Assembly (NCBI RefSeq): GCF_003061515.1
Contig: NZ_CP028924.1
Coordinates: 2,728,001-2,792,000, forward strand
DNA: 64,000 bases
From: Colwellia sp. Arc7-D
GTDB lineage: Bacteria > Pseudomonadota > Gammaproteobacteria > Enterobacterales > Alteromonadaceae
Direction: 5' to 3'
Position 1 is the stretch's first letter, and the number at the start of each line of letters is the position of its first letter. Positions 1-64,000 of this stretch are shown in pieces. Position numbers and translations under genes: made by a program. The notes under the pieces are model-generated. The model was not told the DNA's origin. It ran no database searches and worked only from the letters and a program-made list of their open reading frames with translations.

Positions 1-472
1 CATTAGTATCGTAGACGAGAGCATCGAGGAGGTTGGTTGTTGATACGGGCGTATCATTAGGATAATTAGCGGCATCTCCCGTGACTAATGCCACAGCATC
101 GGCGCCGTTTTGAATAAGATTCGTTTCGGGTGAAACATCTAAATCACAATTGGCTGTATTGGCTGAATTACCACACAAAACAAAATAACCATCAGCGTTT
201 GTACTAAAACCATCTAAATCAAATGCTAAATAAGAAGCATCATCAGAGCCATTGTATAGCACGATAGATAAGCCTGATAAGTCAGAAAATCCAACACCAC
301 CATCATAAAGTTCAATAAATTCGGCGCTATCTGTGCCTGTTTGGTCGGCGTCAACTTCGTTGATTACAATCTCAGCTTTTGCCGGTGCCATTGCTAAAGT
401 TAATGTAGCTAACACTAAAGCAATGATCTTAGTTTTAATTAGCTGTGGAGATGACAAGCGTATTTTATTCAT
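1..472 (-). CDS. Secreted lamin-tail-domain protein, N-terminal part
   Basis: This leftward reading frame is open from its ATG at 470-472 to the window edge, about 157 codons, so the C-terminus is missing. The first ~33 residues form a signal peptide ending near ALA/MAPAKA. The mature part begins EIVINEVDADQTGTDSAEFIELYDGG, split here as EIVINEVDAD then TGTDSAEFIELYDGG, the typical opening of a lamin-tail domain (LTD): INEV, then FIEL(Y). Bacterial LTDs occur in secreted nucleases and surface proteins, often as N-terminal modules, so the lost C-terminus decides the function. An ATG two codons upstream (476-478) is possible, but the AAAGGA ribosome site fits 472 better. Whether it belongs to the neighbouring mobile island or to the chromosome cannot be decided. 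Confidence 0.7.
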   Translation of the reverse strand, partial: MNKIRLSSPQLIKTKIIALVLATLTLAMAPAKAEIVINEVDADQTGTDSAEFIELYDGGVGFSDLSGLSIVLYNGSDDASYLAFDLDGFSTNADGYFVLCGNSANTANCDLDVSPETNLIQNGADAVALVTGDAANYPNDTPVSTTNLLDALVYDTN

Positions 473-1348
473 GTGCATTCCTTTAGTTATATTCTCATAT
501 TTCTAAATTTTTCATGCACACCTATATTAGGTTTTACTACTTAAATAACGTGAATGATAAATGTTAAATGTGTATTTAAAAGTACTGATTTTCTATTTAT
601 TATTAAATTTTACTCTTTTAAATGAATTTGAAGTTTCGATGACATAATAATTTAATTCTGCAAAATAATATTCGTAATGTGGCTCTGTGTTAATTTTGAC
701 TAAATAACATATAGGAGAAGATTACCAATTAATCAATTTTTAGCAGGGTATATTTAAATAAAGAAGAATTTCTTTCTAAATTTAAATTATTGTTCAATAA
801 CGGAGAATAAAGCGCTTATTAAATCTTTATGTCAGAAATTGGCCTCCTGCCGGAAGTTCGGTCGAAATACTCCCTCCTACCCCTCAAACGATTGTCAGGC
901 TGACCGTCTCTTGCGAAAACTGAGATCAGCCATGACCGAGGCCAAAATCCCCCGCTACTTTGACTTAGGTTGAGGTAGTGGGGGGCGGTTTCAGTTATTT
1001 TTCCCCCATGAAAATCTGTGAAACTAAGATTCTAAAATGGACGTTTGGCACTTTGGCTTCAAAGTGCGCATTGTTGACGTTAGCTGTTGGCTATTCTTTA
1101 GGTTAACTGATAGCCATAAGCTGACAGATACGGCTTAGTTTGAAAAGATAACTACTGCCACAAAACCGACTTAATTATTAAAGTAATCAACTCTATTTTT
1201 ATGTCAGCTATCTTCAGGGGGAGTTGACATAATAGGTGATTTTTCTATGGCGCTTTCGCCCCATTGCGACTTATAAACCACAAATTGAAGATTTTATTTC
1301 AAAATTAAAGACCTGCCCCGTTACACCATATATGAAAAATGTACAAAT
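473..1348. other. Gene-free, hairpin-rich intergenic block
   Basis: No convincing coding frame is visible. The first ~370 bases are AT-rich and probably hold the promoter of the leftward LTD gene. From about 840 to 1010 the base composition turns GC-rich, then several inverted repeats follow: CCCCCGCTAC/GTAGTGGGGG at 949-958/975-984, GCACTTTG-GCTT-CAAAGTGC at 1048-1067, a long imperfect stem from about 1078 to 1126, TATGTCA/TGACATA at 1200-1231, and GGCG-CTTT-CGCC at 1249-1260. No transposase or integron integrase lies nearby. The block could contain terminators, a structured RNA or the remnant of a mobile element. Confidence 0.5.
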
Positions 1349-2383
1349 TTACTCCACAAGGTCTTTAATAGCATTGAGGTTGGTTTTTACATATTTTTTA
1401 TATGGCTTAAGTGATTCTTTACTGTCACCAATAATATGAAAATTGGCTTTTTTAGCCAGCTTGATGTTCATTTCTTCTACGTCATCAACCGATACTTGAA
1501 CTCTACCGCGTGGAAAACGATTCGATTTGTTAATCATATAAGCCACGTTTGGTGATATTGGGTAGTAGAAGTCGCACTCATGGTCTTCTGGTGCTTTAAT
1601 CTCGTCAGTCAATACTTGATGAATATTTACAATCGGCTGGTCAGAGGTAATAAACGGTGTATCTGTATCATTGATAAGCAAGCAATGAATATCGTCTTTT
1701 CTATCTAAGTACAGTGACCGCCCCATACTCATTCCAAACATATATCCAATGAACCACCAAGACTCTTGAGTCAGCTTCATTATATGGTTTACCTGTTCTT
1801 CCGTGGCTTTATCTAAACTAGGTCTAGATTTATCCAGTCCAGCACCTATCGAATCTTTAAAGTTCTTGGTTCTAGCAATCTGGTGACCGAAGAACTGCAA
1901 GAAATAAATCATATTCCGGTCGTTATCAAGTACAGATAAATCACGATTTGCCAGTGCTTTTAATACATCTTTAACCTCATCTTCATGAGCCGTGTGAAAA
2001 TTTTCAATACCGTTGCACTTCCAAGCCTCAAGCATTTTATCTGCTTCTTCGTTTTTAATGCCACTCTGCTTATACAAGGATTCCATATATTGCATTTTCA
2101 TATAATCATTTAGATAAGACATATGCAGTTCATGTAGGTCTTCGGGGCTTTTAGATGACCATCCTTTTATAACTTCCACATGGTCAGGTGTAAGTGGCTG
2201 AACTCGATAAAAATCACGCTCAACAGCAATGCTTTTAACGCTGTCATTTCGAATAATGTTGTTGTTCTTTTTGGTGGTGTAGAAAACGTTCTTGTTATCG
2301 GATGCCCACCGCCTCATATAACTAGCCCAAACATGATGATGATTTTTCTTTGCTTCTAAGCTTTTCTTGTTGATTTCGACCAT
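1349..2383 (-). CDS. DUF4238 family protein
   Basis: A 344-residue soluble protein with the layout of DUF4238: an N-terminal HHHVWASYMRRWA segment (families of this type start with a His-rich motif and Y-x-x-x-F/W), a middle helical region, FLQFFGHQIART at about residues 155-166, and the C-terminal PFITSDQPIVNIH motif. The biochemical function of DUF4238 is not known; members are scattered on genomic islands. I chose ATG at 2383 rather than 2404 because GGAGG sits 4-5 bases before it. It lies in the accessory region left of the satellite-like genes, on the same strand, separated by about 390 bases from the next gene. A role as island cargo (for example phage interference) is inference from position only. 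Confidence 0.6.
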   Translation of the reverse strand: MVEINKKSLEAKKNHHHVWASYMRRWASDNKNVFYTTKKNNNIIRNDSVKSIAVERDFYRVQPLTPDHVEVIKGWSSKSPEDLHELHMSYLNDYMKMQYMESLYKQSGIKNEEADKMLEAWKCNGIENFHTAHEDEVKDVLKALANRDLSVLDNDRNMIYFLQFFGHQIARTKNFKDSIGAGLDKSRPSLDKATEEQVNHIMKLTQESWWFIGYMFGMSMGRSLYLDRKDDIHCLLINDTDTPFITSDQPIVNIHQVLTDEIKAPEDHECDFYYPISPNVAYMINKSNRFPRGRVQVSVDDVEEMNIKLAKKANFHIIGDSKESLKPYKKYVKTNLNAIKDLVE

Positions 2384-2793
2384 ACGCCCTCCGATCCTCT
2401 GCACTGAGTGATTATACCAAATATATCATGATTTTAGCTCTATTTTACTTACCAAAATGTCTTGGTGTTTTGTAGATTACAGTCACAAAATACACAATTA
2501 TGCAGTGCCCACCAATAGTTGGGCAACTAATTATTGAAAGAGAGTGGGGGAAGGTCTTTAATTTTTAGCTTTCATAAAGTGTAAGATGATCTCCTAGGGG
2601 GCTTTTGCCCCATAGTGAGATAGAACAAATAAATTATGTCCGCTATGTGATCAGAAAATTGACGTTTGATATTTTGATTGGTTTTATTCCGCTTAGCGCA
2701 CAAAGTTACCCTTTAATGTTTTATGTCGAACGACCGATGTGGTAACTTTTTTGAGGGTGAGATTAAAATTTAAAGTCGCATATCGAGTTTTAA
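2384..2793. other. Intergenic region between DUF4238 gene and Sel1-like gene
   Basis: AT-rich non-coding stretch. It contains a short hairpin GGGGC-TTTT-GCCCC (about 2598-2611) and, around 2662, ACGTTTGATATTTTG, which loosely resembles ACGTTTGGCACTTTG at about 1041. It presumably holds the promoter of the leftward DUF4238 gene; no clear -35/-10 pair could be picked out. Confidence 0.35.
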
Positions 2794-4017
2794 TCACCTA
2801 AGGTAGTGCTTATAATTAACCAATGATAGAGCATTTGATAACGGTGATAGAGCATTTGATACAGGTGATGCTCTTAACATTGTATTAAATCCTGGTAGCT
2901 CTTTTACTTTTTTATTTTCCGTTATCTTATAAAAATTGCTTTTAACTATTTTTTCAATCTTGTTGGCCATTTTTTTATCTGACAATTTAACTTTATTTAG
3001 ACACTCATAAGCTCTTTTAAAATCAACAATTCCATACTGTTCTTCTGTAAAAATTTGAGCTAAAAGACAATTAAAGCTAATTGCCCACTCACACGTGCCT
3101 TTTGCACCTTTTTCAAGAGCTTCTATACAAAGGTCCATGTTCATAGGTACTGATTTAAAAGATCCGTTGTATACTCGCCAAACTAGGTTAAAAGAATCAA
3201 ATACATTGGCTTCATAGGCTATATCTGTATAGGTTTTGACCTCATCAACACATATATCTTTCTCGCCACAAATTAATGCAAAACGTATACAAGCATCTAT
3301 ATTGCCTAATGATATTGCTAGCCTTAAATAATCTAAGCCTTCATCAAGCCTACTATCATTAAAACAACCATCTAAGATCATTTTACCTAACAAAAAGCTC
3401 AATTGAGGGCATTTATTATTACTGGACTTAGCTATATCTATTGCTCTATTTAATAGAAATTTGTCTTTAGTTTTATTACTGCTAGCCTTGGCGTATAGAA
3501 GTACAACTAAATCTGTAATTGTTTGTAGATCTCTTTCACCCATTATGAACACCTTTAATAGGTAGTGTTCTAGATTTAGTTCCGTATGAACTACCTTTAA
3601 TTCATTAATAAAATTGCCTGATTGGCTCGTATATACATCTTCTAATAATATTCTAAATGTTTTTACAGCTTGAATAGCATTTTTATTAATGTCGCCACTT
3701 TGATTTTTATCTACGTTTTTTGTAAAAGAAAACTTGTGTGCACCAGTATTGCCAAGTTTTCTTATTGTATGTAAAAGTGACGTAATGTTCGGATTTATGA
3801 TATTACTTTTATGTAGTTGATTGATTTTATCGAACAACAAATTGTTACTTCCACTATCATAATCACCGTAAAGATAGTCAATAAGCAACTCTACACCTGT
3901 TCGTATTTTTACCAGGCTAAATTCTGGTAAACAACTCTGGTACACTTTAGCTTCATTAAATTCTACAAATATTTCCTCGGAAAACCATTTTGCTAAGTCA
4001 TTATCGGATTCAATCAT
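2794..4017 (-). CDS. DUF4145-like / Sel1-repeat-like protein of unknown function
   Basis: A 407-residue protein without signal peptide or membrane segment. Residues ~25-130 resemble DUF4145-type domains: TGVELLIDYL, then helices, then the hallmark IRKLGNTGAHKFSF. Residues ~170-370 are a series of helical pairs like Sel1/TPR repeats (FLLGKMILDGCFND..LDEGLDYLRLAISLGNIDACIRFAL; ALEKGAKGTCEWAISFNCLLAQIF). DUF4145 domains are often found fused to nuclease or restriction-type modules, but no catalytic domain is recognisable here. The C-terminus carries a duplicated seven-residue unit (SNALSPLSNALS) encoded by two 21-base repeats at 2825-2866. It is read in the same direction as the satellite-like operon and lies beyond its small terminase gene. 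Function unknown. Confidence 0.55.
   Translation of the reverse strand: MIESDNDLAKWFSEEIFVEFNEAKVYQSCLPEFSLVKIRTGVELLIDYLYGDYDSGSNNLLFDKINQLHKSNIINPNITSLLHTIRKLGNTGAHKFSFTKNVDKNQSGDINKNAIQAVKTFRILLEDVYTSQSGNFINELKVVHTELNLEHYLLKVFIMGERDLQTITDLVVLLYAKASSNKTKDKFLLNRAIDIAKSSNNKCPQLSFLLGKMILDGCFNDSRLDEGLDYLRLAISLGNIDACIRFALICGEKDICVDEVKTYTDIAYEANVFDSFNLVWRVYNGSFKSVPMNMDLCIEALEKGAKGTCEWAISFNCLLAQIFTEEQYGIVDFKRAYECLNKVKLSDKKMANKIEKIVKSNFYKITENKKVKELPGFNTMLRASPVSNALSPLSNALSLVNYKHYLR
2825..2866. repeat. Two 21-bp tandem repeats at the 3' end of the Sel1-like gene
   Basis: Two adjacent units starting GATAGAGCATTTGATA, differing only in the last bases (ACGGT versus CAGGT). They are in frame and duplicate seven residues near the C-terminus of the protein. 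Confidence 0.8.
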
Positions 4018-4140
4018 TGTTATTCCACTTTAAATACTTAATATTTTTTATTTCGCTGGTTCACACTTAAAACACCAAAAACTACATTTTGACGTTTCTT
4101 AAAGCATCGATATATATCTACAACCATCTATCATATAAAT

Positions 4141-4192
4141 GCCCCCGCCAAATTTTTGAATTTGGTCCATGGGGGGGGCTGGGTACCCTTTT
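4141..4192. other. GC-rich dyad downstream of terS (possible cos/pac site or terminator)
   Basis: Nested inverted repeats: GCCCCC at 4141-4146 with GGGGGC at 4174-4179, and inside them CCAAAT at 4148-4153 with ATTTGG at 4160-4165. A run of eight G (4171-4178) and the palindrome GGGTACCC (4181-4188) followed by TTTTTT complete the block. It lies just downstream of the small terminase gene. Packaging sites in phages and satellites are often next to terS, so this is a candidate recognition site; a simple terminator is the alternative. Confidence 0.3.
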
Positions 4193-4200
4193 TTGTAACG

Positions 4201-4662
4201 TTACTGCCTTATGCGGTTGCCATAGTTGTCGTAATTGTCTAAATCAATATGGTTCTTAGGCAACAACCCTTTTACTGCCCGACTGGCCGCGTTTCGCTCT
4301 GTTAAGTCACGTAAGAACTCTGTAACATCGTCATGAGGCTTGTTCTCTATGTTAAGGCCTGACACTTTAGCAAGCTGTGACCAAGCGCTAACCCTAGCCG
4401 CATGAGAGCTCTTATCGCTATAGTTAGTCGCCTCAGCAAGTAAACCACTAATAATGAGTTCTCGGTTAACTAAAGCGTCGTTAGATAGCTCTTTTACCCG
4501 CGTTTGGATAGCCTTTTTGATGTTAGGTATTGTCAACAACTCACAACCAATAGCGCGAGATGACTTTTCAGAATAACCAGCGCGAACGGCTGCCTGACTC
4601 GCGTTAAAATCAACCGTAAATTCTTCAACAAAACGCGTTTGTTTAGTGTTTAACTCTTGCAT
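4201..4662 (-). CDS. Phage terminase small subunit-like protein (terS)
   Basis: A 153-residue protein whose first ~70 residues match the Terminase_2/XtmA type small subunit: NTKQTRFVEEFTVDFNASQAAVRAGYS, then AIGCELLTIPNIKKAI. This part is a DNA-binding helix-turn-helix that recognises the packaging site and delivers DNA to the large subunit. The rest is helical, as in oligomerising TerS proteins. AGAGGTGG precedes the ATG. No large terminase, portal or capsid gene is in the window, so it is not part of a complete prophage. A lone terS in an int-alpA-primase-helicase island is typical of phage satellites, which redirect the helper phage's packaging machinery to their own DNA. Confidence 0.75.
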   Translation of the reverse strand: MQELNTKQTRFVEEFTVDFNASQAAVRAGYSEKSSRAIGCELLTIPNIKKAIQTRVKELSNDALVNRELIISGLLAEATNYSDKSSHAARVSAWSQLAKVSGLNIENKPHDDVTEFLRDLTERNAASRAVKGLLPKNHIDLDNYDNYGNRIRQ

Positions 4663-4723
4663 GGTCCACCTCTACTTTTAATATTCATTTGATACACATA
4701 ACATTCATGTTACTACGGCAGTT

Positions 4724-4923
4724 GAGCCGTACCCACCTTAGGCTCATCTACGTAGTAGACGGGTAAGTGGGTACGTGGGTATTCAGCATTTACAGTGGTT
4801 TCACGGCATGTTTCACGGGCTTACCCTGTGGTTTTAGTGGGTAAGCGGGTAAACTATCCCCTAGGCCAATAAAAACACGTTACCCGCATATAACTGGGTA
4901 AAATACGGGTAACTGGGTATCTA
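4724..4923. other. Iteron-like array, candidate satellite replication origin
   Basis: Within about 190 bases the pentamer GGGTA occurs eight times on the plus strand (starts 4761, 4769, 4777, 4839, 4847, 4896, 4907, 4915) and three times inverted as TACCC (4730, 4822, 4881). Clusters run at exactly 8-base spacing, with units like GGGTAAGT, GGGTAAGC and GGGTAACT. The array lies directly downstream of the helicase gene and upstream of terS. In SaPI/PICI-type satellites the origin is an iteron array next to rep, bound by the Rep helicase. The repeats are seen; the origin role is inferred. Confidence 0.55.
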
Positions 4924-6258
4924 TTAATCAACAATCACGTAAACGGTCTTAGCTGCGTTGGCATGTGTACCATCTACTTGGTGAACCCGATAGAAAATAC
5001 CATCTACGTTCACCCTTCTAGATTTAGATGAACCGATGGGTAACCCTTTTAAGTCACCTTCGATTTTAGATTTACCATGTGTGGTTTCTTTTAACAGTTG
5101 TTCCAACAGTATGGGACGTTTTACACCACCACCTTCATTGCCATTCACCGCAAGCACCCCACGAACGATATAGCTAAAAATGGTATGCTCTTTTGATTCT
5201 GCTGTAGCCTTATTGGAAGTTTCGGGCTTGGGTAAATCATAAGCTCTAGGAACACCTAACCATTCACCATTGGCAATAAGTACACTTTCCAGCTTTAACC
5301 ACCTAGGTTTACCTGCATTTAAAGTGAAATTGTTTTTTGCATCATCTAAGCGTATTAACTGGTGACGTTCACGCCATTCAATACCATGGTCGTTTGCTGA
5401 CTTTTCCCCCATCTTCGCTAATGTGAAGCACAATCTTGCTGCGTCCTTAGTCGAGCTTGCACCTCTCATTGAATCTACATCACCCGCGAACCTATCGGAT
5501 TCATCACCATTTTTTCGAGTATGGTGAACAAGTACAATCGCTACACCTGTTTCACTCGCAATCTGCCGGTAGTAACTCATCACTTCATCAAGTGCTGAAT
5601 TGTCATTTTCTTGCTCTTGGTGGGTACTAACAAATGGGTCAATAATCAGAACCTTAATGTCACAACGCTTAATCTCGGCTATTATTTTATCTACGTCAGG
5701 CGACCTAATCATCGTTTGCCCATTCTTAGTACTAATCGTAATACGTTTACCATAACCACTTTTCAAAAAAAGCCTATTATTGACTTCATGGTTTCTAATC
5801 CGATAAAGTTTAAAAATCCCAGCTAACCTGCGGTCTAATTCAACGTCATCATCTTCATTATTGATTACAAGCACATTACCTTGCACGGTAGTTCCTATAT
5901 CGAGTAAATCTTTACCTAGTGCTACAGATACGGCCAATGTTAATGTAAATATAGACTTACCGGTTGCACCAGCAGCGGCTATAAGTGTTATGTAATTACC
6001 TTGAATATATTTGTTTATGATCCAATTTCGCGGGGGAATATCAGCGGGGTTAAAGTCGTTAGGTATTGTTCTCATACCCAAATTTTGGGGCGGAATTTCA
6101 CCAAGCGATGGGTTATTTGCAATAGTTACTTGTGATGATTCAGTTTCAGCTTGATTAGGAATAGGCTCGGCATTTGAATTAGGTGTTGGTTGAAGCATGT
6201 GTTCTAAGCCGCGCTTCTTCACTTCGTCCGCGTAATCCATTTTGAATTTAATGGCCAT
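4924..6258 (-). CDS. RepA-like replicative helicase (AAA_25/RecA-fold ATPase)
   Basis: A 444-residue protein with a disordered N-terminal ~65 residues and a RecA-like core. Walker A is AAGATGKS at residues 95-102. The NNEDDD segment (~133-138) resembles the catalytic-glutamate strand of RepA-type helicases. Walker B is KVLIIDP (~202-208), and HHTRK (~245-249) is the conserved strand-4 motif of the AAA_25/RSF1010 RepA group. The C-terminal ~100 residues may form a small DNA-binding domain. Its ATG overlaps the stop of the upstream primase gene by one base (TAATG), indicating translational coupling. The pair would unwind and prime the island after excision, and the iteron-like array just downstream is its likely target. 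Confidence 0.75.
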   Translation of the reverse strand: MAIKFKMDYADEVKKRGLEHMLQPTPNSNAEPIPNQAETESSQVTIANNPSLGEIPPQNLGMRTIPNDFNPADIPPRNWIINKYIQGNYITLIAAAGATGKSIFTLTLAVSVALGKDLLDIGTTVQGNVLVINNEDDDVELDRRLAGIFKLYRIRNHEVNNRLFLKSGYGKRITISTKNGQTMIRSPDVDKIIAEIKRCDIKVLIIDPFVSTHQEQENDNSALDEVMSYYRQIASETGVAIVLVHHTRKNGDESDRFAGDVDSMRGASSTKDAARLCFTLAKMGEKSANDHGIEWRERHQLIRLDDAKNNFTLNAGKPRWLKLESVLIANGEWLGVPRAYDLPKPETSNKATAESKEHTIFSYIVRGVLAVNGNEGGGVKRPILLEQLLKETTHGKSKIEGDLKGLPIGSSKSRRVNVDGIFYRVHQVDGTHANAAKTVYVIVD

Positions 6259-7163
6259 TATTTCGCACCTACATTAATTGCTGATAACAGCATAGAACGA
6301 AGTGTTTCTAATCCAAATTGGCAATGAATATCGTTAAAATCGCTACCTGAATTATTACTTTCGAAATTTGGCCACAAAACTTGAACATTAGTTTTATCAG
6401 CAATAGATTGAGCTTTTTCTAGGCCAATATTGTGACCGGTTTTCACTTTGGTTTGATGATCATTATCAGCACAAAGTATAATACGTAATCTTGGGTTTAG
6501 CTGTTTTACACGAATACAAACACTTTCCAAGTTACCCGCGTTAAACGCCACAACGACGGGTAAACCAGTAGCTTCATGTAAAGAGCAGCCGGTAGCATAG
6601 CCTTCGCACACTAATAGCGTTGTTTGCTCTGTTAAAGTGCCTAGCTGTAAAGCACCCCCTTTAACGCGCCCACCTGTATTGAAACGTTTATCACCTTGAG
6701 GAAAAATATATTGCAGGTTAATTAACTCACCTTGTTCATCCATGATTGGTACAAGCAAATTATTGTGTTTGTCGACACGAATCGAGTATGGGTTAATCTG
6801 TTTTATCACAAGGTATGGGTGCGTTAAAACTGCGCGAGCATTTTCCCATTGAGTTCGACATTGCTTCGCACTTGCTAGCTGCTTTTTAAGCTGTGCTTCT
6901 TTATACGCTGCTCTAGCGGCTCTAAGGGCCAAAGAGTTATCACGAGCGGTAACATTGGTTTGAAACGAATGCGCCTTCTCAACACCTGTTATCCAATTAC
7001 CGTAATACACTGAACTACCACCTGAAAAAGCAACATAATAACCATCTTTTTGGTTCGGTTTTGCTATCGTGGGAACACGGTGGACTAGATCATCAAAAAT
7101 TAAATTATTAACAAGTAAGCCGTCACTCTTCATTGCAGCAATCATTTCGTTTACATATTGCAT
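6258..7163 (-). CDS. Toprim-domain primase
   Basis: A 301-residue protein with a Toprim fold in its C-terminal half: CEGYATG at ~186-192 supplies the catalytic glutamate (E187) and ADNDHQ at ~232-237 the metal-binding acidic motif. Upstream, LVPIMDEQGELINLQYIFPQGDKRFN (given as LVPIMDEQGELINL and IFPQGDKRF) is the strand-rich region common in phage and plasmid DnaG/P4-type primases. The usual N-terminal zinc-finger is absent, which is common in split primase-helicase systems. The gene starts inside the end of the alpA-like gene (13-base overlap) with AGAGGTG as ribosome site, and couples to the helicase downstream. It probably synthesises primers for island replication. Confidence 0.75.
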   Translation of the reverse strand: MQYVNEMIAAMKSDGLLVNNLIFDDLVHRVPTIAKPNQKDGYYVAFSGGSSVYYGNWITGVEKAHSFQTNVTARDNSLALRAARAAYKEAQLKKQLASAKQCRTQWENARAVLTHPYLVIKQINPYSIRVDKHNNLLVPIMDEQGELINLQYIFPQGDKRFNTGGRVKGGALQLGTLTEQTTLLVCEGYATGCSLHEATGLPVVVAFNAGNLESVCIRVKQLNPRLRIILCADNDHQTKVKTGHNIGLEKAQSIADKTNVQVLWPNFESNNSGSDFNDIHCQFGLETLRSMLLSAINVGAK

Positions 7164-7573
7164 TGCAGCACCTCTTTAGAAAAAATATCTTGTCGTACAC
7201 TGACTAATACAGTTATCAGGTACTTTATCTCTTCATTTGATTGGCCAGCTACAAGCGCCGCCAATACAGCTTGTATCTCATGCTGAACGAACGCGACACT
7301 TCTACCTCCTAGTGATATTGATGGTGGCATTAGACCACTTTGAATACGTAAATGTAGGGTGCTTTTCGATATACATGCCAAATCAAGCACTTCAGTCTTT
7401 TTAATCAAACTAAGGCTGCCAGCACGCGATAAGCAGGCTTCTTTTATACTTGCTGATGATGTGCTTATATTGGCGGTTACTGAATGGTAGTAACTGGTGT
7501 TACTCGTAGCTTTTCGACCATCAAGGTCATTGATCTGAACACGGGGATCGGGTACATTTGCGTTGGGTGTCAT
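7151..7573 (-). CDS. AlpA-like regulator
   Basis: A 140-residue protein with an unstructured N-terminal ~55 residues and an AlpA-type winged helix-turn-helix at about 56-118: LIKKTEVLDLACISKSTLHLRIQSG, with the hallmark KSTL...LMPPSISLGGRSVAF. In P4-type satellites and Gram-negative PICIs, AlpA-family proteins activate excision and replication genes. The long N-terminal extension is unusual; most AlpA proteins are about 70 residues. AAGGAG eight bases before the ATG supports the start at 7573. It is the first gene of the operon alpA-primase-helicase(-terS), with overlaps to the primase, and its leader contains a strong hairpin and a palindromic operator-like site. Confidence 0.75.
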   Translation of the reverse strand: MTPNANVPDPRVQINDLDGRKATSNTSYYHSVTANISTSSASIKEACLSRAGSLSLIKKTEVLDLACISKSTLHLRIQSGLMPPSISLGGRSVAFVQHEIQAVLAALVAGQSNEEIKYLITVLVSVRQDIFSKEVLQCNM

Positions 7574-7594
7574 TCGCGTGACTCCTTATTTTTG

Positions 7595-7650
7595 TTAGTA
7601 AGACCCGCGCCTCTCAGATTGCCGTCCGAGGGGCGCACCTACCAACATAT
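7595..7650 (-). ncRNA. Candidate structured leader or antisense RNA (C4-like)
   Basis: Read leftwards, the leader contains GTTGGTAGGTGCGCCCC followed by a 9-bp stem, GCGCCCCTC/GAGAGGCGC (one G-U pair), with a 12-base loop, located at 7607-7636 and ending about 35 bases before the alpA start. P4-like satellites and P1 control their early operon with a short structured RNA (CI/C4) made from the leader of that operon. Position and GC-rich hairpin fit such an RNA; the family assignment is a guess from memory of its shape and needs a covariance search. Confidence 0.35.
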
Positions 7651-7772
7651 TTTTTAAATTTAGTGGTTTTAGTACCGCTAATGTCGTTTGAGTTCCTAAG
7701 AGGTTTTTTTAAGAACTACACCTATCTTGCCTTGTTCTATAATTTATTCAAGCGACGTTTTATATTATTTTT

Positions 7773-7790
7773 TGTACACAACTGTGTACA
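7773..7790. promoter_or_regulatory. 18-bp perfect palindrome, candidate operator
   Basis: TGTACACA-AC-TGTGTACA has two perfect 8-base arms and lies in the control region upstream of the alpA-like operon. It is long enough to bind a dimeric regulator; the regulator is unknown. Confidence 0.45.
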
Positions 7791-7995
7791 TAAAACAATA
7801 ACTTAGGGTGGTTTCGTCAGATAGAAGTATGTAGGGTGAGGCCTAGAGAGGGAAAGTAGATATAATGTTTCATTATATCTACTATTGTTAAAAAATTGGT
7901 TAACCCTTTGATAAAATGTTGTGTTCCAAGAAGGCTTTCTTAAACTTTAATTCACTGAAGCATAGTTAGAATAAGCCATGTTTTGCAATAGCTTT

Positions 7996-9213
7996 CTAAG
8001 AATTTAGACCGATCAGAGTATATTTAGCCTGTTCTATATGAGATGACCACCATTTCAGCATTTCTTGTCTTTGAGTTAAATACTCTGCATGGTTATAGGC
8101 CTTGCGAACTTTGTTGTCATCAACGTGCGATAGGGCCATTTCAATTACGTCTTTATTAAACCCTTGTTCGTTTAATGTTGTGCTAGCTAAAGCACGCATA
8201 CCATGTGCAACTAATATGCCTCCATACCCAATCCGTTTTAGTGCATTATTAGCAACCTCATTGGTACAAGAACGATTAGGCTGCCTTATTGCTGGGAAAA
8301 CATAAGTTCTATGGCCACTAATTGGTCTCATTAATTCTAATAGCTCTAAAGTCTGTTTTGTTAACGGTACAATATGTGTACGGTTTTTTTTCATTCGATC
8401 CTTTCTAACAGTCAAAGTTTGCTCATCAAAATCTATTTCTGACCATTCAACACCAGCAGCCTCGCCTGGTCTTAACATCGTATGCAGTTGAAATTCTACC
8501 AAACACCTTATCACTAGATCTAGACTTGAATACGATAAGGCCTTCATTAACGACGGTAGTCCTTCAGGTTTAATCGTTGGCATATGGACAGGTTTTGGGG
8601 CCTCAAATGCAGCTCTAATACCACTTAGTGCATTATGTGAAGTAACTCCTGTATTCACTGAAAACGTCATAATCTCATTTAAAACGCCGATCAACTTACT
8701 TAATGTTTCTAATTTTCCTGCTGCCTCAATTGGCTTTAATGCTTGTATAATTTCTGGTGCTGAAACTTTATTGATAGGTCGATGGCCTACTATCGGGAAA
8801 ATATGCTTTTCGATGTTTCGAATCAAGCTTTTAGCTGTACTCTCAGCGATACTCGTTTTTTTAACGGTAAACCAATCACGAGCCACTACCTCTAATGTGA
8901 GACTAGCTTCTATCGACATTTGACGTAACTGATCAGCTTTGTATTCGATAGGATCAATCTTTTGAGCTAATAACTCTTTCGCTGATTCGCGGCTTTTTCG
9001 GGCAGCAGCTAAACTAATCGAAGGATATTGACCAATGCTTAAGTTTTTTCGCTTATTAGTTTGTGGGTGAAAGTAATTAAATAACCAGCTTTTCGTACCC
9101 GTTTTTTTAACTCTAAGTGATAACCCGCTGCCATCGCTCAAGTTGTATTCTTTATCTTTGGGTTTAGCCCTATCTACTTCTGTATTGGTAAGTGGTTTAG
9201 TTAATCTACCCAT
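7996..9213 (-). CDS. P4-family tyrosine site-specific integrase
   Basis: A 405-residue tyrosine recombinase. Residues ~1-95 are the DUF4102-type arm-binding domain (LSDGSGLSLRVKKTGTKSW, LSIGQYPSISLAAAR). The core-binding domain follows, then the catalytic domain with R248 (LRPGE), H337-x-x-R340 (HGMR), H363 (LSHVDD) and the nucleophile Y373 (RKAYNH). It integrates and excises the element at a tRNA gene. The gene lies 165 bases from the 3' end of tRNA-Leu(GAG), the classical arrangement for this family. Length and catalytic residues are intact, so it is likely functional. The ribosome site is weak (GGGTG). Confidence 0.9.
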   Translation of the reverse strand: MGRLTKPLTNTEVDRAKPKDKEYNLSDGSGLSLRVKKTGTKSWLFNYFHPQTNKRKNLSIGQYPSISLAAARKSRESAKELLAQKIDPIEYKADQLRQMSIEASLTLEVVARDWFTVKKTSIAESTAKSLIRNIEKHIFPIVGHRPINKVSAPEIIQALKPIEAAGKLETLSKLIGVLNEIMTFSVNTGVTSHNALSGIRAAFEAPKPVHMPTIKPEGLPSLMKALSYSSLDLVIRCLVEFQLHTMLRPGEAAGVEWSEIDFDEQTLTVRKDRMKKNRTHIVPLTKQTLELLELMRPISGHRTYVFPAIRQPNRSCTNEVANNALKRIGYGGILVAHGMRALASTTLNEQGFNKDVIEMALSHVDDNKVRKAYNHAEYLTQRQEMLKWWSSHIEQAKYTLIGLNS

Positions 9214-9310
9214 TTATGTAACACCCGTCTCGTTTTGAACCATCAATGTTACTTGTAGTGTTACTAAAAATATAGGATATTGCAAACCGTCATAGGACGC
9301 TATAAGACAT

Positions 9311-9349
9311 AAAAAAACCGGAACACCTTATTATAAAGGTTATTCCGGT
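9311..9349 (-). terminator. Rho-independent terminator downstream of tRNA-Leu
   Basis: ACCGGAA at 9317-9323 pairs with TTCCGGT at 9343-9349, with an inner AACCTT/AAGGT pairing, and on the minus strand the stem is followed by seven T. It would end the secG/tRNA-Leu transcript before it enters the integrase gene. Confidence 0.8.
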
Positions 9350-9377
9350 CTTTATCGGTTCTAATCGAACCTGTATT

Positions 9378-9462
9378 TGGTGCAGATAGAGAGACTCGAA
9401 CTCTCACGCCCTAAGGCACCACCCCCTCAAGGTGGCGCGTCTACCAATTCCGCCATATCTGC
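9378..9462 (-). tRNA. tRNA-Leu (anticodon GAG)
   Basis: The minus strand folds as a class II tRNA of 85 bases including an encoded CCA. The acceptor stem GCAGATA pairs with TATCTGC. The D-arm is AATTGGTAGACGC, the anticodon loop TTGAGGG gives GAG (reads CUC/CUU), and the TΨC loop is GTTCGAGTC. It sits between secG and the integrase. Its intact 3' end is the probable attachment site of the island. Confidence 0.95.
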
Positions 9463-9475
9463 AAATATTTTAAAA

Positions 9476-9859
9476 CTAGTTTGGTACGTCGCTGCCTTTT
9501 TCTGCAGAAGCGTCGCTTGCAGGTACATCAGCGTTATCAAATTTTGGTTCGACAACTGATGAATCAGCTGGAATACTTTGTTCTACTGGCACAGCTAGAT
9601 CATCAAAGTCGGCACCTGCTTTAACACGGTTTGCCGTTAGGTTACCTAATACTAAGCTGATAGCAAAAAATGCTATGGCTAAGTACGTGGTCGACTTAGT
9701 TAAGAAGTTACCAGAACCGCTTGAACCAAAAATAGTGGCTGAAGAACCAGCGCCGAAAGATGCGCCCATATCAGCACCCTTACCTTGTTGAATTAGCACT
9801 AAGCCAATCAAACATAAAGCAACGATCAAATACACTACAATTAACACTTGATACAACAT
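9476..9859 (-). CDS. secG: Protein translocase subunit SecG
   Basis: A 127-residue inner-membrane protein with two transmembrane segments (residues ~3-21 and ~55-75), joined by the conserved cytoplasmic loop IQQGKGADMGASFGAGSS and followed by a charged tail. SecG assists SecYE in protein export by promoting the SecA cycle. The C-terminal tail is acidic and low-complexity, as in marine relatives. The gene begins one base after the tpiA stop and is followed by tRNA-Leu, the usual gammaproteobacterial order. Confidence 0.95.
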   Translation of the reverse strand: MLYQVLIVVYLIVALCLIGLVLIQQGKGADMGASFGAGSSATIFGSSGSGNFLTKSTTYLAIAFFAISLVLGNLTANRVKAGADFDDLAVPVEQSIPADSSVVEPKFDNADVPASDASAEKGSDVPN

Positions 9860-9860
9860 T

Positions 9861-10631
9861 TTATTTTCCCTTTGCTGCCGAACAAATTATTTTAAATTCT
9901 TCGGCTTTTAAACTAGCACCGCCGATTAATCCACCATCGATATCAGCTTGTGCAAATAATTCTTCACAGTTACTCGCATTGACACTGCCACCATACAACA
10001 ATGGCAATTTAACTGCGACGTTTTCATCAACTTTTGCGATAAATTCACGTATAAATTGATGGGTTTCCTGTGCCATTTCTGGCGATGCTGTTTTTCCAGT
10101 ACCTATTGCCCAAACAGGCTCGTACGCAATAACAACATTTTTAAAATTTTCAATACCTATTTCATCAATAACGGGCTGTAATTGCGCCGCTAAAACAACT
10201 TCGGTTTGGTTTGCTACACGTTCGGCTTCACTCTCACCTATACATAAAATAGGTTTAAGTCCTGCTGTCAGTGCCGCATTAACTTTTTTTGCAACTAAAG
10301 CGCTTGATTCATTATAAATACTGCGACGTTCAGAGTGCCCTACAATAACGTAGTTAACTCCAACTTCTTGCAACATTGACGTTGAAATTTCGCCAGTAAA
10401 TGCACCTTTAGTATGTTCGCTTAAGTTTTGAGCACCTAAACTAAATGCTGATGATAAATTTACACTCTTACTTGCTGCACTAAATGCCGCTAAGTAAGGA
10501 AAGCTAGGACAAACAACTACTTCAACGTTTTCGTTTAACGTTACGTTATGTAATTCTGAAACCATTGAGTTGACTAAAGCCAAACTGCCGTTCATTTTCC
10601 AGTTTGCTGCAACTATCGAAAGTCTATTCAT
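9861..10631 (-). CDS. tpiA: Triosephosphate isomerase
   Basis: A 256-residue TIM-barrel enzyme that interconverts dihydroxyacetone phosphate and glyceraldehyde 3-phosphate in glycolysis and gluconeogenesis. Catalytic residues are visible: K12 in NWKMN, the histidine in IVGHSERR, and the glutamate in AYEPVWAIGTG. The phosphate-binding GGSVNASN and GGASL loops are present near the C-terminus. Length matches the family. It is co-directional with glmM upstream and overlaps closely with secG downstream, so it probably belongs to one transcription unit. Confidence 0.97.
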   Translation of the reverse strand: MNRLSIVAANWKMNGSLALVNSMVSELHNVTLNENVEVVVCPSFPYLAAFSAASKSVNLSSAFSLGAQNLSEHTKGAFTGEISTSMLQEVGVNYVIVGHSERRSIYNESSALVAKKVNAALTAGLKPILCIGESEAERVANQTEVVLAAQLQPVIDEIGIENFKNVVIAYEPVWAIGTGKTASPEMAQETHQFIREFIAKVDENVAVKLPLLYGGSVNASNCEELFAQADIDGGLIGGASLKAEEFKIICSAAKGK

Positions 10632-10756
10632 TTATCATTCCTAAATCAAAGCGGCGAGATATTAACTAACCTGTCGACAAGATACAAGTATTTCACGCAA
10701 TATCATGTTTAATTGCTCATTATTCATTCGACTTTAAACTCTATCGAACTTTTTAT

Positions 10757-12094
10757 CTAAAAAGCTTGTTTTACAGCGTCGGCAATTTCATTTGCTAAGG
10801 CTGTAACTTCATCATGTTCAGGGCCTTCTACCATGACACGAATCAGTGGTTCAGTACCTGATTTTCTTAAAAGTACTCGCCCACGACCCGTAAGTTTTTC
10901 ATTCACGCGATCGACCGATGCTAACACTTCAGTATTAACTAACGGATCACTGTCTCCTGAGAATCTAACGTTGACGAGGACTTGTGGTAATTTAGTCATA
11001 CCTTGGCGCAATTCATATAATGTTTTGCCTGAATTACATATGGCGGTTAAAACATTTAACGCGGCAATAATACCATCACCTGTAGAAGTATGGTTTAAAT
11101 TAATAACGTGACCAGAGTTTTCTGCGCCTAATTTCCAACCTTTTTGTTTAAGCATTTCCATAACATAGCGATCACCAACTTTACTACGTGCAAATGGTAC
11201 GTCCATATCTGCAAGCGCCAGTTCTAAGCCCATATTACTCATTAATGTGCCAACAACACCACCATCAATACTGCCATTTTGTAAATCATTACAGGCAATA
11301 ACATAAACACTTTCATCACCGTCTATAACATAACCGGTATGATCAACCATCATTAAGCGATCGCCATCACCGTCCAGTGCAACACCTAAGTCAGCTTGAT
11401 GCTCAACTACGGCTGCACTAATTGCTGCCATCGATGTTGCGCCACATTCGTGGTTAATATTCGTACCATTTGGTGAAGTACCAATTTCGATAACTTCAGC
11501 GCCTAACTCTCGAAAAACGTTTGGTGCTATGTGGTAGGTTGCGCCATGAGCACAATCAACTACGATTTTCATACCTTTTAATGAGTATTGGCTTGGGAAG
11601 TTACTTTTACAAAACTCGATATAACGACCTGCTGCATCGGCAATACGTGTTGCTTTGCCTAAATGAGCAGAGTCAACACAACTCATCTCTTTATCTAACT
11701 CAGCTTCAATCGCTAATTCAACATCATCAGGTAATTTCTGACCATCTTGAGAGAAAAACTTAATACCATTATCATAAAATGGGTTATGTGAAGCACTGAT
11801 AACTATGCCTGCTTCAGCACGGAAGGTTTTAGTTAAATATGCAATGCCTGGAGTCGGCATAGGTCCTAAAAGTCCAATATCAATACCGGCTGCAGAGAAG
11901 CCTGCTTCTAATGCAGACTCTAGCATGTAACCTGAAATGCGGGTGTCTTTACCTATTAATACTTTTTTAGTGCCTTGTGCCGCTAATACGCGACCAGCTG
12001 CATAACCTAATTTCATGACAAACTCAGGTGTAATTGGATATTGGCCTACTAAACCTCTGATTCCGTCGGTGCCAAAATATCTTCTTTGTGACAT
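10757..12094 (-). CDS. glmM: Phosphoglucosamine mutase
   Basis: A 445-residue enzyme that converts glucosamine 6-phosphate to glucosamine 1-phosphate for UDP-GlcNAc and cell-wall synthesis. The active-site serine is S102 in [12 protein letters not shown], the metal loop is DGDGDR, the sugar-binding segment is GAENSGHV, and the phosphate loop [15 protein letters not shown] is close to the C-terminus. The N-terminus FGTDGIRG is the family signature. AAGGAAG precedes the ATG. It lies in the conserved order folP-glmM-tpiA. Confidence 0.97.
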
Positions 12095-12173
12095 TTTTTA
12101 TCTTCCTTTATTTCACTATGCTTATTTTATTCATCTTAAAAATTATCGTGACTAATTTATCTAGCTGATTAGC

Positions 12174-12194
12174 GATTATCGATTATCGATTATC
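12174..12194. repeat. Three 7-bp tandem repeats at the folP stop codon
   Basis: GATTATC occurs three times in a row across the end of folP, whose stop codon lies inside the array. This short slippage-prone repeat has no obvious function. Confidence 0.8.
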
Positions 12195-13037
12195 AGTCAC
12201 TGCTTTTAATATAGTTAATGCATCCACAGTTTCTTGAACATCGTGAACACGAATTATATGAGCTCCTTGCTGAGCAGCAATAATGGCGGTGCTTATGCTG
12301 CCTGCAAGCCGTTGCTCAACATCTCGATTTAATAAATTACCAATCATCGACTTTCGTGATATCCCAGCTAATATGGGTAAATCGAGTACCGAAAACTTTG
12401 ATAAATGCGCAAGTAAATGAAAATTTTGTTCAAGTGTTTTACCAAAGCCAAAACCTGGATCTAAAATTATTCGCTCTCGCGCAATACCCGCACTTATACA
12501 TGCATCAATTCGTTGTTGAAAAAAAACTATAATCTCGGTAATAACATCATCATAGTTTGGGCTGTTCTGCATTGTTCTGGGTAAGCCTTGCATATGCATT
12601 AAACAAACAGGGATATTACTGTTCGCAACAGCAGCTAAGCAGCCATCGTTTTGTAAAGCACGCACATCATTAATAATATCAGCACCTGCCGCGATAGCAG
12701 CACTCATCACTTTAGCTTTGCTTGTATCAATAGACACTAAAACGTCAAAGCGTTCTTTGATGGCTTCTAATACAGGAATAACACGTGCAAGTTCGTCTGC
12801 CTCACTAACCTCTGCAGCACCAGGGCGAGTAGATTCTCCACCAATATCAATAATGGTAGCGCCATCGGTGATCATACGCTTAACTTGTGCTAATGCCGGT
12901 TCAAAATTTGCAAACTTGCCGCCATCTGAAAAGGAGTCAGGTGTAACATTTAAAATACCCATTACCTGAGGGGTTGCTAAATCGAGTACTGAGTTAGGGC
13001 AATTAAGTTGATTACGCACTGCATTCTCTTTTATCAC
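12183..13037 (-). CDS. folP: Dihydropteroate synthase
   Basis: A 284-residue TIM-barrel enzyme that joins 7,8-dihydropterin pyrophosphate to p-aminobenzoate, the step blocked by sulfonamides. Family motifs are MGILNVTPDSFSDGG (~25-39), IDIGGESTRPGA (~61-72), SIDTSKA, INDV and GFGFGKTLEQN. The start is a GTG with a weak ribosome site, but there is no other suitable codon before the catalytic domain. It follows ftsH in the standard gammaproteobacterial order. Confidence 0.95.
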   Translation of the reverse strand: MIKENAVRNQLNCPNSVLDLATPQVMGILNVTPDSFSDGGKFANFEPALAQVKRMITDGATIIDIGGESTRPGAAEVSEADELARVIPVLEAIKERFDVLVSIDTSKAKVMSAAIAAGADIINDVRALQNDGCLAAVANSNIPVCLMHMQGLPRTMQNSPNYDDVITEIIVFFQQRIDACISAGIARERIILDPGFGFGKTLEQNFHLLAHLSKFSVLDLPILAGISRKSMIGNLLNRDVEQRLAGSISTAIIAAQQGAHIIRVHDVQETVDALTILKAVTDNR

Positions 13038-13096
13038 GAGTTCTTTATTATTTTAACTTCTGAAACAGACTAGCGGTTTTAAAAAGTTAAAATAAT

Positions 13097-13144
13097 AAAG
13101 CCTCAATATGCATTAAATCGTTAGATTTAACCCATTGAGGCTTT
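13097..13144 (-). terminator. Terminator between ftsH and folP
   Basis: AAAGCCTCAAT (13097-13107) pairs with ATTGAGGCTTT (13134-13144), followed on the minus strand by a T-rich stretch. It would end, or attenuate, ftsH transcription before folP. Confidence 0.65.
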
Positions 13145-13162
13145 AATAATTTACTGTATCAG

Positions 13163-15115
13163 CTACGAAGTTGGAATGTCTGAGTTATCAGTTGAGCTTT
13201 TAGGCTCTTTAGTTTCCTTTACTTCTTCATCTTTTTTAGCTGATGGCTTGCTTGAATCGGCATTTTTGTCTGACTTATCGTCAGAGTCTTTTGCTTCAAA
13301 ATCAGCCGGTAGGCGAACTTTAACTCGATTCATTAAGTCATCAACTTGCAATGCATCAATGGTTTCATATTCCATTAAAGCGTCTTTCATTGCATGAAGA
13401 ATATCTTCATTTTCTTTTAAGATAGTTGCTGCTCGTTCATAGTTACGATTAACAAAGTCTTTAATTTCTTCATCAATGGCACGGGCAGTTTCATCCGACA
13501 TATTTAATGATTTAGAAGATGTTCTTCCTAAGAATACTTCACCTTCTTCTTCAGCAAATAACATTGGACCCATTTTTTGAGAAAAGCCCCACTGTGTTAC
13601 CATTTTACGTGCAAGTTGTGTAGCACGCTCAATGTCGTTTGAAGCACCGGTTGATACTTTTTCAAAACCATAAATCATTTCTTCAGCAATACGTCCACCG
13701 TATAAAGATGAAATGTTACTTTCTAGATGCTGCTTACTATGGCTAAATCTGTCTTGTTCAGGCAAGTACATAGTAACGCCTAGTGCACGACCACGTGGCA
13801 TAATGCTCACTTTATAAACTGGATCATGATCTGGCACTAAACGGCCTACAATTGCATGTCCAGCTTCATGGTATGCGGTCATTTCTTTCTCTGACTCACT
13901 CATTACCATTGAACGACGTTCAGAACCCATCATGATTTTATCTTTAGCTTTTTCAAACTCAGCCATACCTACAACACGACGCTCTGCACGTGCAGCAAAT
14001 AAAGCTGCTTCGTTAACTAAGTTAGCTAAGTCAGCACCTGAGAAGCCAGGAGTACCACGAGCAATTACTGATGCTTTAACATCGTCGCCTAAAGGCACTT
14101 TACGCATGTGCACTTTAAGAATCTGCTCACGACCACGTATATCAGGTAAACCAACAGTAACTTGACGGTCAAAACGGCCAGGACGTAATAACGCTGGATC
14201 TAACACGTCAGGACGGTTAGTAGCGGCAATAACAATAACGCCTTCATTACCTTCAAAACCATCCATTTCAACTAGCATTTGGTTAAGTGTTTGTTCACGT
14301 TCATCATGACCACCACCCATACCTGCGCCACGTTGGCGACCCACTGCATCAATTTCATCGATGAAGATGATACATGGTGCTGATTTTTTAGCTTGTTCAA
14401 ACATGTCACGAACACGAGAAGCACCAACACCTACAAACATTTCAACGAAATCAGAACCTGAAATAGTAAAGAAAGGAACTTTAGCTTCACCGGCAATAGC
14501 TTTTGCTAATAACGTTTTACCTGTACCTGGTTGTCCTACCATCAAAACACCCGATGGAATACGACCACCAAGTTTTTGAAAGCGTGACGGATCTTTTAAG
14601 TAATCAACTAGTTCTGATACTTCTTCTTTTGCTTCATCACAACCTGCAACATCAGCAAAAGTAGTTTTAATTTGATCTTCGCCTAATAAACGCGCTTTTG
14701 ATTTACCAAAACTCATTGCGCCTTTACCGCCCCCACCTTGCATCTGACGCATGAAGAATATCCATACACCAATAAGCAGTATCATTGGGAACCAAGAAAC
14801 AAATATGGTCATCAAGAAACTAGGTTCTTCTGGTAATTCGCCAGATGCGTTAACACCTTGCTTAACGAGATCGTTGATTAAATCACGATCATAACCACCA
14901 GGAATAACGGTAACAAAATTTTCACCGCTGCGTTTAATACCGTTAATAACGCCATTTCTGTCAACGTCAACTTCTCTAATCTGCCCTTGACGAACGTCTT
15001 GAACAAATTGTGTGTAATCCACTTGTTGCTCTTTGCCGCTTCCAGGGGTAAAACTTTGGAAAACAGACATTAATACAACTGCAATAACTAACCATAAAAT
15101 AAGATTTTTTGCCAT
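13163..15115 (-). CDS. ftsH: ATP-dependent zinc metalloprotease FtsH
   Basis: A membrane-anchored hexameric protease of about 650 residues that degrades membrane and regulatory proteins. Two transmembrane segments flank a periplasmic domain (residues ~5-22 and ~97-117). The AAA+ domain has Walker A GQPGTGKT, Walker B IIFIDEID and the second-region-of-homology arginines near [19 protein letters not shown] (cited in part). The zinc site is HEAGH. The C-terminal tail is rich in Lys, Asp and Ser. An in-frame TTG three codons upstream has a GAGG at good spacing, but homology with [15 protein letters not shown] starts favours the ATG at 15115. Confidence 0.97.
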
Positions 15116-15182
15116 ATCGCTCAACTTAATGACCTCTTGATAATGTTAAAAATGGTGCGATGAAATAATTCCACCTAATTTA

Positions 15183-15812
15183 CTACAATTTAAAGCCCGT
15201 AGCCACAAGATAAACTTCACGTGAGCGAGCACGTGACGATTCAGGCTTGCGAGTTCTAACGGTTTTAAATGCGGCTCGAGCGTCTTTCATAAATTGCTCA
15301 AAGCCTTCTCCTTGGAACACTTTTACTACAAAAGCGCCATCTTTCTTTAACACCTGATTGCACATATCTAGTGCTAATTCGACTAAATACATACTGCGTG
15401 CCGCGTCTGCTGCATCATTACCGGTAAAGTTTGCTGCCATGTCAGACATAACAACGTCAATATTTTTACCATTAATTCGAGTTAATAAAGCATCTAGCAC
15501 CGCTTCTTCGCGAAAGTCACCTTGCAGAAAATCTACGCCTGCAATAGGGTCCATTGCTAAAATGTCACATGCAACAACTTGCCCACTATTACCAACCACT
15601 TTCGTGGCGTATTCAGACCAACCGCCAGGAGCCGCACCTAAATCAACCACCTTCATGCCAGGTTTGATCAACTTATCTTTATTATTTATCTCTTCAATTT
15701 TAAAAACAGCACGAGAGCGTAAGCCCAATCGTTGTGCTTTTTTTACATATTCATCATCAAAGTGCTCTTTTAGCCATCGAGCACTACTGACACTGACTTT
15801 ATTCTTGCTCAT
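15183..15812 (-). CDS. rlmE: 23S rRNA 2'-O-ribose U2552 methyltransferase RlmE
   Basis: A 209-residue FtsJ/RrmJ enzyme that methylates U2552 in the A-site loop of 23S rRNA using S-adenosylmethionine. Visible elements: the SAM-binding motif [15 protein letters not shown], the catalytic K-D-K-E residues (early lysine in [28 protein letters not shown], and glutamate in SREVYLVA). It is next to ftsH as in E. coli and divergent from yhbY. Confidence 0.96.
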
Positions 15813-16023
15813 TCAATCCACTTATATATTGTTGCTATTCAAAGGTACTTGTTTGGTAACTTGTTCACTTTACGCGTCACCAAAAAAGTAACAGGTGTAT
15901 TTTAACCATAATAAAACAGAAAAGTACGGTAAAAAGCAGACAGTTTGTAAACAATATTAGTATTACAAACTAGATGGAGGTAAAATAGTGATAATTCAAG
16001 CTAACTTGTAACGAAAATTGTTA

Positions 16024-16320
16024 ATGAACCTAAATAAAAAACAAATTCAGTATTTAAAAGGCTTAGCACACAGCCTTAAACCCGTGGTATTGCTAGGCAA
16101 CAATGGCCTAACAGAAGCTGTAGTTGCCGAAATCGACTTCGCTTTAAATCACCACGAATTAATTAAAATTAAAATCCCTACGGATGATCGTGAAACCAAA
16201 GCACTTATTGTTGAAGCTATTTGTCGTGAAACAAATTCAACTAAAGTGCAAGTGATCGGGAAAACCTTAGTTATTTTCCGTCAAACGGAAGAAAAGAAAA
16301 TTCGTATTCCGAAAGTTTAA
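16024..16320 (+). CDS. yhbY: Ribosome assembly RNA-binding protein YhbY
   Basis: A 98-residue CRS1-YhbY (CRM) domain protein that binds pre-50S particles. The pattern LNKKQIQYLKGLAHSLKPVV then LGNNGLTEAVVAEI holds the GxxG RNA-binding loop. Length equals the E. coli protein when translation starts at the ATG at 16024; a TTG at 16018 is less likely. It is divergent from rlmE, the standard arrangement, and followed by a strong terminator. Confidence 0.93.
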   Translation: MNLNKKQIQYLKGLAHSLKPVVLLGNNGLTEAVVAEIDFALNHHELIKIKIPTDDRETKALIVEAICRETNSTKVQVIGKTLVIFRQTEEKKIRIPKV

Positions 16321-16387
16321 GTTATTTCTATTTAGTTGAAGTTTACTTTGGCTTTATGTAAATAGTGATAAAACGCTTTGGTTTTTC

Positions 16388-16412
16388 AAAAAAGGGCTTA
16401 TGCCCTTTTTTT
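16388..16412 (+). terminator. Rho-independent terminator after yhbY
   Basis: AAAAAAGGGC-TTAT-GCCCTTTTTTT: a compact stem with a T tract, about 70 bases beyond the yhbY stop. Confidence 0.9.
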
Positions 16413-16584
16413 GTGATCTATTTTTATAAACTTGTCATTCCAAGCCATCGTAAACCTTTATTATAAATTATAGAGCGAATGTTATGCTATCAGTAACAAA
16501 CACTACATTAGAAAAAACTAATATACAAAAAATGTAACTTGCCATACAATATTCTCATTACCTATATTTTATGAGGACTTTTAA

Positions 16585-16929
16585 ATGATTTTGTCAGTAC
16601 CTGAATTAGTCGCACAAGCTAAAGCATCAGTTAGTTGTGTTAGTGCAGCACACGCTTTCACTCAAAAAAATGCGATATTTATTGATGTTAGAGAGTCTGA
16701 AGAAACAGCCTCTTCGCCAGTAAAAAACTCAATCGCTATTCCTCGCGGTGTTTTAGAAATGAATATCACTAAATACTGTGCAGATGTAGAAACACCAATA
16801 TACCTGCATTGTGCTTCTGGTGGTCGTGCGACGTTAGCGGCAGAACAATTGCAGCGTATTGGTTATAAAAATGTAAAAGCAATTAGTGGATCGCATGACG
16901 AGGTTTGTCAGGCACAAAAAAACCAGTAA
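16585..16929 (+). CDS. Rhodanese-like domain protein
   Basis: A 114-residue single-domain sulfurtransferase-like protein. IFIDVRESEE (~31-40) is the first rhodanese signature. The active-site loop is HCASGGRA with C76 as the presumed persulfide-carrying cysteine. A C-terminal helix and GYKNVKAISGSHDE follow. It has no signal peptide and is likely cytoplasmic. It is a stand-alone gene followed by a hairpin, opposite to greA. Sulfur carrier or small detoxifying sulfurtransferase; the substrate is unknown. Confidence 0.85.
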   Translation: MILSVPELVAQAKASVSCVSAAHAFTQKNAIFIDVRESEETASSPVKNSIAIPRGVLEMNITKYCADVETPIYLHCASGGRATLAAEQLQRIGYKNVKAISGSHDEVCQAQKNQ

Positions 16930-16955
16930 ACTCTAAATAAATTTGAGCTTACTGG
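16923..16955 (+). terminator. Hairpin after the rhodanese gene
   Basis: CCAGTAAACTC pairs with GAGCTTACTGG (one mismatch) across the stop codon region; the T tract is weak, so termination is likely but not certain. Confidence 0.55.
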
Positions 16956-17040
16956 CTTAAACTATTATTTTGCACAGTGGAGAGCAGACATTAAGTCTAC
17001 TCTACTAGGCTTATTTAATGCTGATATTAAAGATTAAAGA

Positions 17041-17517
17041 TTAAAGGTGTTCTACGCCAACAATCTCATATTCAACTACACCACCTGGTGTAGTTATTTC
17101 AATTTCACTATCAACTTCTTTGCCAATTAAACCACGGGCAATAGGTGAGTTTAGTGATATACGTCCAGTTTTAAAGTCGGCCTCGTCATCACCAACAATC
17201 TTGTAGGTAACTTCAACTTCAGTATCAATATTGAGTAAAGTCACCGTTGTGCCAAAAATCACCTTACCGGTATTAGGAATTTTTGTAACGTCTATCACTT
17301 GCGCATTACATAATCTACCTTCAATATCTTGAATGCGACCTTCACAGAAACCCTGCTCTTCTTTAGCAGCATGGTACTCTGCATTTTCTTTCAAATCGCC
17401 ATGTTCACGAGCATCAGCAATATCTTTTACAATACGTGGACGCTTTTCGGTTTTTAATATTCTCAATTCTTCTTTTAATTGCTCGGCACCAAGCAATGTC
17501 ATCGGATATTTTGTCAT
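17041..17517 (-). CDS. greA: Transcription elongation factor GreA
   Basis: A 158-residue protein with the N-terminal coiled coil (residues ~10-75), including the [19 protein letters not shown] tip with two acidic residues that stimulate RNA cleavage in backtracked RNA polymerase. The C-terminal FKBP-like domain contains [16 protein letters not shown]. It lies downstream of carAB on the same strand, as in many gammaproteobacteria, and has AGAAGAG as ribosome site. Confidence 0.96.
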
Positions 17518-17540
17518 TTTACTCTTCTTTTTCTAACAAG

Positions 17541-17585
17541 AAAGGCGGTTTACCTATACTAAATAATAGAAGGTAACCACCTTTA
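17541..17585 (-). terminator. Hairpin between carB and greA
   Basis: AAAGGCGGTTTACCT pairs imperfectly with AGGTAACCACCTTT. It lies in the 140-base gap after carB; the following T tract is weak, so it may only attenuate readthrough into greA. Confidence 0.5.
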
Positions 17586-17658
17586 GAAAATTATTCGCTT
17601 AAACTGACTTTATCGTTAATTTGTTTATATTTCAGAACAAATTAACGATTCAAGTAAC

Positions 17659-20600
17659 TTATTTACAGCGTTTGTGTAACTCTTGTATTGAATTTACGAT
17701 ATTGCGATCATCTGCTGCGTGCGATTGACAAGCGGCAAATGCGGCATTCAATGTTGTAGTATATGCGACTTTGTAACGTAAAGCACCACCACGTAAAACT
17801 TTTGAATCTTCAATCGCTTTACGACCTTCTGTGGTATTAATAATGTAGGTGTACTCACCATTCTTAATTCTATCAAGAATATGTGGGCGACCTTCATGTA
17901 CTTTATTAACTAAACGACAAGGTATATTCGCTTCACCAAGAATAACAGCGGTGCCGTGTGTTGCATCAATTTCATAGCCTAATGCGACCATTTGTTTTGC
18001 TAAATCAACTACACGTTCTTTATCACTATTACGCACAGATATTAATGCACGACCATCTTTAGGAACCGATACACCTGCGCCTAGGTTGGCTTTAGCATAA
18101 GCTTCTTCAAATGTTTCGCCGACACCCATAACCTCACCCGTTGAACGCATTTCTGGCCCAACTAATGGGTCACTACCGTGGAATTTGTTAAACGGAATAA
18201 CCACTTCTTTTACAGAGAAATATGGTGGAATAACTTCTTTAGTAACACCTAGCTCTTTAAGAGTTTTACCCGCCATTACACGAGCACCAATTTTAGCTAA
18301 TGGCACAGCAGTAGCTTTCGAAACAAATGGAATCGTACGCGCAGCTCTTGGGTTAACTTCAATTAAGTACACTTTGCCGTCTTTAACAGCCATTTGTGTA
18401 TTCATTAAACCAATAACATCTAGCTCAAATGCTAAGTCTGTTACTTGCTTTCGCATTACATCTTGAATTTCTTGGCTTAAGCTATACGCTGGTAGTGAAC
18501 ATGCTGAGTCACCTGAGTGAACACCTGCTTGTTCAATATGCTGCATTATGCCGCCAACTACCACATCTGTACCATCACAAACCACATCAATATCAACTTC
18601 AATCGCGTCATCAAGGAAGTGATCAAGCAGCACTGGCGAGTCGTTCGATACATTTACCGCTTCAGTCATATAACGACGTAAATCATCTAAGTCATAAACG
18701 ATTTCCATTGCACGGCCACCTAGAACATAAGATGGGCGAACCACTAATGGAAATCCAATAGCTTCGGCCTTAGCCATCGCTTCTTCTAGAGATGTTACGG
18801 TAGCATTTTCCGGTTGTAATAAACCTAAACGGTCAACTGCTTGTTGAAAACGCTCACGGTCTTCTGCACGGTCAATTGCATCAGGAGAAGTACCAATAAT
18901 TGGCACGCCTGCCGCTTCTAAAGCACGAGCTAGTTTCAGTGGTGTTTGACCACCGTATTGCACGATAACGCCTTTAGGCTTTTCAATGCGCACGATTTCA
19001 AGTACATCTTCAAAAGTAATTGACTCAAAATATAATCGGTCTGAGGTATCGTAATCGGTAGAAACTGTTTCAGGGTTACAGTTAACCATAATGGTTTCAT
19101 AACCGTCTTCACGTAATGCTAATGCGGCATGTACACAACAGTAATCAAATTCAATACCTTGACCGATGCGGTTTGGACCGCCACCTAAGATCATAATTGA
19201 TTCTTTGTCTGTCGGGTTAGCTTCACACTCTTCATCGTAAGTTGAATACATGTAAGCTGTATCGGAACTAAACTCAGCAGCACAAGTATCTACTCGTTTG
19301 TAAACAGGGAAAATACCCGCTTTATGACGCTTTTTACGAATTTCAGCTTCACCAACACCAATTAAGTCAGCTAATCGAGAGTCAGCAAAACCTTTACGTT
19401 TTAATTGACGCAAGTACACAGGTGTTAATATTTTTAAGCCACCTTCTTCTACTTTTGCTTCTTCTAAAACAATATCTTCAATTTGAACTAAGAACCAACG
19501 GTCAATTTTAGTTAAACGATAAATATCATCAACTGATAAACCTAAACGAAAGGCATCAGCGATATACCAAATGCGATCAGAACCGGCTTCTTGCAGTTCA
19601 TGCATGATTTTAGTTTTAGCACCCGGCTGAGTCACATCAACCATAGGGTCAAAACCGTTTACGCCAACTTCTAGGCCGCGTAAGGCTTTTTGTAATGATT
19701 CTTGTTGATTACGTCCAATAGACATAACCTCGCCAACTGATTTCATTTGCGTCGTTAGTCTGTCTTCAGAGCCGGCAAATTTCTCGAAGTTGAAACGTGG
19801 AATTTTTGTCACAACGTAATCGATTGTCGGTTCAAATGAAGCTGGTGTAGCGCCACCTGTTATATCGTTAGTTAATTCATCAAGCGTATAACCAATGGCA
19901 AGTTTGGCTGCTATTTTAGCGATTGGGAAACCCGTTGCTTTTGATGCTAACGCCGAAGAGCGTGAAACACGTGGGTTCATTTCAATAATAACCATACGAC
20001 CAGTATCAGGACAAATACCAAACTGAACGTTCGAGCCACCCGTTTCAACACCAATTTCACGTAATACCGCAATCGATGCATTTCGCATAATTTGGTATTC
20101 TTTATCAGTTAACGTTTGTGCTGGTGCAACCGTGATTGAGTCACCGGTATGAATGCCCATAGGGTCAAAGTTTTCAATCGAACAAATAATGATACAGTTA
20201 TCATTTTTGTCACGAACCACTTCCATTTCATACTCTTTCCAACCGATTAATGATTCATCGATTAATAATTCAGAAGTCGGCGAAAGGTCTAAACCACGCG
20301 TACAAATTTCAGTAAACTCTTCGCGGTTATAAGCAATACCGCCACCCGAGCCGCCCATGGTAAAAGATGGACGAATAATACAAGGGAAACCTAAGTTTTT
20401 ACTTGCTGCGTGGGCTTCTTCAAGTGTATGTACAATCTCAGCTCTTGGCGTGTCTAAACCAATGGCTTTCATTGCTTTGTCGAAACGACTACGATCTTCA
20501 GCTTTATCAATTGCATCTGCTGTAGCGCCAATCATTTCAACATTAAATTCTTTTAATACGCCTTTAGCTTCGAGCTCAAGCGCACAGTTTAATGCGGTTT

Positions 20601-20877
20601 GACCACCCATAGTCGGTAATACCGCACAAGGACGTTCTTTTTCAATAATTTTACGTACCACTTCCCAGTGAATTGGCTCGATGTAAGTGGCATCAGCCAT
20701 TTCTGGGTCGGTCATAATGGTTGCTGGATTCGAGTTTACTAGAATAACTCGGTAACCTTCTTCGCGCAGTGCTTTACACGCTTGTGCACCTGAATAATCA
20801 AACTCACATGCTTGGCCAATAACAATTGGCCCTGCGCCTAAGATCAAGATACTTTTTAAATCAGTACGTTTTCCCAT
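17659..20877 (-). CDS. carB: Carbamoyl-phosphate synthase large subunit
   Basis: A 1072-residue protein with two homologous ATP-grasp halves (each with biotin-carboxylase-like folds), an oligomerisation region and a C-terminal MGS-like allosteric domain. It makes carbamoyl phosphate from bicarbonate, ATP and ammonia supplied by CarA, feeding arginine and pyrimidine synthesis. The start [23 protein letters not shown] and the second-half [19 protein letters not shown] (cited in parts) are diagnostic. It follows carA by 29 bases in one operon. Confidence 0.98.
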
Positions 20878-20906
20878 TTTCTATTCTCTCTTCTCTTGTC
20901 TAAGGG

Positions 20907-22052
20907 CTAAGCTTTTTTCGAAGCAACGATTAAATCGATAAAATGATCGAACAATGGTGCAGCATCTGCTGGTCCTGGGCTCGCTTCAGGATGGCCTTGG
21001 AAACTGAATGCTGGTTTGTCTGTACGATGAATACCCTGAATAGAACCATCAAATAATGATGAGTGCGTCACTTTTAAATTTTCAGGTAAGTTATCTTCAT
21101 CAACAGCAAAACCATGGTTCTGAGCGGTGATCATCACAACATTGCGCTCAAAGTCTTTTACTGGGTGATTTCCACCATGGTGTCCAAACTTCATTTTAAT
21201 GGTTTTAGCACCACTGGCTAACGCTAACAATTGATGACCTAAACAAATACCAAATACAGGGATATCTGTTGTTAAGAATTTTTTAATTGCCGTAATAGCA
21301 TAGTCACAAGGTTCTGGATCACCTGGACCATTTGATAAGAAAATGCCATCAGGGTTCATCGCTAATACTTCTTCAGCCGACGTTTGTGCAGGTACTACGG
21401 TAAGTTTACAACCACGGTCTACTAACATACGTAAAATATTACGTTTAGCACCGAAATCGTAGGCAACCACATGAAACTCTGATTTTTCAGGTGTAATATG
21501 GCCTTTTCCTAGCTGCCAACTGCCTTCTGTCCATTGGTATGATTCTTTAGTTGAAACAACTTTAGCTAAGTCCATACCTTTAAGGCCTGGAAATGCTTGC
21601 GCTTGAGATAACGCTTTAGCAGCTTCAACACTTGCATCAGTAATATCACCGGCGATAATACAACCGTTCTGCGCGCCTTTTTCACGTAAAATACGCGTAA
21701 GTTTGCGGGTGTCTATATCGGCAATACCTAAGATATTCTTTGCTTTTAAGTAGTCGCCTAAACTTTGCTCGTTGCGAAAGTTACTTGCTAATAATGGTAA
21801 GTCACGAATTACTAAACCTTTTGCCCAAATAGTGTTAGATTCTTCATCTTCACTATTGGTACCTGTGTTACCTATGTGTGGATAAGTAAGGGTAACAATT
21901 TGCTCTGCATAAGAGGGATCAGTCAGAATTTCTTGGTAGCCAGTCATTGAAGTATTAAAAACTACTTCACCAACAGACGCCCCTTCTGCACCGATAGCGG
22001 TGCCCTTAAATACAGTGCCGTCTTCAAGCACTAAAATGGCAGATTTAGTCAA
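20907..22052 (-). CDS. carA: Carbamoyl-phosphate synthase small subunit
   Basis: A 381-residue glutaminase subunit that releases ammonia from glutamine for CarB. The class I amidotransferase triad is visible: nucleophile cysteine in [12 protein letters not shown] and His/Glu in GHPEASPGP. The start codon is TTG at 22052, supported by GGAGG five bases upstream and by the same unusual TTG start in E. coli carA; this probably limits its translation. Operon carAB. Confidence 0.97.
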
Positions 22053-22353
22053 TGTAACCTCCGTTAAGAAGAAAGAAAATTAATGGTCAAACAACTAATA
22101 ACTTAACCATTAATGATAAAAGCGATACGTACAAAAATTGCCAAAACTTTACTCATGAACGTCATGAACTGTAAATTTTTGACAAAATCCACTTATTTTA
22201 CGCTTGTAAGCTTCTTTCGTCTAGTAATAATTGTAAAAAACTCTCTGTTTTTGACGTAATTGATACAAAGACCTCAAAAACAACACTTTACTCTAAAAAC
22301 CACCCGTAAATACTAACCATTTAGTCAGGTTTATATTAATTAAAGTAATTTAT
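22053..22353. promoter_or_regulatory. Upstream region of carAB
   Basis: This 301-base gap between carA and dapB must contain the carAB promoter. It is AT-rich, with a CATGAACGTCATGAAC near-repeat. I found no convincing ArgR or PurR box and no clear promoter hexamer pair. Confidence 0.4.
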
Positions 22354-23160
22354 CTAATCTTTTAAACCTAGTACGTCTTGCATGTCATAAAAGCCGTTAT
22401 TGGCTTCACTTAACCAAAAAGCAGCGCGCATAGCGCCTAAAGCAAATGTCATGCGTGAGCTTGCTTTATGGGTTAACTCTAATCGTTCACCAATATCAGC
22501 AAAGTATGCAGTATGTTCACCAACAATATCGCCAGCGCGAACCGTTGCAAAACCTATTGTTTCTCGGCTGCGCTCTTCCGTAATACCTTCTCTGCCATAT
22601 ACGGCTACCTCATTAAGGTCACGTCCTAAGGTATCAGCAATAACTTGGCCCATTTTCACAGCCGTGCCCGACGGTGCATCTTTCTTAAATCTGTGGTGCG
22701 CTTCAAAAATTTCTATATCAGTATAGCTACCAATCGCTTTAGCCGTAATCTCAAGTAACTTAAACAATAAGTTAACGCCAACACTGGTATTTGGAGCCAA
22801 AACAACCGGTATGCTCTTACCGGCATCCTTAATCGTCTCTACTTGTTGATCTGAAAAACCTGTGGTACCAATAACAAGCGCTTTATTGTGTTGCTTGCAC
22901 CAGTTAATGTGCTCTAGCGTAGCTTCAATTGAGGTAAAATCAATTAACACATCTGCCGCTAATAATGTTTGATAATCTGTGGTTGTTTTTTTGCCAATAG
23001 CGCCAATACCCGCTATTTCGCCCAAATCAAAATTTTCGAATGAAGAACCAACTCGAACACTACCACCAACAAGCTCAACAGATTTATGCTCTATTGCTGC
23101 CTGAATTAAATTGCGGCCCATACGCCCGCTACAACCTAAAATAGCTACTTTTACTTTCAT
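22354..23160 (-). CDS. dapB: 4-hydroxy-tetrahydrodipicolinate reductase
   Basis: A 268-residue NAD(P)H enzyme of lysine and diaminopimelate synthesis. The nucleotide-binding loop is [11 protein letters not shown] at the N-terminus, and the substrate-binding and catalytic segment [15 protein letters not shown] carries the essential His and Lys. The length is normal. It lies upstream of carAB, a frequent order, and directly after a small NTF2-like gene on the same strand. Confidence 0.97.
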
Positions 23161-23172
23161 GAAAACGTATTC

Positions 23173-23619
23173 CTAAACGCTAATGCTATAAGCTGACTTA
23201 TAAGCAATGTTAAAAGGGGTATTTAAATCAATTGATTGACTAAGCTCTTGTGACACTACATTAAATATTCGCCATTGGCCTTCTTTTAAAAGCAAATGAT
23301 AAAAAGCAGAGAAATCGGTAAAAACTTCATCTTTAGAGTCAATAAACTGCCAATCAATACAAGCCAGTACTAAATCGTCTTTTAACACACTAAAACTCGA
23401 TTTTAATGGGATGAAATGTTTTATCTCTGCATGACTGAGTACAGTAAATATATCTATGAATTCTCGTTTGAAGGCTTCTTCGTTATCAATTAAAACAACT
23501 TTATCAGGTGTATGCAAAGTACATGGCAGTTGATAACACTGTTGTGTTTCTGCCATATTCTGCTGATGAAACGCCGCGATATAACGTTGAAATAATTTTT
23601 CGATAACTGTTTTTTGCAT
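23173..23619 (-). CDS. NTF2/SnoaL-like protein of unknown function
   Basis: A 148-residue soluble protein with the alpha+beta layout of NTF2-like folds: an N-terminal helix (FQRYIAAFHQQNMAE), a strand with YQLPCTLHTPDKVVLI, then a curved sheet and DFSAFYHLLLKEGQWRIFNVVSQ near the end. No catalytic residues can be assigned. Its stop lies 12 bases before dapB, so the two may be co-transcribed. Such stand-alone NTF2-like proteins are poorly characterised. Confidence 0.6.
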   Translation of the reverse strand: MQKTVIEKLFQRYIAAFHQQNMAETQQCYQLPCTLHTPDKVVLIDNEEAFKREFIDIFTVLSHAEIKHFIPLKSSFSVLKDDLVLACIDWQFIDSKDEVFTDFSAFYHLLLKEGQWRIFNVVSQELSQSIDLNTPFNIAYKSAYSISV

Positions 23620-23685
23620 TGGTTACTTAATACCTACTGGGTATAACTCAAACTTGGTTAAACCAATTTGATTAATTAAGCTTAT

Positions 23686-23711
23686 AAAAAAGCCCTCAAC
23701 TGAGGGCTTTT
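23686..23711 (-). terminator. Rho-independent terminator after fklB
   Basis: AAAAGCCCTCA-AC-TGAGGGCTTTT, nearly perfect, immediately downstream of the fklB stop and before the NTF2-like gene; probably bidirectional. Confidence 0.9.
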
Positions 23712-23724
23712 AAAAAAATCTTAT

Positions 23725-24348
23725 TTAGCTAACAACTGATAACAACTCAACGTCGAATATCAAGGTTGCGTACGGAGGAATTGCACCTTGAGAGCCACGC
23801 TCACCGTAAGCTAAACCGTAAGGTACGTATAAACGCCATTTCGAACCTTCAGTCATTAATTGTAATGCTTCAGTCCAACCAGCAATAACACCGCCTACTG
23901 GAAATTCAGCAGGTTGGCCACGTTCAACAGAGCTATCAAAAATATCACCATTGATGAATGTACCATGGTAATGCACGCGTACTGTGCTTGCAGCAGTTGG
24001 CGTTTCGCCTTCACCCGTTGCGATTACTTCGTACTGCAAACCTGATTCAGTTGTTGTTACTTCATCACGTTTTGCATTTTCAACTAAAAACTCTTCGCCT
24101 TCAGCTGCTTTAACTTTAGCTTCAGCTTGCTCTAGTTCTTGCATTTTTTTAGATACAATACCAAATGCTTCATTTAAATCTTCATCAGATACTTGGCTGT
24201 CAGCATTTGCAATAGCATCTGCTAAACCAGCTTGTACAGCTGATACGTCAAAGTCTTTAAAAGGGTTGTTACGAAGTTGGTCACCTAGTTGACGACCTAC
24301 GCCATAGCTTACGCGTTGTTCAATTGTTTCAAATTTATTTTCAGACAT
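23725..24348 (-). CDS. fklB: FKBP-type peptidyl-prolyl isomerase FklB
   Basis: A 207-residue cytoplasmic protein of the FKBP22 type: an N-terminal dimerisation domain (VSYGVGRQLGDQLRNNPF) and C-terminal FKBP domain (TVRVHYHGTFINGDIFDSS, VIAGWTEALQLMTEGSKW). It speeds up proline isomerisation in protein folding. There is no signal peptide, which separates it from FkpA. It is flanked by its own terminator, so it is probably monocistronic. Confidence 0.92.
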   Translation of the reverse strand: MSENKFETIEQRVSYGVGRQLGDQLRNNPFKDFDVSAVQAGLADAIANADSQVSDEDLNEAFGIVSKKMQELEQAEAKVKAAEGEEFLVENAKRDEVTTTESGLQYEVIATGEGETPTAASTVRVHYHGTFINGDIFDSSVERGQPAEFPVGGVIAGWTEALQLMTEGSKWRLYVPYGLAYGERGSQGAIPPYATLIFDVELLSVVS

Positions 24349-24509
24349 TATTTAATCTTCACTTAATTTATACGATAAAAATTCGCGATACAATAGCATA
24401 AATTTCACGCCCTCTGAAGGGCTAGCGTTAGCGATTTTGTTATTTATTATAAATTTTTTATCTTTAATTGTACTTGACACGTTTTGCCTGCAATCATCTT
24501 TTACTCTAT

Positions 24510-25493
24510 CTAACCTTCAGTAATTTTCTGATAACACTGCGTTAACACTGGGGCTGATAAATTAAATTCTTTTACTAGCATCATTGGATAAGCAACGAGT
24601 ACATCAAATTCGGAGTTATTCCCCGCTGCCAAGTCTCGTTGCATTGAGGTTTCACTACTGTCGGGTAAGCGTGATAAAAAGCTCAATGTTTCTTTAATAT
24701 GTTTATCGCCAAGGTTTACGCCAGATTTTCGAGCAATATCTGCATATTCATTAACAATACGCTCTAATAAAAATGCGATATGACTTTGTGAACGAATTTC
24801 GCCTAAATTCAATTTTCTCGCTGAGGCTAAAGCTCCCCAGGCAGCAACAAGTATGTACTTTCGCCACAATGCCAGTTCTATATCACTCGTTACCCCGACA
24901 CTAATACCTGCTAATTTTAAGCGTTTAGCTATTGCACTAAGCCGTTCAGTTTCATCAGCTTGCAAGGCAGCACCCTGCTCATTCATTTTTAAAGCCGTAT
25001 TATCTACTATGGGTTTATTAATAAAAGCACCTAAAGTGATATGAGGTTTTGCGCCGGTATGATTGATCACACCCGTAGCCGATTTTTCAGCAATAATTTT
25101 TGCTAAACCGCCAATAATATTTTCACGTGGGATGCCCTGAGCCTGCGTTATATCAGCAGCATTAACACCATTTAACAAAGGTATTACGCGGGTATTATTT
25201 ACGATTAATGGTTTTATTTGTGCAATAGCTGTATTTAATTGATAAGACTTTACGCAGATAAATATAACATCGGCAGGTGTTGCTAAACTATTAATCGTTA
25301 AGCTTTCGCCATCAACCACATTAACATTATTTAGCTGAACATCACCTTCTATACTCTTGATCATCAATCCCGATGTTTGCATGGTTTTAAATTGCTCGCC
25401 CCGGGCAACAAACGTAACATTTTCACCGTGCTGCGCTAAGCGGCCACCAAAATAACCACCAACAGCACCACAGCCAACGATAACAAAATGCAT
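24510..25493 (-). CDS. Ketopantoate reductase family protein (PanE-like)
   Basis: A 327-residue NADPH-dependent reductase. The N-terminal Rossmann fold begins FVIVGCGAVGGYFGGRLAQ, followed by the ApbA-type C-terminal domain with WRKYILVAAWGALASARKL. Members reduce 2-dehydropantoate to pantoate in coenzyme A synthesis, but the family includes paralogues with other substrates and no pantothenate genes lie nearby, so panE is not assigned. ATG at 25493 is preferred to the GTG one codon upstream because AAGGA is well spaced. Confidence 0.8.
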   Translation of the reverse strand: MHFVIVGCGAVGGYFGGRLAQHGENVTFVARGEQFKTMQTSGLMIKSIEGDVQLNNVNVVDGESLTINSLATPADVIFICVKSYQLNTAIAQIKPLIVNNTRVIPLLNGVNAADITQAQGIPRENIIGGLAKIIAEKSATGVINHTGAKPHITLGAFINKPIVDNTALKMNEQGAALQADETERLSAIAKRLKLAGISVGVTSDIELALWRKYILVAAWGALASARKLNLGEIRSQSHIAFLLERIVNEYADIARKSGVNLGDKHIKETLSFLSRLPDSSETSMQRDLAAGNNSEFDVLVAYPMMLVKEFNLSAPVLTQCYQKITEG

Positions 25494-25813
25494 CACTCAT
25501 CCTTTTAGTTCTAATTTAGGGTGAAGTTTATCATGAAGATACTCAAATGATCAGACGCTTCAGGGCTAAAATTTAAATAACAACAATTTGTGATACCCAT
25601 GATTTCAACTAAACTTATGGGTTGTAACTACGGTTTCATCACTATAGATGAAATTACGACATCTAATTTACAAGAACATAGATAGTATTAGAAAAACAGA
25701 AATACGTTTAATTGCAGTATTCAATTGTATTAAGGGGTATGGAGTAATGTTTATCTGTTTTTATGAGTTTGTTCAAAAATATAATACAAACAAATAACTC
25801 AAGGGACATTATC
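25494..25813. promoter_or_regulatory. Divergent upstream region before the MbnH/MbnP operon
   Basis: A 320-base gap between the leftward panE-like gene and the rightward lipoprotein gene, so promoters face both ways. A dyad TTTCATC-ACTATA-GATGAAA lies at 25634-25653 and could be an operator. No known copper-responsive box was recognised. Confidence 0.4.
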
Positions 25814-27187
25814 ATGAGCAAAGTTATATTAATTGCCTTAGCTATAGTCTTATTCAGTGGTTGTGGCGATGCCAGCAAAACATCGAGTACTGCAACAATT
25901 GATAAAACTGAAACGAGTAGTAAAGCGACTAAAGAACAAACAACTACACAAAATGATGCTATTAATATTGAAGAAACTCAAGCAATGGTATTACTTAGTG
26001 GTCTGCCAACCTTAGGTACTTCCGATAGCATCGCTATTATTGATATGGATCCCGACTCGGCCAATTTTGGCAATATACTTTATGACTACCCACTCCCCAA
26101 ACTTGATGCACCTATGCACCACCTTTATTACAGCCCTAACGGACGTTTGTATGCCACGGGGCTGGGCTCTCAATGTAGCTTAGCTGAAATTGACTTGGTC
26201 AGAAACGCAAAAGCTGAGCCGATAATTAGTAATTTTGAATGCTTAAACACCAACGGACAAAATGTTGGAGAAGATATTATGTGGCATAACGTCAATGGTG
26301 AGCTAACGATGTTCGTTACCTTTATGGGCGGCTCTGATTTAACTCAAATTGACGCAGGTACGGTCGGCGTATTCAATGCCCAAACGAATGAAGTCATTAA
26401 AATTATTGAAGCAAGAAAGTCTCAAGTAGAAGCAGGTCAGCCTTATATCATGTTCCCACATGGCATTTCAGCTTATGGGGATAGAATGGTAGTCACATCT
26501 TCTACTCACCCAGCCATTGCCACAGAAGTTGGTAATTCCATAACCATTATCGATTTAAATACTTTAAAACCAATCGAAACTATTGTTATTGAAGATGCCA
26601 AGCCTGTGGGCTTCCCTTCATCGCCTGTCGAAGTGCTTTTTGTTCGTCCCAGTATTGTCGAAGGGGTGGAGCCAGCTATTTTGGTTAATACTTTATTCGG
26701 TTTTGAGACTTGGAAAGTGCCTTATAACGAGAAAACTAAAACGTTTAATACGCCAGAAAAGTTATATGACGGAGCCACAGCAGGTACAGCAGTACCGTTA
26801 GAGTTTTATGGTAATGAAGATGAATTATTTATCAGTCATGGCGTGCCCGGTATAGTTAAACGCTACGATTTAAAACAGTTACCCAATTTAGTATCTTCAG
26901 GCGAAGATATAAAGGCAGAAAGCGGTGCGCATCACATGATATTTTATAAAACCGCAGCCGGTCGCAAGCTCATTGCCGTACAAAACAATTTATTAAATTT
27001 AGGTGACGCTAAAGACAATGACCCCACCGACATAGATTTTCTGGTGAAACTAAATCACCACTCGGTCACCGTACATGATCTTGTTACGGGCGAGCGATTG
27101 GGCGAAATAAACTTCAAAGAAAAGTACAAAAAAGGTATCGATAATATTGAAGCATTATTTGGCTCAGGCTTTACGCATCATCATTAA
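25814..27187 (+). CDS. Lipoprotein with SBP56/methanethiol-oxidase-like beta-propeller
   Basis: A 457-residue lipoprotein: signal peptide with lipobox LFSGC (C17), a Thr/Ser-rich linker to ~50, then a beta-propeller. The propeller start DSIAIIDMDPDSANFG...PLPKLDAPMHHL resembles the opening of selenium-binding protein 56/methanethiol oxidase (ATVDVDP..., PMP...LHHF), including the His pair at 102-103. The CxxC cysteines of true SBP56 are absent. The end, GSGFTHHH, could bind metal. ATG at 25814 follows AAGGGA; a 17-residue upstream extension is unlikely. It starts an operon with MbnH- and MbnP-like genes. Methanethiol oxidase is copper-dependent and its gene is linked elsewhere to mauG-type genes, so a copper-related periplasmic enzyme or metal carrier is plausible. 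Confidence 0.6.
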   Translation: MSKVILIALAIVLFSGCGDASKTSSTATIDKTETSSKATKEQTTTQNDAINIEETQAMVLLSGLPTLGTSDSIAIIDMDPDSANFGNILYDYPLPKLDAPMHHLYYSPNGRLYATGLGSQCSLAEIDLVRNAKAEPIISNFECLNTNGQNVGEDIMWHNVNGELTMFVTFMGGSDLTQIDAGTVGVFNAQTNEVIKIIEARKSQVEAGQPYIMFPHGISAYGDRMVVTSSTHPAIATEVGNSITIIDLNTLKPIETIVIEDAKPVGFPSSPVEVLFVRPSIVEGVEPAILVNTLFGFETWKVPYNEKTKTFNTPEKLYDGATAGTAVPLEFYGNEDELFISHGVPGIVKRYDLKQLPNLVSSGEDIKAESGAHHMIFYKTAAGRKLIAVQNNLLNLGDAKDNDPTDIDFLVKLNHHSVTVHDLVTGERLGEINFKEKYKKGIDNIEALFGSGFTHHH

Positions 27188-27192
27188 TTGTC

Positions 27193-28317
27193 ATGAAAAT
27201 CACCGCAATAGTTGTCGCCATCGCTTTTCTATTTATAGCGGCAACTATTTACAACTTACAAAATAAAAAGCCGACCACTCACCTTGTCGAATTCACGGCA
27301 CCTTTTATTTTTGGCCGTTTTACCGTGCCAGAAAGTAATCCTTTAACCCAAGAATCAGTACTACTTGGCAGAAGGCTTTTTTATGATCCAATATTGTCTA
27401 GCAACAAGAAAGTGTCTTGCGCGACCTGCCATAAGCAAGCACTTGCCTTTACTGACGGTTTAAAAACATCCGTAGGCGTGTCAGGAACTACTCTTGCTTT
27501 CAACTCTATGAGCTTAGTGAATTTAATGTGGGGACCCAAGCATTTTTTCTGGGATGGTCGTGCTTCATCTCTTGAAGAACAAGCAATTATTCCCATTACA
27601 CACCATGATGAAATGGCGTGTAATATCGAAACACTGATCGTTGATTTAAATAATGATGAGACCTACAAAAAGCTATTTAAACAAGCTTTTGGAAATATAA
27701 GTGCACAAAATATAGCGAAAGCGCTAGCAAGCTTTCAGCGAACGTTGATTTCAGCTAATTCACGATACGACCAATATTTACGTGGCGAAATATCTCTAAC
27801 CGCCATAGAAGAACAAGGTCGTAAGCTTTTTATGGCCCATCCTGATACTAAAGTGGTATTACGTGGGGGAAATTGCATTGATTGTCATAGCCAATTTCTC
27901 ACCAGCGGCTTTGGCACTATGTTTGATGGCTTTAGCAATAATGGCTTAGATAATGATCAAACATTACAACCTGGCTTATTTACGTTAACGCAAAATGAAG
28001 CGCATCGAGGCTTATTCAAAGCCCCCACATTACGCAATATAGCGGTTACATCTCCATATATGCATGATGGCCGTTTTGCTACTTTGCATGAGGTTTTAGC
28101 GCATTATAATGGCGGCATTAAGCGCAGTAAAACGCTCAGCCCATTAATTATTGAAGCAGATAATATTCCAAAAACACAAAACGATCATATTAGCTTAAAC
28201 CTCAATGATGATGAAGTAACCGCCATTATTGCATTTTTACATACGTTAACTGATGAAGAATTCTTAGCTAACCGTGCTTTTTCAAACCCTTTTATCGCCG
28301 AGAATAGTGATGACTAA
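27193..28317 (+). CDS. MbnH/MauG-like di-haem cytochrome c peroxidase family protein
   Basis: A 374-residue membrane-anchored or exported protein (hydrophobic residues ~4-20). Two haem c sites are seen: C76-A-T-C79-H80 and C228-I-D-C231-H232. FFWDGRASSLEEQA and SPYMHDGRF (~287-295) are hallmarks of the di-haem peroxidase/MauG family. MbnH converts a tryptophan of its partner MbnP to kynurenine, creating a copper site. The partner-like gene follows with an 8-base overlap, which makes the MbnH role more likely than a simple peroxidase. The gene starts five bases after the lipoprotein gene. Confidence 0.8.
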   Translation: MKITAIVVAIAFLFIAATIYNLQNKKPTTHLVEFTAPFIFGRFTVPESNPLTQESVLLGRRLFYDPILSSNKKVSCATCHKQALAFTDGLKTSVGVSGTTLAFNSMSLVNLMWGPKHFFWDGRASSLEEQAIIPITHHDEMACNIETLIVDLNNDETYKKLFKQAFGNISAQNIAKALASFQRTLISANSRYDQYLRGEISLTAIEEQGRKLFMAHPDTKVVLRGGNCIDCHSQFLTSGFGTMFDGFSNNGLDNDQTLQPGLFTLTQNEAHRGLFKAPTLRNIAVTSPYMHDGRFATLHEVLAHYNGGIKRSKTLSPLIIEADNIPKTQNDHISLNLNDDEVTAIIAFLHTLTDEEFLANRAFSNPFIAENSDD

Positions 28318-29101
28318 ATCTAACAACAGCAAAATTAATAAGAGCAAAGTGTTTTTTAGCCTATTAATGCTAGCACTTGTATTAGTGGTGATTTCAGTTT
28401 GGCTTCGCCCTTCTCCACAAGACTTAACTTTGCGCTTTCACCCCTTTGTTGGCAATAAACCTTTGGTGCTGAACACTCAAAGCTATAAAAACCCCGGTGG
28501 TAATGGCGAATTTTCAATCAGAGACTTTCAGTTATTCATTAGTAATATTCGCCTAAGCTTTCCGGCTAAAAGCCTTACGGAACAAGAAAGCTATCATCTT
28601 GTTAGATTTGACGGGAATAAGACTTTCGACCAAATTGTTATCCCAAAAATAGAAATTAGTAACCTTAAACAATTAACATTTGGTGTTGGTATAGACCCAA
28701 AAGCAAATGGCTCACTTATGTTTTCAGGTGATCTAGACCCAAACAGTAGAATGGCCTGGAACTGGCAAGTCGGTTATAAATTTTTGTTATTAGAAGGTAC
28801 GTTAACAATAGATAACAGCCAACTTCCATTGGTCTACCATATTGGCTTCGACGAAAGTTATACCGAGCTCAATTTTGACATACCTAATAAAATCATGACA
28901 ACAAAGGGGGTTATTAACTTTAAAGTTGATCTGCTGCGTTTATTTCAAAAACCCCATCCCGCAAGTAAAGAGTTAATAAAAATACAGTCACCAATAAGTG
29001 TTGAATACATTGATATGTCTGAAATGCCGCATGTAAAATTTTATCCCAAAGATGTAAAAACACTTGCCGAAGGCTTTCATGATTTTATTAGTCTTATGTA
29101 A
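28310..29101 (+). CDS. MbnP-like copper-binding protein
   Basis: A 263-residue protein with an N-terminal hydrophobic anchor (~14-31) and an all-beta periplasmic domain. The MbnP family pattern is visible: LRFHPFVGNKPL, FSIRDFQLFISNIRL, LTFGVGIDP, then GDLDPNSRMAWNWQVGYKFLLLEG (W150 and W152; cited in part), and YHIGFDES. In characterised MbnP a tryptophan is oxidised to kynurenine by MbnH and helps bind Cu(I). The ATG lies inside the end of the MbnH-like gene. No methanobactin precursor or synthesis genes are in the window, so the system may handle copper directly. Confidence 0.75.
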   Translation: MTKSNNSKINKSKVFFSLLMLALVLVVISVWLRPSPQDLTLRFHPFVGNKPLVLNTQSYKNPGGNGEFSIRDFQLFISNIRLSFPAKSLTEQESYHLVRFDGNKTFDQIVIPKIEISNLKQLTFGVGIDPKANGSLMFSGDLDPNSRMAWNWQVGYKFLLLEGTLTIDNSQLPLVYHIGFDESYTELNFDIPNKIMTTKGVINFKVDLLRLFQKPHPASKELIKIQSPISVEYIDMSEMPHVKFYPKDVKTLAEGFHDFISLM

Positions 29102-29675
29102 TTTTAATCGGTACAAAAACAAACATCATATTGCTCATATTCTAATTCGCTATTGTTAAATTATTACAATTTACATTGGCAAATTTTAACTTAATAAATT
29201 TTTTATAATCCGCTAATAATCACTGTCTATACTTATATTTAATATATTTATATCACAGCCAGAGATGCCAAGTAACTTTATGTATTTTTGACTGTGAAAT
29301 TTAAAATTTTATACGTTTTTATTATATAAGAAAGCCTCTATTAACATCATATTAACTATGTAAAACAATAAATCTGTTTAATTGAAAATAAATGAACACT
29401 ATAACTGTCTGAATAAAAACAAATATAAAATTTAATTCAAATATACCGCATATTTTTCGAACAAACTGGTTGACGACAAAAACTCCTCGTGGGAATATGA
29501 CCATGCATTGAGCAATTGCCCTAACCGGACTTTATGCCAATCAATAGAAACAATGTAAAAGCAGTAGAATTATTAATAAAATATAAAATATTCATACTTT
29601 GCTCTTATTCATACTTTAGTTTGAATGAGGTATAAAAAAACTAACTCTGCCATTAGGTAGAAAGGGGAAATATAC
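29102..29675. promoter_or_regulatory. Upstream region of the mannitol cluster
   Basis: A 574-base AT-rich non-coding stretch in front of the porin gene. Close to the gene, ATTCATACTTT occurs twice (29590-29600 and 29607-29617), followed by TTGAATGAGGTAT, partly inverted. These could be operator half-sites for the SorC-type regulator of the cluster. No definite promoter was assigned. Confidence 0.4.
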
Positions 29676-31043
29676 ATGTCTAACTCAAAAACACACAAAG
29701 CTCTTAACAACAAGTCAACATCGAAATTTGGTAAACTAGGTATGCTTGCTGCAGCGGTAATGGCAGCATCATCGCCTGCATACGTGCAATCTGCTGAATT
29801 TCTAGATGGTCTTGCAGAAGTTAACTTTTTAGCATTACAAAATTACCAATCAATTCAAGCAAAAGAAGGAGCTTTTCGTCCTGTTGATGAAGAACAATCT
29901 TCTGGCTTTGGTCGTTTAAGAGTAAACTTACAACTTAAGTTTCACATCAACGAGCATATCGTAGCCGATGTCGACATTGCAGAAGAGCCAAATGATTTCG
30001 GTAACAACGGTGACCGAGATTTTGCCTTTCACCAAGATTTTGCAGGTATCGAATTTGAATTACTTGGCCTAAGCGGTCAAGCACGTGAAAACGCAAACCT
30101 AACACTCCGTTTAGGTAACATTGGTGCAGCTCCTTTCCAATTTAAAGGTTTTCAAGATGGCGCTGATAACCAAGGTAATGCCTTAATTGGTAACGGTATC
30201 ACTGACTATGCAACAGCAGAAAATGGCATGCAATTAAGCTACAGCGAGTCTTATGATAGCGGTACTATCCGTGGCTACAATGTTGCAGGTCATATTACTA
30301 CTTCAAGTTTTGGCGAAGCTTTCCAAGAAGATCGTGGTTTCAATTACCGTATTCAAGGTACGCTTGAATTTGAAGGTGGCTTTAAAGTAGGTTTAAATTA
30401 TTTCCAAGCTAATCAAGGCGATCAATTACGCTTTGAAAACGGCGTAGCAAGCTTGGCTGGTGTAACAACAACTAATTACCGCTTTGGTGATGGTGAAAAC
30501 TACAACTTCTCTGCTGGCCCTTCTAGCGAACGTGATACACATGTAGGCGTAATGCCTGGACTAGAACAATCTATTATTCAGTTAAACTTAGCATATCAAC
30601 CTACCCCTGATACCAGTGTTATTTTAATGGTTGGTAAATCAACTGATGATTACACTTTCGCAGATGCTGCAGGTAATGCAGTAGCGGGTGTTACATACTT
30701 CGGCGATAATGGCGTTGCTGATGCTAACGGAACAACCTTTGATTCAAATACCGTAATTAAAGGTGATACTTCTGTTGAGTACTATACCATTGAAGCACAA
30801 CACTACATTATTCCTAACAAATTCTATGTAGCAGCTCGTTACTCTGATGCTGAAAACACTTCAGATTTAATTGCACAAACTGACAACAATGTAGAGCGTA
30901 TTCAAGTAGCCGCTGGTTACTGGTTCAATGACAAAACATTATTAAAGTTTGAATATGTTGATCAAGAAGAAGGTGTTAACTCAGGCGGTCAAATCGGTAC
31001 AGGTTTTGACGGATTTACGTCAGAAATATCGGTTAAGTTTTAA
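29676..31043 (+). CDS. Outer-membrane porin of the mannitol cluster
   Basis: A 455-residue outer-membrane beta-barrel with an N-terminal signal sequence of ~40 residues (AAAVMAASSPAYVQSA) and alternating hydrophobic strands to a C-terminal SVKF, the terminal phenylalanine needed for Bam insertion. It contains strand pairs such as GFGRLRVNLQLKFHINEHI and YNVAGHITTSSFGEAFQ. GGGGAAA precedes the ATG. Its location directly before a polyol ABC transporter suggests it is the outer-membrane entry for mannitol or similar sugars; the porin family itself could not be named. Confidence 0.75.
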   Translation: MSNSKTHKALNNKSTSKFGKLGMLAAAVMAASSPAYVQSAEFLDGLAEVNFLALQNYQSIQAKEGAFRPVDEEQSSGFGRLRVNLQLKFHINEHIVADVDIAEEPNDFGNNGDRDFAFHQDFAGIEFELLGLSGQARENANLTLRLGNIGAAPFQFKGFQDGADNQGNALIGNGITDYATAENGMQLSYSESYDSGTIRGYNVAGHITTSSFGEAFQEDRGFNYRIQGTLEFEGGFKVGLNYFQANQGDQLRFENGVASLAGVTTTNYRFGDGENYNFSAGPSSERDTHVGVMPGLEQSIIQLNLAYQPTPDTSVILMVGKSTDDYTFADAAGNAVAGVTYFGDNGVADANGTTFDSNTVIKGDTSVEYYTIEAQHYIIPNKFYVAARYSDAENTSDLIAQTDNNVERIQVAAGYWFNDKTLLKFEYVDQEEGVNSGGQIGTGFDGFTSEISVKF

Positions 31044-31050
31044 GTTATCT

Positions 31051-31066
31051 GCCAACTTAAGTTGGC
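31051..31066 (+). terminator. Palindromic hairpin between porin and binding-protein genes
   Basis: GCCAACTTAAGTTGGC, a perfect 16-base palindrome just after the porin stop. It may act as a partial terminator or as a 3' RNA-stabilising hairpin that gives porin and binding protein different expression levels. Confidence 0.45.
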
Positions 31067-31205
31067 TAATTTAACTTAGTAAGTAAGGGGCTTAGCATTG
31101 TAATGCGGCTCCAGTCTACCTAGACTAAAAAAAATTAAAAATACAATAACAGTCTCATTTATCACCCTTAAGTGAGACATTAATTTTGAATATGGGGAAT
31201 ACCAG

Positions 31206-32513
31206 ATGATGAACAGATTAATTATGTTGGCTTGCGGCGTTATGACCATGAGCGCTGCTGTTTCAGCAGAAACAATCACTATCGCTACGGTAAACAATGG
31301 TGACATGATCACCATGAAAGAACTTAGTAGTGATTTTACTGACAAAAACCCGAGCATTGAACTGAAATGGGTAACACTAGAAGAAAATATTCTTCGCCAA
31401 CGTGTGACAACTGATGTTGCTACACGCGGTGGGCAATATGATGTAATGACCATAGGTACATATGAAGTACCAATTTGGGGAAAACAGGGTTGGTTAACAG
31501 AGCTTGATAAATTAGGCGCTAACTATGACATAAAAGATTTACTCCCTGCAATTAGCAGTGGTTTAACCTTTGATAATAAACTATTTGCTGCACCATTTTA
31601 TGGTGAAAGCTCAATGGTAATGTACCGCACTGACCTTATCGAAAAAGCCGGTCTTAAAATGCCTAAAAGCCCAACTTGGGATTTTATTCGCAAAGCAGCA
31701 AAAGCAATGACGGATAAAGAAGAAGGCATTTACGGTATTTGTTTACGTGGTAAAGCAGGTTGGGGTGAAAACATCGCACTTATTACCGCTATGTCTAACT
31801 CATTCGGTGCTCGCTGGTACGATGAAAACTGGAAACCACAGTTTGACACGCAAGAGTGGCATGACACATTACAATACTATGTCGATATTATGGAAGAATC
31901 GGGTCCTCCAGGCTCTTCAGCAAACGGTTTCAATGAAAACTTAGCGCTATTCCAAACAGGTAAATGTGGTATTTGGATTGATGCAACCGTTGCTGGTGCA
32001 TTTGTTACTAACAAAGAAGACTCTTTAGTCGCTGATAAAGTAGGTTTTGCTTTAGCCCCTCATAATAATTTAGGTAAACGTGGTAACTGGTTATGGGCTT
32101 GGACTTTAGCCGTACCTGCAAGTAGTAAGAAGTCTGACGCTGCAATGAAGTTTATTAGTTGGGCAACGTCTAAAGAATACACTGAATTAGTAGCAGACAA
32201 AAAAGGTTGGGTAAATGTTCCTCCAGGAACAAGAGCTTCACTTTATAAAAATCCTGAATATATGGCTGCAGCTCCTTTTGCACAAATTACTTTAGATTCA
32301 ATTCAATCAGCAGACCCTAAAAACCCAACCGTAAAACCGGTTCCTTATGTCGGTGTGCAGTTTGTTGCTATCCCAGAGTTTCAAGGAATAGGAACAGCAG
32401 TTGGACAACAGTTCTCTGCAGCATTAACTGGAACAATGACAGTGAAAGAAGCGTTAGAAACTTCTCAACGCCTAGTTGAACGTGCAATGAGAAAAGCACG
32501 TTATCCGAAATAG
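31206..32513 (+). CDS. mtlE: Polyol (mannitol/sorbitol) ABC transporter substrate-binding protein
   Basis: A 435-residue periplasmic protein of SBP_bac_1 type with a signal peptide ending AAVSAE. Features shared with SmoE/MtlE polyol-binding proteins are YDVMTIGTYEVPIWGKQGWL, PFYGESSMVMYRTDL, GICLRGKAGWGENIA and NWLWAWTLAVPASSKKSD. It captures the polyol in the periplasm and passes it to the two permeases that follow. GGGGAA lies before the ATG pair at 31206/31209. A paralogous domain occurs in the fusion protein at 42141. Confidence 0.88.
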   Translation: MMNRLIMLACGVMTMSAAVSAETITIATVNNGDMITMKELSSDFTDKNPSIELKWVTLEENILRQRVTTDVATRGGQYDVMTIGTYEVPIWGKQGWLTELDKLGANYDIKDLLPAISSGLTFDNKLFAAPFYGESSMVMYRTDLIEKAGLKMPKSPTWDFIRKAAKAMTDKEEGIYGICLRGKAGWGENIALITAMSNSFGARWYDENWKPQFDTQEWHDTLQYYVDIMEESGPPGSSANGFNENLALFQTGKCGIWIDATVAGAFVTNKEDSLVADKVGFALAPHNNLGKRGNWLWAWTLAVPASSKKSDAAMKFISWATSKEYTELVADKKGWVNVPPGTRASLYKNPEYMAAAPFAQITLDSIQSADPKNPTVKPVPYVGVQFVAIPEFQGIGTAVGQQFSAALTGTMTVKEALETSQRLVERAMRKARYPK

Positions 32514-32580
32514 TTCATTGGTTATTGGTGGGTAAGCCGCAAGTGCTTACCCAATTACTTACTTTTAAAAGGTCTCTGTG

Positions 32581-33453
32581 ATGGCGACAACAAACTCACG
32601 CACACTCGCTCGGTTAATGTTATTTCCTTCAGTAGTTTTGCTGTTGGCTTGGATGTTGGTGCCGTTATGCATGACATTGTATTTTTCGTTTTTAGATTAC
32701 AATTTGCTTACGCCCGGAAATAATGAATTCATCGGATTTTTAAACTATGAATTTTTCCTAACAGACCCAGCATTTCTTACTTCATTTTTTAATACAATCT
32801 TACTTGTTGGTGGTGTTTTATTGATCACCCTAGGCGGTGGTATTGGTTTAGCAATATTGCTTGATCAAGCTATATGGGGACGTAACTATGTCCGTATTAT
32901 GGTACTGGCGCCATTTTTCGTTATGCCGACTGTTTCGGCTCTCGTGTGGAAAAATATGTTGATGAACCCTGTTAATGGTTTATTCGCTCATTTTGCCGAT
33001 TGGATTGGCGTTACCCCAATAGATTTCTTTGCTCAAATACCATTATTGTCAATTATTATCATTGTTTCATGGCAGTGGTTACCTTTTGCAGCGCTAATAT
33101 TACTGACTTCAATTCAATCATTAGATCGTGAGCAACTTGAAGCAGCAGATTTAGATGGTGCTGGACCATTCAGTAAGTTCTATTACATCGTTATGCCTCA
33201 TTTAGGTCGAGCAATTACCGCGGTAATTTTAATAGAAACTATATTTTTACTGTCTATTTTCGCTGAAATTCTAGTAACGACTAGCGGTGGACCAGGTTAT
33301 GAGTCAACCAATATTACCTATCTAATTTACACACAATCATTACTACAGTTCGATGTAGGTGGTGGTTCAGCAGGTGGCATTGTTGCCGTTATTATCGCCA
33401 ATATAGTTGCAATATTCTTAATGCGATTAATTGGTAAGAACTTGGAGAATTAA
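32581..33453 (+). CDS. mtlF: Polyol ABC transporter permease 1
   Basis: A 290-residue inner-membrane protein with about six transmembrane segments of the MalF/UgpA type. The EAA loop that docks the ATPase reads EAADLDGAGPFSKFYYIVMPHL at about residues 195-216. The N-terminal motif RLMLFPSVVLLLAWMLVPL is typical. ATG at 32581 is preferred over the GTG one codon upstream. It forms a heterodimer with the next gene product. Confidence 0.88.
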   Translation: MATTNSRTLARLMLFPSVVLLLAWMLVPLCMTLYFSFLDYNLLTPGNNEFIGFLNYEFFLTDPAFLTSFFNTILLVGGVLLITLGGGIGLAILLDQAIWGRNYVRIMVLAPFFVMPTVSALVWKNMLMNPVNGLFAHFADWIGVTPIDFFAQIPLLSIIIIVSWQWLPFAALILLTSIQSLDREQLEAADLDGAGPFSKFYYIVMPHLGRAITAVILIETIFLLSIFAEILVTTSGGPGYESTNITYLIYTQSLLQFDVGGGSAGGIVAVIIANIVAIFLMRLIGKNLEN

Positions 33454-33456
33454 GTT

Positions 33457-34287
33457 ATGTCGATAAATAAGAGTCATAAATCAAAATTAATTTATACCTT
33501 TTTAGCTTGGACAATCAGTAGCTTAATATTTTTTCCAATATTATGGACCTTGATCACCAGCTTTAAAACAGAAGCCGAAGCTATATCTTCTAGCCCAAGT
33601 TTATTCATGTTTGACTGGACATTAGAAAACTATGAGGACGTGTTAGCACGCTCTCCTTACTTTAACCATTTTTGGAATTCTATCGTGATTTCATTGGGTT
33701 CAAGTATTTTAGGATTGTTAATTGCCGTTCCAGCCGCTTGGTCGATGGCATTTGTCCAAACTAAGCGCACTAAAAACTTATTAATGTGGATGCTTTCAAC
33801 CAAAATGTTACCGCCAGTAGGTGTGCTTATTCCAATTTACTTGTTGTTCCGTAATTTTGGTTTACTCGATACTAAAATAGGTTTGGTGATTGTGATGACC
33901 TTAATCAACTTACCTATCATGGTGTGGATGCTATATACCTACTTTAGAGAGATCCCAAGTGAAGTACTGGAAGCGTCAAGAATGGACGGCGCAACTATCG
34001 GCGAAGAAATATTATATGTTCTGTTACCGATAGCCTTACCCGGTATCGCTTCAACATTATTGTTAAATGTAATTTTAGCGTGGAATGAAGCTTTTTGGAC
34101 CCTCATTCTAACCGCCGCAGATGCAGCGCCGCTAACCGCATTTATCGCCAGTTATTCAAGCCCAGAAGGCTTATTTTATGCCAAGTTGTCTGCAGCGTCA
34201 GCAATGGCCATTGTGCCAATTTTAATACTTGGTTGGTTTAGTCAAAAACAATTAGTGCGTGGATTAAGTTTCGGCGCAGTTAAATAG
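33457..34287 (+). CDS. mtlG: Polyol ABC transporter permease 2
   Basis: A 276-residue inner-membrane permease of the MalG/UgpE type with about six transmembrane segments. The EAA loop is [26 protein letters not shown] precedes the ATG, three bases after the stop of the first permease gene. It ends GLSFGAVK, the usual C-terminus of MalG-like subunits. Confidence 0.88.
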
Positions 34288-34298
34288 GAGATTTGAAA

Positions 34299-35326
34299 AT
34301 GGGTAGTATTAATTTAAAGCAAGTAACTAAAGATTTCGGTGATGTAAGCGTAATTAAGCCAATTGATCTAGAAATTAAAGACGGCGAGTTTATCGTATTT
34401 GTTGGTCCATCAGGTTGTGGTAAATCAACATTATTAAGAATGATTGCAGGCTTAGAAGACACCACAAGCGGCAACATAGAAATTGATGGCGAAGATGCTA
34501 CAGCTACACCCCAGCTAAACGAGGTTTAGCTATGGTATTTCAATCTTATGCTTTGTACCCGCATATGTCGGTGCGCAACAATATCGCTTTTCCATTAAAG
34601 CGTGCAAAAGTGAGCAAAGAAGAAATTGAAAGCAAAATTGCTAATGTGGCAAAAATACTCAACTTGTCTGATTACCTAGAGCGTAAACCTGGGCAATTAT
34701 CAGGTGGCCAACGCCAACGTGTTGCCATAGGTCGCGCCATTGTACGTCAGCCTTCTGCATTTTTATTTGATGAACCTTTGTCTAATCTTGATGCGTCTTT
34801 GCGCGTTAATATGCGTTTAGAGATTTCTGAGCTACATAAAACACTAGCAACAACCATGATTTATGTAACACATGATCAGGTTGAAGCAATGACAATGGCC
34901 GATCGTATTGCGGTATTTAATGCTGGGATAATCGAACAAGTTGGCAGCCCGTTAGAGCTTTATAACACCCCTGTTAATAAGTTTGTTGCTGGATTTATTG
35001 GTTCACCAAAAATGAATTTTATCGATATTGACCCGGTAGATGGTGACCCAACTTGCAGCTTAGGCATAAGACCTGAGCATCTTAACATTTCAACAGAAGA
35101 AGGCATGTGGGCAGGTAAAGTGGGTGTAATTGAACACCTTGGATCAGAAACCTTTTTACATGTGCATATTGAAGGCAGCGGCACCTTCACCGTTAAAGCC
35201 GGTGGTGATTGTCCTTTTGTTTATGGCGACAAAATTTTCCTAAGTGCTATGGACAACAAAATGCTTCATTTTGATGCCGCTGGTGTCACTTTGCCACAAG
35301 CACACGCTAGCATTATTTCTATATAG
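34299..35326 (+). pseudogene. mtlK: Polyol ABC transporter ATPase, frameshifted
   Basis: A MalK-type ATPase broken into two frames. The first part (from ATG 34299, TAGGAG upstream) carries Walker [10 protein letters not shown] and ends at 34529. The second part continues in the -1 frame with [18 protein letters not shown] (Q-loop), LSGGQRQR signature, Walker [12 protein letters not shown], the H-loop VTHDQ and a TOBE domain to 35326. The break is in a run of four C at 34509-34512; one extra C restores [13 protein letters not shown], matching intact MalK proteins (TPPAERG). All other motifs are intact, so a recent mutation or a sequencing error is likely. If real, transport would be lost because Walker A and Walker B are on separate chains. 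Confidence 0.85.
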
Positions 35327-35353
35327 CCTGTTGGAAACTAAGAGCAAATACCT

Positions 35354-36820
35354 ATGTCAATTAAGCTAAACAATCTTACCCTTGATACGCTGCCAAGTAA
35401 GGTTAAAAAACCTAACTACAGCAGAGAATCTCTATCACCTGGGATCATTCACATCGGTGTCGGTAATTTTCATCGTGCGCATCAAGCGATGTACATGCAT
35501 AAATTATTCAACACCGGAGTAGCTCACGATTGGGCCATTCGTGGTGCCGGTATCAAGTCATACGATGCCGCTATGCGCGATAAACTAATACAACAAGACT
35601 GGTTAACTACCGTTGTTGAATTAGATGATAAAAATCTTACCGCTCAGGTAACTGCAGCGATGACCGATTTTATTGAAAATGATGCAGCTACCTTAGTTGC
35701 TGCGCTCAGTGAAAGCGAAATTCGTATTGTATCTTTAACCATTACTGAAGGTGGTTACTTTATGGATGATAAAACAGGTGCATTTAACCTGGCTCATCCA
35801 GAAATTCAAGCCGACATTGCTAATGTCGACTCCCCTTCTACGGTATTTGGTTTAATTATTGCGGCACTTAAAAACCGTCGCACGAAAAAAATTAAGCCTT
35901 TCACGGTGATGTCTTGTGACAATATTCCACACAATGGTGATGTTACACAACGTGCTGTTAATGAAATGGCCAAGGCCATTGACCCTGAATTAGCAAATTG
36001 GATCAGCAAAAATGTTACGTTTCCCAACTCAATGGTTGACTGCATTACGCCAGCGACATCAGCACAAGAGCGTGAACGTTTAAAAACATTGTTTGATATT
36101 GAAGACCAAGCGCCAGTTTTTTGTGAACCTTTTAGACAATGGGTACTAGAAGACAATTTTGTCAATGGTCGCCCTCCTTTAGAGGACGTCGGCGTAGAGT
36201 TTGTCAAAGATGTAGCCCCATTTGAATTAATGAAATTGAGAATTCTAAATGGCGGACATGCATCTATTGCCTATCCTGCGGCACTATTAGGTATTTTGTT
36301 TGTACATGATGTAATGGCTGATCCAATGATCAGTCAATACCTTAAAAAGTTAGTAAGTGAAGAAGTTATTCCAACGCTTGCACCCGTACCTGGTGTTAGC
36401 TTTGACGAATACTTTGCGATAATAGAATCAAGATTCGCTAATCCGGAAGTACGCGATACTGTGCCTAGGCTTTGCCAAGATGCATCAAACCGTTTACCAA
36501 AGTTTATCTTGCCAATTATAGCGGCTAACATAGCAAGTAATAGAGACTGTAAAGGCCTCGCACTTGTGGTTGCTTTATGGTGCCGTCTTTGTTTTGAAGG
36601 CGGTAATACTGAAAGTGATTTTACGCTTGATGATCCGCAATCAGCAAGGTTAATAACACAAGCCACTTTAGCTAAAGACAATGCGTCAATATTTCTACAA
36701 ATGAATGATATATTTGGAAATCTTGGTAATAACGATAACTTTGCAAAAAACTTTACCTTTTGGTTGGAAATGCTTTGGGATGTGGGTACTCTTGCTACTC
36801 TAAAGCACTATTTAAAATAA
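35354..36820 (+). CDS. mtlD: Mannitol 2-dehydrogenase family protein
   Basis: A 488-residue polyol-specific long-chain dehydrogenase that oxidises D-mannitol to D-fructose with NAD+. The nucleotide-binding segment is GIIHIGVGNFHRAHQA (~30-45), and the catalytic lysine lies in FELMKLRILNGGHASIAY (K near 294). Length and motifs match MtlD of Pseudomonas and MtlK of Rhodobacter. Mannonate oxidoreductase-type enzymes share the fold, but the adjacent polyol transporter and fructokinase favour mannitol. It starts 28 bases after the transporter ATPase. Confidence 0.88.
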   Translation: MSIKLNNLTLDTLPSKVKKPNYSRESLSPGIIHIGVGNFHRAHQAMYMHKLFNTGVAHDWAIRGAGIKSYDAAMRDKLIQQDWLTTVVELDDKNLTAQVTAAMTDFIENDAATLVAALSESEIRIVSLTITEGGYFMDDKTGAFNLAHPEIQADIANVDSPSTVFGLIIAALKNRRTKKIKPFTVMSCDNIPHNGDVTQRAVNEMAKAIDPELANWISKNVTFPNSMVDCITPATSAQERERLKTLFDIEDQAPVFCEPFRQWVLEDNFVNGRPPLEDVGVEFVKDVAPFELMKLRILNGGHASIAYPAALLGILFVHDVMADPMISQYLKKLVSEEVIPTLAPVPGVSFDEYFAIIESRFANPEVRDTVPRLCQDASNRLPKFILPIIAANIASNRDCKGLALVVALWCRLCFEGGNTESDFTLDDPQSARLITQATLAKDNASIFLQMNDIFGNLGNNDNFAKNFTFWLEMLWDVGTLATLKHYLK

Positions 36821-36842
36821 CAACACAATAGGAAGTACAAAG

Positions 36843-37553
36843 ATGACTAAATCTAAGCCTTTATCAAGCAGTAATGCTATAAATTTGGTCATCTTTGATT
36901 GCGACGGTGTATTGGTAGACAGTGAAATACTCAGTCAACGTGTATTACTTAGCATGCTCAATGAGCTAAGTGTTGTGGCGTCAGAAGAGTATTTCCTTAC
37001 TAACTTCTTAGGTTTTAATTTCGAACATGTTACCGCTAAGGTTTTAACTGACTATGGTGTAACGCTAACAAGTGAGTTTCGACAACGTTATCGTGAAGCA
37101 TTGATAGAGACTTTTGCCCAAGAACTGCAAAAAACCGAACAATTAGAGTGGCTATTATCTCAACTTAACGTCAAAAGTTGTGTTGCAACTAGTGGTAGCC
37201 CTGAAAAAGTCAAACATTCATTATATTACACCAAACTTGATCAGTATTTCGATGGTCGTGTATTTACCTCATCTGAAGTAAAAAATGGCAAACCAGCACC
37301 CGATTTATTTTTACATGCTGCAAACAAAATGGGCGTAGCGCCTGAAAACTGTTTAGTGATTGAAGATTCAAACGCAGGTATCCGTGCTGGATTAGCGGCC
37401 AAAATGCATGTCATACGATATGTGGGTGCTAGTCACTTGAAAAATAGAGATATTACTACTCAAATACCTGACGATGTTAGTACAATAGGACATTGGAACC
37501 AGTTATTTGAGCAAGTACCTTCACTTAGTTCATCAATTGGAACGGAGAAGTAG
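36843..37553 (+). CDS. HAD-superfamily hydrolase (beta-phosphoglucomutase-like)
   Basis: A 236-residue HAD subfamily IA protein. Motif I is FDCDGVLVDSE (~18-28) with the nucleophile aspartate, motif II VATSGSPEKVK, and motif III/IV GKPAPDLFLHAANKMGV with VIEDSNAGIRAG. The helical cap follows motif I. Substrates of this group are sugar phosphates; a role in dephosphorylating a polyol or sugar phosphate formed during mannitol breakdown is inferred from the operon. AGGAAG precedes the ATG; the next gene starts four bases after its stop. Confidence 0.85.
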   Translation: MTKSKPLSSSNAINLVIFDCDGVLVDSEILSQRVLLSMLNELSVVASEEYFLTNFLGFNFEHVTAKVLTDYGVTLTSEFRQRYREALIETFAQELQKTEQLEWLLSQLNVKSCVATSGSPEKVKHSLYYTKLDQYFDGRVFTSSEVKNGKPAPDLFLHAANKMGVAPENCLVIEDSNAGIRAGLAAKMHVIRYVGASHLKNRDITTQIPDDVSTIGHWNQLFEQVPSLSSSIGTEK

Positions 37554-37556
37554 ACG

Positions 37557-38516
37557 GTGTTAAAAAGATCTAATGCAGAAATCAGAAAGCTAGACGACGC
37601 AGCTAAAGCTGGCTGGTTGTATTACGTTGCTGGGCATACACAAGAGCAAATAGCGAAAAAACTCAATGTTTCACGCCAGTCTGCACAACGTATGGTTGCC
37701 TTATCGGTAAGCGAAGGCTTGATAAAAGTAAGGCTTGAGCACCCTATTGCTAAGTGCATGGATCTACAAGTTAAAATTAAACAGCGATTTGGACTGAAAT
37801 CTTGTATTGTTGTGCCAAGCGCTGACGGTGAGTCTTCTTCAACACTCGGCCTAGCCCAAGCCGGTGCGAGTGAAATAGAGTTACATTTAAAATCGCCAGA
37901 GCCTAAAGTAATCGCAATGGGCACTGGTCGTGTTTTACGTGCTTGTGTGGAAGAACTCGCGTTATTGAATTGTGAGCAACACCAAATAGTCGCATTGCTG
38001 GGTAACATGGCAATGGATGGCTCTGCTTCGTCCTATGACGTTGTTATGAGAATGGCTGAGCACATTAACGCTAAACATTACCCAATGCCATTACCTGTAC
38101 TGCCAAGCAGTAAAAAAGAAAAAGAACAGTTACACGCACAACACTATATCGCGAGTAACTTAAAGTTAGCCGCGCAAGCAGATGTGACTTTTGTCGGCGT
38201 TGGCAATTTAGCCATTAACTCGCCACTTCATATAGACGGTTTTGTTACCCCTGAAGAACTAAAAGAATTACAAACTAAAGGTGCAGTCGGCGAATTAATT
38301 AGTTGGGTTTTAGATATCAACGGTAATTTAATTGACTGTGCCGTTAACGATCGTGTTGCCAGTACACCGCTAAAAGTAAACTCCGATAAAGCGGTATATG
38401 CCATTGCTGCTGGAGAAGAAAAAGTATTTGCCATATTAGGCGCACTTAGATCAAAATTAATTAATGGTTTAATAACGAATGAATACACAGCTGAACGTTT
38501 ACTGAGCATAGATTAG
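37557..38516 (+). CDS. SorC/DeoR-type sugar-binding transcriptional regulator
   Basis: A 319-residue regulator: an N-terminal winged helix-turn-helix (AGHTQEQIAKKLNVSRQSAQRMVA, residues ~25-48, cited in part) and a large sugar-phosphate-binding domain related to glucosamine-6-phosphate isomerase (VIAMGTGRVLRAC; TFVGVGNLA; the end YAIAAGEEKVFAILGALRSKLINGL). It starts with GTG, GGAG upstream. Being inside the operon, it probably senses a phosphorylated intermediate of polyol catabolism and controls the cluster, perhaps through repeats upstream of the porin gene. Confidence 0.88.
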   Translation: MLKRSNAEIRKLDDAAKAGWLYYVAGHTQEQIAKKLNVSRQSAQRMVALSVSEGLIKVRLEHPIAKCMDLQVKIKQRFGLKSCIVVPSADGESSSTLGLAQAGASEIELHLKSPEPKVIAMGTGRVLRACVEELALLNCEQHQIVALLGNMAMDGSASSYDVVMRMAEHINAKHYPMPLPVLPSSKKEKEQLHAQHYIASNLKLAAQADVTFVGVGNLAINSPLHIDGFVTPEELKELQTKGAVGELISWVLDINGNLIDCAVNDRVASTPLKVNSDKAVYAIAAGEEKVFAILGALRSKLINGLITNEYTAERLLSID

Positions 38517-38602
38517 TATTAACTGTATTTAATGTTGTTTCAAAAGTTAAAAATTAACCTCCACTAATAACAAAATAGTAACGCGTAAAATAAGGAATTA
38601 AA

Positions 38603-39550
38603 ATGACATTTAAAGTAGCGGTTTTCGGTGAAGCTCTATTTGATATGATTGAGCAAGAAAATGGCGATTACCGTCCTTTTATTGGTGGATCACCTTATAA
38701 TGTTGCAAGAAGTTTTTCTAGACAAGGGCTCGATTGCAACTACTTGTCTCCAATCTCTAATGATAGCTTTGGGGATAAAATTTACAATTCGGCAACCATT
38801 GAAAACATCCGTTTGCCGCAGAATAACCGCTCTTTTCAAGCCACGTCTTTAGCGTTAGTTTATAAAAATGAACAAGGTAACCCTGATTATAGGTTATACC
38901 GTAAATCTGTAGCCGATTTAGATATAAGTGCTGATAGATTATTAAGCAATTTACCTGAAGATTTAGACCTTTTTCATACGGGTTCTTTAGCGCTTGTGCC
39001 TGAAATGCTTGACGTATTAATTCCTGTAATGACTGCATTGAAATCTAAAGGTGTAAAAATTAGTATTGATGTAAATGTGCGCAAAGGTGTTGAAATTGAT
39101 CACGCTAAATATGTTAGCGCTATTGCACAATTAATTACTTACGCAGATATTGTTAAGGTCAGTGACGAAGATTTACTTTTACAAGATTTAGTCGGTGATC
39201 CTCAAGAACTTGCAAGTAATATGCTTAAAGATATGACCAATGGAATGGTAGTGCTAACATTAGGTGAAGCTGGCGCTCATATCATTACTGAAAATATAAA
39301 TATTAAGCAGGCTGTTTATAAAGCAGTCCCTATGGGTGACACTGTAGGTGCAGGAGATACTTTCTTTTCATCCATGCTGGCTCAGTTATTACGAGATAAT
39401 GCACTAACCCCTGCTGCTGAGAAAGAACACTTAGCATATGCATTAAAATATGGTTCTCTTGCAGCGTCAATCAATGTGTCTAAAATTGGTTGTCAACCGC
39501 CAACACATGCAGAAGTATTAAGTAAATTAGATGAGCTTGGCTGCGCGTAA
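38603..39550 (+). CDS. mtlZ: PfkB-family carbohydrate kinase, probable fructokinase
   Basis: A 315-residue ribokinase-fold enzyme. The first PfkB signature region is FIGGSPYNVARSFSRQG (~27-43), and the second is GDTVGAGDTF with the catalytic base near D252. Fructokinases of polyol operons convert fructose released by mannitol dehydrogenase to fructose 6-phosphate. The substrate is inferred from the operon; 2-keto-3-deoxygluconate kinases share the fold. AAGGAATT lies before the ATG. Confidence 0.8.
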   Translation: MTFKVAVFGEALFDMIEQENGDYRPFIGGSPYNVARSFSRQGLDCNYLSPISNDSFGDKIYNSATIENIRLPQNNRSFQATSLALVYKNEQGNPDYRLYRKSVADLDISADRLLSNLPEDLDLFHTGSLALVPEMLDVLIPVMTALKSKGVKISIDVNVRKGVEIDHAKYVSAIAQLITYADIVKVSDEDLLLQDLVGDPQELASNMLKDMTNGMVVLTLGEAGAHIITENINIKQAVYKAVPMGDTVGAGDTFFSSMLAQLLRDNALTPAAEKEHLAYALKYGSLAASINVSKIGCQPPTHAEVLSKLDELGCA

Positions 39551-39631
39551 AGCTAAACTGAAATAAATTATTTTAGTTACCTACTCATTTATTTTTTGAA
39601 ACAAACTTAAATTTTATAAGGCTTATTAAAC

Positions 39632-41272
39632 ATGTTAACTAATTCTCTGGCATGGCAAAACTTACAAATTCATTACTTAGATAGTAAAACAATTCATTTA
39701 AAGTCTTTGTTTCGAATTGACCCTGAAAGATTTGATAAATTCACCATAACAGCATCAGGGCTCACCCTAGATTACTCAAAAAACCATTTAGTACCCGAAA
39801 CAAAAAAATTGTTGGTTGATTTGGCCGAGCAATGTGGTGTTAAAGAAAAAATAGAGCAGATGTTTTCTGGTGCGCCAATTAATACCACTGAAAACCGCCC
39901 TGTTTTACATACCGCTTTGCGTAACTTTTCTGATGAGCCGGTTTATGTTGATGGCGAAAATATTATGCCATTGGTTAAAGGTACCTTAGAAAAAATTAAA
40001 ACCTTTGTTAATGATGTTTCGTCTGGTGCTACAAAAGGTTATAGCGGTAAAGCTTTTACAGATATTGTGGCTATTGGTATTGGTGGGTCATTTTTAGGGC
40101 CTAAAATCATGTCAGAGGCATTAAAGCCTTACCGCCAAAAACATTTAAATGTGCACTACGTTGCCAATGTTGACGGTTGTCATATTCACGATGTGTTATC
40201 GACTTTAGATCCAGAAACCACCTTAGTGATCACCTCATCAAAAACATTAACTACTCAAGAAACGCTGAGAAACACTGAATCGGCGAAAGAATGGTTTTTA
40301 AAACAAGCTAAAGTTACTGATATTGAACATAACTTTGCCTGCGTTTCGAGTAATATTAAAGCGGCGAAAAGCTTTGGTATCAACGAGAAAAATATATTTC
40401 CAATGTGGGATTGGGTCGGTGGTCGATACTCTATTTGGTCAGCCATTGGTTTACCGCTTGCCATAGGCATTGGCTATGATAATTACTTAGCGTTTTTAAA
40501 TGGCGCATTTGAAATGGACGAGCATTTTAGACAAGCCCCTTATGAAGAAAATATGCCGGTAATTATGGCGCTTCTAGGTGTTTGGTATCGAAACTTCCAT
40601 GGTGCTCAATCGCAAGTATTATTGCCGTACTATCATTATTTACGAGGCTTGCCTGCCTACATACAGCAGCTTGATATGGAAAGTAACGGCAAATCGGTTA
40701 ATTTAGATAACCACGAAACTAATTACGATACAGGACCAATTATTTGGGGTAGTGAAGGTACAAATGGGCAACATTCATTTCATCAATTGATTCATCAAAG
40801 TAAAACGCCAATTCCTGTCGACTTTATTTTGCCACTGAACCCGCATGTTGATATTTCAGATCATCATGACATGCTCATTGCTAATTGCTTGGGTCAAAGC
40901 CAAGCGTTAATGGAAGGTCAATCACAAGAACAAGTGATTGCAGCCATGACTAAAGCAAAATGTAGCACTGATGAAATAAGCTATTTGTCATCTCATAAAG
41001 TCATGAAAGGTAACAAACCTAGTAATACCCTATTAATGCCAAAATTAACCCCTAAAGCCTTGGGTAGCCTGATTGCTTTATATGAACATAAAGTATTTGT
41101 GCAAGGTGTGATCTGGCAAATAAACTCATTTGACCAATGGGGTGTAGAATTAGGTAAAGCATTGGGTAATGAAATATTTAGTAAGCTTTCTAATATTGAT
41201 ATGCCGCTAAATATGGATGGTTCAACTAAAGGCTTGATTAACATTTGCCGTAAAAGACGCACCATCAGTTAA
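39632..41272 (+). CDS. pgi: Glucose-6-phosphate isomerase
   Basis: A 546-residue SIS-domain enzyme that interconverts fructose 6-phosphate and glucose 6-phosphate. Signatures are IGIGGSFLGPKIMSEAL, TSSKTLTTQETL, WDWVGGRYSIWSAIGLPLA and IIWGSEGTNGQHSFHQLIHQ (Glu/His catalytic residues). It has normal length. Placed directly after fructokinase, it would send fructose 6-phosphate into the Entner-Doudoroff or pentose pathways. A hairpin terminator follows, so it probably closes the operon. Confidence 0.96.
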   Translation: MLTNSLAWQNLQIHYLDSKTIHLKSLFRIDPERFDKFTITASGLTLDYSKNHLVPETKKLLVDLAEQCGVKEKIEQMFSGAPINTTENRPVLHTALRNFSDEPVYVDGENIMPLVKGTLEKIKTFVNDVSSGATKGYSGKAFTDIVAIGIGGSFLGPKIMSEALKPYRQKHLNVHYVANVDGCHIHDVLSTLDPETTLVITSSKTLTTQETLRNTESAKEWFLKQAKVTDIEHNFACVSSNIKAAKSFGINEKNIFPMWDWVGGRYSIWSAIGLPLAIGIGYDNYLAFLNGAFEMDEHFRQAPYEENMPVIMALLGVWYRNFHGAQSQVLLPYYHYLRGLPAYIQQLDMESNGKSVNLDNHETNYDTGPIIWGSEGTNGQHSFHQLIHQSKTPIPVDFILPLNPHVDISDHHDMLIANCLGQSQALMEGQSQEQVIAAMTKAKCSTDEISYLSSHKVMKGNKPSNTLLMPKLTPKALGSLIALYEHKVFVQGVIWQINSFDQWGVELGKALGNEIFSKLSNIDMPLNMDGSTKGLINICRKRRTIS

Positions 41273-41296
41273 TTAAGCACTAAGTAAATAGAACTT

Positions 41297-41339
41297 TTAG
41301 CCTCTGTAACTCATTTGTTATAGGGGCTAATTTAATTTT
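41297..41339 (+). terminator. Rho-independent terminator after pgi
   Basis: TTAGCCTCTGTAAC pairs with GTTATAGGGGCTAA (two wobble pairs), followed by TTTAATTTT; it lies 24 bases after the pgi stop. Confidence 0.8.
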
Positions 41340-41844
41340 CATGACGCAATCAATGTTCATCAATACTATCGATTGTTAACCCCTCCAATTATCTATTTAT
41401 AAATATGTAAGCTAGTACAATAAAAATAAGATTAATGGCTGTGCTCTTAACCTTTCCAACAAAATTAACACTCACAATACCTCGTTAAAAAATGCATTAA
41501 AATAGTAATAAATTGTCATTAATATGGATAATTAGATAACCTCAAATATCACATAACCTTGTGTTAAATTAACCTAAATCTAGGTAGAGAGCATAAATTT
41601 TAAAAAGTAATATCCGTTAGCAATACCACAGGGTAAGACATTGTTCATAAAGCTAAATATAGTTTTTGCTAATGACGAATTCGTCGCTATACTCAAGAGT
41701 AAGTGATAATAGTAGTTATATTACAATAAAATAAAGTCATGATTTAAAAGGGTTGAAAACAGCGACCTGTTTTCTACAGTATGAACTTTAAATCTCAGTC
41801 AATTAAACTAAGGTTTATCGTTCAATATAAAGGGAGTTTAACCA
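41340..41844. promoter_or_regulatory. Intergenic region before the small ORF, with a perfect hairpin
   Basis: About 500 AT-rich bases without a gene. The notable element is GAAAACAG-CGAC-CTGTTTTC at 41755-41774, a perfect 8-bp stem about 70 bases before the small ORF at 41845, possibly a regulatory RNA hairpin or operator. Confidence 0.4.
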
Positions 41845-42105
41845 ATGAAAAATACCAATACAGCTAATACTTTCAACACCTACTTAGCTGAAATTAATTT
41901 TCGCGCTAGTTTATTAAATAGAAACAGTATATTAAAATCCCAGCAAAAGTATTTTCCAATCAAAATCATAAACCTCATCTTTTATTCCCTTAGTAATTTA
42001 CAGCAACTTTTCTTATTTAGTTGGCAAGTCCCTCCTCAATGTCGAATTAAAACCAACAAGTTGAGATTCATAGTCAGTAGTACATGCAATAAGTTAGCCG
42101 CTTAA
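41845..42105 (+). CDS. Small protein of unknown function
   Basis: An 86-residue frame with a strong ribosome site (AAAGGGAG seven bases before the ATG), which is the main reason to call it. It is rich in Asn, Ser and aromatic residues, with a mildly hydrophobic middle (IINLIFYSLSNLQQLFLFSW) but no clear signal peptide. I recognise no family. It ends 35 bases before the double binding-domain gene and may be co-transcribed with it. It could be a spurious frame in a long leader. Confidence 0.4.
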   Translation: MKNTNTANTFNTYLAEINFRASLLNRNSILKSQQKYFPIKIINLIFYSLSNLQQLFLFSWQVPPQCRIKTNKLRFIVSSTCNKLAA

Positions 42106-42140
42106 ATGCTCATTTAGGCTTATTCATTTTAGGAAAATAT

Positions 42141-44162
42141 ATGAAGCGTAGTTCACATTTTATATTCTTAAGTTACATTATTTTTTTCTTATCAATATTT
42201 ACTCAGAAGGTATACGGTAAAGAATTAAATTTTGCGAGTTATGAGATGGAGCCATATGTAGGAGCATCCTTGGAACAAGAAGGTGCGATTGTAGAAATTA
42301 TTGCTTCGGCATTTGCGCAATCCAATAACAAAATAAAAATATCTTATTTTCCTGCCGCTAGAGCCAAATCGATAAAAAACAGTAAAAAATATTTAGGTGT
42401 TTTTCCGGTTATAGAAAACACAGTATCAATTGAAAACTATGCTCTTTCAGATCCCTTACCCGGCATTCAGTTAGGATTATTGAAGAAAAAAAGTAATACC
42501 GCTTTCAAATCATACGATTCAAAGCACATTGGTGTACTAAGAGGCACGACTTTTAAAGTAGTAAAGTCTGAATTTAAAAACGCCATTATGGTAGAAGTAA
42601 ATAGTCTCGAACAGTTACTGAAAATGTTAGATGTGGGAAGGCTAGACTATGTTCTTATAGATAAACACACAGCGTCTGACTTAATTGTAAAAACACTGCC
42701 TTATTTGATTGGTCAATTAGATTTTGTTCCTGCTAGCAGCGATTATTTAAGTGTACATTTAGCGTTTTATAAACACAACGCCTCAGAAACAGAGAAAATT
42801 TTAGCAGCATTTAATCAAGGGCTTAAACACATTAGTGCAACTGGATTAGTGAGCAAAATTTTATACAAGCACGGCTTGTTAGCGTTTGAAAGTCAACATG
42901 ATAAAAACACCATTAGAATAGCCACCGTTGACAATAAAGAGCTGTTAATGATGAAAGAATTATCTCATCAATACCTGGCTCATCATCCTAATATAAAACT
43001 AGAATGGCGTGTTCTAGACGAGTCGGTATTAAGATTACGATTAATGAGTGATCTTGCGGTTTCTGGGGGCGAATTTGACATTATAACTATAGGAGCATAC
43101 GAAGCCATGCTCTGGGCAGAAAAGGGTTGGTTACATCCAATAAAAGACCTAAAGCCCGATTATGAAGTCTCTGATATTATTTCTTCAATTAAAGATGATT
43201 TAAGTTATAAAAATACACTTTATGCATTACCATTTTATGCAGAAAGCTCGATGACATACTATCGTAAAGACTTATTTGAAGCGGCAAAAATTAACATGCC
43301 TAGTCAACCGACATGGTCTCAAATTTATGCGATGGCTAAAAAGTTAAATAATAAAAACAAAGGTATAAACGGCATATGCTTACGTGGAAAACCAGCTTGG
43401 GGAGAAAATATTGCTTTAATAGCAACCATTGTTAACGGCTATGGTGGCAAGTGGTTTAACCAAGGTTGGCAACCACAATTAACATCGAAAGAGTGGCAAG
43501 CAGGAGTATCTCTTTACATAGATTTAATGCAAAAATATGGTCCAATAAACGCTAATACTTTAGGGTATCAAGAAAATCTTGAATTATTCTCCCAAGGTAA
43601 ATGTGCGATATGGGTCGATGCTACCGTAGCTGCGGGTACTTTGTTTAATCCTAAAAACTCTACTGTACACGATAAAACCGGATTTGCAGCTGCGCCTTAT
43701 GAAGTGACTGCTGAAGGGGCAAGCTGGCAATGGACTTGGGCCCTAGCAATACCGGCTTCATCAAGTTCATATGATAATGCCCAAAATTTTATTGAATGGG
43801 CAACATCGAAAAAATACATAAATGAAGTCGCTAAGCAAAGTAACTGGATCTCTATCCCCCCGGGCACACGCTATTCAACCTATAAAAATCCACATTATAA
43901 AAACAGCGCTCCGTTTAGTGACTTTGTTTTTCATGAAATTGTACGTGCGAGTACTGTTAATTCATCGTCTAAAAATAGTCCTTATCAAGGTATTCAATTT
44001 GTAAATATTCCTGAATTCCCCTCCATTGGCAATTATTTAGGACTACAAATATGTAAGGTGTTGTTGAAGAAAAAGAATTTAATAGAGGCACTCATTGAAT
44101 CTCAGGAGTTTGCAGAAATGCAGCTGAAGCTTTCAAATAATAGGAGTAAAACTTCTAGTTAG
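42141..44162 (+). CDS. Fusion of two periplasmic-binding domains (SBP_bac_3-like + polyol SBP_bac_1-like)
   Basis: A 673-residue exported protein. After a signal peptide (to VYGKE), residues ~27-250 resemble family 3 solute-binding proteins (LNFASYEMEPYVGA; GVLRGTTFKVVKSEF; RLDYVLIDKHTASDLI). Residues ~256-665 are a paralogue of the mannitol-binding protein at 31206: IRIATVDNKELLMMKELS, YDIITIGAYE-type motif (FDIITIGAYEAMLWAEKGWL), GICLRGKPAWGENIALIA, PPGTRYSTYKNPHY. There is no membrane anchor, kinase or permease domain and no transporter gene next to it. It may capture two ligands, or sense for the nearby transporter. The two-domain order is unusual. Confidence 0.8.
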   Translation: MKRSSHFIFLSYIIFFLSIFTQKVYGKELNFASYEMEPYVGASLEQEGAIVEIIASAFAQSNNKIKISYFPAARAKSIKNSKKYLGVFPVIENTVSIENYALSDPLPGIQLGLLKKKSNTAFKSYDSKHIGVLRGTTFKVVKSEFKNAIMVEVNSLEQLLKMLDVGRLDYVLIDKHTASDLIVKTLPYLIGQLDFVPASSDYLSVHLAFYKHNASETEKILAAFNQGLKHISATGLVSKILYKHGLLAFESQHDKNTIRIATVDNKELLMMKELSHQYLAHHPNIKLEWRVLDESVLRLRLMSDLAVSGGEFDIITIGAYEAMLWAEKGWLHPIKDLKPDYEVSDIISSIKDDLSYKNTLYALPFYAESSMTYYRKDLFEAAKINMPSQPTWSQIYAMAKKLNNKNKGINGICLRGKPAWGENIALIATIVNGYGGKWFNQGWQPQLTSKEWQAGVSLYIDLMQKYGPINANTLGYQENLELFSQGKCAIWVDATVAAGTLFNPKNSTVHDKTGFAAAPYEVTAEGASWQWTWALAIPASSSSYDNAQNFIEWATSKKYINEVAKQSNWISIPPGTRYSTYKNPHYKNSAPFSDFVFHEIVRASTVNSSSKNSPYQGIQFVNIPEFPSIGNYLGLQICKVLLKKKNLIEALIESQEFAEMQLKLSNNRSKTSS

Positions 44163-44298
44163 ATAGACTTTCGGTAAATGTCTCGTATTTAACCTTTTTT
44201 ATGTCATATAAAAAAGGTTAGGTATTTAATGATGATTGGAGGTTATTAAGCGCTTAGTAAGATCTGTAGAGTAATAGACTTTATTGCTGTTAAAGCTT

Positions 44299-46326
44299 TT
44301 AAAGCTGTCCACTTTGATAAGCATTGAGTAAATTTTTCAGCTCAACAATGCTCTTATTGATTTCAATGCCTTCATCACAGTCTTTAACTTTAAGTGCAGG
44401 AGTCATAGTCTCGATACATTCGATATCAAAATCAACCTGAGGACCACGCTTTATATAGCTATCAATCGACTCAAACGGTTTGTGCGCTATTAATGATAAT
44501 GCATCAGCGTTAGACACTAGCGTATAACCAGCAATACCTGTTGTTCCACGATAAGCCTTCGCAAAACCACCATCAATCACTAATAGCTTACCATCGGCTT
44601 TAATCGGACTTTCGCCTTTTTTAACCTTTACGGGAACATGGCCATTTACAATGCGTCCGTCATCAGAGTTAACACCAAATTCGTGCAATATTTTTTTCGC
44701 TGACTCTGCTTCGTTACGCAAGTCATAATAAGCATTACGACCTTCTGAATGTACGGCTTTATCAGCAATAAAATAGCGCTCAAAGGTCGCCATTCTTTGT
44801 TTACCAAATAAAGGCGATTGTTCACCACACCATAAGTACCACATGGCATCTTCGCCATAAGTTTTCTCTGTTGACCCATCAGGTGCAAAGTAGCCTTGTC
44901 TTGCCAGTGTATCTACTCTGTCGACAAATGCCTTTCCTGAAAACTCTTCGCCTGCGACCTTAAATGATTTAAACGAACCATCATCATTCATCGCTACGCA
45001 GCCGTGAAATAACAAATGGTCATTGCTAACATGATACATTGCACCATGACTATAAAGAAAACGTGTATGCTTCTGTAAATGCTTACTATTCAAAAATGCC
45101 TGTTTTAGTTGTTCAATAACAACTTGTTCTGCTTTGCTCAGGGTATACGGGTCATCAGCCGAAATGGTAGGAAAATGTTGATCAATTAATGCATAAGAAA
45201 CCTTGTTAATACTAACCGTACCTGCAGCATGATCAATCTTGTCGAGTAACAAACGATCATCCATTTGATATTGCGGGCGTCTTTTGACGATTTGACCTTC
45301 AAGTTTCAATTGTATTATCGCTATCGCTTTTTGCATTTGCGCTAATAAACCACGTTCATTATTCTCTAACGTCTGATCTTCAGGTACTTTAGGCTGAAAT
45401 TGTTCACAAGGGTCATCACCATAAAGTTCAACGGCAAGAGCAGCAAGTGGCAGTAAATTAATACCATAACCACTTTGTAGTGTTTCAAGGTCGGTATAGC
45501 GCAACGCAATCCTAATCGCGGTGGCAATACATGCTTCACTACCTGCAGCAGCCCCCATCCATAAAATATCATGGTTGCCCCATTGCACGTCAACGCTATG
45601 ATATTTCATTAGCATATCCATGATGTGGTGAGCACCTGGACCACGGTCATAAATATCACCAACAACATGCAGCTTTGATATTGCTAGCTTTTGAATCAAT
45701 TCTGCAACGGCAAAAGTAAATGCTTTAGTCTGATCTGAGCTAACAATGTCTGTGAGAATATTGTCTGTGAGAATATTGTCTGAGATAATATTGTCTGAGA
45801 TAGTATTGTTTGAAGGAGTATCTAAGTTGTCTTGAGTCGTATGGCCGCTCTCAGACAAACCCATGTCCGATTGTGGCTCGTATATTAGCGTTGCTATTTC
45901 TTTAGTAAAGGTATCAGGCAGTAATGCTAGAATTTTTGAACGCGCATACACTTGACTATATTTACGACAAATTAGCACCAAATTTACCAGTGACTGCATT
46001 GAACATTTTGCATCTTGGTCACTGCCTTCGCTATTAAACGAAAGTACTTCTTCTGGGTAACAAACTAACGCCGTTAATTGGTGCTGCTCATCAGCACTTA
46101 ATTGCTTGTGAAACAATTGACTAATTAACTGGGCGATTGAACCTGAGCCATTTTTAATAACATGACAAAAAGACTCATACTCGCCATGTAAATCAGAAAC
46201 AAAATGCTCTGTTCCTTTTGGCAGGTCCAATTCACCTTCGAGTTTACTTATTGCATCGGTTACAGAAGCTATTGACGGGTATTCACTCGCGAGTAATCGC
46301 AGTGCTATGTCATCATTGGCTTTCAA
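44299..46326 (-). CDS. fbp: Class III fructose-1,6-bisphosphatase
   Basis: A 675-residue FBPase of the Firmicutes/Bacteroidetes (class III) type, with metallophosphatase-like motifs: VSDLHGEYESF near the N-terminus, VVGDIYDRGPGAH, and QWGNHDILWMGAAAGSEAC. It hydrolyses fructose 1,6-bisphosphate in gluconeogenesis. Gammaproteobacteria usually have the unrelated class I enzyme, so lateral acquisition is possible. The start is a TTG at 46326. A stretch near residues 170-195 (NTISDNIISDNILTDNIL) is encoded by 15-bp tandem repeats and is probably a flexible insertion. It lies next to class II aldolase, its pathway neighbour. Confidence 0.88.
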   Translation of the reverse strand: MKANDDIALRLLASEYPSIASVTDAISKLEGELDLPKGTEHFVSDLHGEYESFCHVIKNGSGSIAQLISQLFHKQLSADEQHQLTALVCYPEEVLSFNSEGSDQDAKCSMQSLVNLVLICRKYSQVYARSKILALLPDTFTKEIATLIYEPQSDMGLSESGHTTQDNLDTPSNNTISDNIISDNILTDNILTDIVSSDQTKAFTFAVAELIQKLAISKLHVVGDIYDRGPGAHHIMDMLMKYHSVDVQWGNHDILWMGAAAGSEACIATAIRIALRYTDLETLQSGYGINLLPLAALAVELYGDDPCEQFQPKVPEDQTLENNERGLLAQMQKAIAIIQLKLEGQIVKRRPQYQMDDRLLLDKIDHAAGTVSINKVSYALIDQHFPTISADDPYTLSKAEQVVIEQLKQAFLNSKHLQKHTRFLYSHGAMYHVSNDHLLFHGCVAMNDDGSFKSFKVAGEEFSGKAFVDRVDTLARQGYFAPDGSTEKTYGEDAMWYLWCGEQSPLFGKQRMATFERYFIADKAVHSEGRNAYYDLRNEAESAKKILHEFGVNSDDGRIVNGHVPVKVKKGESPIKADGKLLVIDGGFAKAYRGTTGIAGYTLVSNADALSLIAHKPFESIDSYIKRGPQVDFDIECIETMTPALKVKDCDEGIEINKSIVELKNLLNAYQSGQL
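45745..45815. repeat. 15-bp in-frame minisatellite in the FBPase gene
   Basis: About four diverged copies of a unit like AATATTGTCTGTGAG/AATATTGTCTGAGAT. Each unit adds five residues (of the kind SDNIL/SDNII), so copy-number change keeps the reading frame. Confidence 0.8.
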
Positions 46327-46399
46327 AATAATATCTCACTTTGCTGTACGTGGCTAAAGTCGTTAAATATATTTATGTACTGATGCAATTTATGTCACC

Positions 46400-47479
46400 T
46401 TAACCTAACGAGTTGATATTATTTAAATCTTTACAGATCAAAACTAAGCGCTCTTTAAATGACTGTTCAGCATGTCTAAGCCAAACTCTCGGGTCATAAT
46501 TTCCTTTATTAGGTTTATGCTCACCGTCAGGGTTGCCAATTTGGCTTTGTAGAAAGGCATGTTTTTCAGCAGAGTACTCTCTTACACCATTCCAAAATGC
46601 CCATTGTAAATCAGTATCGACATTCATTTTTATTACGCCGTAACCAATCGCCTCTTTAATGTCTGCAGCACTTGAGCCTGAGCCACCATGAAAAACAAAA
46701 TCGACCGGTTGCTCACCCGTAGCAAATTTTTTCTGAATATATTGTTGTGAATCTTTTAAGATAGTAGGACGTAATTCAACGTTACCTGGACTATAAACAC
46801 CATGCACATTGCCAAAGGCAGCCGCAACAGTAAACTTGTTACTCACTTCACCTAATTCTTTGTATGCATAAGCGACTTCTTCAGGTTGGGTGTATAAACG
46901 TGAGCTATCTACGTCAGAATGATCGACTCCGTCTTCTTCACCACCGGTAATGCCTAACTCTATTTCCAACGTCATGCCCATACGGTTCATGCGCTCAAGG
47001 TAGCGCTTACACGTTTCAATATTCTCTTCGAGTGGCTCTTCAGACAAATCAATCATGTGTGAAGTAAACAACGGCTTACCGTGTTGCTTAAAATAAGCTT
47101 CGCCTGCGTCAAGCAAGCCATCAATCCAAGGCAACCATTTTCTGGCGGCATGATCGGTATGAGTCATCACACGTGCACCATAAAGTGGAGCTAATTCATG
47201 AACATGCTTAGCACCAGCTACCGCACCCGCAATAGAAGCACGTAAATTATCGTTATTTAATCCTTTACCAGCATAAAATGCTGCACCACTGCCAGAAAAT
47301 TGAATGATGGCTGGTGAGTTAATTTCACTAGCGGTTTCTAACACAGCATTAATAGTATTGCTTCCTGTAACATTTACAGCTGGCAATGCAAAAGCATTGG
47401 CTTTTGCATAGGCAAAAAGTTGTTGAACTTCGTCGCCGGTAATTACACCTGGGGCAATATTATTTTTTATCGATGTCAT
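46400..47479 (-). CDS. fbaA: Class II fructose-bisphosphate aldolase
   Basis: A 359-residue zinc aldolase, the same length as E. coli FbaA when started at ATG 47479, which has GGAG eight bases upstream; a longer frame to 47521 is unlikely. Signatures: PGVITGDEVQQLFAYAKAN, INAVLETASEINSPAIIQFS, the zinc-binding THTDH, FTSHMIDLSEEP, VHGVYSPGNVELRP and FHGGSGSS. It cleaves fructose 1,6-bisphosphate to triose phosphates, or runs in reverse in gluconeogenesis with the neighbouring FBPase. Confidence 0.96.
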   Translation of the reverse strand: MTSIKNNIAPGVITGDEVQQLFAYAKANAFALPAVNVTGSNTINAVLETASEINSPAIIQFSGSGAAFYAGKGLNNDNLRASIAGAVAGAKHVHELAPLYGARVMTHTDHAARKWLPWIDGLLDAGEAYFKQHGKPLFTSHMIDLSEEPLEENIETCKRYLERMNRMGMTLEIELGITGGEEDGVDHSDVDSSRLYTQPEEVAYAYKELGEVSNKFTVAAAFGNVHGVYSPGNVELRPTILKDSQQYIQKKFATGEQPVDFVFHGGSGSSAADIKEAIGYGVIKMNVDTDLQWAFWNGVREYSAEKHAFLQSQIGNPDGEHKPNKGNYDPRVWLRHAEQSFKERLVLICKDLNNINSLG

Positions 47480-48169
47480 GTTGTTAACTCCATTAGTTGT
47501 CGTTATGCTTTTTATGTCCATTGTATTTATTATAGAACTTCTATTGAAGAACTAATATTGTTGATTTGATTATTTATTTAGCATAAATGAGCTCAGTAAA
47601 TTGACCTGCTCTATTTCAAATCTAACCCTACCAGCCGCTATATCAATAATGTGAATATATACAAAAGTTTTCAATCTAGGGATTACTTATACATTGGTTA
47701 CATTTACATTACAATCCAACATTACCAATAACGATTAAAGGCATATGAATTTTGGTAATACAAAAAGTTAACACAGGTTACGTGGTGATATTTTAAACAA
47801 CAATAAAACACAGTATTCACTTAACAACACACGCCCTAAAGACCGTAAAAATTAAATAGTAAATACAACCACTAACAAAATAAAAAACAGAGCCACCATC
47901 AAATAAGCACATAAAATATAGCGTACTTAAAGTGACATTAAAAATGAATAAACAAGTAAAAAGGCTATTGGTTACTTTGTAATATTGGTAATAACCTATA
48001 GAAAATAAATATATAATAATTTATTACTTTTTAATAATCACTTTGTTCAAAGACAAAAATCTGCAAGTTTCAATATAGTTAAGTTAGCTATAAAAATTAC
48101 CATTAAAGCTCGAATACAAATAAAGCATAAATAAAAAAAATATCTCATCACTAATGAATTATCAAATTT

Positions 48170-48194
48170 AAACTTCTAGACGTCTAGATTGACA
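48170..48194 (+). promoter_or_regulatory. MetJ-type operator
   Basis: AGACGTCT at 48178-48185 is a perfect met box inside the 14-base palindrome TCTAGACGTCTAGA (48175-48188). The preceding octamer AAACTTCT matches six of eight positions, fitting MetJ's habit of binding tandem 8-bp boxes. The array runs into the -35 hexamer, so bound MetJ would block RNA polymerase. Confidence 0.75.
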
Positions 48195-48216
48195 AGCAAT
48201 TTAAACGTCATATAAT
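48189..48216 (+). promoter_or_regulatory. Near-consensus sigma-70 promoter of the MetT-like gene
   Basis: TTGACA (48189-48194) and TATAAT (48211-48216) separated by 16 bases; both hexamers are perfect. It directs transcription to the gene starting at 48295. Confidence 0.85.
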
Positions 48217-48294
48217 GCAATCCAACATAGACATTCCTTGAGAAAAAGTTATTGTTTACTTTGAATAAAAACAATAACTGAAAAGATTTGATTA

Positions 48295-49644
48295 ATGACC
48301 AACAATAATTCGCCAATACCAGCATCAAACTCATCAAACAAAAGCAGTTCAGCGCCTAGCTTGAAAAGCCTCATACCTTTTGGTGCTTTCCTGGGGATAT
48401 TTCTTGGAACGGGTATAGTACTAACGCTCCAAGGGGCTGATTTTGCCTTTTACCAACTCCCCGCCAGTATTGCCATTATTCCAGCCATATTACTGGCTAT
48501 TTATATGGGCAAAGAAACAGTCAACGAGCAAATCAATCAATTTATAGCGGGGGCTGGGCACCAAAATATTATAACCATGTGTATTATCTATTTGCTCGCT
48601 GGCGCATTTGCGGCGGTTGCTAAAGCAACAGGCAGTGTAGATGCTAGCGTACAATTAGGATTGTCACTTTTTCCTGATTATTTTCTCTTGCCTGGTTTAT
48701 TTTTAGTCGCGGCATTTCTTGCTACAGCCATGGGAACCTCAATGGGCACCATTGCCGCTATTGCACCGATTGCCTTAGGATTTGTAGAGTCTGCCGATAT
48801 TGATGCTAGCTTGATTGCCGGCTGTATTATCTCGGGTGCTATTTTTGGTGATAACTTATCGATAATTTCTGACACCACCATAGCGTCGACGCGAAGCCAA
48901 GGCGCGCAAATGAAAGATAAGTTTCGAGTTAATTTTAAATTCGCTGTTCCTGCCGCACTCATTTGTTTAGCACTACTCGCAGCTAATGGCGTTACAATAA
49001 GCCATGTAGCTAGCCAAGAACTCGACGTTATCGGTTTTTTGCCTTATATCGTTATTCTGGCACTGGCACTTTCAGGTATGAATGTCTTTATGGTGCTGAT
49101 CATCGGAATAGTGTTGGCAGCCGTTATTGGCATGTTGAACAATGACTATCAATTAGCAACATGGGTAAGCGATATCAATAAAGGTTTTGCCAGCATGCAA
49201 GACATCTTTATTTTGTCGTTATTTATTGGCGGCTTAAGTGAGCTAATTAAACGCCAAGGCGGATTAAGTGCCCTAACAGCAAGTATTGAACGGTTAACCC
49301 TAAAGGTTAGTCCTCATAACAAAAAGCGTGCCGCAGGCATTGGTATAGGCGCTTTAGCTTTTTGTTGTAACTTTTTTACTGCCAATAATACCGTCTCTAT
49401 TATTGTTACTGGTGAAACGGCTAAAGGCTTAGCACAAGATGGAGAGCTCAGCCCTGCTCACTCCGCCAGCATGTTAGATATTTTTGCTTGTATCAACCAA
49501 GGTTTATTACCCTATGGAGCACAAGCTTTGCTGCTTGGCGCGACTTTAAAAATATCCCCTTTAGACGTAGTGGCAAATGCCTACTACCCTATGATTTTAT
49601 TTTTCGTGGCTAGTTTTGCTTTTTGGCGAATTACCAGAAAATAA
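48295..49644 (+). CDS. metT: NhaC-family transporter, probable methionine transporter MetT
   Basis: A 449-residue polytopic inner-membrane protein of the NhaC antiporter superfamily, with roughly 10-12 hydrophobic segments after a Ser/Asn-rich N-terminus. Family traits include ATAMGTSMGTIAAIAPIALGF, GAIFGDNLSIISDTTIASTRSQG (cited in part), and FFTANNTVSIIVTG. NhaC proteins exchange sodium and protons, but a branch (MetT) is predicted to import methionine because its genes sit under methionine control. Here a MetJ box overlaps a near-consensus promoter, which supports MetT over a housekeeping antiporter. A terminator follows. Confidence 0.8.
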   Translation: MTNNNSPIPASNSSNKSSSAPSLKSLIPFGAFLGIFLGTGIVLTLQGADFAFYQLPASIAIIPAILLAIYMGKETVNEQINQFIAGAGHQNIITMCIIYLLAGAFAAVAKATGSVDASVQLGLSLFPDYFLLPGLFLVAAFLATAMGTSMGTIAAIAPIALGFVESADIDASLIAGCIISGAIFGDNLSIISDTTIASTRSQGAQMKDKFRVNFKFAVPAALICLALLAANGVTISHVASQELDVIGFLPYIVILALALSGMNVFMVLIIGIVLAAVIGMLNNDYQLATWVSDINKGFASMQDIFILSLFIGGLSELIKRQGGLSALTASIERLTLKVSPHNKKRAAGIGIGALAFCCNFFTANNTVSIIVTGETAKGLAQDGELSPAHSASMLDIFACINQGLLPYGAQALLLGATLKISPLDVVANAYYPMILFFVASFAFWRITRK

Positions 49645-49680
49645 CCTTTATCTCTTTTAATTCTTCCTACACTTAACAAC

Positions 49681-49706
49681 AAAAAGCCCGAATTAACGGG
49701 CTTTTT
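49681..49706 (+). terminator. Rho-independent terminator after the MetT-like gene
   Basis: AAAAAGCCCG-AATTAA-CGGGCTTTTT with a T tract, 37 bases beyond the stop; the symmetric A/T tails allow it to serve the convergent M48 gene too. Confidence 0.9.
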
Positions 49707-49779
49707 CTTTCAATAAGAAGTTAGTTTATTCAACGTTAACTAATCAAAATACCAAGCGATTAAACATTACAACGTAATG

Positions 49780-50574
49780 CTAAATAGTGGGTTTAACACA
49801 ATTAGGCGGTGTTGATTTTTTAAAAATAGGCAGTGATTTCGGCAAATGTTCAGTTAACTGCTTTATACGCGTTTCATTTGATGGATGAGTCGACATAAAT
49901 TCAGGTGGCGAACCTGCTGAGATTTTAGCCATATTTTGCCAAAGTTTAATACTACCTTTAGGATCGAAACCAGATTTAGCCATTAAATCTTGGCCGACAA
50001 TATCTGCTTCACTTTCATGGCTACGACCATATGGCATCAATACCCCATACTGCACGCCTAAACCTAAACCTGCCATCATCATATTTCGACTTTCTACATT
50101 CTGGCTTTCAAGCACTACACTGACAATAGAAAGGCCCATTTGGCTCACTTGACTTGATGATAAACGCTCGTTCGAGTGTTGCTCAATAACATGACCCACT
50201 TCATGACCAATAATAGCGCCTAATTGATCTTGGTTCTCAGCTACTTTTAATATGCCAGTATAAACGCCAATTTTTCCACCGGGTAATGCAAAGGCATTAA
50301 CTTGTTCGGAGTCAAATACCACCACTTCCCACGCGCCGTCATGTGCAGACTTTGGTACATTGACAGTAATAGCGTTAGCAACACATTGCACATAGCGGTT
50401 GATTTCAGGTGACTGGCTTATTTTTTCTTTGGTTTTCATTTCTTCAAAAGATGCGCTACCCATTTTATTGAGTTCGTCTGCAGACATCATCATTAACTGC
50501 GAACGACCTGTTGAAGATTTGGTACAACCGGTTAAGGTGATTATTGCTAAACATATCGCCAATTTAATTTTCAT
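49780..50574 (-). CDS. M48-family metalloprotease lipoprotein (LoiP-like)
   Basis: A 264-residue lipoprotein: lipobox LTGC (C17), then a peptidase M48 domain with the zinc motif HEVGH (H125, H129) and the downstream glutamate in SHESEADIVG (~E190). Size and layout match LoiP/YggG, an outer-membrane-associated protease, rather than the larger BepA, which has a TPR domain. It likely degrades or processes envelope proteins. AGGAG precedes the ATG. It is a single gene convergent with the MetT-like gene. Confidence 0.85.
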   Translation of the reverse strand: MKIKLAICLAIITLTGCTKSSTGRSQLMMMSADELNKMGSASFEEMKTKEKISQSPEINRYVQCVANAITVNVPKSAHDGAWEVVVFDSEQVNAFALPGGKIGVYTGILKVAENQDQLGAIIGHEVGHVIEQHSNERLSSSQVSQMGLSIVSVVLESQNVESRNMMMAGLGLGVQYGVLMPYGRSHESEADIVGQDLMAKSGFDPKGSIKLWQNMAKISAGSPPEFMSTHPSNETRIKQLTEHLPKSLPIFKKSTPPNCVKPTI

Positions 50575-50868
50575 CTGCTCTCCTAAAAAAATTTACTTTA
50601 AAATAAATACGTTAATAGCTTATTCTAAGTAATGAAAAGTTAAATATCTATTATTTATTGGATTAAGGTCTAGTGATGAGCGGTAAGAGTTCAACCGAGC
50701 GGCTAATATGAACTCACTATCGAATATATTTGTATCGCTGTTGCTGTTTATATTTATGCACAATGAATTTTTTTCTGATTTTTTAACGACAAAATAATAA
50801 AATTACAGTCTTAAAGACTCAAAGCGTTAAGGTCAGTGCAAGCTATATCAATTGACCTACTTATTTAG

Positions 50869-52365
50869 TTACTTAATTTCTTCTATTGGTATTACTCGTC
50901 TTAAGTTAAACGAAAACGCAGTACCTTTGCCTAAGGTGCTTTTTACTTTGATATCAGATTTCAATAATTCTAATAACTTTTTAGTAATAGCTAACCCTAA
51001 GCCCGTATGTTTATTTTTATCTTGTATGGCGTTACTTGCGCGATAACGGGTGTCAAAAATATACGATAGCTCTTCTGCTTTTATACCCGTTCCGTTGTCA
51101 GAAATTGTAAGGCTACATTGATTTTCATTTAACTCTTCGATAATTAACTCAATTTTTCCTCTCTCTTGAGTATGGCGAATAGCGTTTTCTAATAAATTAC
51201 TGATCACTCGTTCAAGTTTAGCAATATCACTATAAACTTGAGTATAAGAACTGTTGGGTTTTACTGAAATATCGATGTGCTTTGCGTTGGTCTGCAAATT
51301 AAACTTTGCCATAATATCGTAGAGCAATTCGGCTAGATTAAATGTTTCAAAGTTTAAGGTAACTTGACCACCTTCAAGGTGTGTAAGCTCAAATATTTGA
51401 TCAATGAGTAACTTCAACTGTAGGGTATTTTTTAGTACGGTATTAATGTGCTTTTCTCGTACCTCAGCCGTTAACTCATTGCCTTTATGGGCGATCATTT
51501 CAATATAACCTTGTAATGATGACAAGGGGGTTCGTAAGTCATGAGAAATATCAGCTAACAACTCTCTTCGTTTCACATCACTTTGTTGTAAAAGGTTTAA
51601 TTGCTCATTGAGTTGATTAACCATTTCTTCAAAAGCCACGCCCAATTGATGTACTTCATTACTGCTATTAGGCATCCACGAGGTTAACTTTAGCGATGAT
51701 TTATCAAAGCCTGCATTTTTTAATAACTGAATATCATGGTTAAGGCGACGAAGTGGTCGAGTAAAGTAGTAAAAAATGCCCAGCATAACAATGAAAAGAA
51801 ATACCAATGCTCCCACCAGCATAACCATAGAAAGTTCAGCTTGTCGGTCAGAGTCTACACGGTTATAAGCAGACTCATAACGCTCTCCGGTGACAATAAC
51901 ATACAGATAGCCAATTAACTGGCTACCATTAAAAACAGGGGCTGCTGAGAATATTTTTTCACGGCTCTCATGCTGTGGATCATCACCATAAATAGGTAAG
52001 CTGATCTCATTTTGTGTTAGCTGAATTAATGGTTTTAGATCAATACGATCGCGTTTAATTAATGACGGTGTAATTGAATGAGTTAAAATAACGCCATTAG
52101 GGTCAATAAAATAAAATTCAAATGCGGGCCCTAATACCATTAAGGTGTGAAAAAGGTTTTTTAAGGCTTGATGGTCATAAGCCCCTTCCTGTAACAGCGG
52201 GTTATCACGAGCTAAATTAGCGGCAAGTGATAGATGTAAGTTTTGTTCTGACTCATAGCGTGTTGTTTGCTCTAAATTTTCTGCCCAAACAAAAAACACA
52301 CTAATAATGACAATAAATACCACTAACAGTGACAACGATAGTCTGTGGTAAAGTGATAATCTCAC
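50869..52365 (-). CDS. Sensor histidine kinase
   Basis: A 498-residue membrane kinase: transmembrane segment near residues 10-28, a periplasmic sensor of ~150 residues (FEFYFIDPNGVILTHS; PVFNGSQLIGYLYVIV), second transmembrane segment (~180-205), HAMP, HisKA with the phospho-accepting His in DISHDLRTPLSS, and HATPase_c with N box ISNLLENAIRH, DNGTGIK and GLGLAI. I prefer GTG at 52365, which overlaps the regulator's TGA stop (GTGA), over an upstream TTG. It pairs with the regulator gene; the stimulus is unknown. Confidence 0.9.
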   Translation of the reverse strand: MRLSLYHRLSLSLLVVFIVIISVFFVWAENLEQTTRYESEQNLHLSLAANLARDNPLLQEGAYDHQALKNLFHTLMVLGPAFEFYFIDPNGVILTHSITPSLIKRDRIDLKPLIQLTQNEISLPIYGDDPQHESREKIFSAAPVFNGSQLIGYLYVIVTGERYESAYNRVDSDRQAELSMVMLVGALVFLFIVMLGIFYYFTRPLRRLNHDIQLLKNAGFDKSSLKLTSWMPNSSNEVHQLGVAFEEMVNQLNEQLNLLQQSDVKRRELLADISHDLRTPLSSLQGYIEMIAHKGNELTAEVREKHINTVLKNTLQLKLLIDQIFELTHLEGGQVTLNFETFNLAELLYDIMAKFNLQTNAKHIDISVKPNSSYTQVYSDIAKLERVISNLLENAIRHTQERGKIELIIEELNENQCSLTISDNGTGIKAEELSYIFDTRYRASNAIQDKNKHTGLGLAITKKLLELLKSDIKVKSTLGKGTAFSFNLRRVIPIEEIK

Positions 52366-53087
52366 GCTGCAACACCATGACGACAAAGTTTATATCCTAC
52401 ACCCCATACAGTTTGTACAATTGCAGGTTTAGTGGCATTAGTTTCAACTTTATTACGTAATCGATTAATGTGTGAATTTACCGTATGCTCGTAACCGCTA
52501 TGGTGATATCCCCAAACTGAGCTTAGTAATTGTTCACGAGAAAATACTTGGTCTGGGTGAGAAGCTAAGTAAAAAAGCAAGTCAAATTCGGTTGATGTCA
52601 ATTCAACATTATTGCCATTTAATGTAACTAAATGAGAAACACAGTCTATCTTCAGTACTCCTAAGGTCAAATACTGTTCTGGCGATTGCTTTTCTATTTG
52701 TTGTTGGCTAATTTTTGATAACAAATGTACTCTCCGCAATTGACTGCGCACTCTAGCTTGCAATTCACGAACACTAAATGGCTTCGTCATATAATCATCA
52801 GCGCCTAGCTCAAGGCCAAGTACACGATCAATTTCACTGTTTCTTGAAGTTACCATTAGAATGACTTGCTCGGGTTTTTGTTCACGTAATTGCCGACAAA
52901 CATCTAAGCCTGATATGCCCGGCAACATGACATCAAGCATGACAAGATCATATTGATTATTTGCTAGCTTCTCTAACGCTACTTCGCCAGATAAACAATG
53001 CTCAACGGTTAAACCAATTTCTTGCAGGTTTAAGCTGATTAAATCTGCAATGTCTTGATCATCTTCAACTACCAAAATGGTATCCAT
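52362..53087 (-). CDS. OmpR-family response regulator
   Basis: A 241-residue regulator with receiver domain (acidic pair ED, phospho-acceptor D52 in MLDVMLPG, K in YMTKPFSVRE) and C-terminal winged-helix DNA-binding domain (SVWGYHHSGYEHTVNSHINRLRNK, cited in part; end VWGVGYKL). ATG at 53087, with GGAG nearby, is chosen over a 20-residue upstream extension. It overlaps the kinase gene by four bases. The neighbouring upstream genes on the same strand encode two spondin-domain secreted proteins, possible targets. Confidence 0.92.
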   Translation of the reverse strand: MDTILVVEDDQDIADLISLNLQEIGLTVEHCLSGEVALEKLANNQYDLVMLDVMLPGISGLDVCRQLREQKPEQVILMVTSRNSEIDRVLGLELGADDYMTKPFSVRELQARVRSQLRRVHLLSKISQQQIEKQSPEQYLTLGVLKIDCVSHLVTLNGNNVELTSTEFDLLFYLASHPDQVFSREQLLSSVWGYHHSGYEHTVNSHINRLRNKVETNATKPAIVQTVWGVGYKLCRHGVAA

Positions 53088-53311
53088 GTTCTGCTCCGTT
53101 ATTATGTTTTTTTCACAAGAACTTAGCACAGACTGAATTAACTCCAATAGGTATGTAAAGAATTTTTTAATTATGTAAAAGATTTTTGTCTTACAAATAA
53201 AATTCGATATATTTCTGTGCCTTTTACATAAGAACTTGCCAGCACAGAAATACTTTCGTGATTTTATTAATAAAGCGAGTTATTTAAACTCAATAACAAT
53301 GACATCAATAA

Positions 53312-53341
53312 TTTAAAATCTGAGGGCGTTTAAAAACGCCC
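53312..53341 (-). terminator. Terminator after the spondin lipoprotein gene
   Basis: GGGCGTTT pairs with AAACGCCC (53324-53341), with a TTTT-containing tail on the minus strand; it separates the spondin genes from the two-component system. Confidence 0.8.
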
Positions 53342-53347
53342 TACTCA

Positions 53348-54181
53348 TTATCGTGTTCGAGTTACAACAATACGCGCGGTTGGATTGTCCCAACGATCAG
53401 CTTCGGTAAGTACCGAGGTACTTAAACCTTCTTTACTCTCATCAGCTGCATTCTCGTTAGTAATAACACCACGATGAAAATGAACACTATCAAAAAGATC
53501 ATCACGTTCAGCATTAAAACCTGCACTGGCTCCACCACCGCCTGCCGCACCGGCTGCTGGCCCTGGCATTGTGTCAGCTGTTTCGGTATTTGCTTCGGTA
53601 CCAGCATCCCAAGTCGGTGCCATAAAGCTCATAGTTTGACCCACTGTCATATTACTAATGTCTGCAGCATTTAGTCCCGTAAAGGCGTCGTTAGTATTAA
53701 CTAGCATAGTGGTAAAACTAATGCGTAAGTCGTCAACATCTAAAAGCGGCACTAAAAGTGTCGACATTGCACCGATAGATTTAGGCGATGTAGCACCAGG
53801 GGTTGTTACAGCATCTAAATACTGAGTCGCAGCTAAAGCTTCTGATATTAACCCTGATGGGTCGCCACCTTCTGCCAGCTGTTCTAAACCTAGACTGGCC
53901 ATTTCGCCATCGATAAAAGTATTAAAACCAGACTCATGTAACACTACAGCCGCCGGTGAAAATGGTTGAGCATAAGTTAAATTAGTGACCTGTACAGTGA
54001 AAACGGCAAGGTTTCCATTAGTGCCGTCAGAGCCATTTGTGCCATCGGTACCATTTGTACCATCAACACCAGCACTACCTGCAGGACCTGTAGCGCCGCT
54101 TTCGCCATCATCGCCACCACAACCAGTTGCTAAAACTGCAATTAAAGGCAGCAAAGCTAACGTTAGTTTGTTCATATTCAT
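53348..54181 (-). CDS. Spondin-domain lipoprotein with collagen-like linker
   Basis: A 277-residue protein with lipobox-type signal ATGC (cysteine ~20), then a collagen-like Gly-x-x stretch (GATGPAGSAGVDGTNGTDG), and a Spondin_N-like domain: VQVTNLTYAQPFSPAAVVLH, LVNTNDAFTGLN, WDAGTEANTE, FHRGV and NPTARIVVTR. Bacterial spondin-type domains are secreted and poorly characterised; the eukaryotic fold binds a divalent ion and adheres to matrix. ATG at 54181 with AGGGAG upstream is preferred to the TTG at 54187. It follows a second spondin gene by 17 bases. Confidence 0.75.
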   Translation of the reverse strand: MNMNKLTLALLPLIAVLATGCGGDDGESGATGPAGSAGVDGTNGTDGTNGSDGTNGNLAVFTVQVTNLTYAQPFSPAAVVLHESGFNTFIDGEMASLGLEQLAEGGDPSGLISEALAATQYLDAVTTPGATSPKSIGAMSTLLVPLLDVDDLRISFTTMLVNTNDAFTGLNAADISNMTVGQTMSFMAPTWDAGTEANTETADTMPGPAAGAAGGGGASAGFNAERDDLFDSVHFHRGVITNENAADESKEGLSTSVLTEADRWDNPTARIVVTRTR

Positions 54182-54198
54182 GATCAATTCTCCCTAAA

Positions 54199-55029
54199 TT
54201 AAGAGGCTGGGATAGTAATAGTTACGCGTGCAACAGGGTTTAACCAGCGGTGTTCAGTTGACACTAAATCACTAGCGCCATCAGTAAGGCTGGTATCACC
54301 TAAAACATTTCTATGAATATGTACTGGGCCGTCTGTACCATCTACCACTTCGTTAGCACCAATGGCACTACCATCTTCTGCAAAACCTACCTTGGCCGCA
54401 ACACCCATACCACCAACACCTAATGGCACTGGAGATGCACCTGCACCCGCAACACCTGGTGCGCCATAGCCACCTAATGGTGTACCGCCCTGCGCTACAA
54501 TATCTGTTCGCGTGCTATTTAATTCGTCATTTAATTCTGTACCTGCGTCATAGGCGTTTACCATATAAGTATAAGTGCCAGGTGTAGTAGGTATTTTAAT
54601 GCTGTCTAAGCCAGCGAAGGCATCATTGGTTGGTATTAACATGGCTAAAATAGAAAGATGCGTTTTATCCATGGTATCAAAGGTATAGTTTTCAGTGGTT
54701 GATGGTGCGCTTAAACCATCAATACGATGCCAAGTATTTGAACTATTATCAGTATCAGTTGGGCCTAAAAGCGCTTCAAAGTTCTGCCCTGAAGATGCAG
54801 CATTTTGAGCATCATCAATCACGCCAGCTTCGGCAAGCCAAGCTAAAGCAGATGTTGCTTCAACACCAGGTTCAAAAGCGTCAACTGTATTGTCATGCGC
54901 TATCACTAAACGTGGCGTAAAGTGTTGAGCATGTGTGAGGTTGGTAATTTGAATATCAATAGTTTGTGCCATTAGCACCGAGCTTGAACAGGCCAGTGCA
55001 ATAGCAGATGCAGTTTTAATAAGTTTCAT
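54199..55029 (-). CDS. Secreted spondin-domain protein
   Basis: A 276-residue exported protein: signal peptide ending VLMAQ, then a Spondin_N-like domain with IQITNLTHAQHFTPRLVIAH, LIPTNDAFAGLDSI, YDAGTELNDE, VHIHRNVLGD and LNPVARVTITIP. It is clearly a paralogue of the lipoprotein downstream, pointing to an old tandem duplication. A Gly/Ala-rich insertion (GGYGAPGVAGAGASP) lies before the last strands. AAGGGAAA is the ribosome site. Function unknown; surface adhesion or matrix is a guess. Confidence 0.75.
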   Translation of the reverse strand: MKLIKTASAIALACSSSVLMAQTIDIQITNLTHAQHFTPRLVIAHDNTVDAFEPGVEATSALAWLAEAGVIDDAQNAASSGQNFEALLGPTDTDNSSNTWHRIDGLSAPSTTENYTFDTMDKTHLSILAMLIPTNDAFAGLDSIKIPTTPGTYTYMVNAYDAGTELNDELNSTRTDIVAQGGTPLGGYGAPGVAGAGASPVPLGVGGMGVAAKVGFAEDGSAIGANEVVDGTDGPVHIHRNVLGDTSLTDGASDLVSTEHRWLNPVARVTITIPAS

Positions 55030-55144
55030 AAGTTTCCCTTGATGACTAAATGATTACGCACTTAGTATGCAAAGCAAACATTGCTAAACTTTCACAGAGT
55101 TATCACAAATGTGTCACAATTTTATAATTTAAAAGTAATGAAAT

Positions 55145-55882
55145 TTATTTGTTAATTAGCGTGTCTCGACCTTTACTCACGCCAAAAATGTCTTCTGGAT
55201 AAAAACCTAAAGTAACATGGAAGTCTTTATTTTTTAACAATAAGTTTTGACGAATAAATTGTCCATCAGGTGAAGAGGCAACAACAAAGTAGCTCTTTTT
55301 CTCGTCTTTTTCGACTCGTCCTAAGCCATGTAAAATAACACGAAATTGTGTCTTTGGTGCTAATTTAGCTTTATCAATGGTTTGATATTCGTAAGGGTTT
55401 ATTAAAGTAACATGGAAAGATTGATGATCACGTGCCGCTTGGTGCTGTCGATATATAGCAAATTGTTCTTCACCTAACTCAGCTTTCAATTGCTCTAAAT
55501 AGCCGCTTAACTCAGCATCTGAAACTTTACCGCCTAAATAAACTAAACCGCTGTTATCTCTAAGCTCACTAATCTCAAGGTTTAGGGTTCTGTCTTCGTA
55601 AAACGATTTTTCTGTCAGTTTATTATCCGACTGCGCCAGTGCTCTAGCTAATGGTGTCGATTTTTGTTGTTGTGTAAGTTGTTTATGCTTTACTTCAGTA
55701 TCAACATTTTTAGTCATATCGTTATTTATTAATAACGATTTTTTATGTTCTGATATAACCGAGACAGTTTCTTTATCAGCGTTAAGTTGTTCAATATATC
55801 CACTTGCCGTAGCCACAATATTTGTAGCACTAAGCGTTACAAATAGCGCAGATAAAGCCGTAATTTTAAAATTAATATTCAT
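55145..55882 (-). CDS. Secreted 2H-phosphoesterase-like protein
   Basis: A 245-residue protein with a signal peptide (to VATA), a polar linker to ~95, and a C-terminal domain with two H-x-T-x motifs: HVTL at 157-160 (SFHVTLINP) and HVTL at 222-225 (DFHVTLGFYPEDI), spaced as in the 2H phosphoesterase/LigT fold. GFYPEDIFG resembles the nucleic-acid-repair-associated branch of that superfamily. These enzymes hydrolyse cyclic or 2',3'-phosphodiester bonds, normally in the cytosol, so export is unusual. It is followed on the same strand by two spondin genes. No substrate can be assigned. Confidence 0.65.
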   Translation of the reverse strand: MNINFKITALSALFVTLSATNIVATASGYIEQLNADKETVSVISEHKKSLLINNDMTKNVDTEVKHKQLTQQQKSTPLARALAQSDNKLTEKSFYEDRTLNLEISELRDNSGLVYLGGKVSDAELSGYLEQLKAELGEEQFAIYRQHQAARDHQSFHVTLINPYEYQTIDKAKLAPKTQFRVILHGLGRVEKDEKKSYFVVASSPDGQFIRQNLLLKNKDFHVTLGFYPEDIFGVSKGRDTLINK

Positions 55883-56208
55883 TCAATGACCTAGTTTATT
55901 GAGTGATGCAAATTCATGCACTTAAGTTAATATTTTTAAACTCGTGCTTTCAAGTTAATGCTACTATTTTATGACAAGAGCAGTCGAAAGTCTGCACGAA
56001 AAAATTTACATCAGCATATACACCTAAGTTAATTTTTATTCTGTAATAGTAACCTATCACTGACATTTCATCGCGTTAATCGATATACTTCAGGTACGTT
56101 GATATTTTCAACTTTACAAAAACATAAACTTTTGTCTCCTCACCTGAGTTTTCACCCGTTTATGTTTCTTTACTAAAAAAATATCCAGCAGGAGTTATTC
56201 TTTACTTA
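55883..56208. promoter_or_regulatory. Divergent intergenic region
   Basis: 326 AT-rich bases between the leftward 2H gene and the rightward membrane-protein gene. No strong promoter, operator or structured element was recognised. Confidence 0.4.
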
Positions 56209-56577
56209 ATGCTTTCTTCCATCAGTCCAGAACTTTTTAATTATATTGCCATTACATTTGCCCGATTTAAATGGCAACTTTTAGCGTGGAGTTGTTTTTT
56301 CTTCATATTATTTATTGGTTTACAGACACAAATTCAACTTAAAACACCGAGTGTATTAGTTTGGTTAGCGATCTTAATATTATTTATTGCGATTGAAAGC
56401 TTGATAGTGGCTGCGTTTATGTTTTTCTTTCAGGTGCTACCTTCAACTCGAGAGGAGAATGTGTCTTTGTTTAAGTTTTATCGAGCCATAGAGTGGTGTG
56501 AAACAATACTATTTACGGTGTTACTCCCCTTGCCAATAGTATTGTTTATTTATGCTTTTATCCGCTTAGCTATTTAA
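56209..56577 (+). CDS. Small membrane protein of unknown function
   Basis: A 122-residue protein with three hydrophobic segments (~20-38, ~49-75, ~97-120), probably an inner-membrane protein. No family was recognised. The only ribosome-site candidate (GGAG) is about 14 bases before the ATG, so the exact start is uncertain. It is convergent with ligA and ends 13 bases before it. Confidence 0.55.
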   Translation: MLSSISPELFNYIAITFARFKWQLLAWSCFFFILFIGLQTQIQLKTPSVLVWLAILILFIAIESLIVAAFMFFFQVLPSTREENVSLFKFYRAIEWCETILFTVLLPLPIVLFIYAFIRLAI

Positions 56578-56590
56578 CTGTTTCTCTATC

Positions 56591-58678
<2,088 letters not shown>

Positions 58679-58763
58679 TTACTTTGAAGGTGAATATTTT
58701 ACCGTCAACAATATATTTTTATTTAACTTATATTATTGACGATAAATTTTAGCGATAAGAATA

Positions 58764-59888
58764 TTAAAGTGAGCCGATACGACTTTTGCGCTCAAACTCG
58801 CGAATTAGACCAATATAATGTTGCTCGGTTTGTTTGGTCATTACACTGCGCTTGTGATCTAGTAATTGCCCACGAAATTCTACGGCAAGCTGTTTTGCCG
58901 CATTTAACATTTGCTCAAATACTTCAAAAGCATCACCAGGGTTAGGTAAGGTCATAAAAAGTGTGATGCCTTGCGTGCTAAAGTTTTCGATATCATCTAA
59001 ATTAAATGTCCCTGGATTCATCATATTCGCTAAGCTAAAAGTAACTTTACCGTTACCTGCGTTATCTTGATGACGGTGAAATATATTCATTTCGCCGTAT
59101 TTCATGCCTAAGGTCAACAATGAGGGTAATAACGCAGCACCCGACATACTTCGCCCTTCTGGCATGACAACAGATAACACGATAACTTGTGGCTCAATTT
59201 CAACAGGCGCTGGTTTTTTGTTTTCATTGGTCGCCGATATACTCGGCATATCCTTTATTGCTTCATCACCAAAGTTAATTTCCATTTGGTTGCGTTTAAC
59301 AACAGGTTTACGCACGCTTTTTTTACGTGAAACGGGTTTATTTATTAGTATTTCTGGCTTTGCTTGAGTCACAGGCTGTTGATAAACCGGTTCAGAATAT
59401 ATCGGTTTTTTAACAATAACTTCTTTACTATCTTCAAGATCAACCTCAGATTCAGAAAGTAACTCTTCGCCGTAATTAGGTGCATCTGATAAGGCTTGCT
59501 GTTTTAAATGCTCAGGTACAGCTTCGGTATCATTGAGTAACTCACCAAAGTTATCACCTTGTTCATGAAATTTGTCTTCAAAATTTCGAGGAGGAATTGC
59601 GCTAGGCATAGGTTCATCACTGTGGAAATCAGCATGGCTTTCAACCTGATGAGATTTTACAACACCATCTGCTTGAGCGTTTGAACCGACCACTTTAGGT
59701 TTACTTACGCCATCTTGATCAAATCCAGAACCATCGAAACCGCGCGACTGAGGCACAACTGGCTCCGCCTTAGCTTTCAATTTATAAGGATTTTTATTTT
59801 TTCTTATGGTCCAGTAACCATGAATAAAAATGGCTGCTATCACGATAGCACTGATAATAATTAATGTATTTCTGAAATTATCTTCCAT
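58764..59888 (-). CDS. zipA: Cell division protein ZipA
   Basis: A 374-residue divisome protein that tethers FtsZ to the membrane. It has an N-terminal transmembrane anchor (LIIISAIVIAAIFIHGYW, residues ~9-26) followed by a basic patch, a long acidic/Pro-Gln-rich linker, and the C-terminal FtsZ-binding domain (from about residue 230: VIVLSVVMPEGRSMSGAAL; ITLFMTLPNPGDAFEVFEQML). The linker is longer than in E. coli. It sits 14 bases after smc and upstream of ligA. Confidence 0.95.
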   Translation of the reverse strand: MEDNFRNTLIIISAIVIAAIFIHGYWTIRKNKNPYKLKAKAEPVVPQSRGFDGSGFDQDGVSKPKVVGSNAQADGVVKSHQVESHADFHSDEPMPSAIPPRNFEDKFHEQGDNFGELLNDTEAVPEHLKQQALSDAPNYGEELLSESEVDLEDSKEVIVKKPIYSEPVYQQPVTQAKPEILINKPVSRKKSVRKPVVKRNQMEINFGDEAIKDMPSISATNENKKPAPVEIEPQVIVLSVVMPEGRSMSGAALLPSLLTLGMKYGEMNIFHRHQDNAGNGKVTFSLANMMNPGTFNLDDIENFSTQGITLFMTLPNPGDAFEVFEQMLNAAKQLAVEFRGQLLDHKRSVMTKQTEQHYIGLIREFERKSRIGSL

Positions 59889-59902
59889 TACCTAACCTAT
59901 TC

Positions 59903-62900
59903 TTATACTTCTGCCATGGCGATTGCTTCGTCAATATCTACCGCTACCATACGTGAAACACCTGGTTCAAACATGGTTACTCCGGTTAAATGTGACGCCA
60001 TCTCCATAGCTATTTTGTTATGACTTATATATATAAATTGCACTGTTTGCGACATTTCTCGCACTAGATTACAAAAACGACTGACATTTGCATCATCTAA
60101 AGGTGCATCCACTTCATCAAGTAAACAAAATGGAGCAGGATTCAATCGAAAAATCGCGAACACTAATGATAATGCGGTCAGCGCTTTTTCTCCACCAGAT
60201 AATAGATGAATTGTGCTATTTTTTTTCCCTGGCGGTCTAGCCATGATGGTAACTCCTGTTTCCAGTAAGTCTTCACCTGTTAACGTTAAATACGCTTGAC
60301 CTCCTCCAAAGACCTTAGGAAATAGCACCTGTAGGTCTTTATTAACCTGATCAAAGGTTAATTTAAACTTATGACGGCTTTCTTTATCAATTTTAGCTAT
60401 GGCCGCTTCTAACGTAGTTATTGCATTATTAAGGTCTTGATCTTGTTGGTCAAGATAACTTTTACGTTCAAACTGTGTTTCGTATTCTTCAATGGCGGCT
60501 AAATTTATTGCTCCTAACATTTGTATGTCTTTAGCCAACTTGATTAAATGCGCCTGCCAAATTGACTCTTTAGCGTTTTCAGGCATAGCCTCAACCACAT
60601 TGTCGATACTTTGTTGTAGTTCAGCTAACACCTCTAAGGCGCTTTCAGCCCTTAATTTAAAACCTTCACTGTCTAGCTGTAAGCGTGCTAATTGCTCATT
60701 AAGACCACTGATTTTATTTTGACTGGTTTTTTGTTGTATTTCTAATTCAGCTAAACGTGTTTGGCTGTCATTCAAGGTTTTTTGATTAAATTGCAATTTC
60801 TCATTAATGGCCGTTAAATTATCAAGCCATTGTGGCAATTGCAGTTCAAACTCTTGAATTGGTTGGCTGTTGTCAGTAAAAACTTGGCTATTACTGGTTA
60901 ACCTTTGAGTTAGTAAATTAACATTTTCTTGATTTGAGCGAATACTCTGCTCGCGCTGCAAACGCTGACTTTTAAGCTGCTCAACCACTAAACTCAGCTG
61001 ATGTCTGCTTTGATGTAATGTTTGGCTTCGTGCTTGTATTACTTCTATTGTTTGCTGCAACTCGGTTTGTTGTTGAGAGAAATCATCAACGCTAGGTGCA
61101 GTGTTATCGAATACTTGAGTTAATTGACGTTGAAATTCAGTTAACTTTTGCTTAGCCGACAATTCACTTTTGAGCAGTGCTTCTACTTCCTGAGTTAATT
61201 TATATTGCTGACTTTGTTGTTGTTGATTCGCCTGAGCTTCTAGTGAAATAGCATTATCGCATTCGTTAAGCTTAGTTTGTTGTAGCGTGATATTTTCGCT
61301 ATTAGCATTTTTTTCCAGCGTTAATAAGGCTAGCTTTTCAGTTATTTGTTTTTGATTATGCTCAATGCTTTGTTGACTGTTGATAAGCTGTTCAAGCGCT
61401 AATTGCTCAGTATCAAGCTGACGCTGTAAGCTAATATAATCATAGCCTTGTTCAAGCTTCCCTTTGGTTAACATATGATGATGTAACCATGTTCCATCCG
61501 GACAAATGACACTTTCATGGCTCGCTAAACTTGATAGTTTTTGCTTGGCCTCAAGGTAGTTCTCTGCCAATAAAATACCGTTGAAGTATGTTGTTAAAAC
61601 GTTAACTCCACTGACTTTACTGGCTAAAGTGTTAGTTTTTATCACCGGATTACTATGACCATTATTCGCACTATTTTGCTCAGAGCTTTGGTCAATAGCT
61701 TGCTCTATGCTCTGGTAAATAAAACACAAGTTTTCCGCACTTAAGTTACCTTCTGCATCCGCGTTAGGTAAACCATTAACCACATGCCCAGCTAACCAGT
61801 GAGATAACACTACTTCGGTCGCTTGCTCCCAACCTTCTTCTACATCAAGTTGACTTTGTAATGTCACAAAGTCGGTCATATTTTGCTGATTAAACCATGT
61901 GGCTTGTTTTTCACTCCAAGGAGACTTATCGCTAAGCTTTACCTGCAACTCTGTTATTTTTTGATATTTCACTGTAAGTTGAGCTGAAATCACCGCAAGT
62001 TGTTGGTTTAAGTCTACTGATGTTTTTTGTAGCTTTGTTTCTTTCTCGGCTAACTCGTTATGCAGATTTTTCAGTTTTGATAAGGCGGCTACAACGTTAT
62101 TTTTCTGTTGTTGTAACGCTTGCTCTCCGCCATTTTCAAGTAAAGGTTGCAAGGCGATTTGTTCGCGCAAATTAGTTACTTGCTGCTTAACCTGTTCGAT
62201 AATGGTTTCTTGTTGAGTAATGTTAGCCTGCAAGGTTTGTTTTTGCTGTTGGTTCGCATTACGTTTTTTCTGTTCTTGCTGCCATTGGCTTTGCAACTCT
62301 TTTAGTTGAGCTTGATGTTGCGTTAATTCACTTTGACAAGCTTCTAAAGCCGCTTCTATTGTTTGTAACTCAGGTTGTTGTTCATTCAGTTGTGTATTGC
62401 ACAACGTTAATTGTTCTTGTTCAGCTAATATTAATTGTTGTGCATTTAGTAATTGTTGCTGAGTAAGTTCATTATCGGTTTGAGTTTTGTCTGATTGTTC
62501 TTTTAAGTATTTAACTTGCTGCTCTGCACGAGCAATATCTTGGGTGACATTAAGCTTTTGTTGATGCAACGTTTGGTTATTATCATTACACGCATTCATG
62601 GTTGCTTTTAGTTCAATGATCACAACATCATTTTGACTTTGCTCAGCATTTTGGCTTGCCACTTTATTTTCAAGTGCAACTATACGTGTTTGATGCTGTT
62701 GACGTTGTTGATCAAATTTTTGCCAGCGTAAAACGGCCAGTTCAGCTTTATATTTTCGTTCTTGTTGTTTTAGTGTACGAAAGCGTTTAGCTGCTTGTGC
62801 TTGTTGATGCAGTTTATCAATTTGTAAATCAAGCTCAAGGCGAATGTCGTTGAGTCGAGCTAGGTTTTCTCGGGTATGTCGTATTCTGGTTTCTGTTTCT

Positions 62901-63433
62901 TTGCGACGTTCTTTATATTTTGAAATGCCAGCCGCTTCTTCGATAAATATGCGTAATTCTTGCGGCTTGGACTCAATTAAGCGAGAAATAGTGCCTTGCT
63001 CGATAATAGCGTAACTGCGAGGACCTAAACCGGTTCCTAAAAAAATATCGGTAATATCGCGTCGTCGACACTTTGTACCATTTAAAAAATAGGTATTAGT
63101 ACTTTCACGGTTAACCACTCGGCGTACTGAGACTTCAGTACGATCTGCCATGTTACCTTGAATGCGGCCTTGGGTATTATCAAATACAAGTTCAACGCTA
63201 GCTTGGCCAATAGGCTTTCTGCTGGCTGCACCATTAAAAATAACATCAGTCATGGCTTCGCCGCGAAGATTTTTCGCTGAGCTTTCGCCTAATACCCAAC
63301 GAACGGCGTCAATAATATTCGATTTTCCACAACCGTTTGGCCCAACAATTGCGGTCATTTGTTGTTCAAAGGGGACTTTGGTGGGATCGACAAAGGATTT
63401 AAAACCTGCCAATTTTATATGCTTGAGTCGCAT
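59903..63433 (-). CDS. smc: Chromosome segregation ATPase SMC
   Basis: A 1176-residue SMC protein. The N-terminal head has Walker A GPNGCGKSN; long coiled coils (~170-500 and ~680-1000, Gln-rich) flank a hinge near 515-660; the C-terminal head has signature LSGGEKALTALSLVFAIF and Walker B FCLLDEVDAPL. With ScpAB it organises and segregates the chromosome; this order uses SMC or MukB depending on lineage. The start is placed at ATG 63433 (MRLKHIKLAGFKSF), the family's normal N-terminus, rather than the GTG seven codons earlier. Confidence 0.96.
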   Translation of the reverse strand: MRLKHIKLAGFKSFVDPTKVPFEQQMTAIVGPNGCGKSNIIDAVRWVLGESSAKNLRGEAMTDVIFNGAASRKPIGQASVELVFDNTQGRIQGNMADRTEVSVRRVVNRESTNTYFLNGTKCRRRDITDIFLGTGLGPRSYAIIEQGTISRLIESKPQELRIFIEEAAGISKYKERRKETETRIRHTRENLARLNDIRLELDLQIDKLHQQAQAAKRFRTLKQQERKYKAELAVLRWQKFDQQRQQHQTRIVALENKVASQNAEQSQNDVVIIELKATMNACNDNNQTLHQQKLNVTQDIARAEQQVKYLKEQSDKTQTDNELTQQQLLNAQQLILAEQEQLTLCNTQLNEQQPELQTIEAALEACQSELTQHQAQLKELQSQWQQEQKKRNANQQQKQTLQANITQQETIIEQVKQQVTNLREQIALQPLLENGGEQALQQQKNNVVAALSKLKNLHNELAEKETKLQKTSVDLNQQLAVISAQLTVKYQKITELQVKLSDKSPWSEKQATWFNQQNMTDFVTLQSQLDVEEGWEQATEVVLSHWLAGHVVNGLPNADAEGNLSAENLCFIYQSIEQAIDQSSEQNSANNGHSNPVIKTNTLASKVSGVNVLTTYFNGILLAENYLEAKQKLSSLASHESVICPDGTWLHHHMLTKGKLEQGYDYISLQRQLDTEQLALEQLINSQQSIEHNQKQITEKLALLTLEKNANSENITLQQTKLNECDNAISLEAQANQQQQSQQYKLTQEVEALLKSELSAKQKLTEFQRQLTQVFDNTAPSVDDFSQQQTELQQTIEVIQARSQTLHQSRHQLSLVVEQLKSQRLQREQSIRSNQENVNLLTQRLTSNSQVFTDNSQPIQEFELQLPQWLDNLTAINEKLQFNQKTLNDSQTRLAELEIQQKTSQNKISGLNEQLARLQLDSEGFKLRAESALEVLAELQQSIDNVVEAMPENAKESIWQAHLIKLAKDIQMLGAINLAAIEEYETQFERKSYLDQQDQDLNNAITTLEAAIAKIDKESRHKFKLTFDQVNKDLQVLFPKVFGGGQAYLTLTGEDLLETGVTIMARPPGKKNSTIHLLSGGEKALTALSLVFAIFRLNPAPFCLLDEVDAPLDDANVSRFCNLVREMSQTVQFIYISHNKIAMEMASHLTGVTMFEPGVSRMVAVDIDEAIAMAEV

Positions 63434-63627
63434 TAAATCGAAAAACCTAATCACAGTATCTATTGGTTAAAATTTTGTAACCTAATAGAATTAACATTAA
63501 ACATCAGTAACTATCGACACTGTATCAGACATTGATGTATTTTGTAACATCACAATACTGTTCATATCATGCTAAGGATCCTATAATCGTGCTATGAATA
63601 TCAATTAGTTAGGTTAATAAAACAACA

Positions 63628-64000
63628 ATGAACAATAATAGCAAACCCCATTTAGCAAACGGTGGTGCCGGATATTTTATCAAAGGCTTTGAGTTGATCC
63701 GTACCCCTGGAATTCGTCGCTTCGTATTTATTCCATTATCGGTAAATTTAGTGCTGTTTAGCTATGCTTTTTATTATATGTTTTTACAGCTAGAAAGTTA
63801 CATGTTGACCCTAGAAGATTGGTTAGGTGAGTCGTTTTCATGGCTAAGCAATTTCATTTGGCCATTAGCAGTATTATTTATTTTAGTGGTATTTTCATTT
63901 ATCTTCAGTTCTGTCGCCAATTGGTTAGCTGCCCCCTTTAATGGACTGCTCTCAGAAAAAGTAGAAGCCTTGTTAACAGATCAACCCTTACATGAAGGTA
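63628..64000 (+). CDS. cysZ: CysZ/EI24-family membrane protein, N-terminal part
   Basis: The frame is open from ATG 63628 to the window end (about 124 codons). It begins GGAGYFIKGFELIRTPGIRRFVFIPLSVNLVLFSY (cited in part), the EI24/CysZ opening, followed by transmembrane segments at ~35-52 and ~72-95 and ANWLAAPFNGLLSEKVE. CysZ helps sulfate entry for cysteine synthesis. It is divergent from smc-zipA-ligA, a known cysZ-zipA-ligA neighbourhood. The C-terminus is missing. Confidence 0.9.
   Translation, partial: MNNNSKPHLANGGAGYFIKGFELIRTPGIRRFVFIPLSVNLVLFSYAFYYMFLQLESYMLTLEDWLGESFSWLSNFIWPLAVLFILVVFSFIFSSVANWLAAPFNGLLSEKVEALLTDQPLHEG

Follow-up and report, generated by a model that had tools for sequence, protein, structure and literature searches.

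The operon published for methanethiol oxidase joins the gene of this SBP56 enzyme to genes for the copper chaperone SCO1 and for MauG (accessible parts of PMC5739008), and mtoX occurs with SCO1/SenC and mauG genes that are sometimes fused (PMC5739008 and PMC6548844, in part). The conserved histidines of the Hyphomicrobium enzyme are His89, His90, His140 and His412 (excerpts of PMC5739008), and the copper pocket of SELENBP1 consists of H137, H140, D189 and E252 (excerpts of PMC10362175). MbnP-MbnH pairs have been called "mysterious partners" (accessible text of PMC3621798). These pairs are widespread beyond methanobactin producers, and the propeller protein described below offers a concrete candidate client for them.

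The window analysed here is a stretch of 64,000 nucleotides from Colwellia sp. Arc7-D (NZ_CP028924.1). It contains a trio of genes encoding a propeller lipoprotein, an MbnH-type diheme enzyme and an MbnP-type protein. Tentatively, and at a little under an even chance, we favour the view that the trio comprises a copper enzyme of the envelope together with a kynurenine-copper carrier, which serves it and is matured by MbnH, in parallel to mtoX-SCO1-mauG. No title or abstract in the literature covered on MbnP/MbnH and methanethiol oxidase describes the trio, subscription papers lying mostly outside that coverage.

The trio locus and its products

The three genes run in the order propeller, MbnH, MbnP from 25814 to 29101, all on the plus strand (Table 1). 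An alternative in-frame ATG for the propeller gene is found at 25763, 17 codons upstream. The MbnH and MbnP genes overlap by 8 bp and the propeller and MbnH genes are separated by 5 bp; the gene overlaps reported in the initial annotation are therefore half right, because the sole true overlap is that between the second and third genes. Directly 5' of the propeller start, at 25768-25794, lies an inverted repeat, TTTGTT...AACAAA, which is kept in loci L003-L005 and could be an operator or a chance occurrence. The trio is flanked by a ketopantoate reductase gene on the opposite strand and by a gene that matches no Pfam family, beyond which comes a sugar-type ABC transporter. A second MbnP-MbnH pair is encoded about 0.8 Mb away in the same genome, without a propeller, and no SBP56 protein above the cut-off was found in this genome. 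Among named relatives, Colwellia sp. BRX10-3 is the closest, with a propeller that is 94% identical.

Table 1. Positions of the trio genes and of selected residues of their products in the window
Feature	Position	Strand	Remarks
Propeller lipoprotein gene	25814..27187	+	457 aa from ATG at 25814; ORF
Lipobox cysteine C17 (L-F-S-G-C)	25862..25864	+	read in sequence
H102-H103, SBP56 His-His motif (blade 1)	26117..26122	+	45/45 trio propellers
E153-D154, Pro-His in SBP56	26270..26275	+	45/45
H216, beside SBP56 Asp column	26459..26461	+	45/45
E273, aligned to SBP56 Glu	26630..26632	+	45/45
E330, SBP56 Asp two columns off	26801..26803	+	45/45
H373-H374, second His-His	26930..26935	+	45/45
H416, aligned to methanethiol oxidase C-terminal His	27059..27061	+	43/44
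C-terminal H455-H457	27176..27184	+	43, 44, 44 of 45
MbnH-type diheme enzyme gene	27193..28317	+	374 aa; ORF
First haem motif CATCH (residues 76-80)	27418..27432	+	sequence
Second haem motif CIDCH (residues 228-232)	27874..27888	+	sequence
MbnP-type gene	28310..29101	+	263 aa; without cysteine
M148-A-W150-N-W152, predicted copper/kynurenine site	28751..28765	+	invariant residues, 7l6g likeness
H177, candidate copper histidine	28838..28840	+	invariant in trio and canonical MbnP rows

The AlphaFold model of the propeller has seven blades (pLDDT 78.4, pTM 0.79), and 819 relatives of the protein were found. Its match to SBP56 (PF05694) scores 16.6 bits, under the Pfam gathering cut-off of 34. Among 23 aligned trio propellers, 19 reach SBP56 at E<=0.01 (best E 1.6e-4), and none of the 23 reaches any other Pfam family at that threshold. 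When the PDB sequence library was searched with the propeller profile, the top match was the SBP56 structure 2ece (E 0.013), through a single 41-residue stretch with the His-His motif at its end; the other match was an F-box protein (E 0.86). Across 274 genomes of the class, the same profile retrieved the window protein, the trio of genome G487, one distant relative and two true SBP56 proteins, the last two with E values of 9.9e-6 and 1.9e-4 and inside SBP56 matches. In a control, YncE-like propellers scored as high as SBP56; the profile comparison does not separate the two, and the relation to SBP56 is weak and partly unspecific. Judged by sequence, the propeller appears to be at best a remote relative of SBP56, the family singled out by its N-terminal His-His stretch. 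The resemblance to methanethiol oxidase noted initially holds for this stretch and is otherwise remote.

The lipobox cysteine column holds Cys in all 23 rows that have a letter there, among 46 rows. At the other end of the protein, the histidine cluster described initially is indeed near-invariant. The CxxC motif is absent, as had been noted; its absence says little, since a Cys5,8Ser mutant of human SELENBP1 retains activity (PMC10362175, in part).

The MbnH-type protein matches PF03150 with 193 bits, and its best NCBIfam match is TIGR04039 (273.2 bits, below the cut-off of 362.85). Its best solved relative is 6e1c (E 6.6e-47), and the features of MbnH are present: two CxxCH motifs, a bCcP/MauG domain and MbnP as a neighbour. 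The MbnP-type protein scores 127.6 bits against PF20243, above the cut-off of 27. TIGR04052 is its best NCBIfam match, with a score of 35 bits (below the cut-off of 140), and matches all 27 trio MbnP proteins at E<=0.001. Matches to the structural model of the window MbnP were to solved MbnP only, and the model has the fold of 7l6g. The W150/W152 site is present with the numbering originally given: M148, W150 and W152 are invariant among the 27 trio proteins, and MAWNW is identical in 7l6g. The copper ligands of MbnP are Met and His. Canonical MbnP rows have several cysteines, whereas the window protein has none, and it lacks the four-Cys motif to which the name of 7l6g refers.

Distribution, gene order and clades

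A scan of genome contigs gave 45 propeller loci, of which 41 carry the full trio with gene order and strand unchanged; two added genomes, G134 and G487, show the same order. No MbnB above the cut-off was found in 47 genomes (weak matches in 39, the best 73.5 bits against a cut-off of 325), in agreement with the earlier description of a trio without methanobactin genes. Three of the four exceptions are cut by contig ends. In L018 MbnH is present and the contig then ends; in L038 the contig ends inside the propeller, and the matching MbnH and MbnP start another contig of the same assembly; in L042 it also ends inside the propeller, and MbnH and MbnP were not found in the assembly. The fourth, L025, from a Paracoccaceae MAG, is a true orphan with an intact contig and an AHH tail, in which no MbnP was found, nor any MbnH above 46 bits. 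This orphan propeller adjoins phage terminase-like genes.

The propeller loci come from Alpha- and Gammaproteobacteria and from one Gemmatimonadales MAG. A PF20243 match exists in 43 of the 46 trio-propeller genomes (the two added genomes counted, that of L007 left out). In the order of the window organism, MbnP is found in 27 of 247 genomes, two of which also have the trio propeller; the propeller therefore leans on MbnPH and not vice versa. The genes around the trio vary by lineage, and no gene family common to the neighbourhoods beyond related lineages was found.

Nine loci, all in Ruegeria (L029, L030, L032, L033, L034, L036, L037, L043 and L045), have a sulfopyruvate decarboxylase beta gene 0.25-7 kb upstream of the propeller on the same strand. 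In three of them it lies within 255 bp of the start of the propeller match, and in L032 it matches TIGR03846 above the cut-off. A HisD-family gene is located 3.5-7.7 kb upstream of the propeller in eight Ruegeria loci.

Related genes were also seen outside the trio. Distant propellers of 392-400 aa without MbnPH occur at L051 (867-2526), L053 (932-2526), L052 and L136, and keep the Glu-Asp, Pro-His-Gly and second His-His pattern. Next to the propeller of L051 and of L053 stands a small cupredoxin-like gene in divergent orientation, with a weak PF07732 match in L051. Two more SBP56-like propellers, of another lineage, are found in a Gemmatimonadota assembly (L159, 4731-6212; L160, 4020-5531) with no MbnPH in the stretch; one has HH and, at its C-terminus, Pro-His. 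The PF20243 matches L131-L134, from a single genus within the window's family, had no MbnH or trio-type MbnP nearby according to the trio profiles, and may possibly represent MbnP without MbnH.

Propeller-free loci have the two genes in reverse order: MbnP precedes MbnH in all 19 in which both were found, while MbnH precedes MbnP in the trio. From an initial 26 MbnP places lacking a propeller, L113 and L129 (no MbnP by the trio profiles), L126 (no MbnH, contig end) and L131-L134 (neither) were left out. Quick maximum-likelihood trees covered 27 of 42 MbnP and 27 of 43 MbnH trio rows (loci plus L110 and L135). For MbnH as for MbnP, a single branch with SH-aLRT 100 sets the trio proteins apart; L049 is the same gene as L110 and was counted as a trio member.

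Across 42 loci, the pairwise distances of propeller, MbnH and MbnP correlate with one another (Pearson 0.88-0.91, Spearman 0.62-0.67), a correlation that shared descent alone also gives. Mean identity over these loci is 69% for the propeller, 64% for MbnH and 44% for MbnP; conservation is highest in the propeller, which would fit a role as the working part.

In 20 bacterial SBP56 regions, taken from the weaker-scoring SBP56 group, 18 have a diheme MauG-like gene matching the trio MbnH profile, and none has an MbnP match. The frame is 630-850 aa long in 13 of these 18 genes, the extra N-terminal parts being SCO1 according to the papers only. A tree with these SBP56-linked diheme domains and 22 of 43 trio MbnH rows split cleanly into three groups (trio 99, pairs 98, SBP56-linked 100), with mean paths of 4.71 between trio and pairs and 5.42 between trio and SBP56-linked domains (at most 12 rows each). 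A diheme gene stands beside SBP56 and SCO1 is published for that operon; the trio therefore repeats this layout, with MbnP at the SCO1 position. The third partner, proposed initially to define a new system, does differ; it is a swap within a known layout and not wholly new, because the SBP56-SCO1-MauG operon is published.

Candidate ligand ring of the propeller

Nine trio, three distant and 22 SBP56 sequences were aligned jointly (34 rows). The H102-H103 columns hold His-His in all 34 rows; a strong local alignment anchors blade 1 only, and the other correspondences between propeller and SBP56 that follow are inferred. The D154 column holds His in 22 of 22 SBP56 rows (14/14 and 8/8), the E273 column Glu in 21 of 22, the H373-H374 columns Asn/Gln-Met and the H416 column His in 22 of 22. 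With the Hyphomicrobium numbering matched to the alignment by motif, three of the four methanethiol oxidase histidines are aligned in the trio (H102, H103 and H416), and the fourth is D154. The SELENBP1 copper pocket (HxxH, Asp, Glu) is only partly kept: the Glu alone (E273) is aligned in the trio propeller. In the DSSP assignment of the model, the ring residues are located, one per blade, in or just before strands 101-106, 150-160, 217-221, 270-277, 326-333, 372-379 and 417-422. Residues that line the axis of propellers sit at such inner-strand positions.

Possible function and relation to known systems

Gene order, conservation, motifs, clades and the MbnP fold were observed for the trio; for propeller copper, kynurenine, hand-over, enzyme activity and substrate we propose the following. 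Catalysis would fall to the propeller, which is lipid-anchored here and would hold copper on its axis at the ring rich in His and acidic residues. MbnH would oxidise the first Trp (W150) of the MAWNW motif in MbnP to kynurenine, and MbnP may bind Cu(I) with M148, H177 and Kyn150 nearby. MbnP would then hand Cu(I) to the propeller, standing in the place of SCO1. The substrate would most likely be a small reduced sulfur compound, by analogy with SBP56 and in view of the nine loci from one genus, Ruegeria.

The propeller could instead be a divergent methanethiol or other thiol oxidase performing the same reaction as SBP56, which we consider unlikely. The N-terminal SBP56 stretch with its His-His motif, the alignment of E273 and H416, a diheme partner as in mtoX clusters and the sulfopyruvate decarboxylase genes in 9 of 45 loci are all consistent with it, but the settings of two among the four histidines proposed to bind copper are not the same, with D154 in the column of Hyphomicrobium His140 and P215/H216 in that of the SELENBP1 Asp, and the sulfonate genes are limited to one genus. 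In addition, 12 of the 46 trio genomes (again leaving out that of L007) also carry a full SBP56 above the cut-off, so the trio propeller is no plain replacement there. Less likely still is an envelope protein that binds copper without catalysis, for acquisition or storage, and passes it to or from MbnP. Such a role would suit the lipoprotein nature and His tail seen in part of the family, and MbnPH pairs have been described close to genes for copper uptake (accessible parts of PMC3621798 and PMC9426467); however, a lipobox is not seen in every propeller, no conserved TonB receptor or copper transporter was found in the trio neighbourhoods, and a propeller identity of 59-69% across Alpha- and Gammaproteobacteria is high for a passive binder.

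It is more doubtful again that the target of MbnH is the propeller itself, with W157 or W300 as possible sites, and that MbnP is an accessory. Both tryptophans are present in 45 of 45 trio propellers, and a MauG-made Trp cofactor has been proposed for methanethiol oxidase (PMC5739008, in part), but the SBP56 rows lack Trp at W157 and the complete MAWNW site is kept in MbnP. That three independent genes were inherited together by chance is highly improbable; the orphan L025 alone speaks for it, and it is already contradicted by 41 of 45 loci with varied flanks, by separate clades and by the reversed gene order. A bolder version of our preferred reading, the copper enzyme supplied by MbnP, would make the propeller a new class of copper oxidase with a His-rich, possibly polynuclear axial site that receives copper from a dedicated kynurenine-copper chaperone. 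This site would have six aligned ring histidines plus the HHH tail, versus four histidines in methanethiol oxidase; we rank this version below non-catalytic copper binding and above modification of the propeller. If it were true, MbnPH pairs elsewhere would be general maturases for such client enzymes.

If the preferred reading holds, a pair of little-understood copper proteins gains a likely customer and a testable purpose. The candidate client occurs in culturable marine bacteria and in almost all loci stands beside an MbnPH lineage of its own, and the nine Ruegeria loci near organosulfonate genes raise a possible link to marine sulfur cycling. The layout suggests that SCO1 and MbnP, unrelated copper carriers, were recruited into the same propeller-plus-diheme arrangement.

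Several described systems share parts of this arrangement. YncE-like propellers (PF21783) have the same seven-bladed fold and a profile similarity equal to that of SBP56, but none of the 23 trio propellers reaches that family in Pfam at E<=0.01. The kynurenine-copper proteins MopE/CorA (PMC3912023) likewise pair with a MauG-like diheme protein and contain a Trp whose conversion to kynurenine close to Cu(I) is expected, but belong to another protein family with another ligand set and no propeller. The MbnPH pairs of methanobactin and other loci (7l6g, 6e1c) have in common with the trio a diheme MbnH and an MbnP with MxWxW, His and the MbnP fold; unlike them, the trio lacks mbn biosynthesis genes, has the order H-P, forms its own clades, has MbnP without cysteines and has an obligatory propeller partner. 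Methanethiol oxidase aligns with the trio propeller at the His-His motif, one Glu and a late His, whereas the propeller has Asp for a proposed copper His, extra histidines and a sub-cut-off SBP56 match. The mtoX-SCO1/SenC-mauG operons of Hyphomicrobium VS and Ruegeria pomeroyi (accessible parts of PMC5739008) differ from the trio in that its copper partner is MbnP, not SCO1, and its diheme enzyme falls on the MbnH side of the tree, but in both, genes for a propeller, a diheme MauG-family enzyme and a copper protein adjoin one another.
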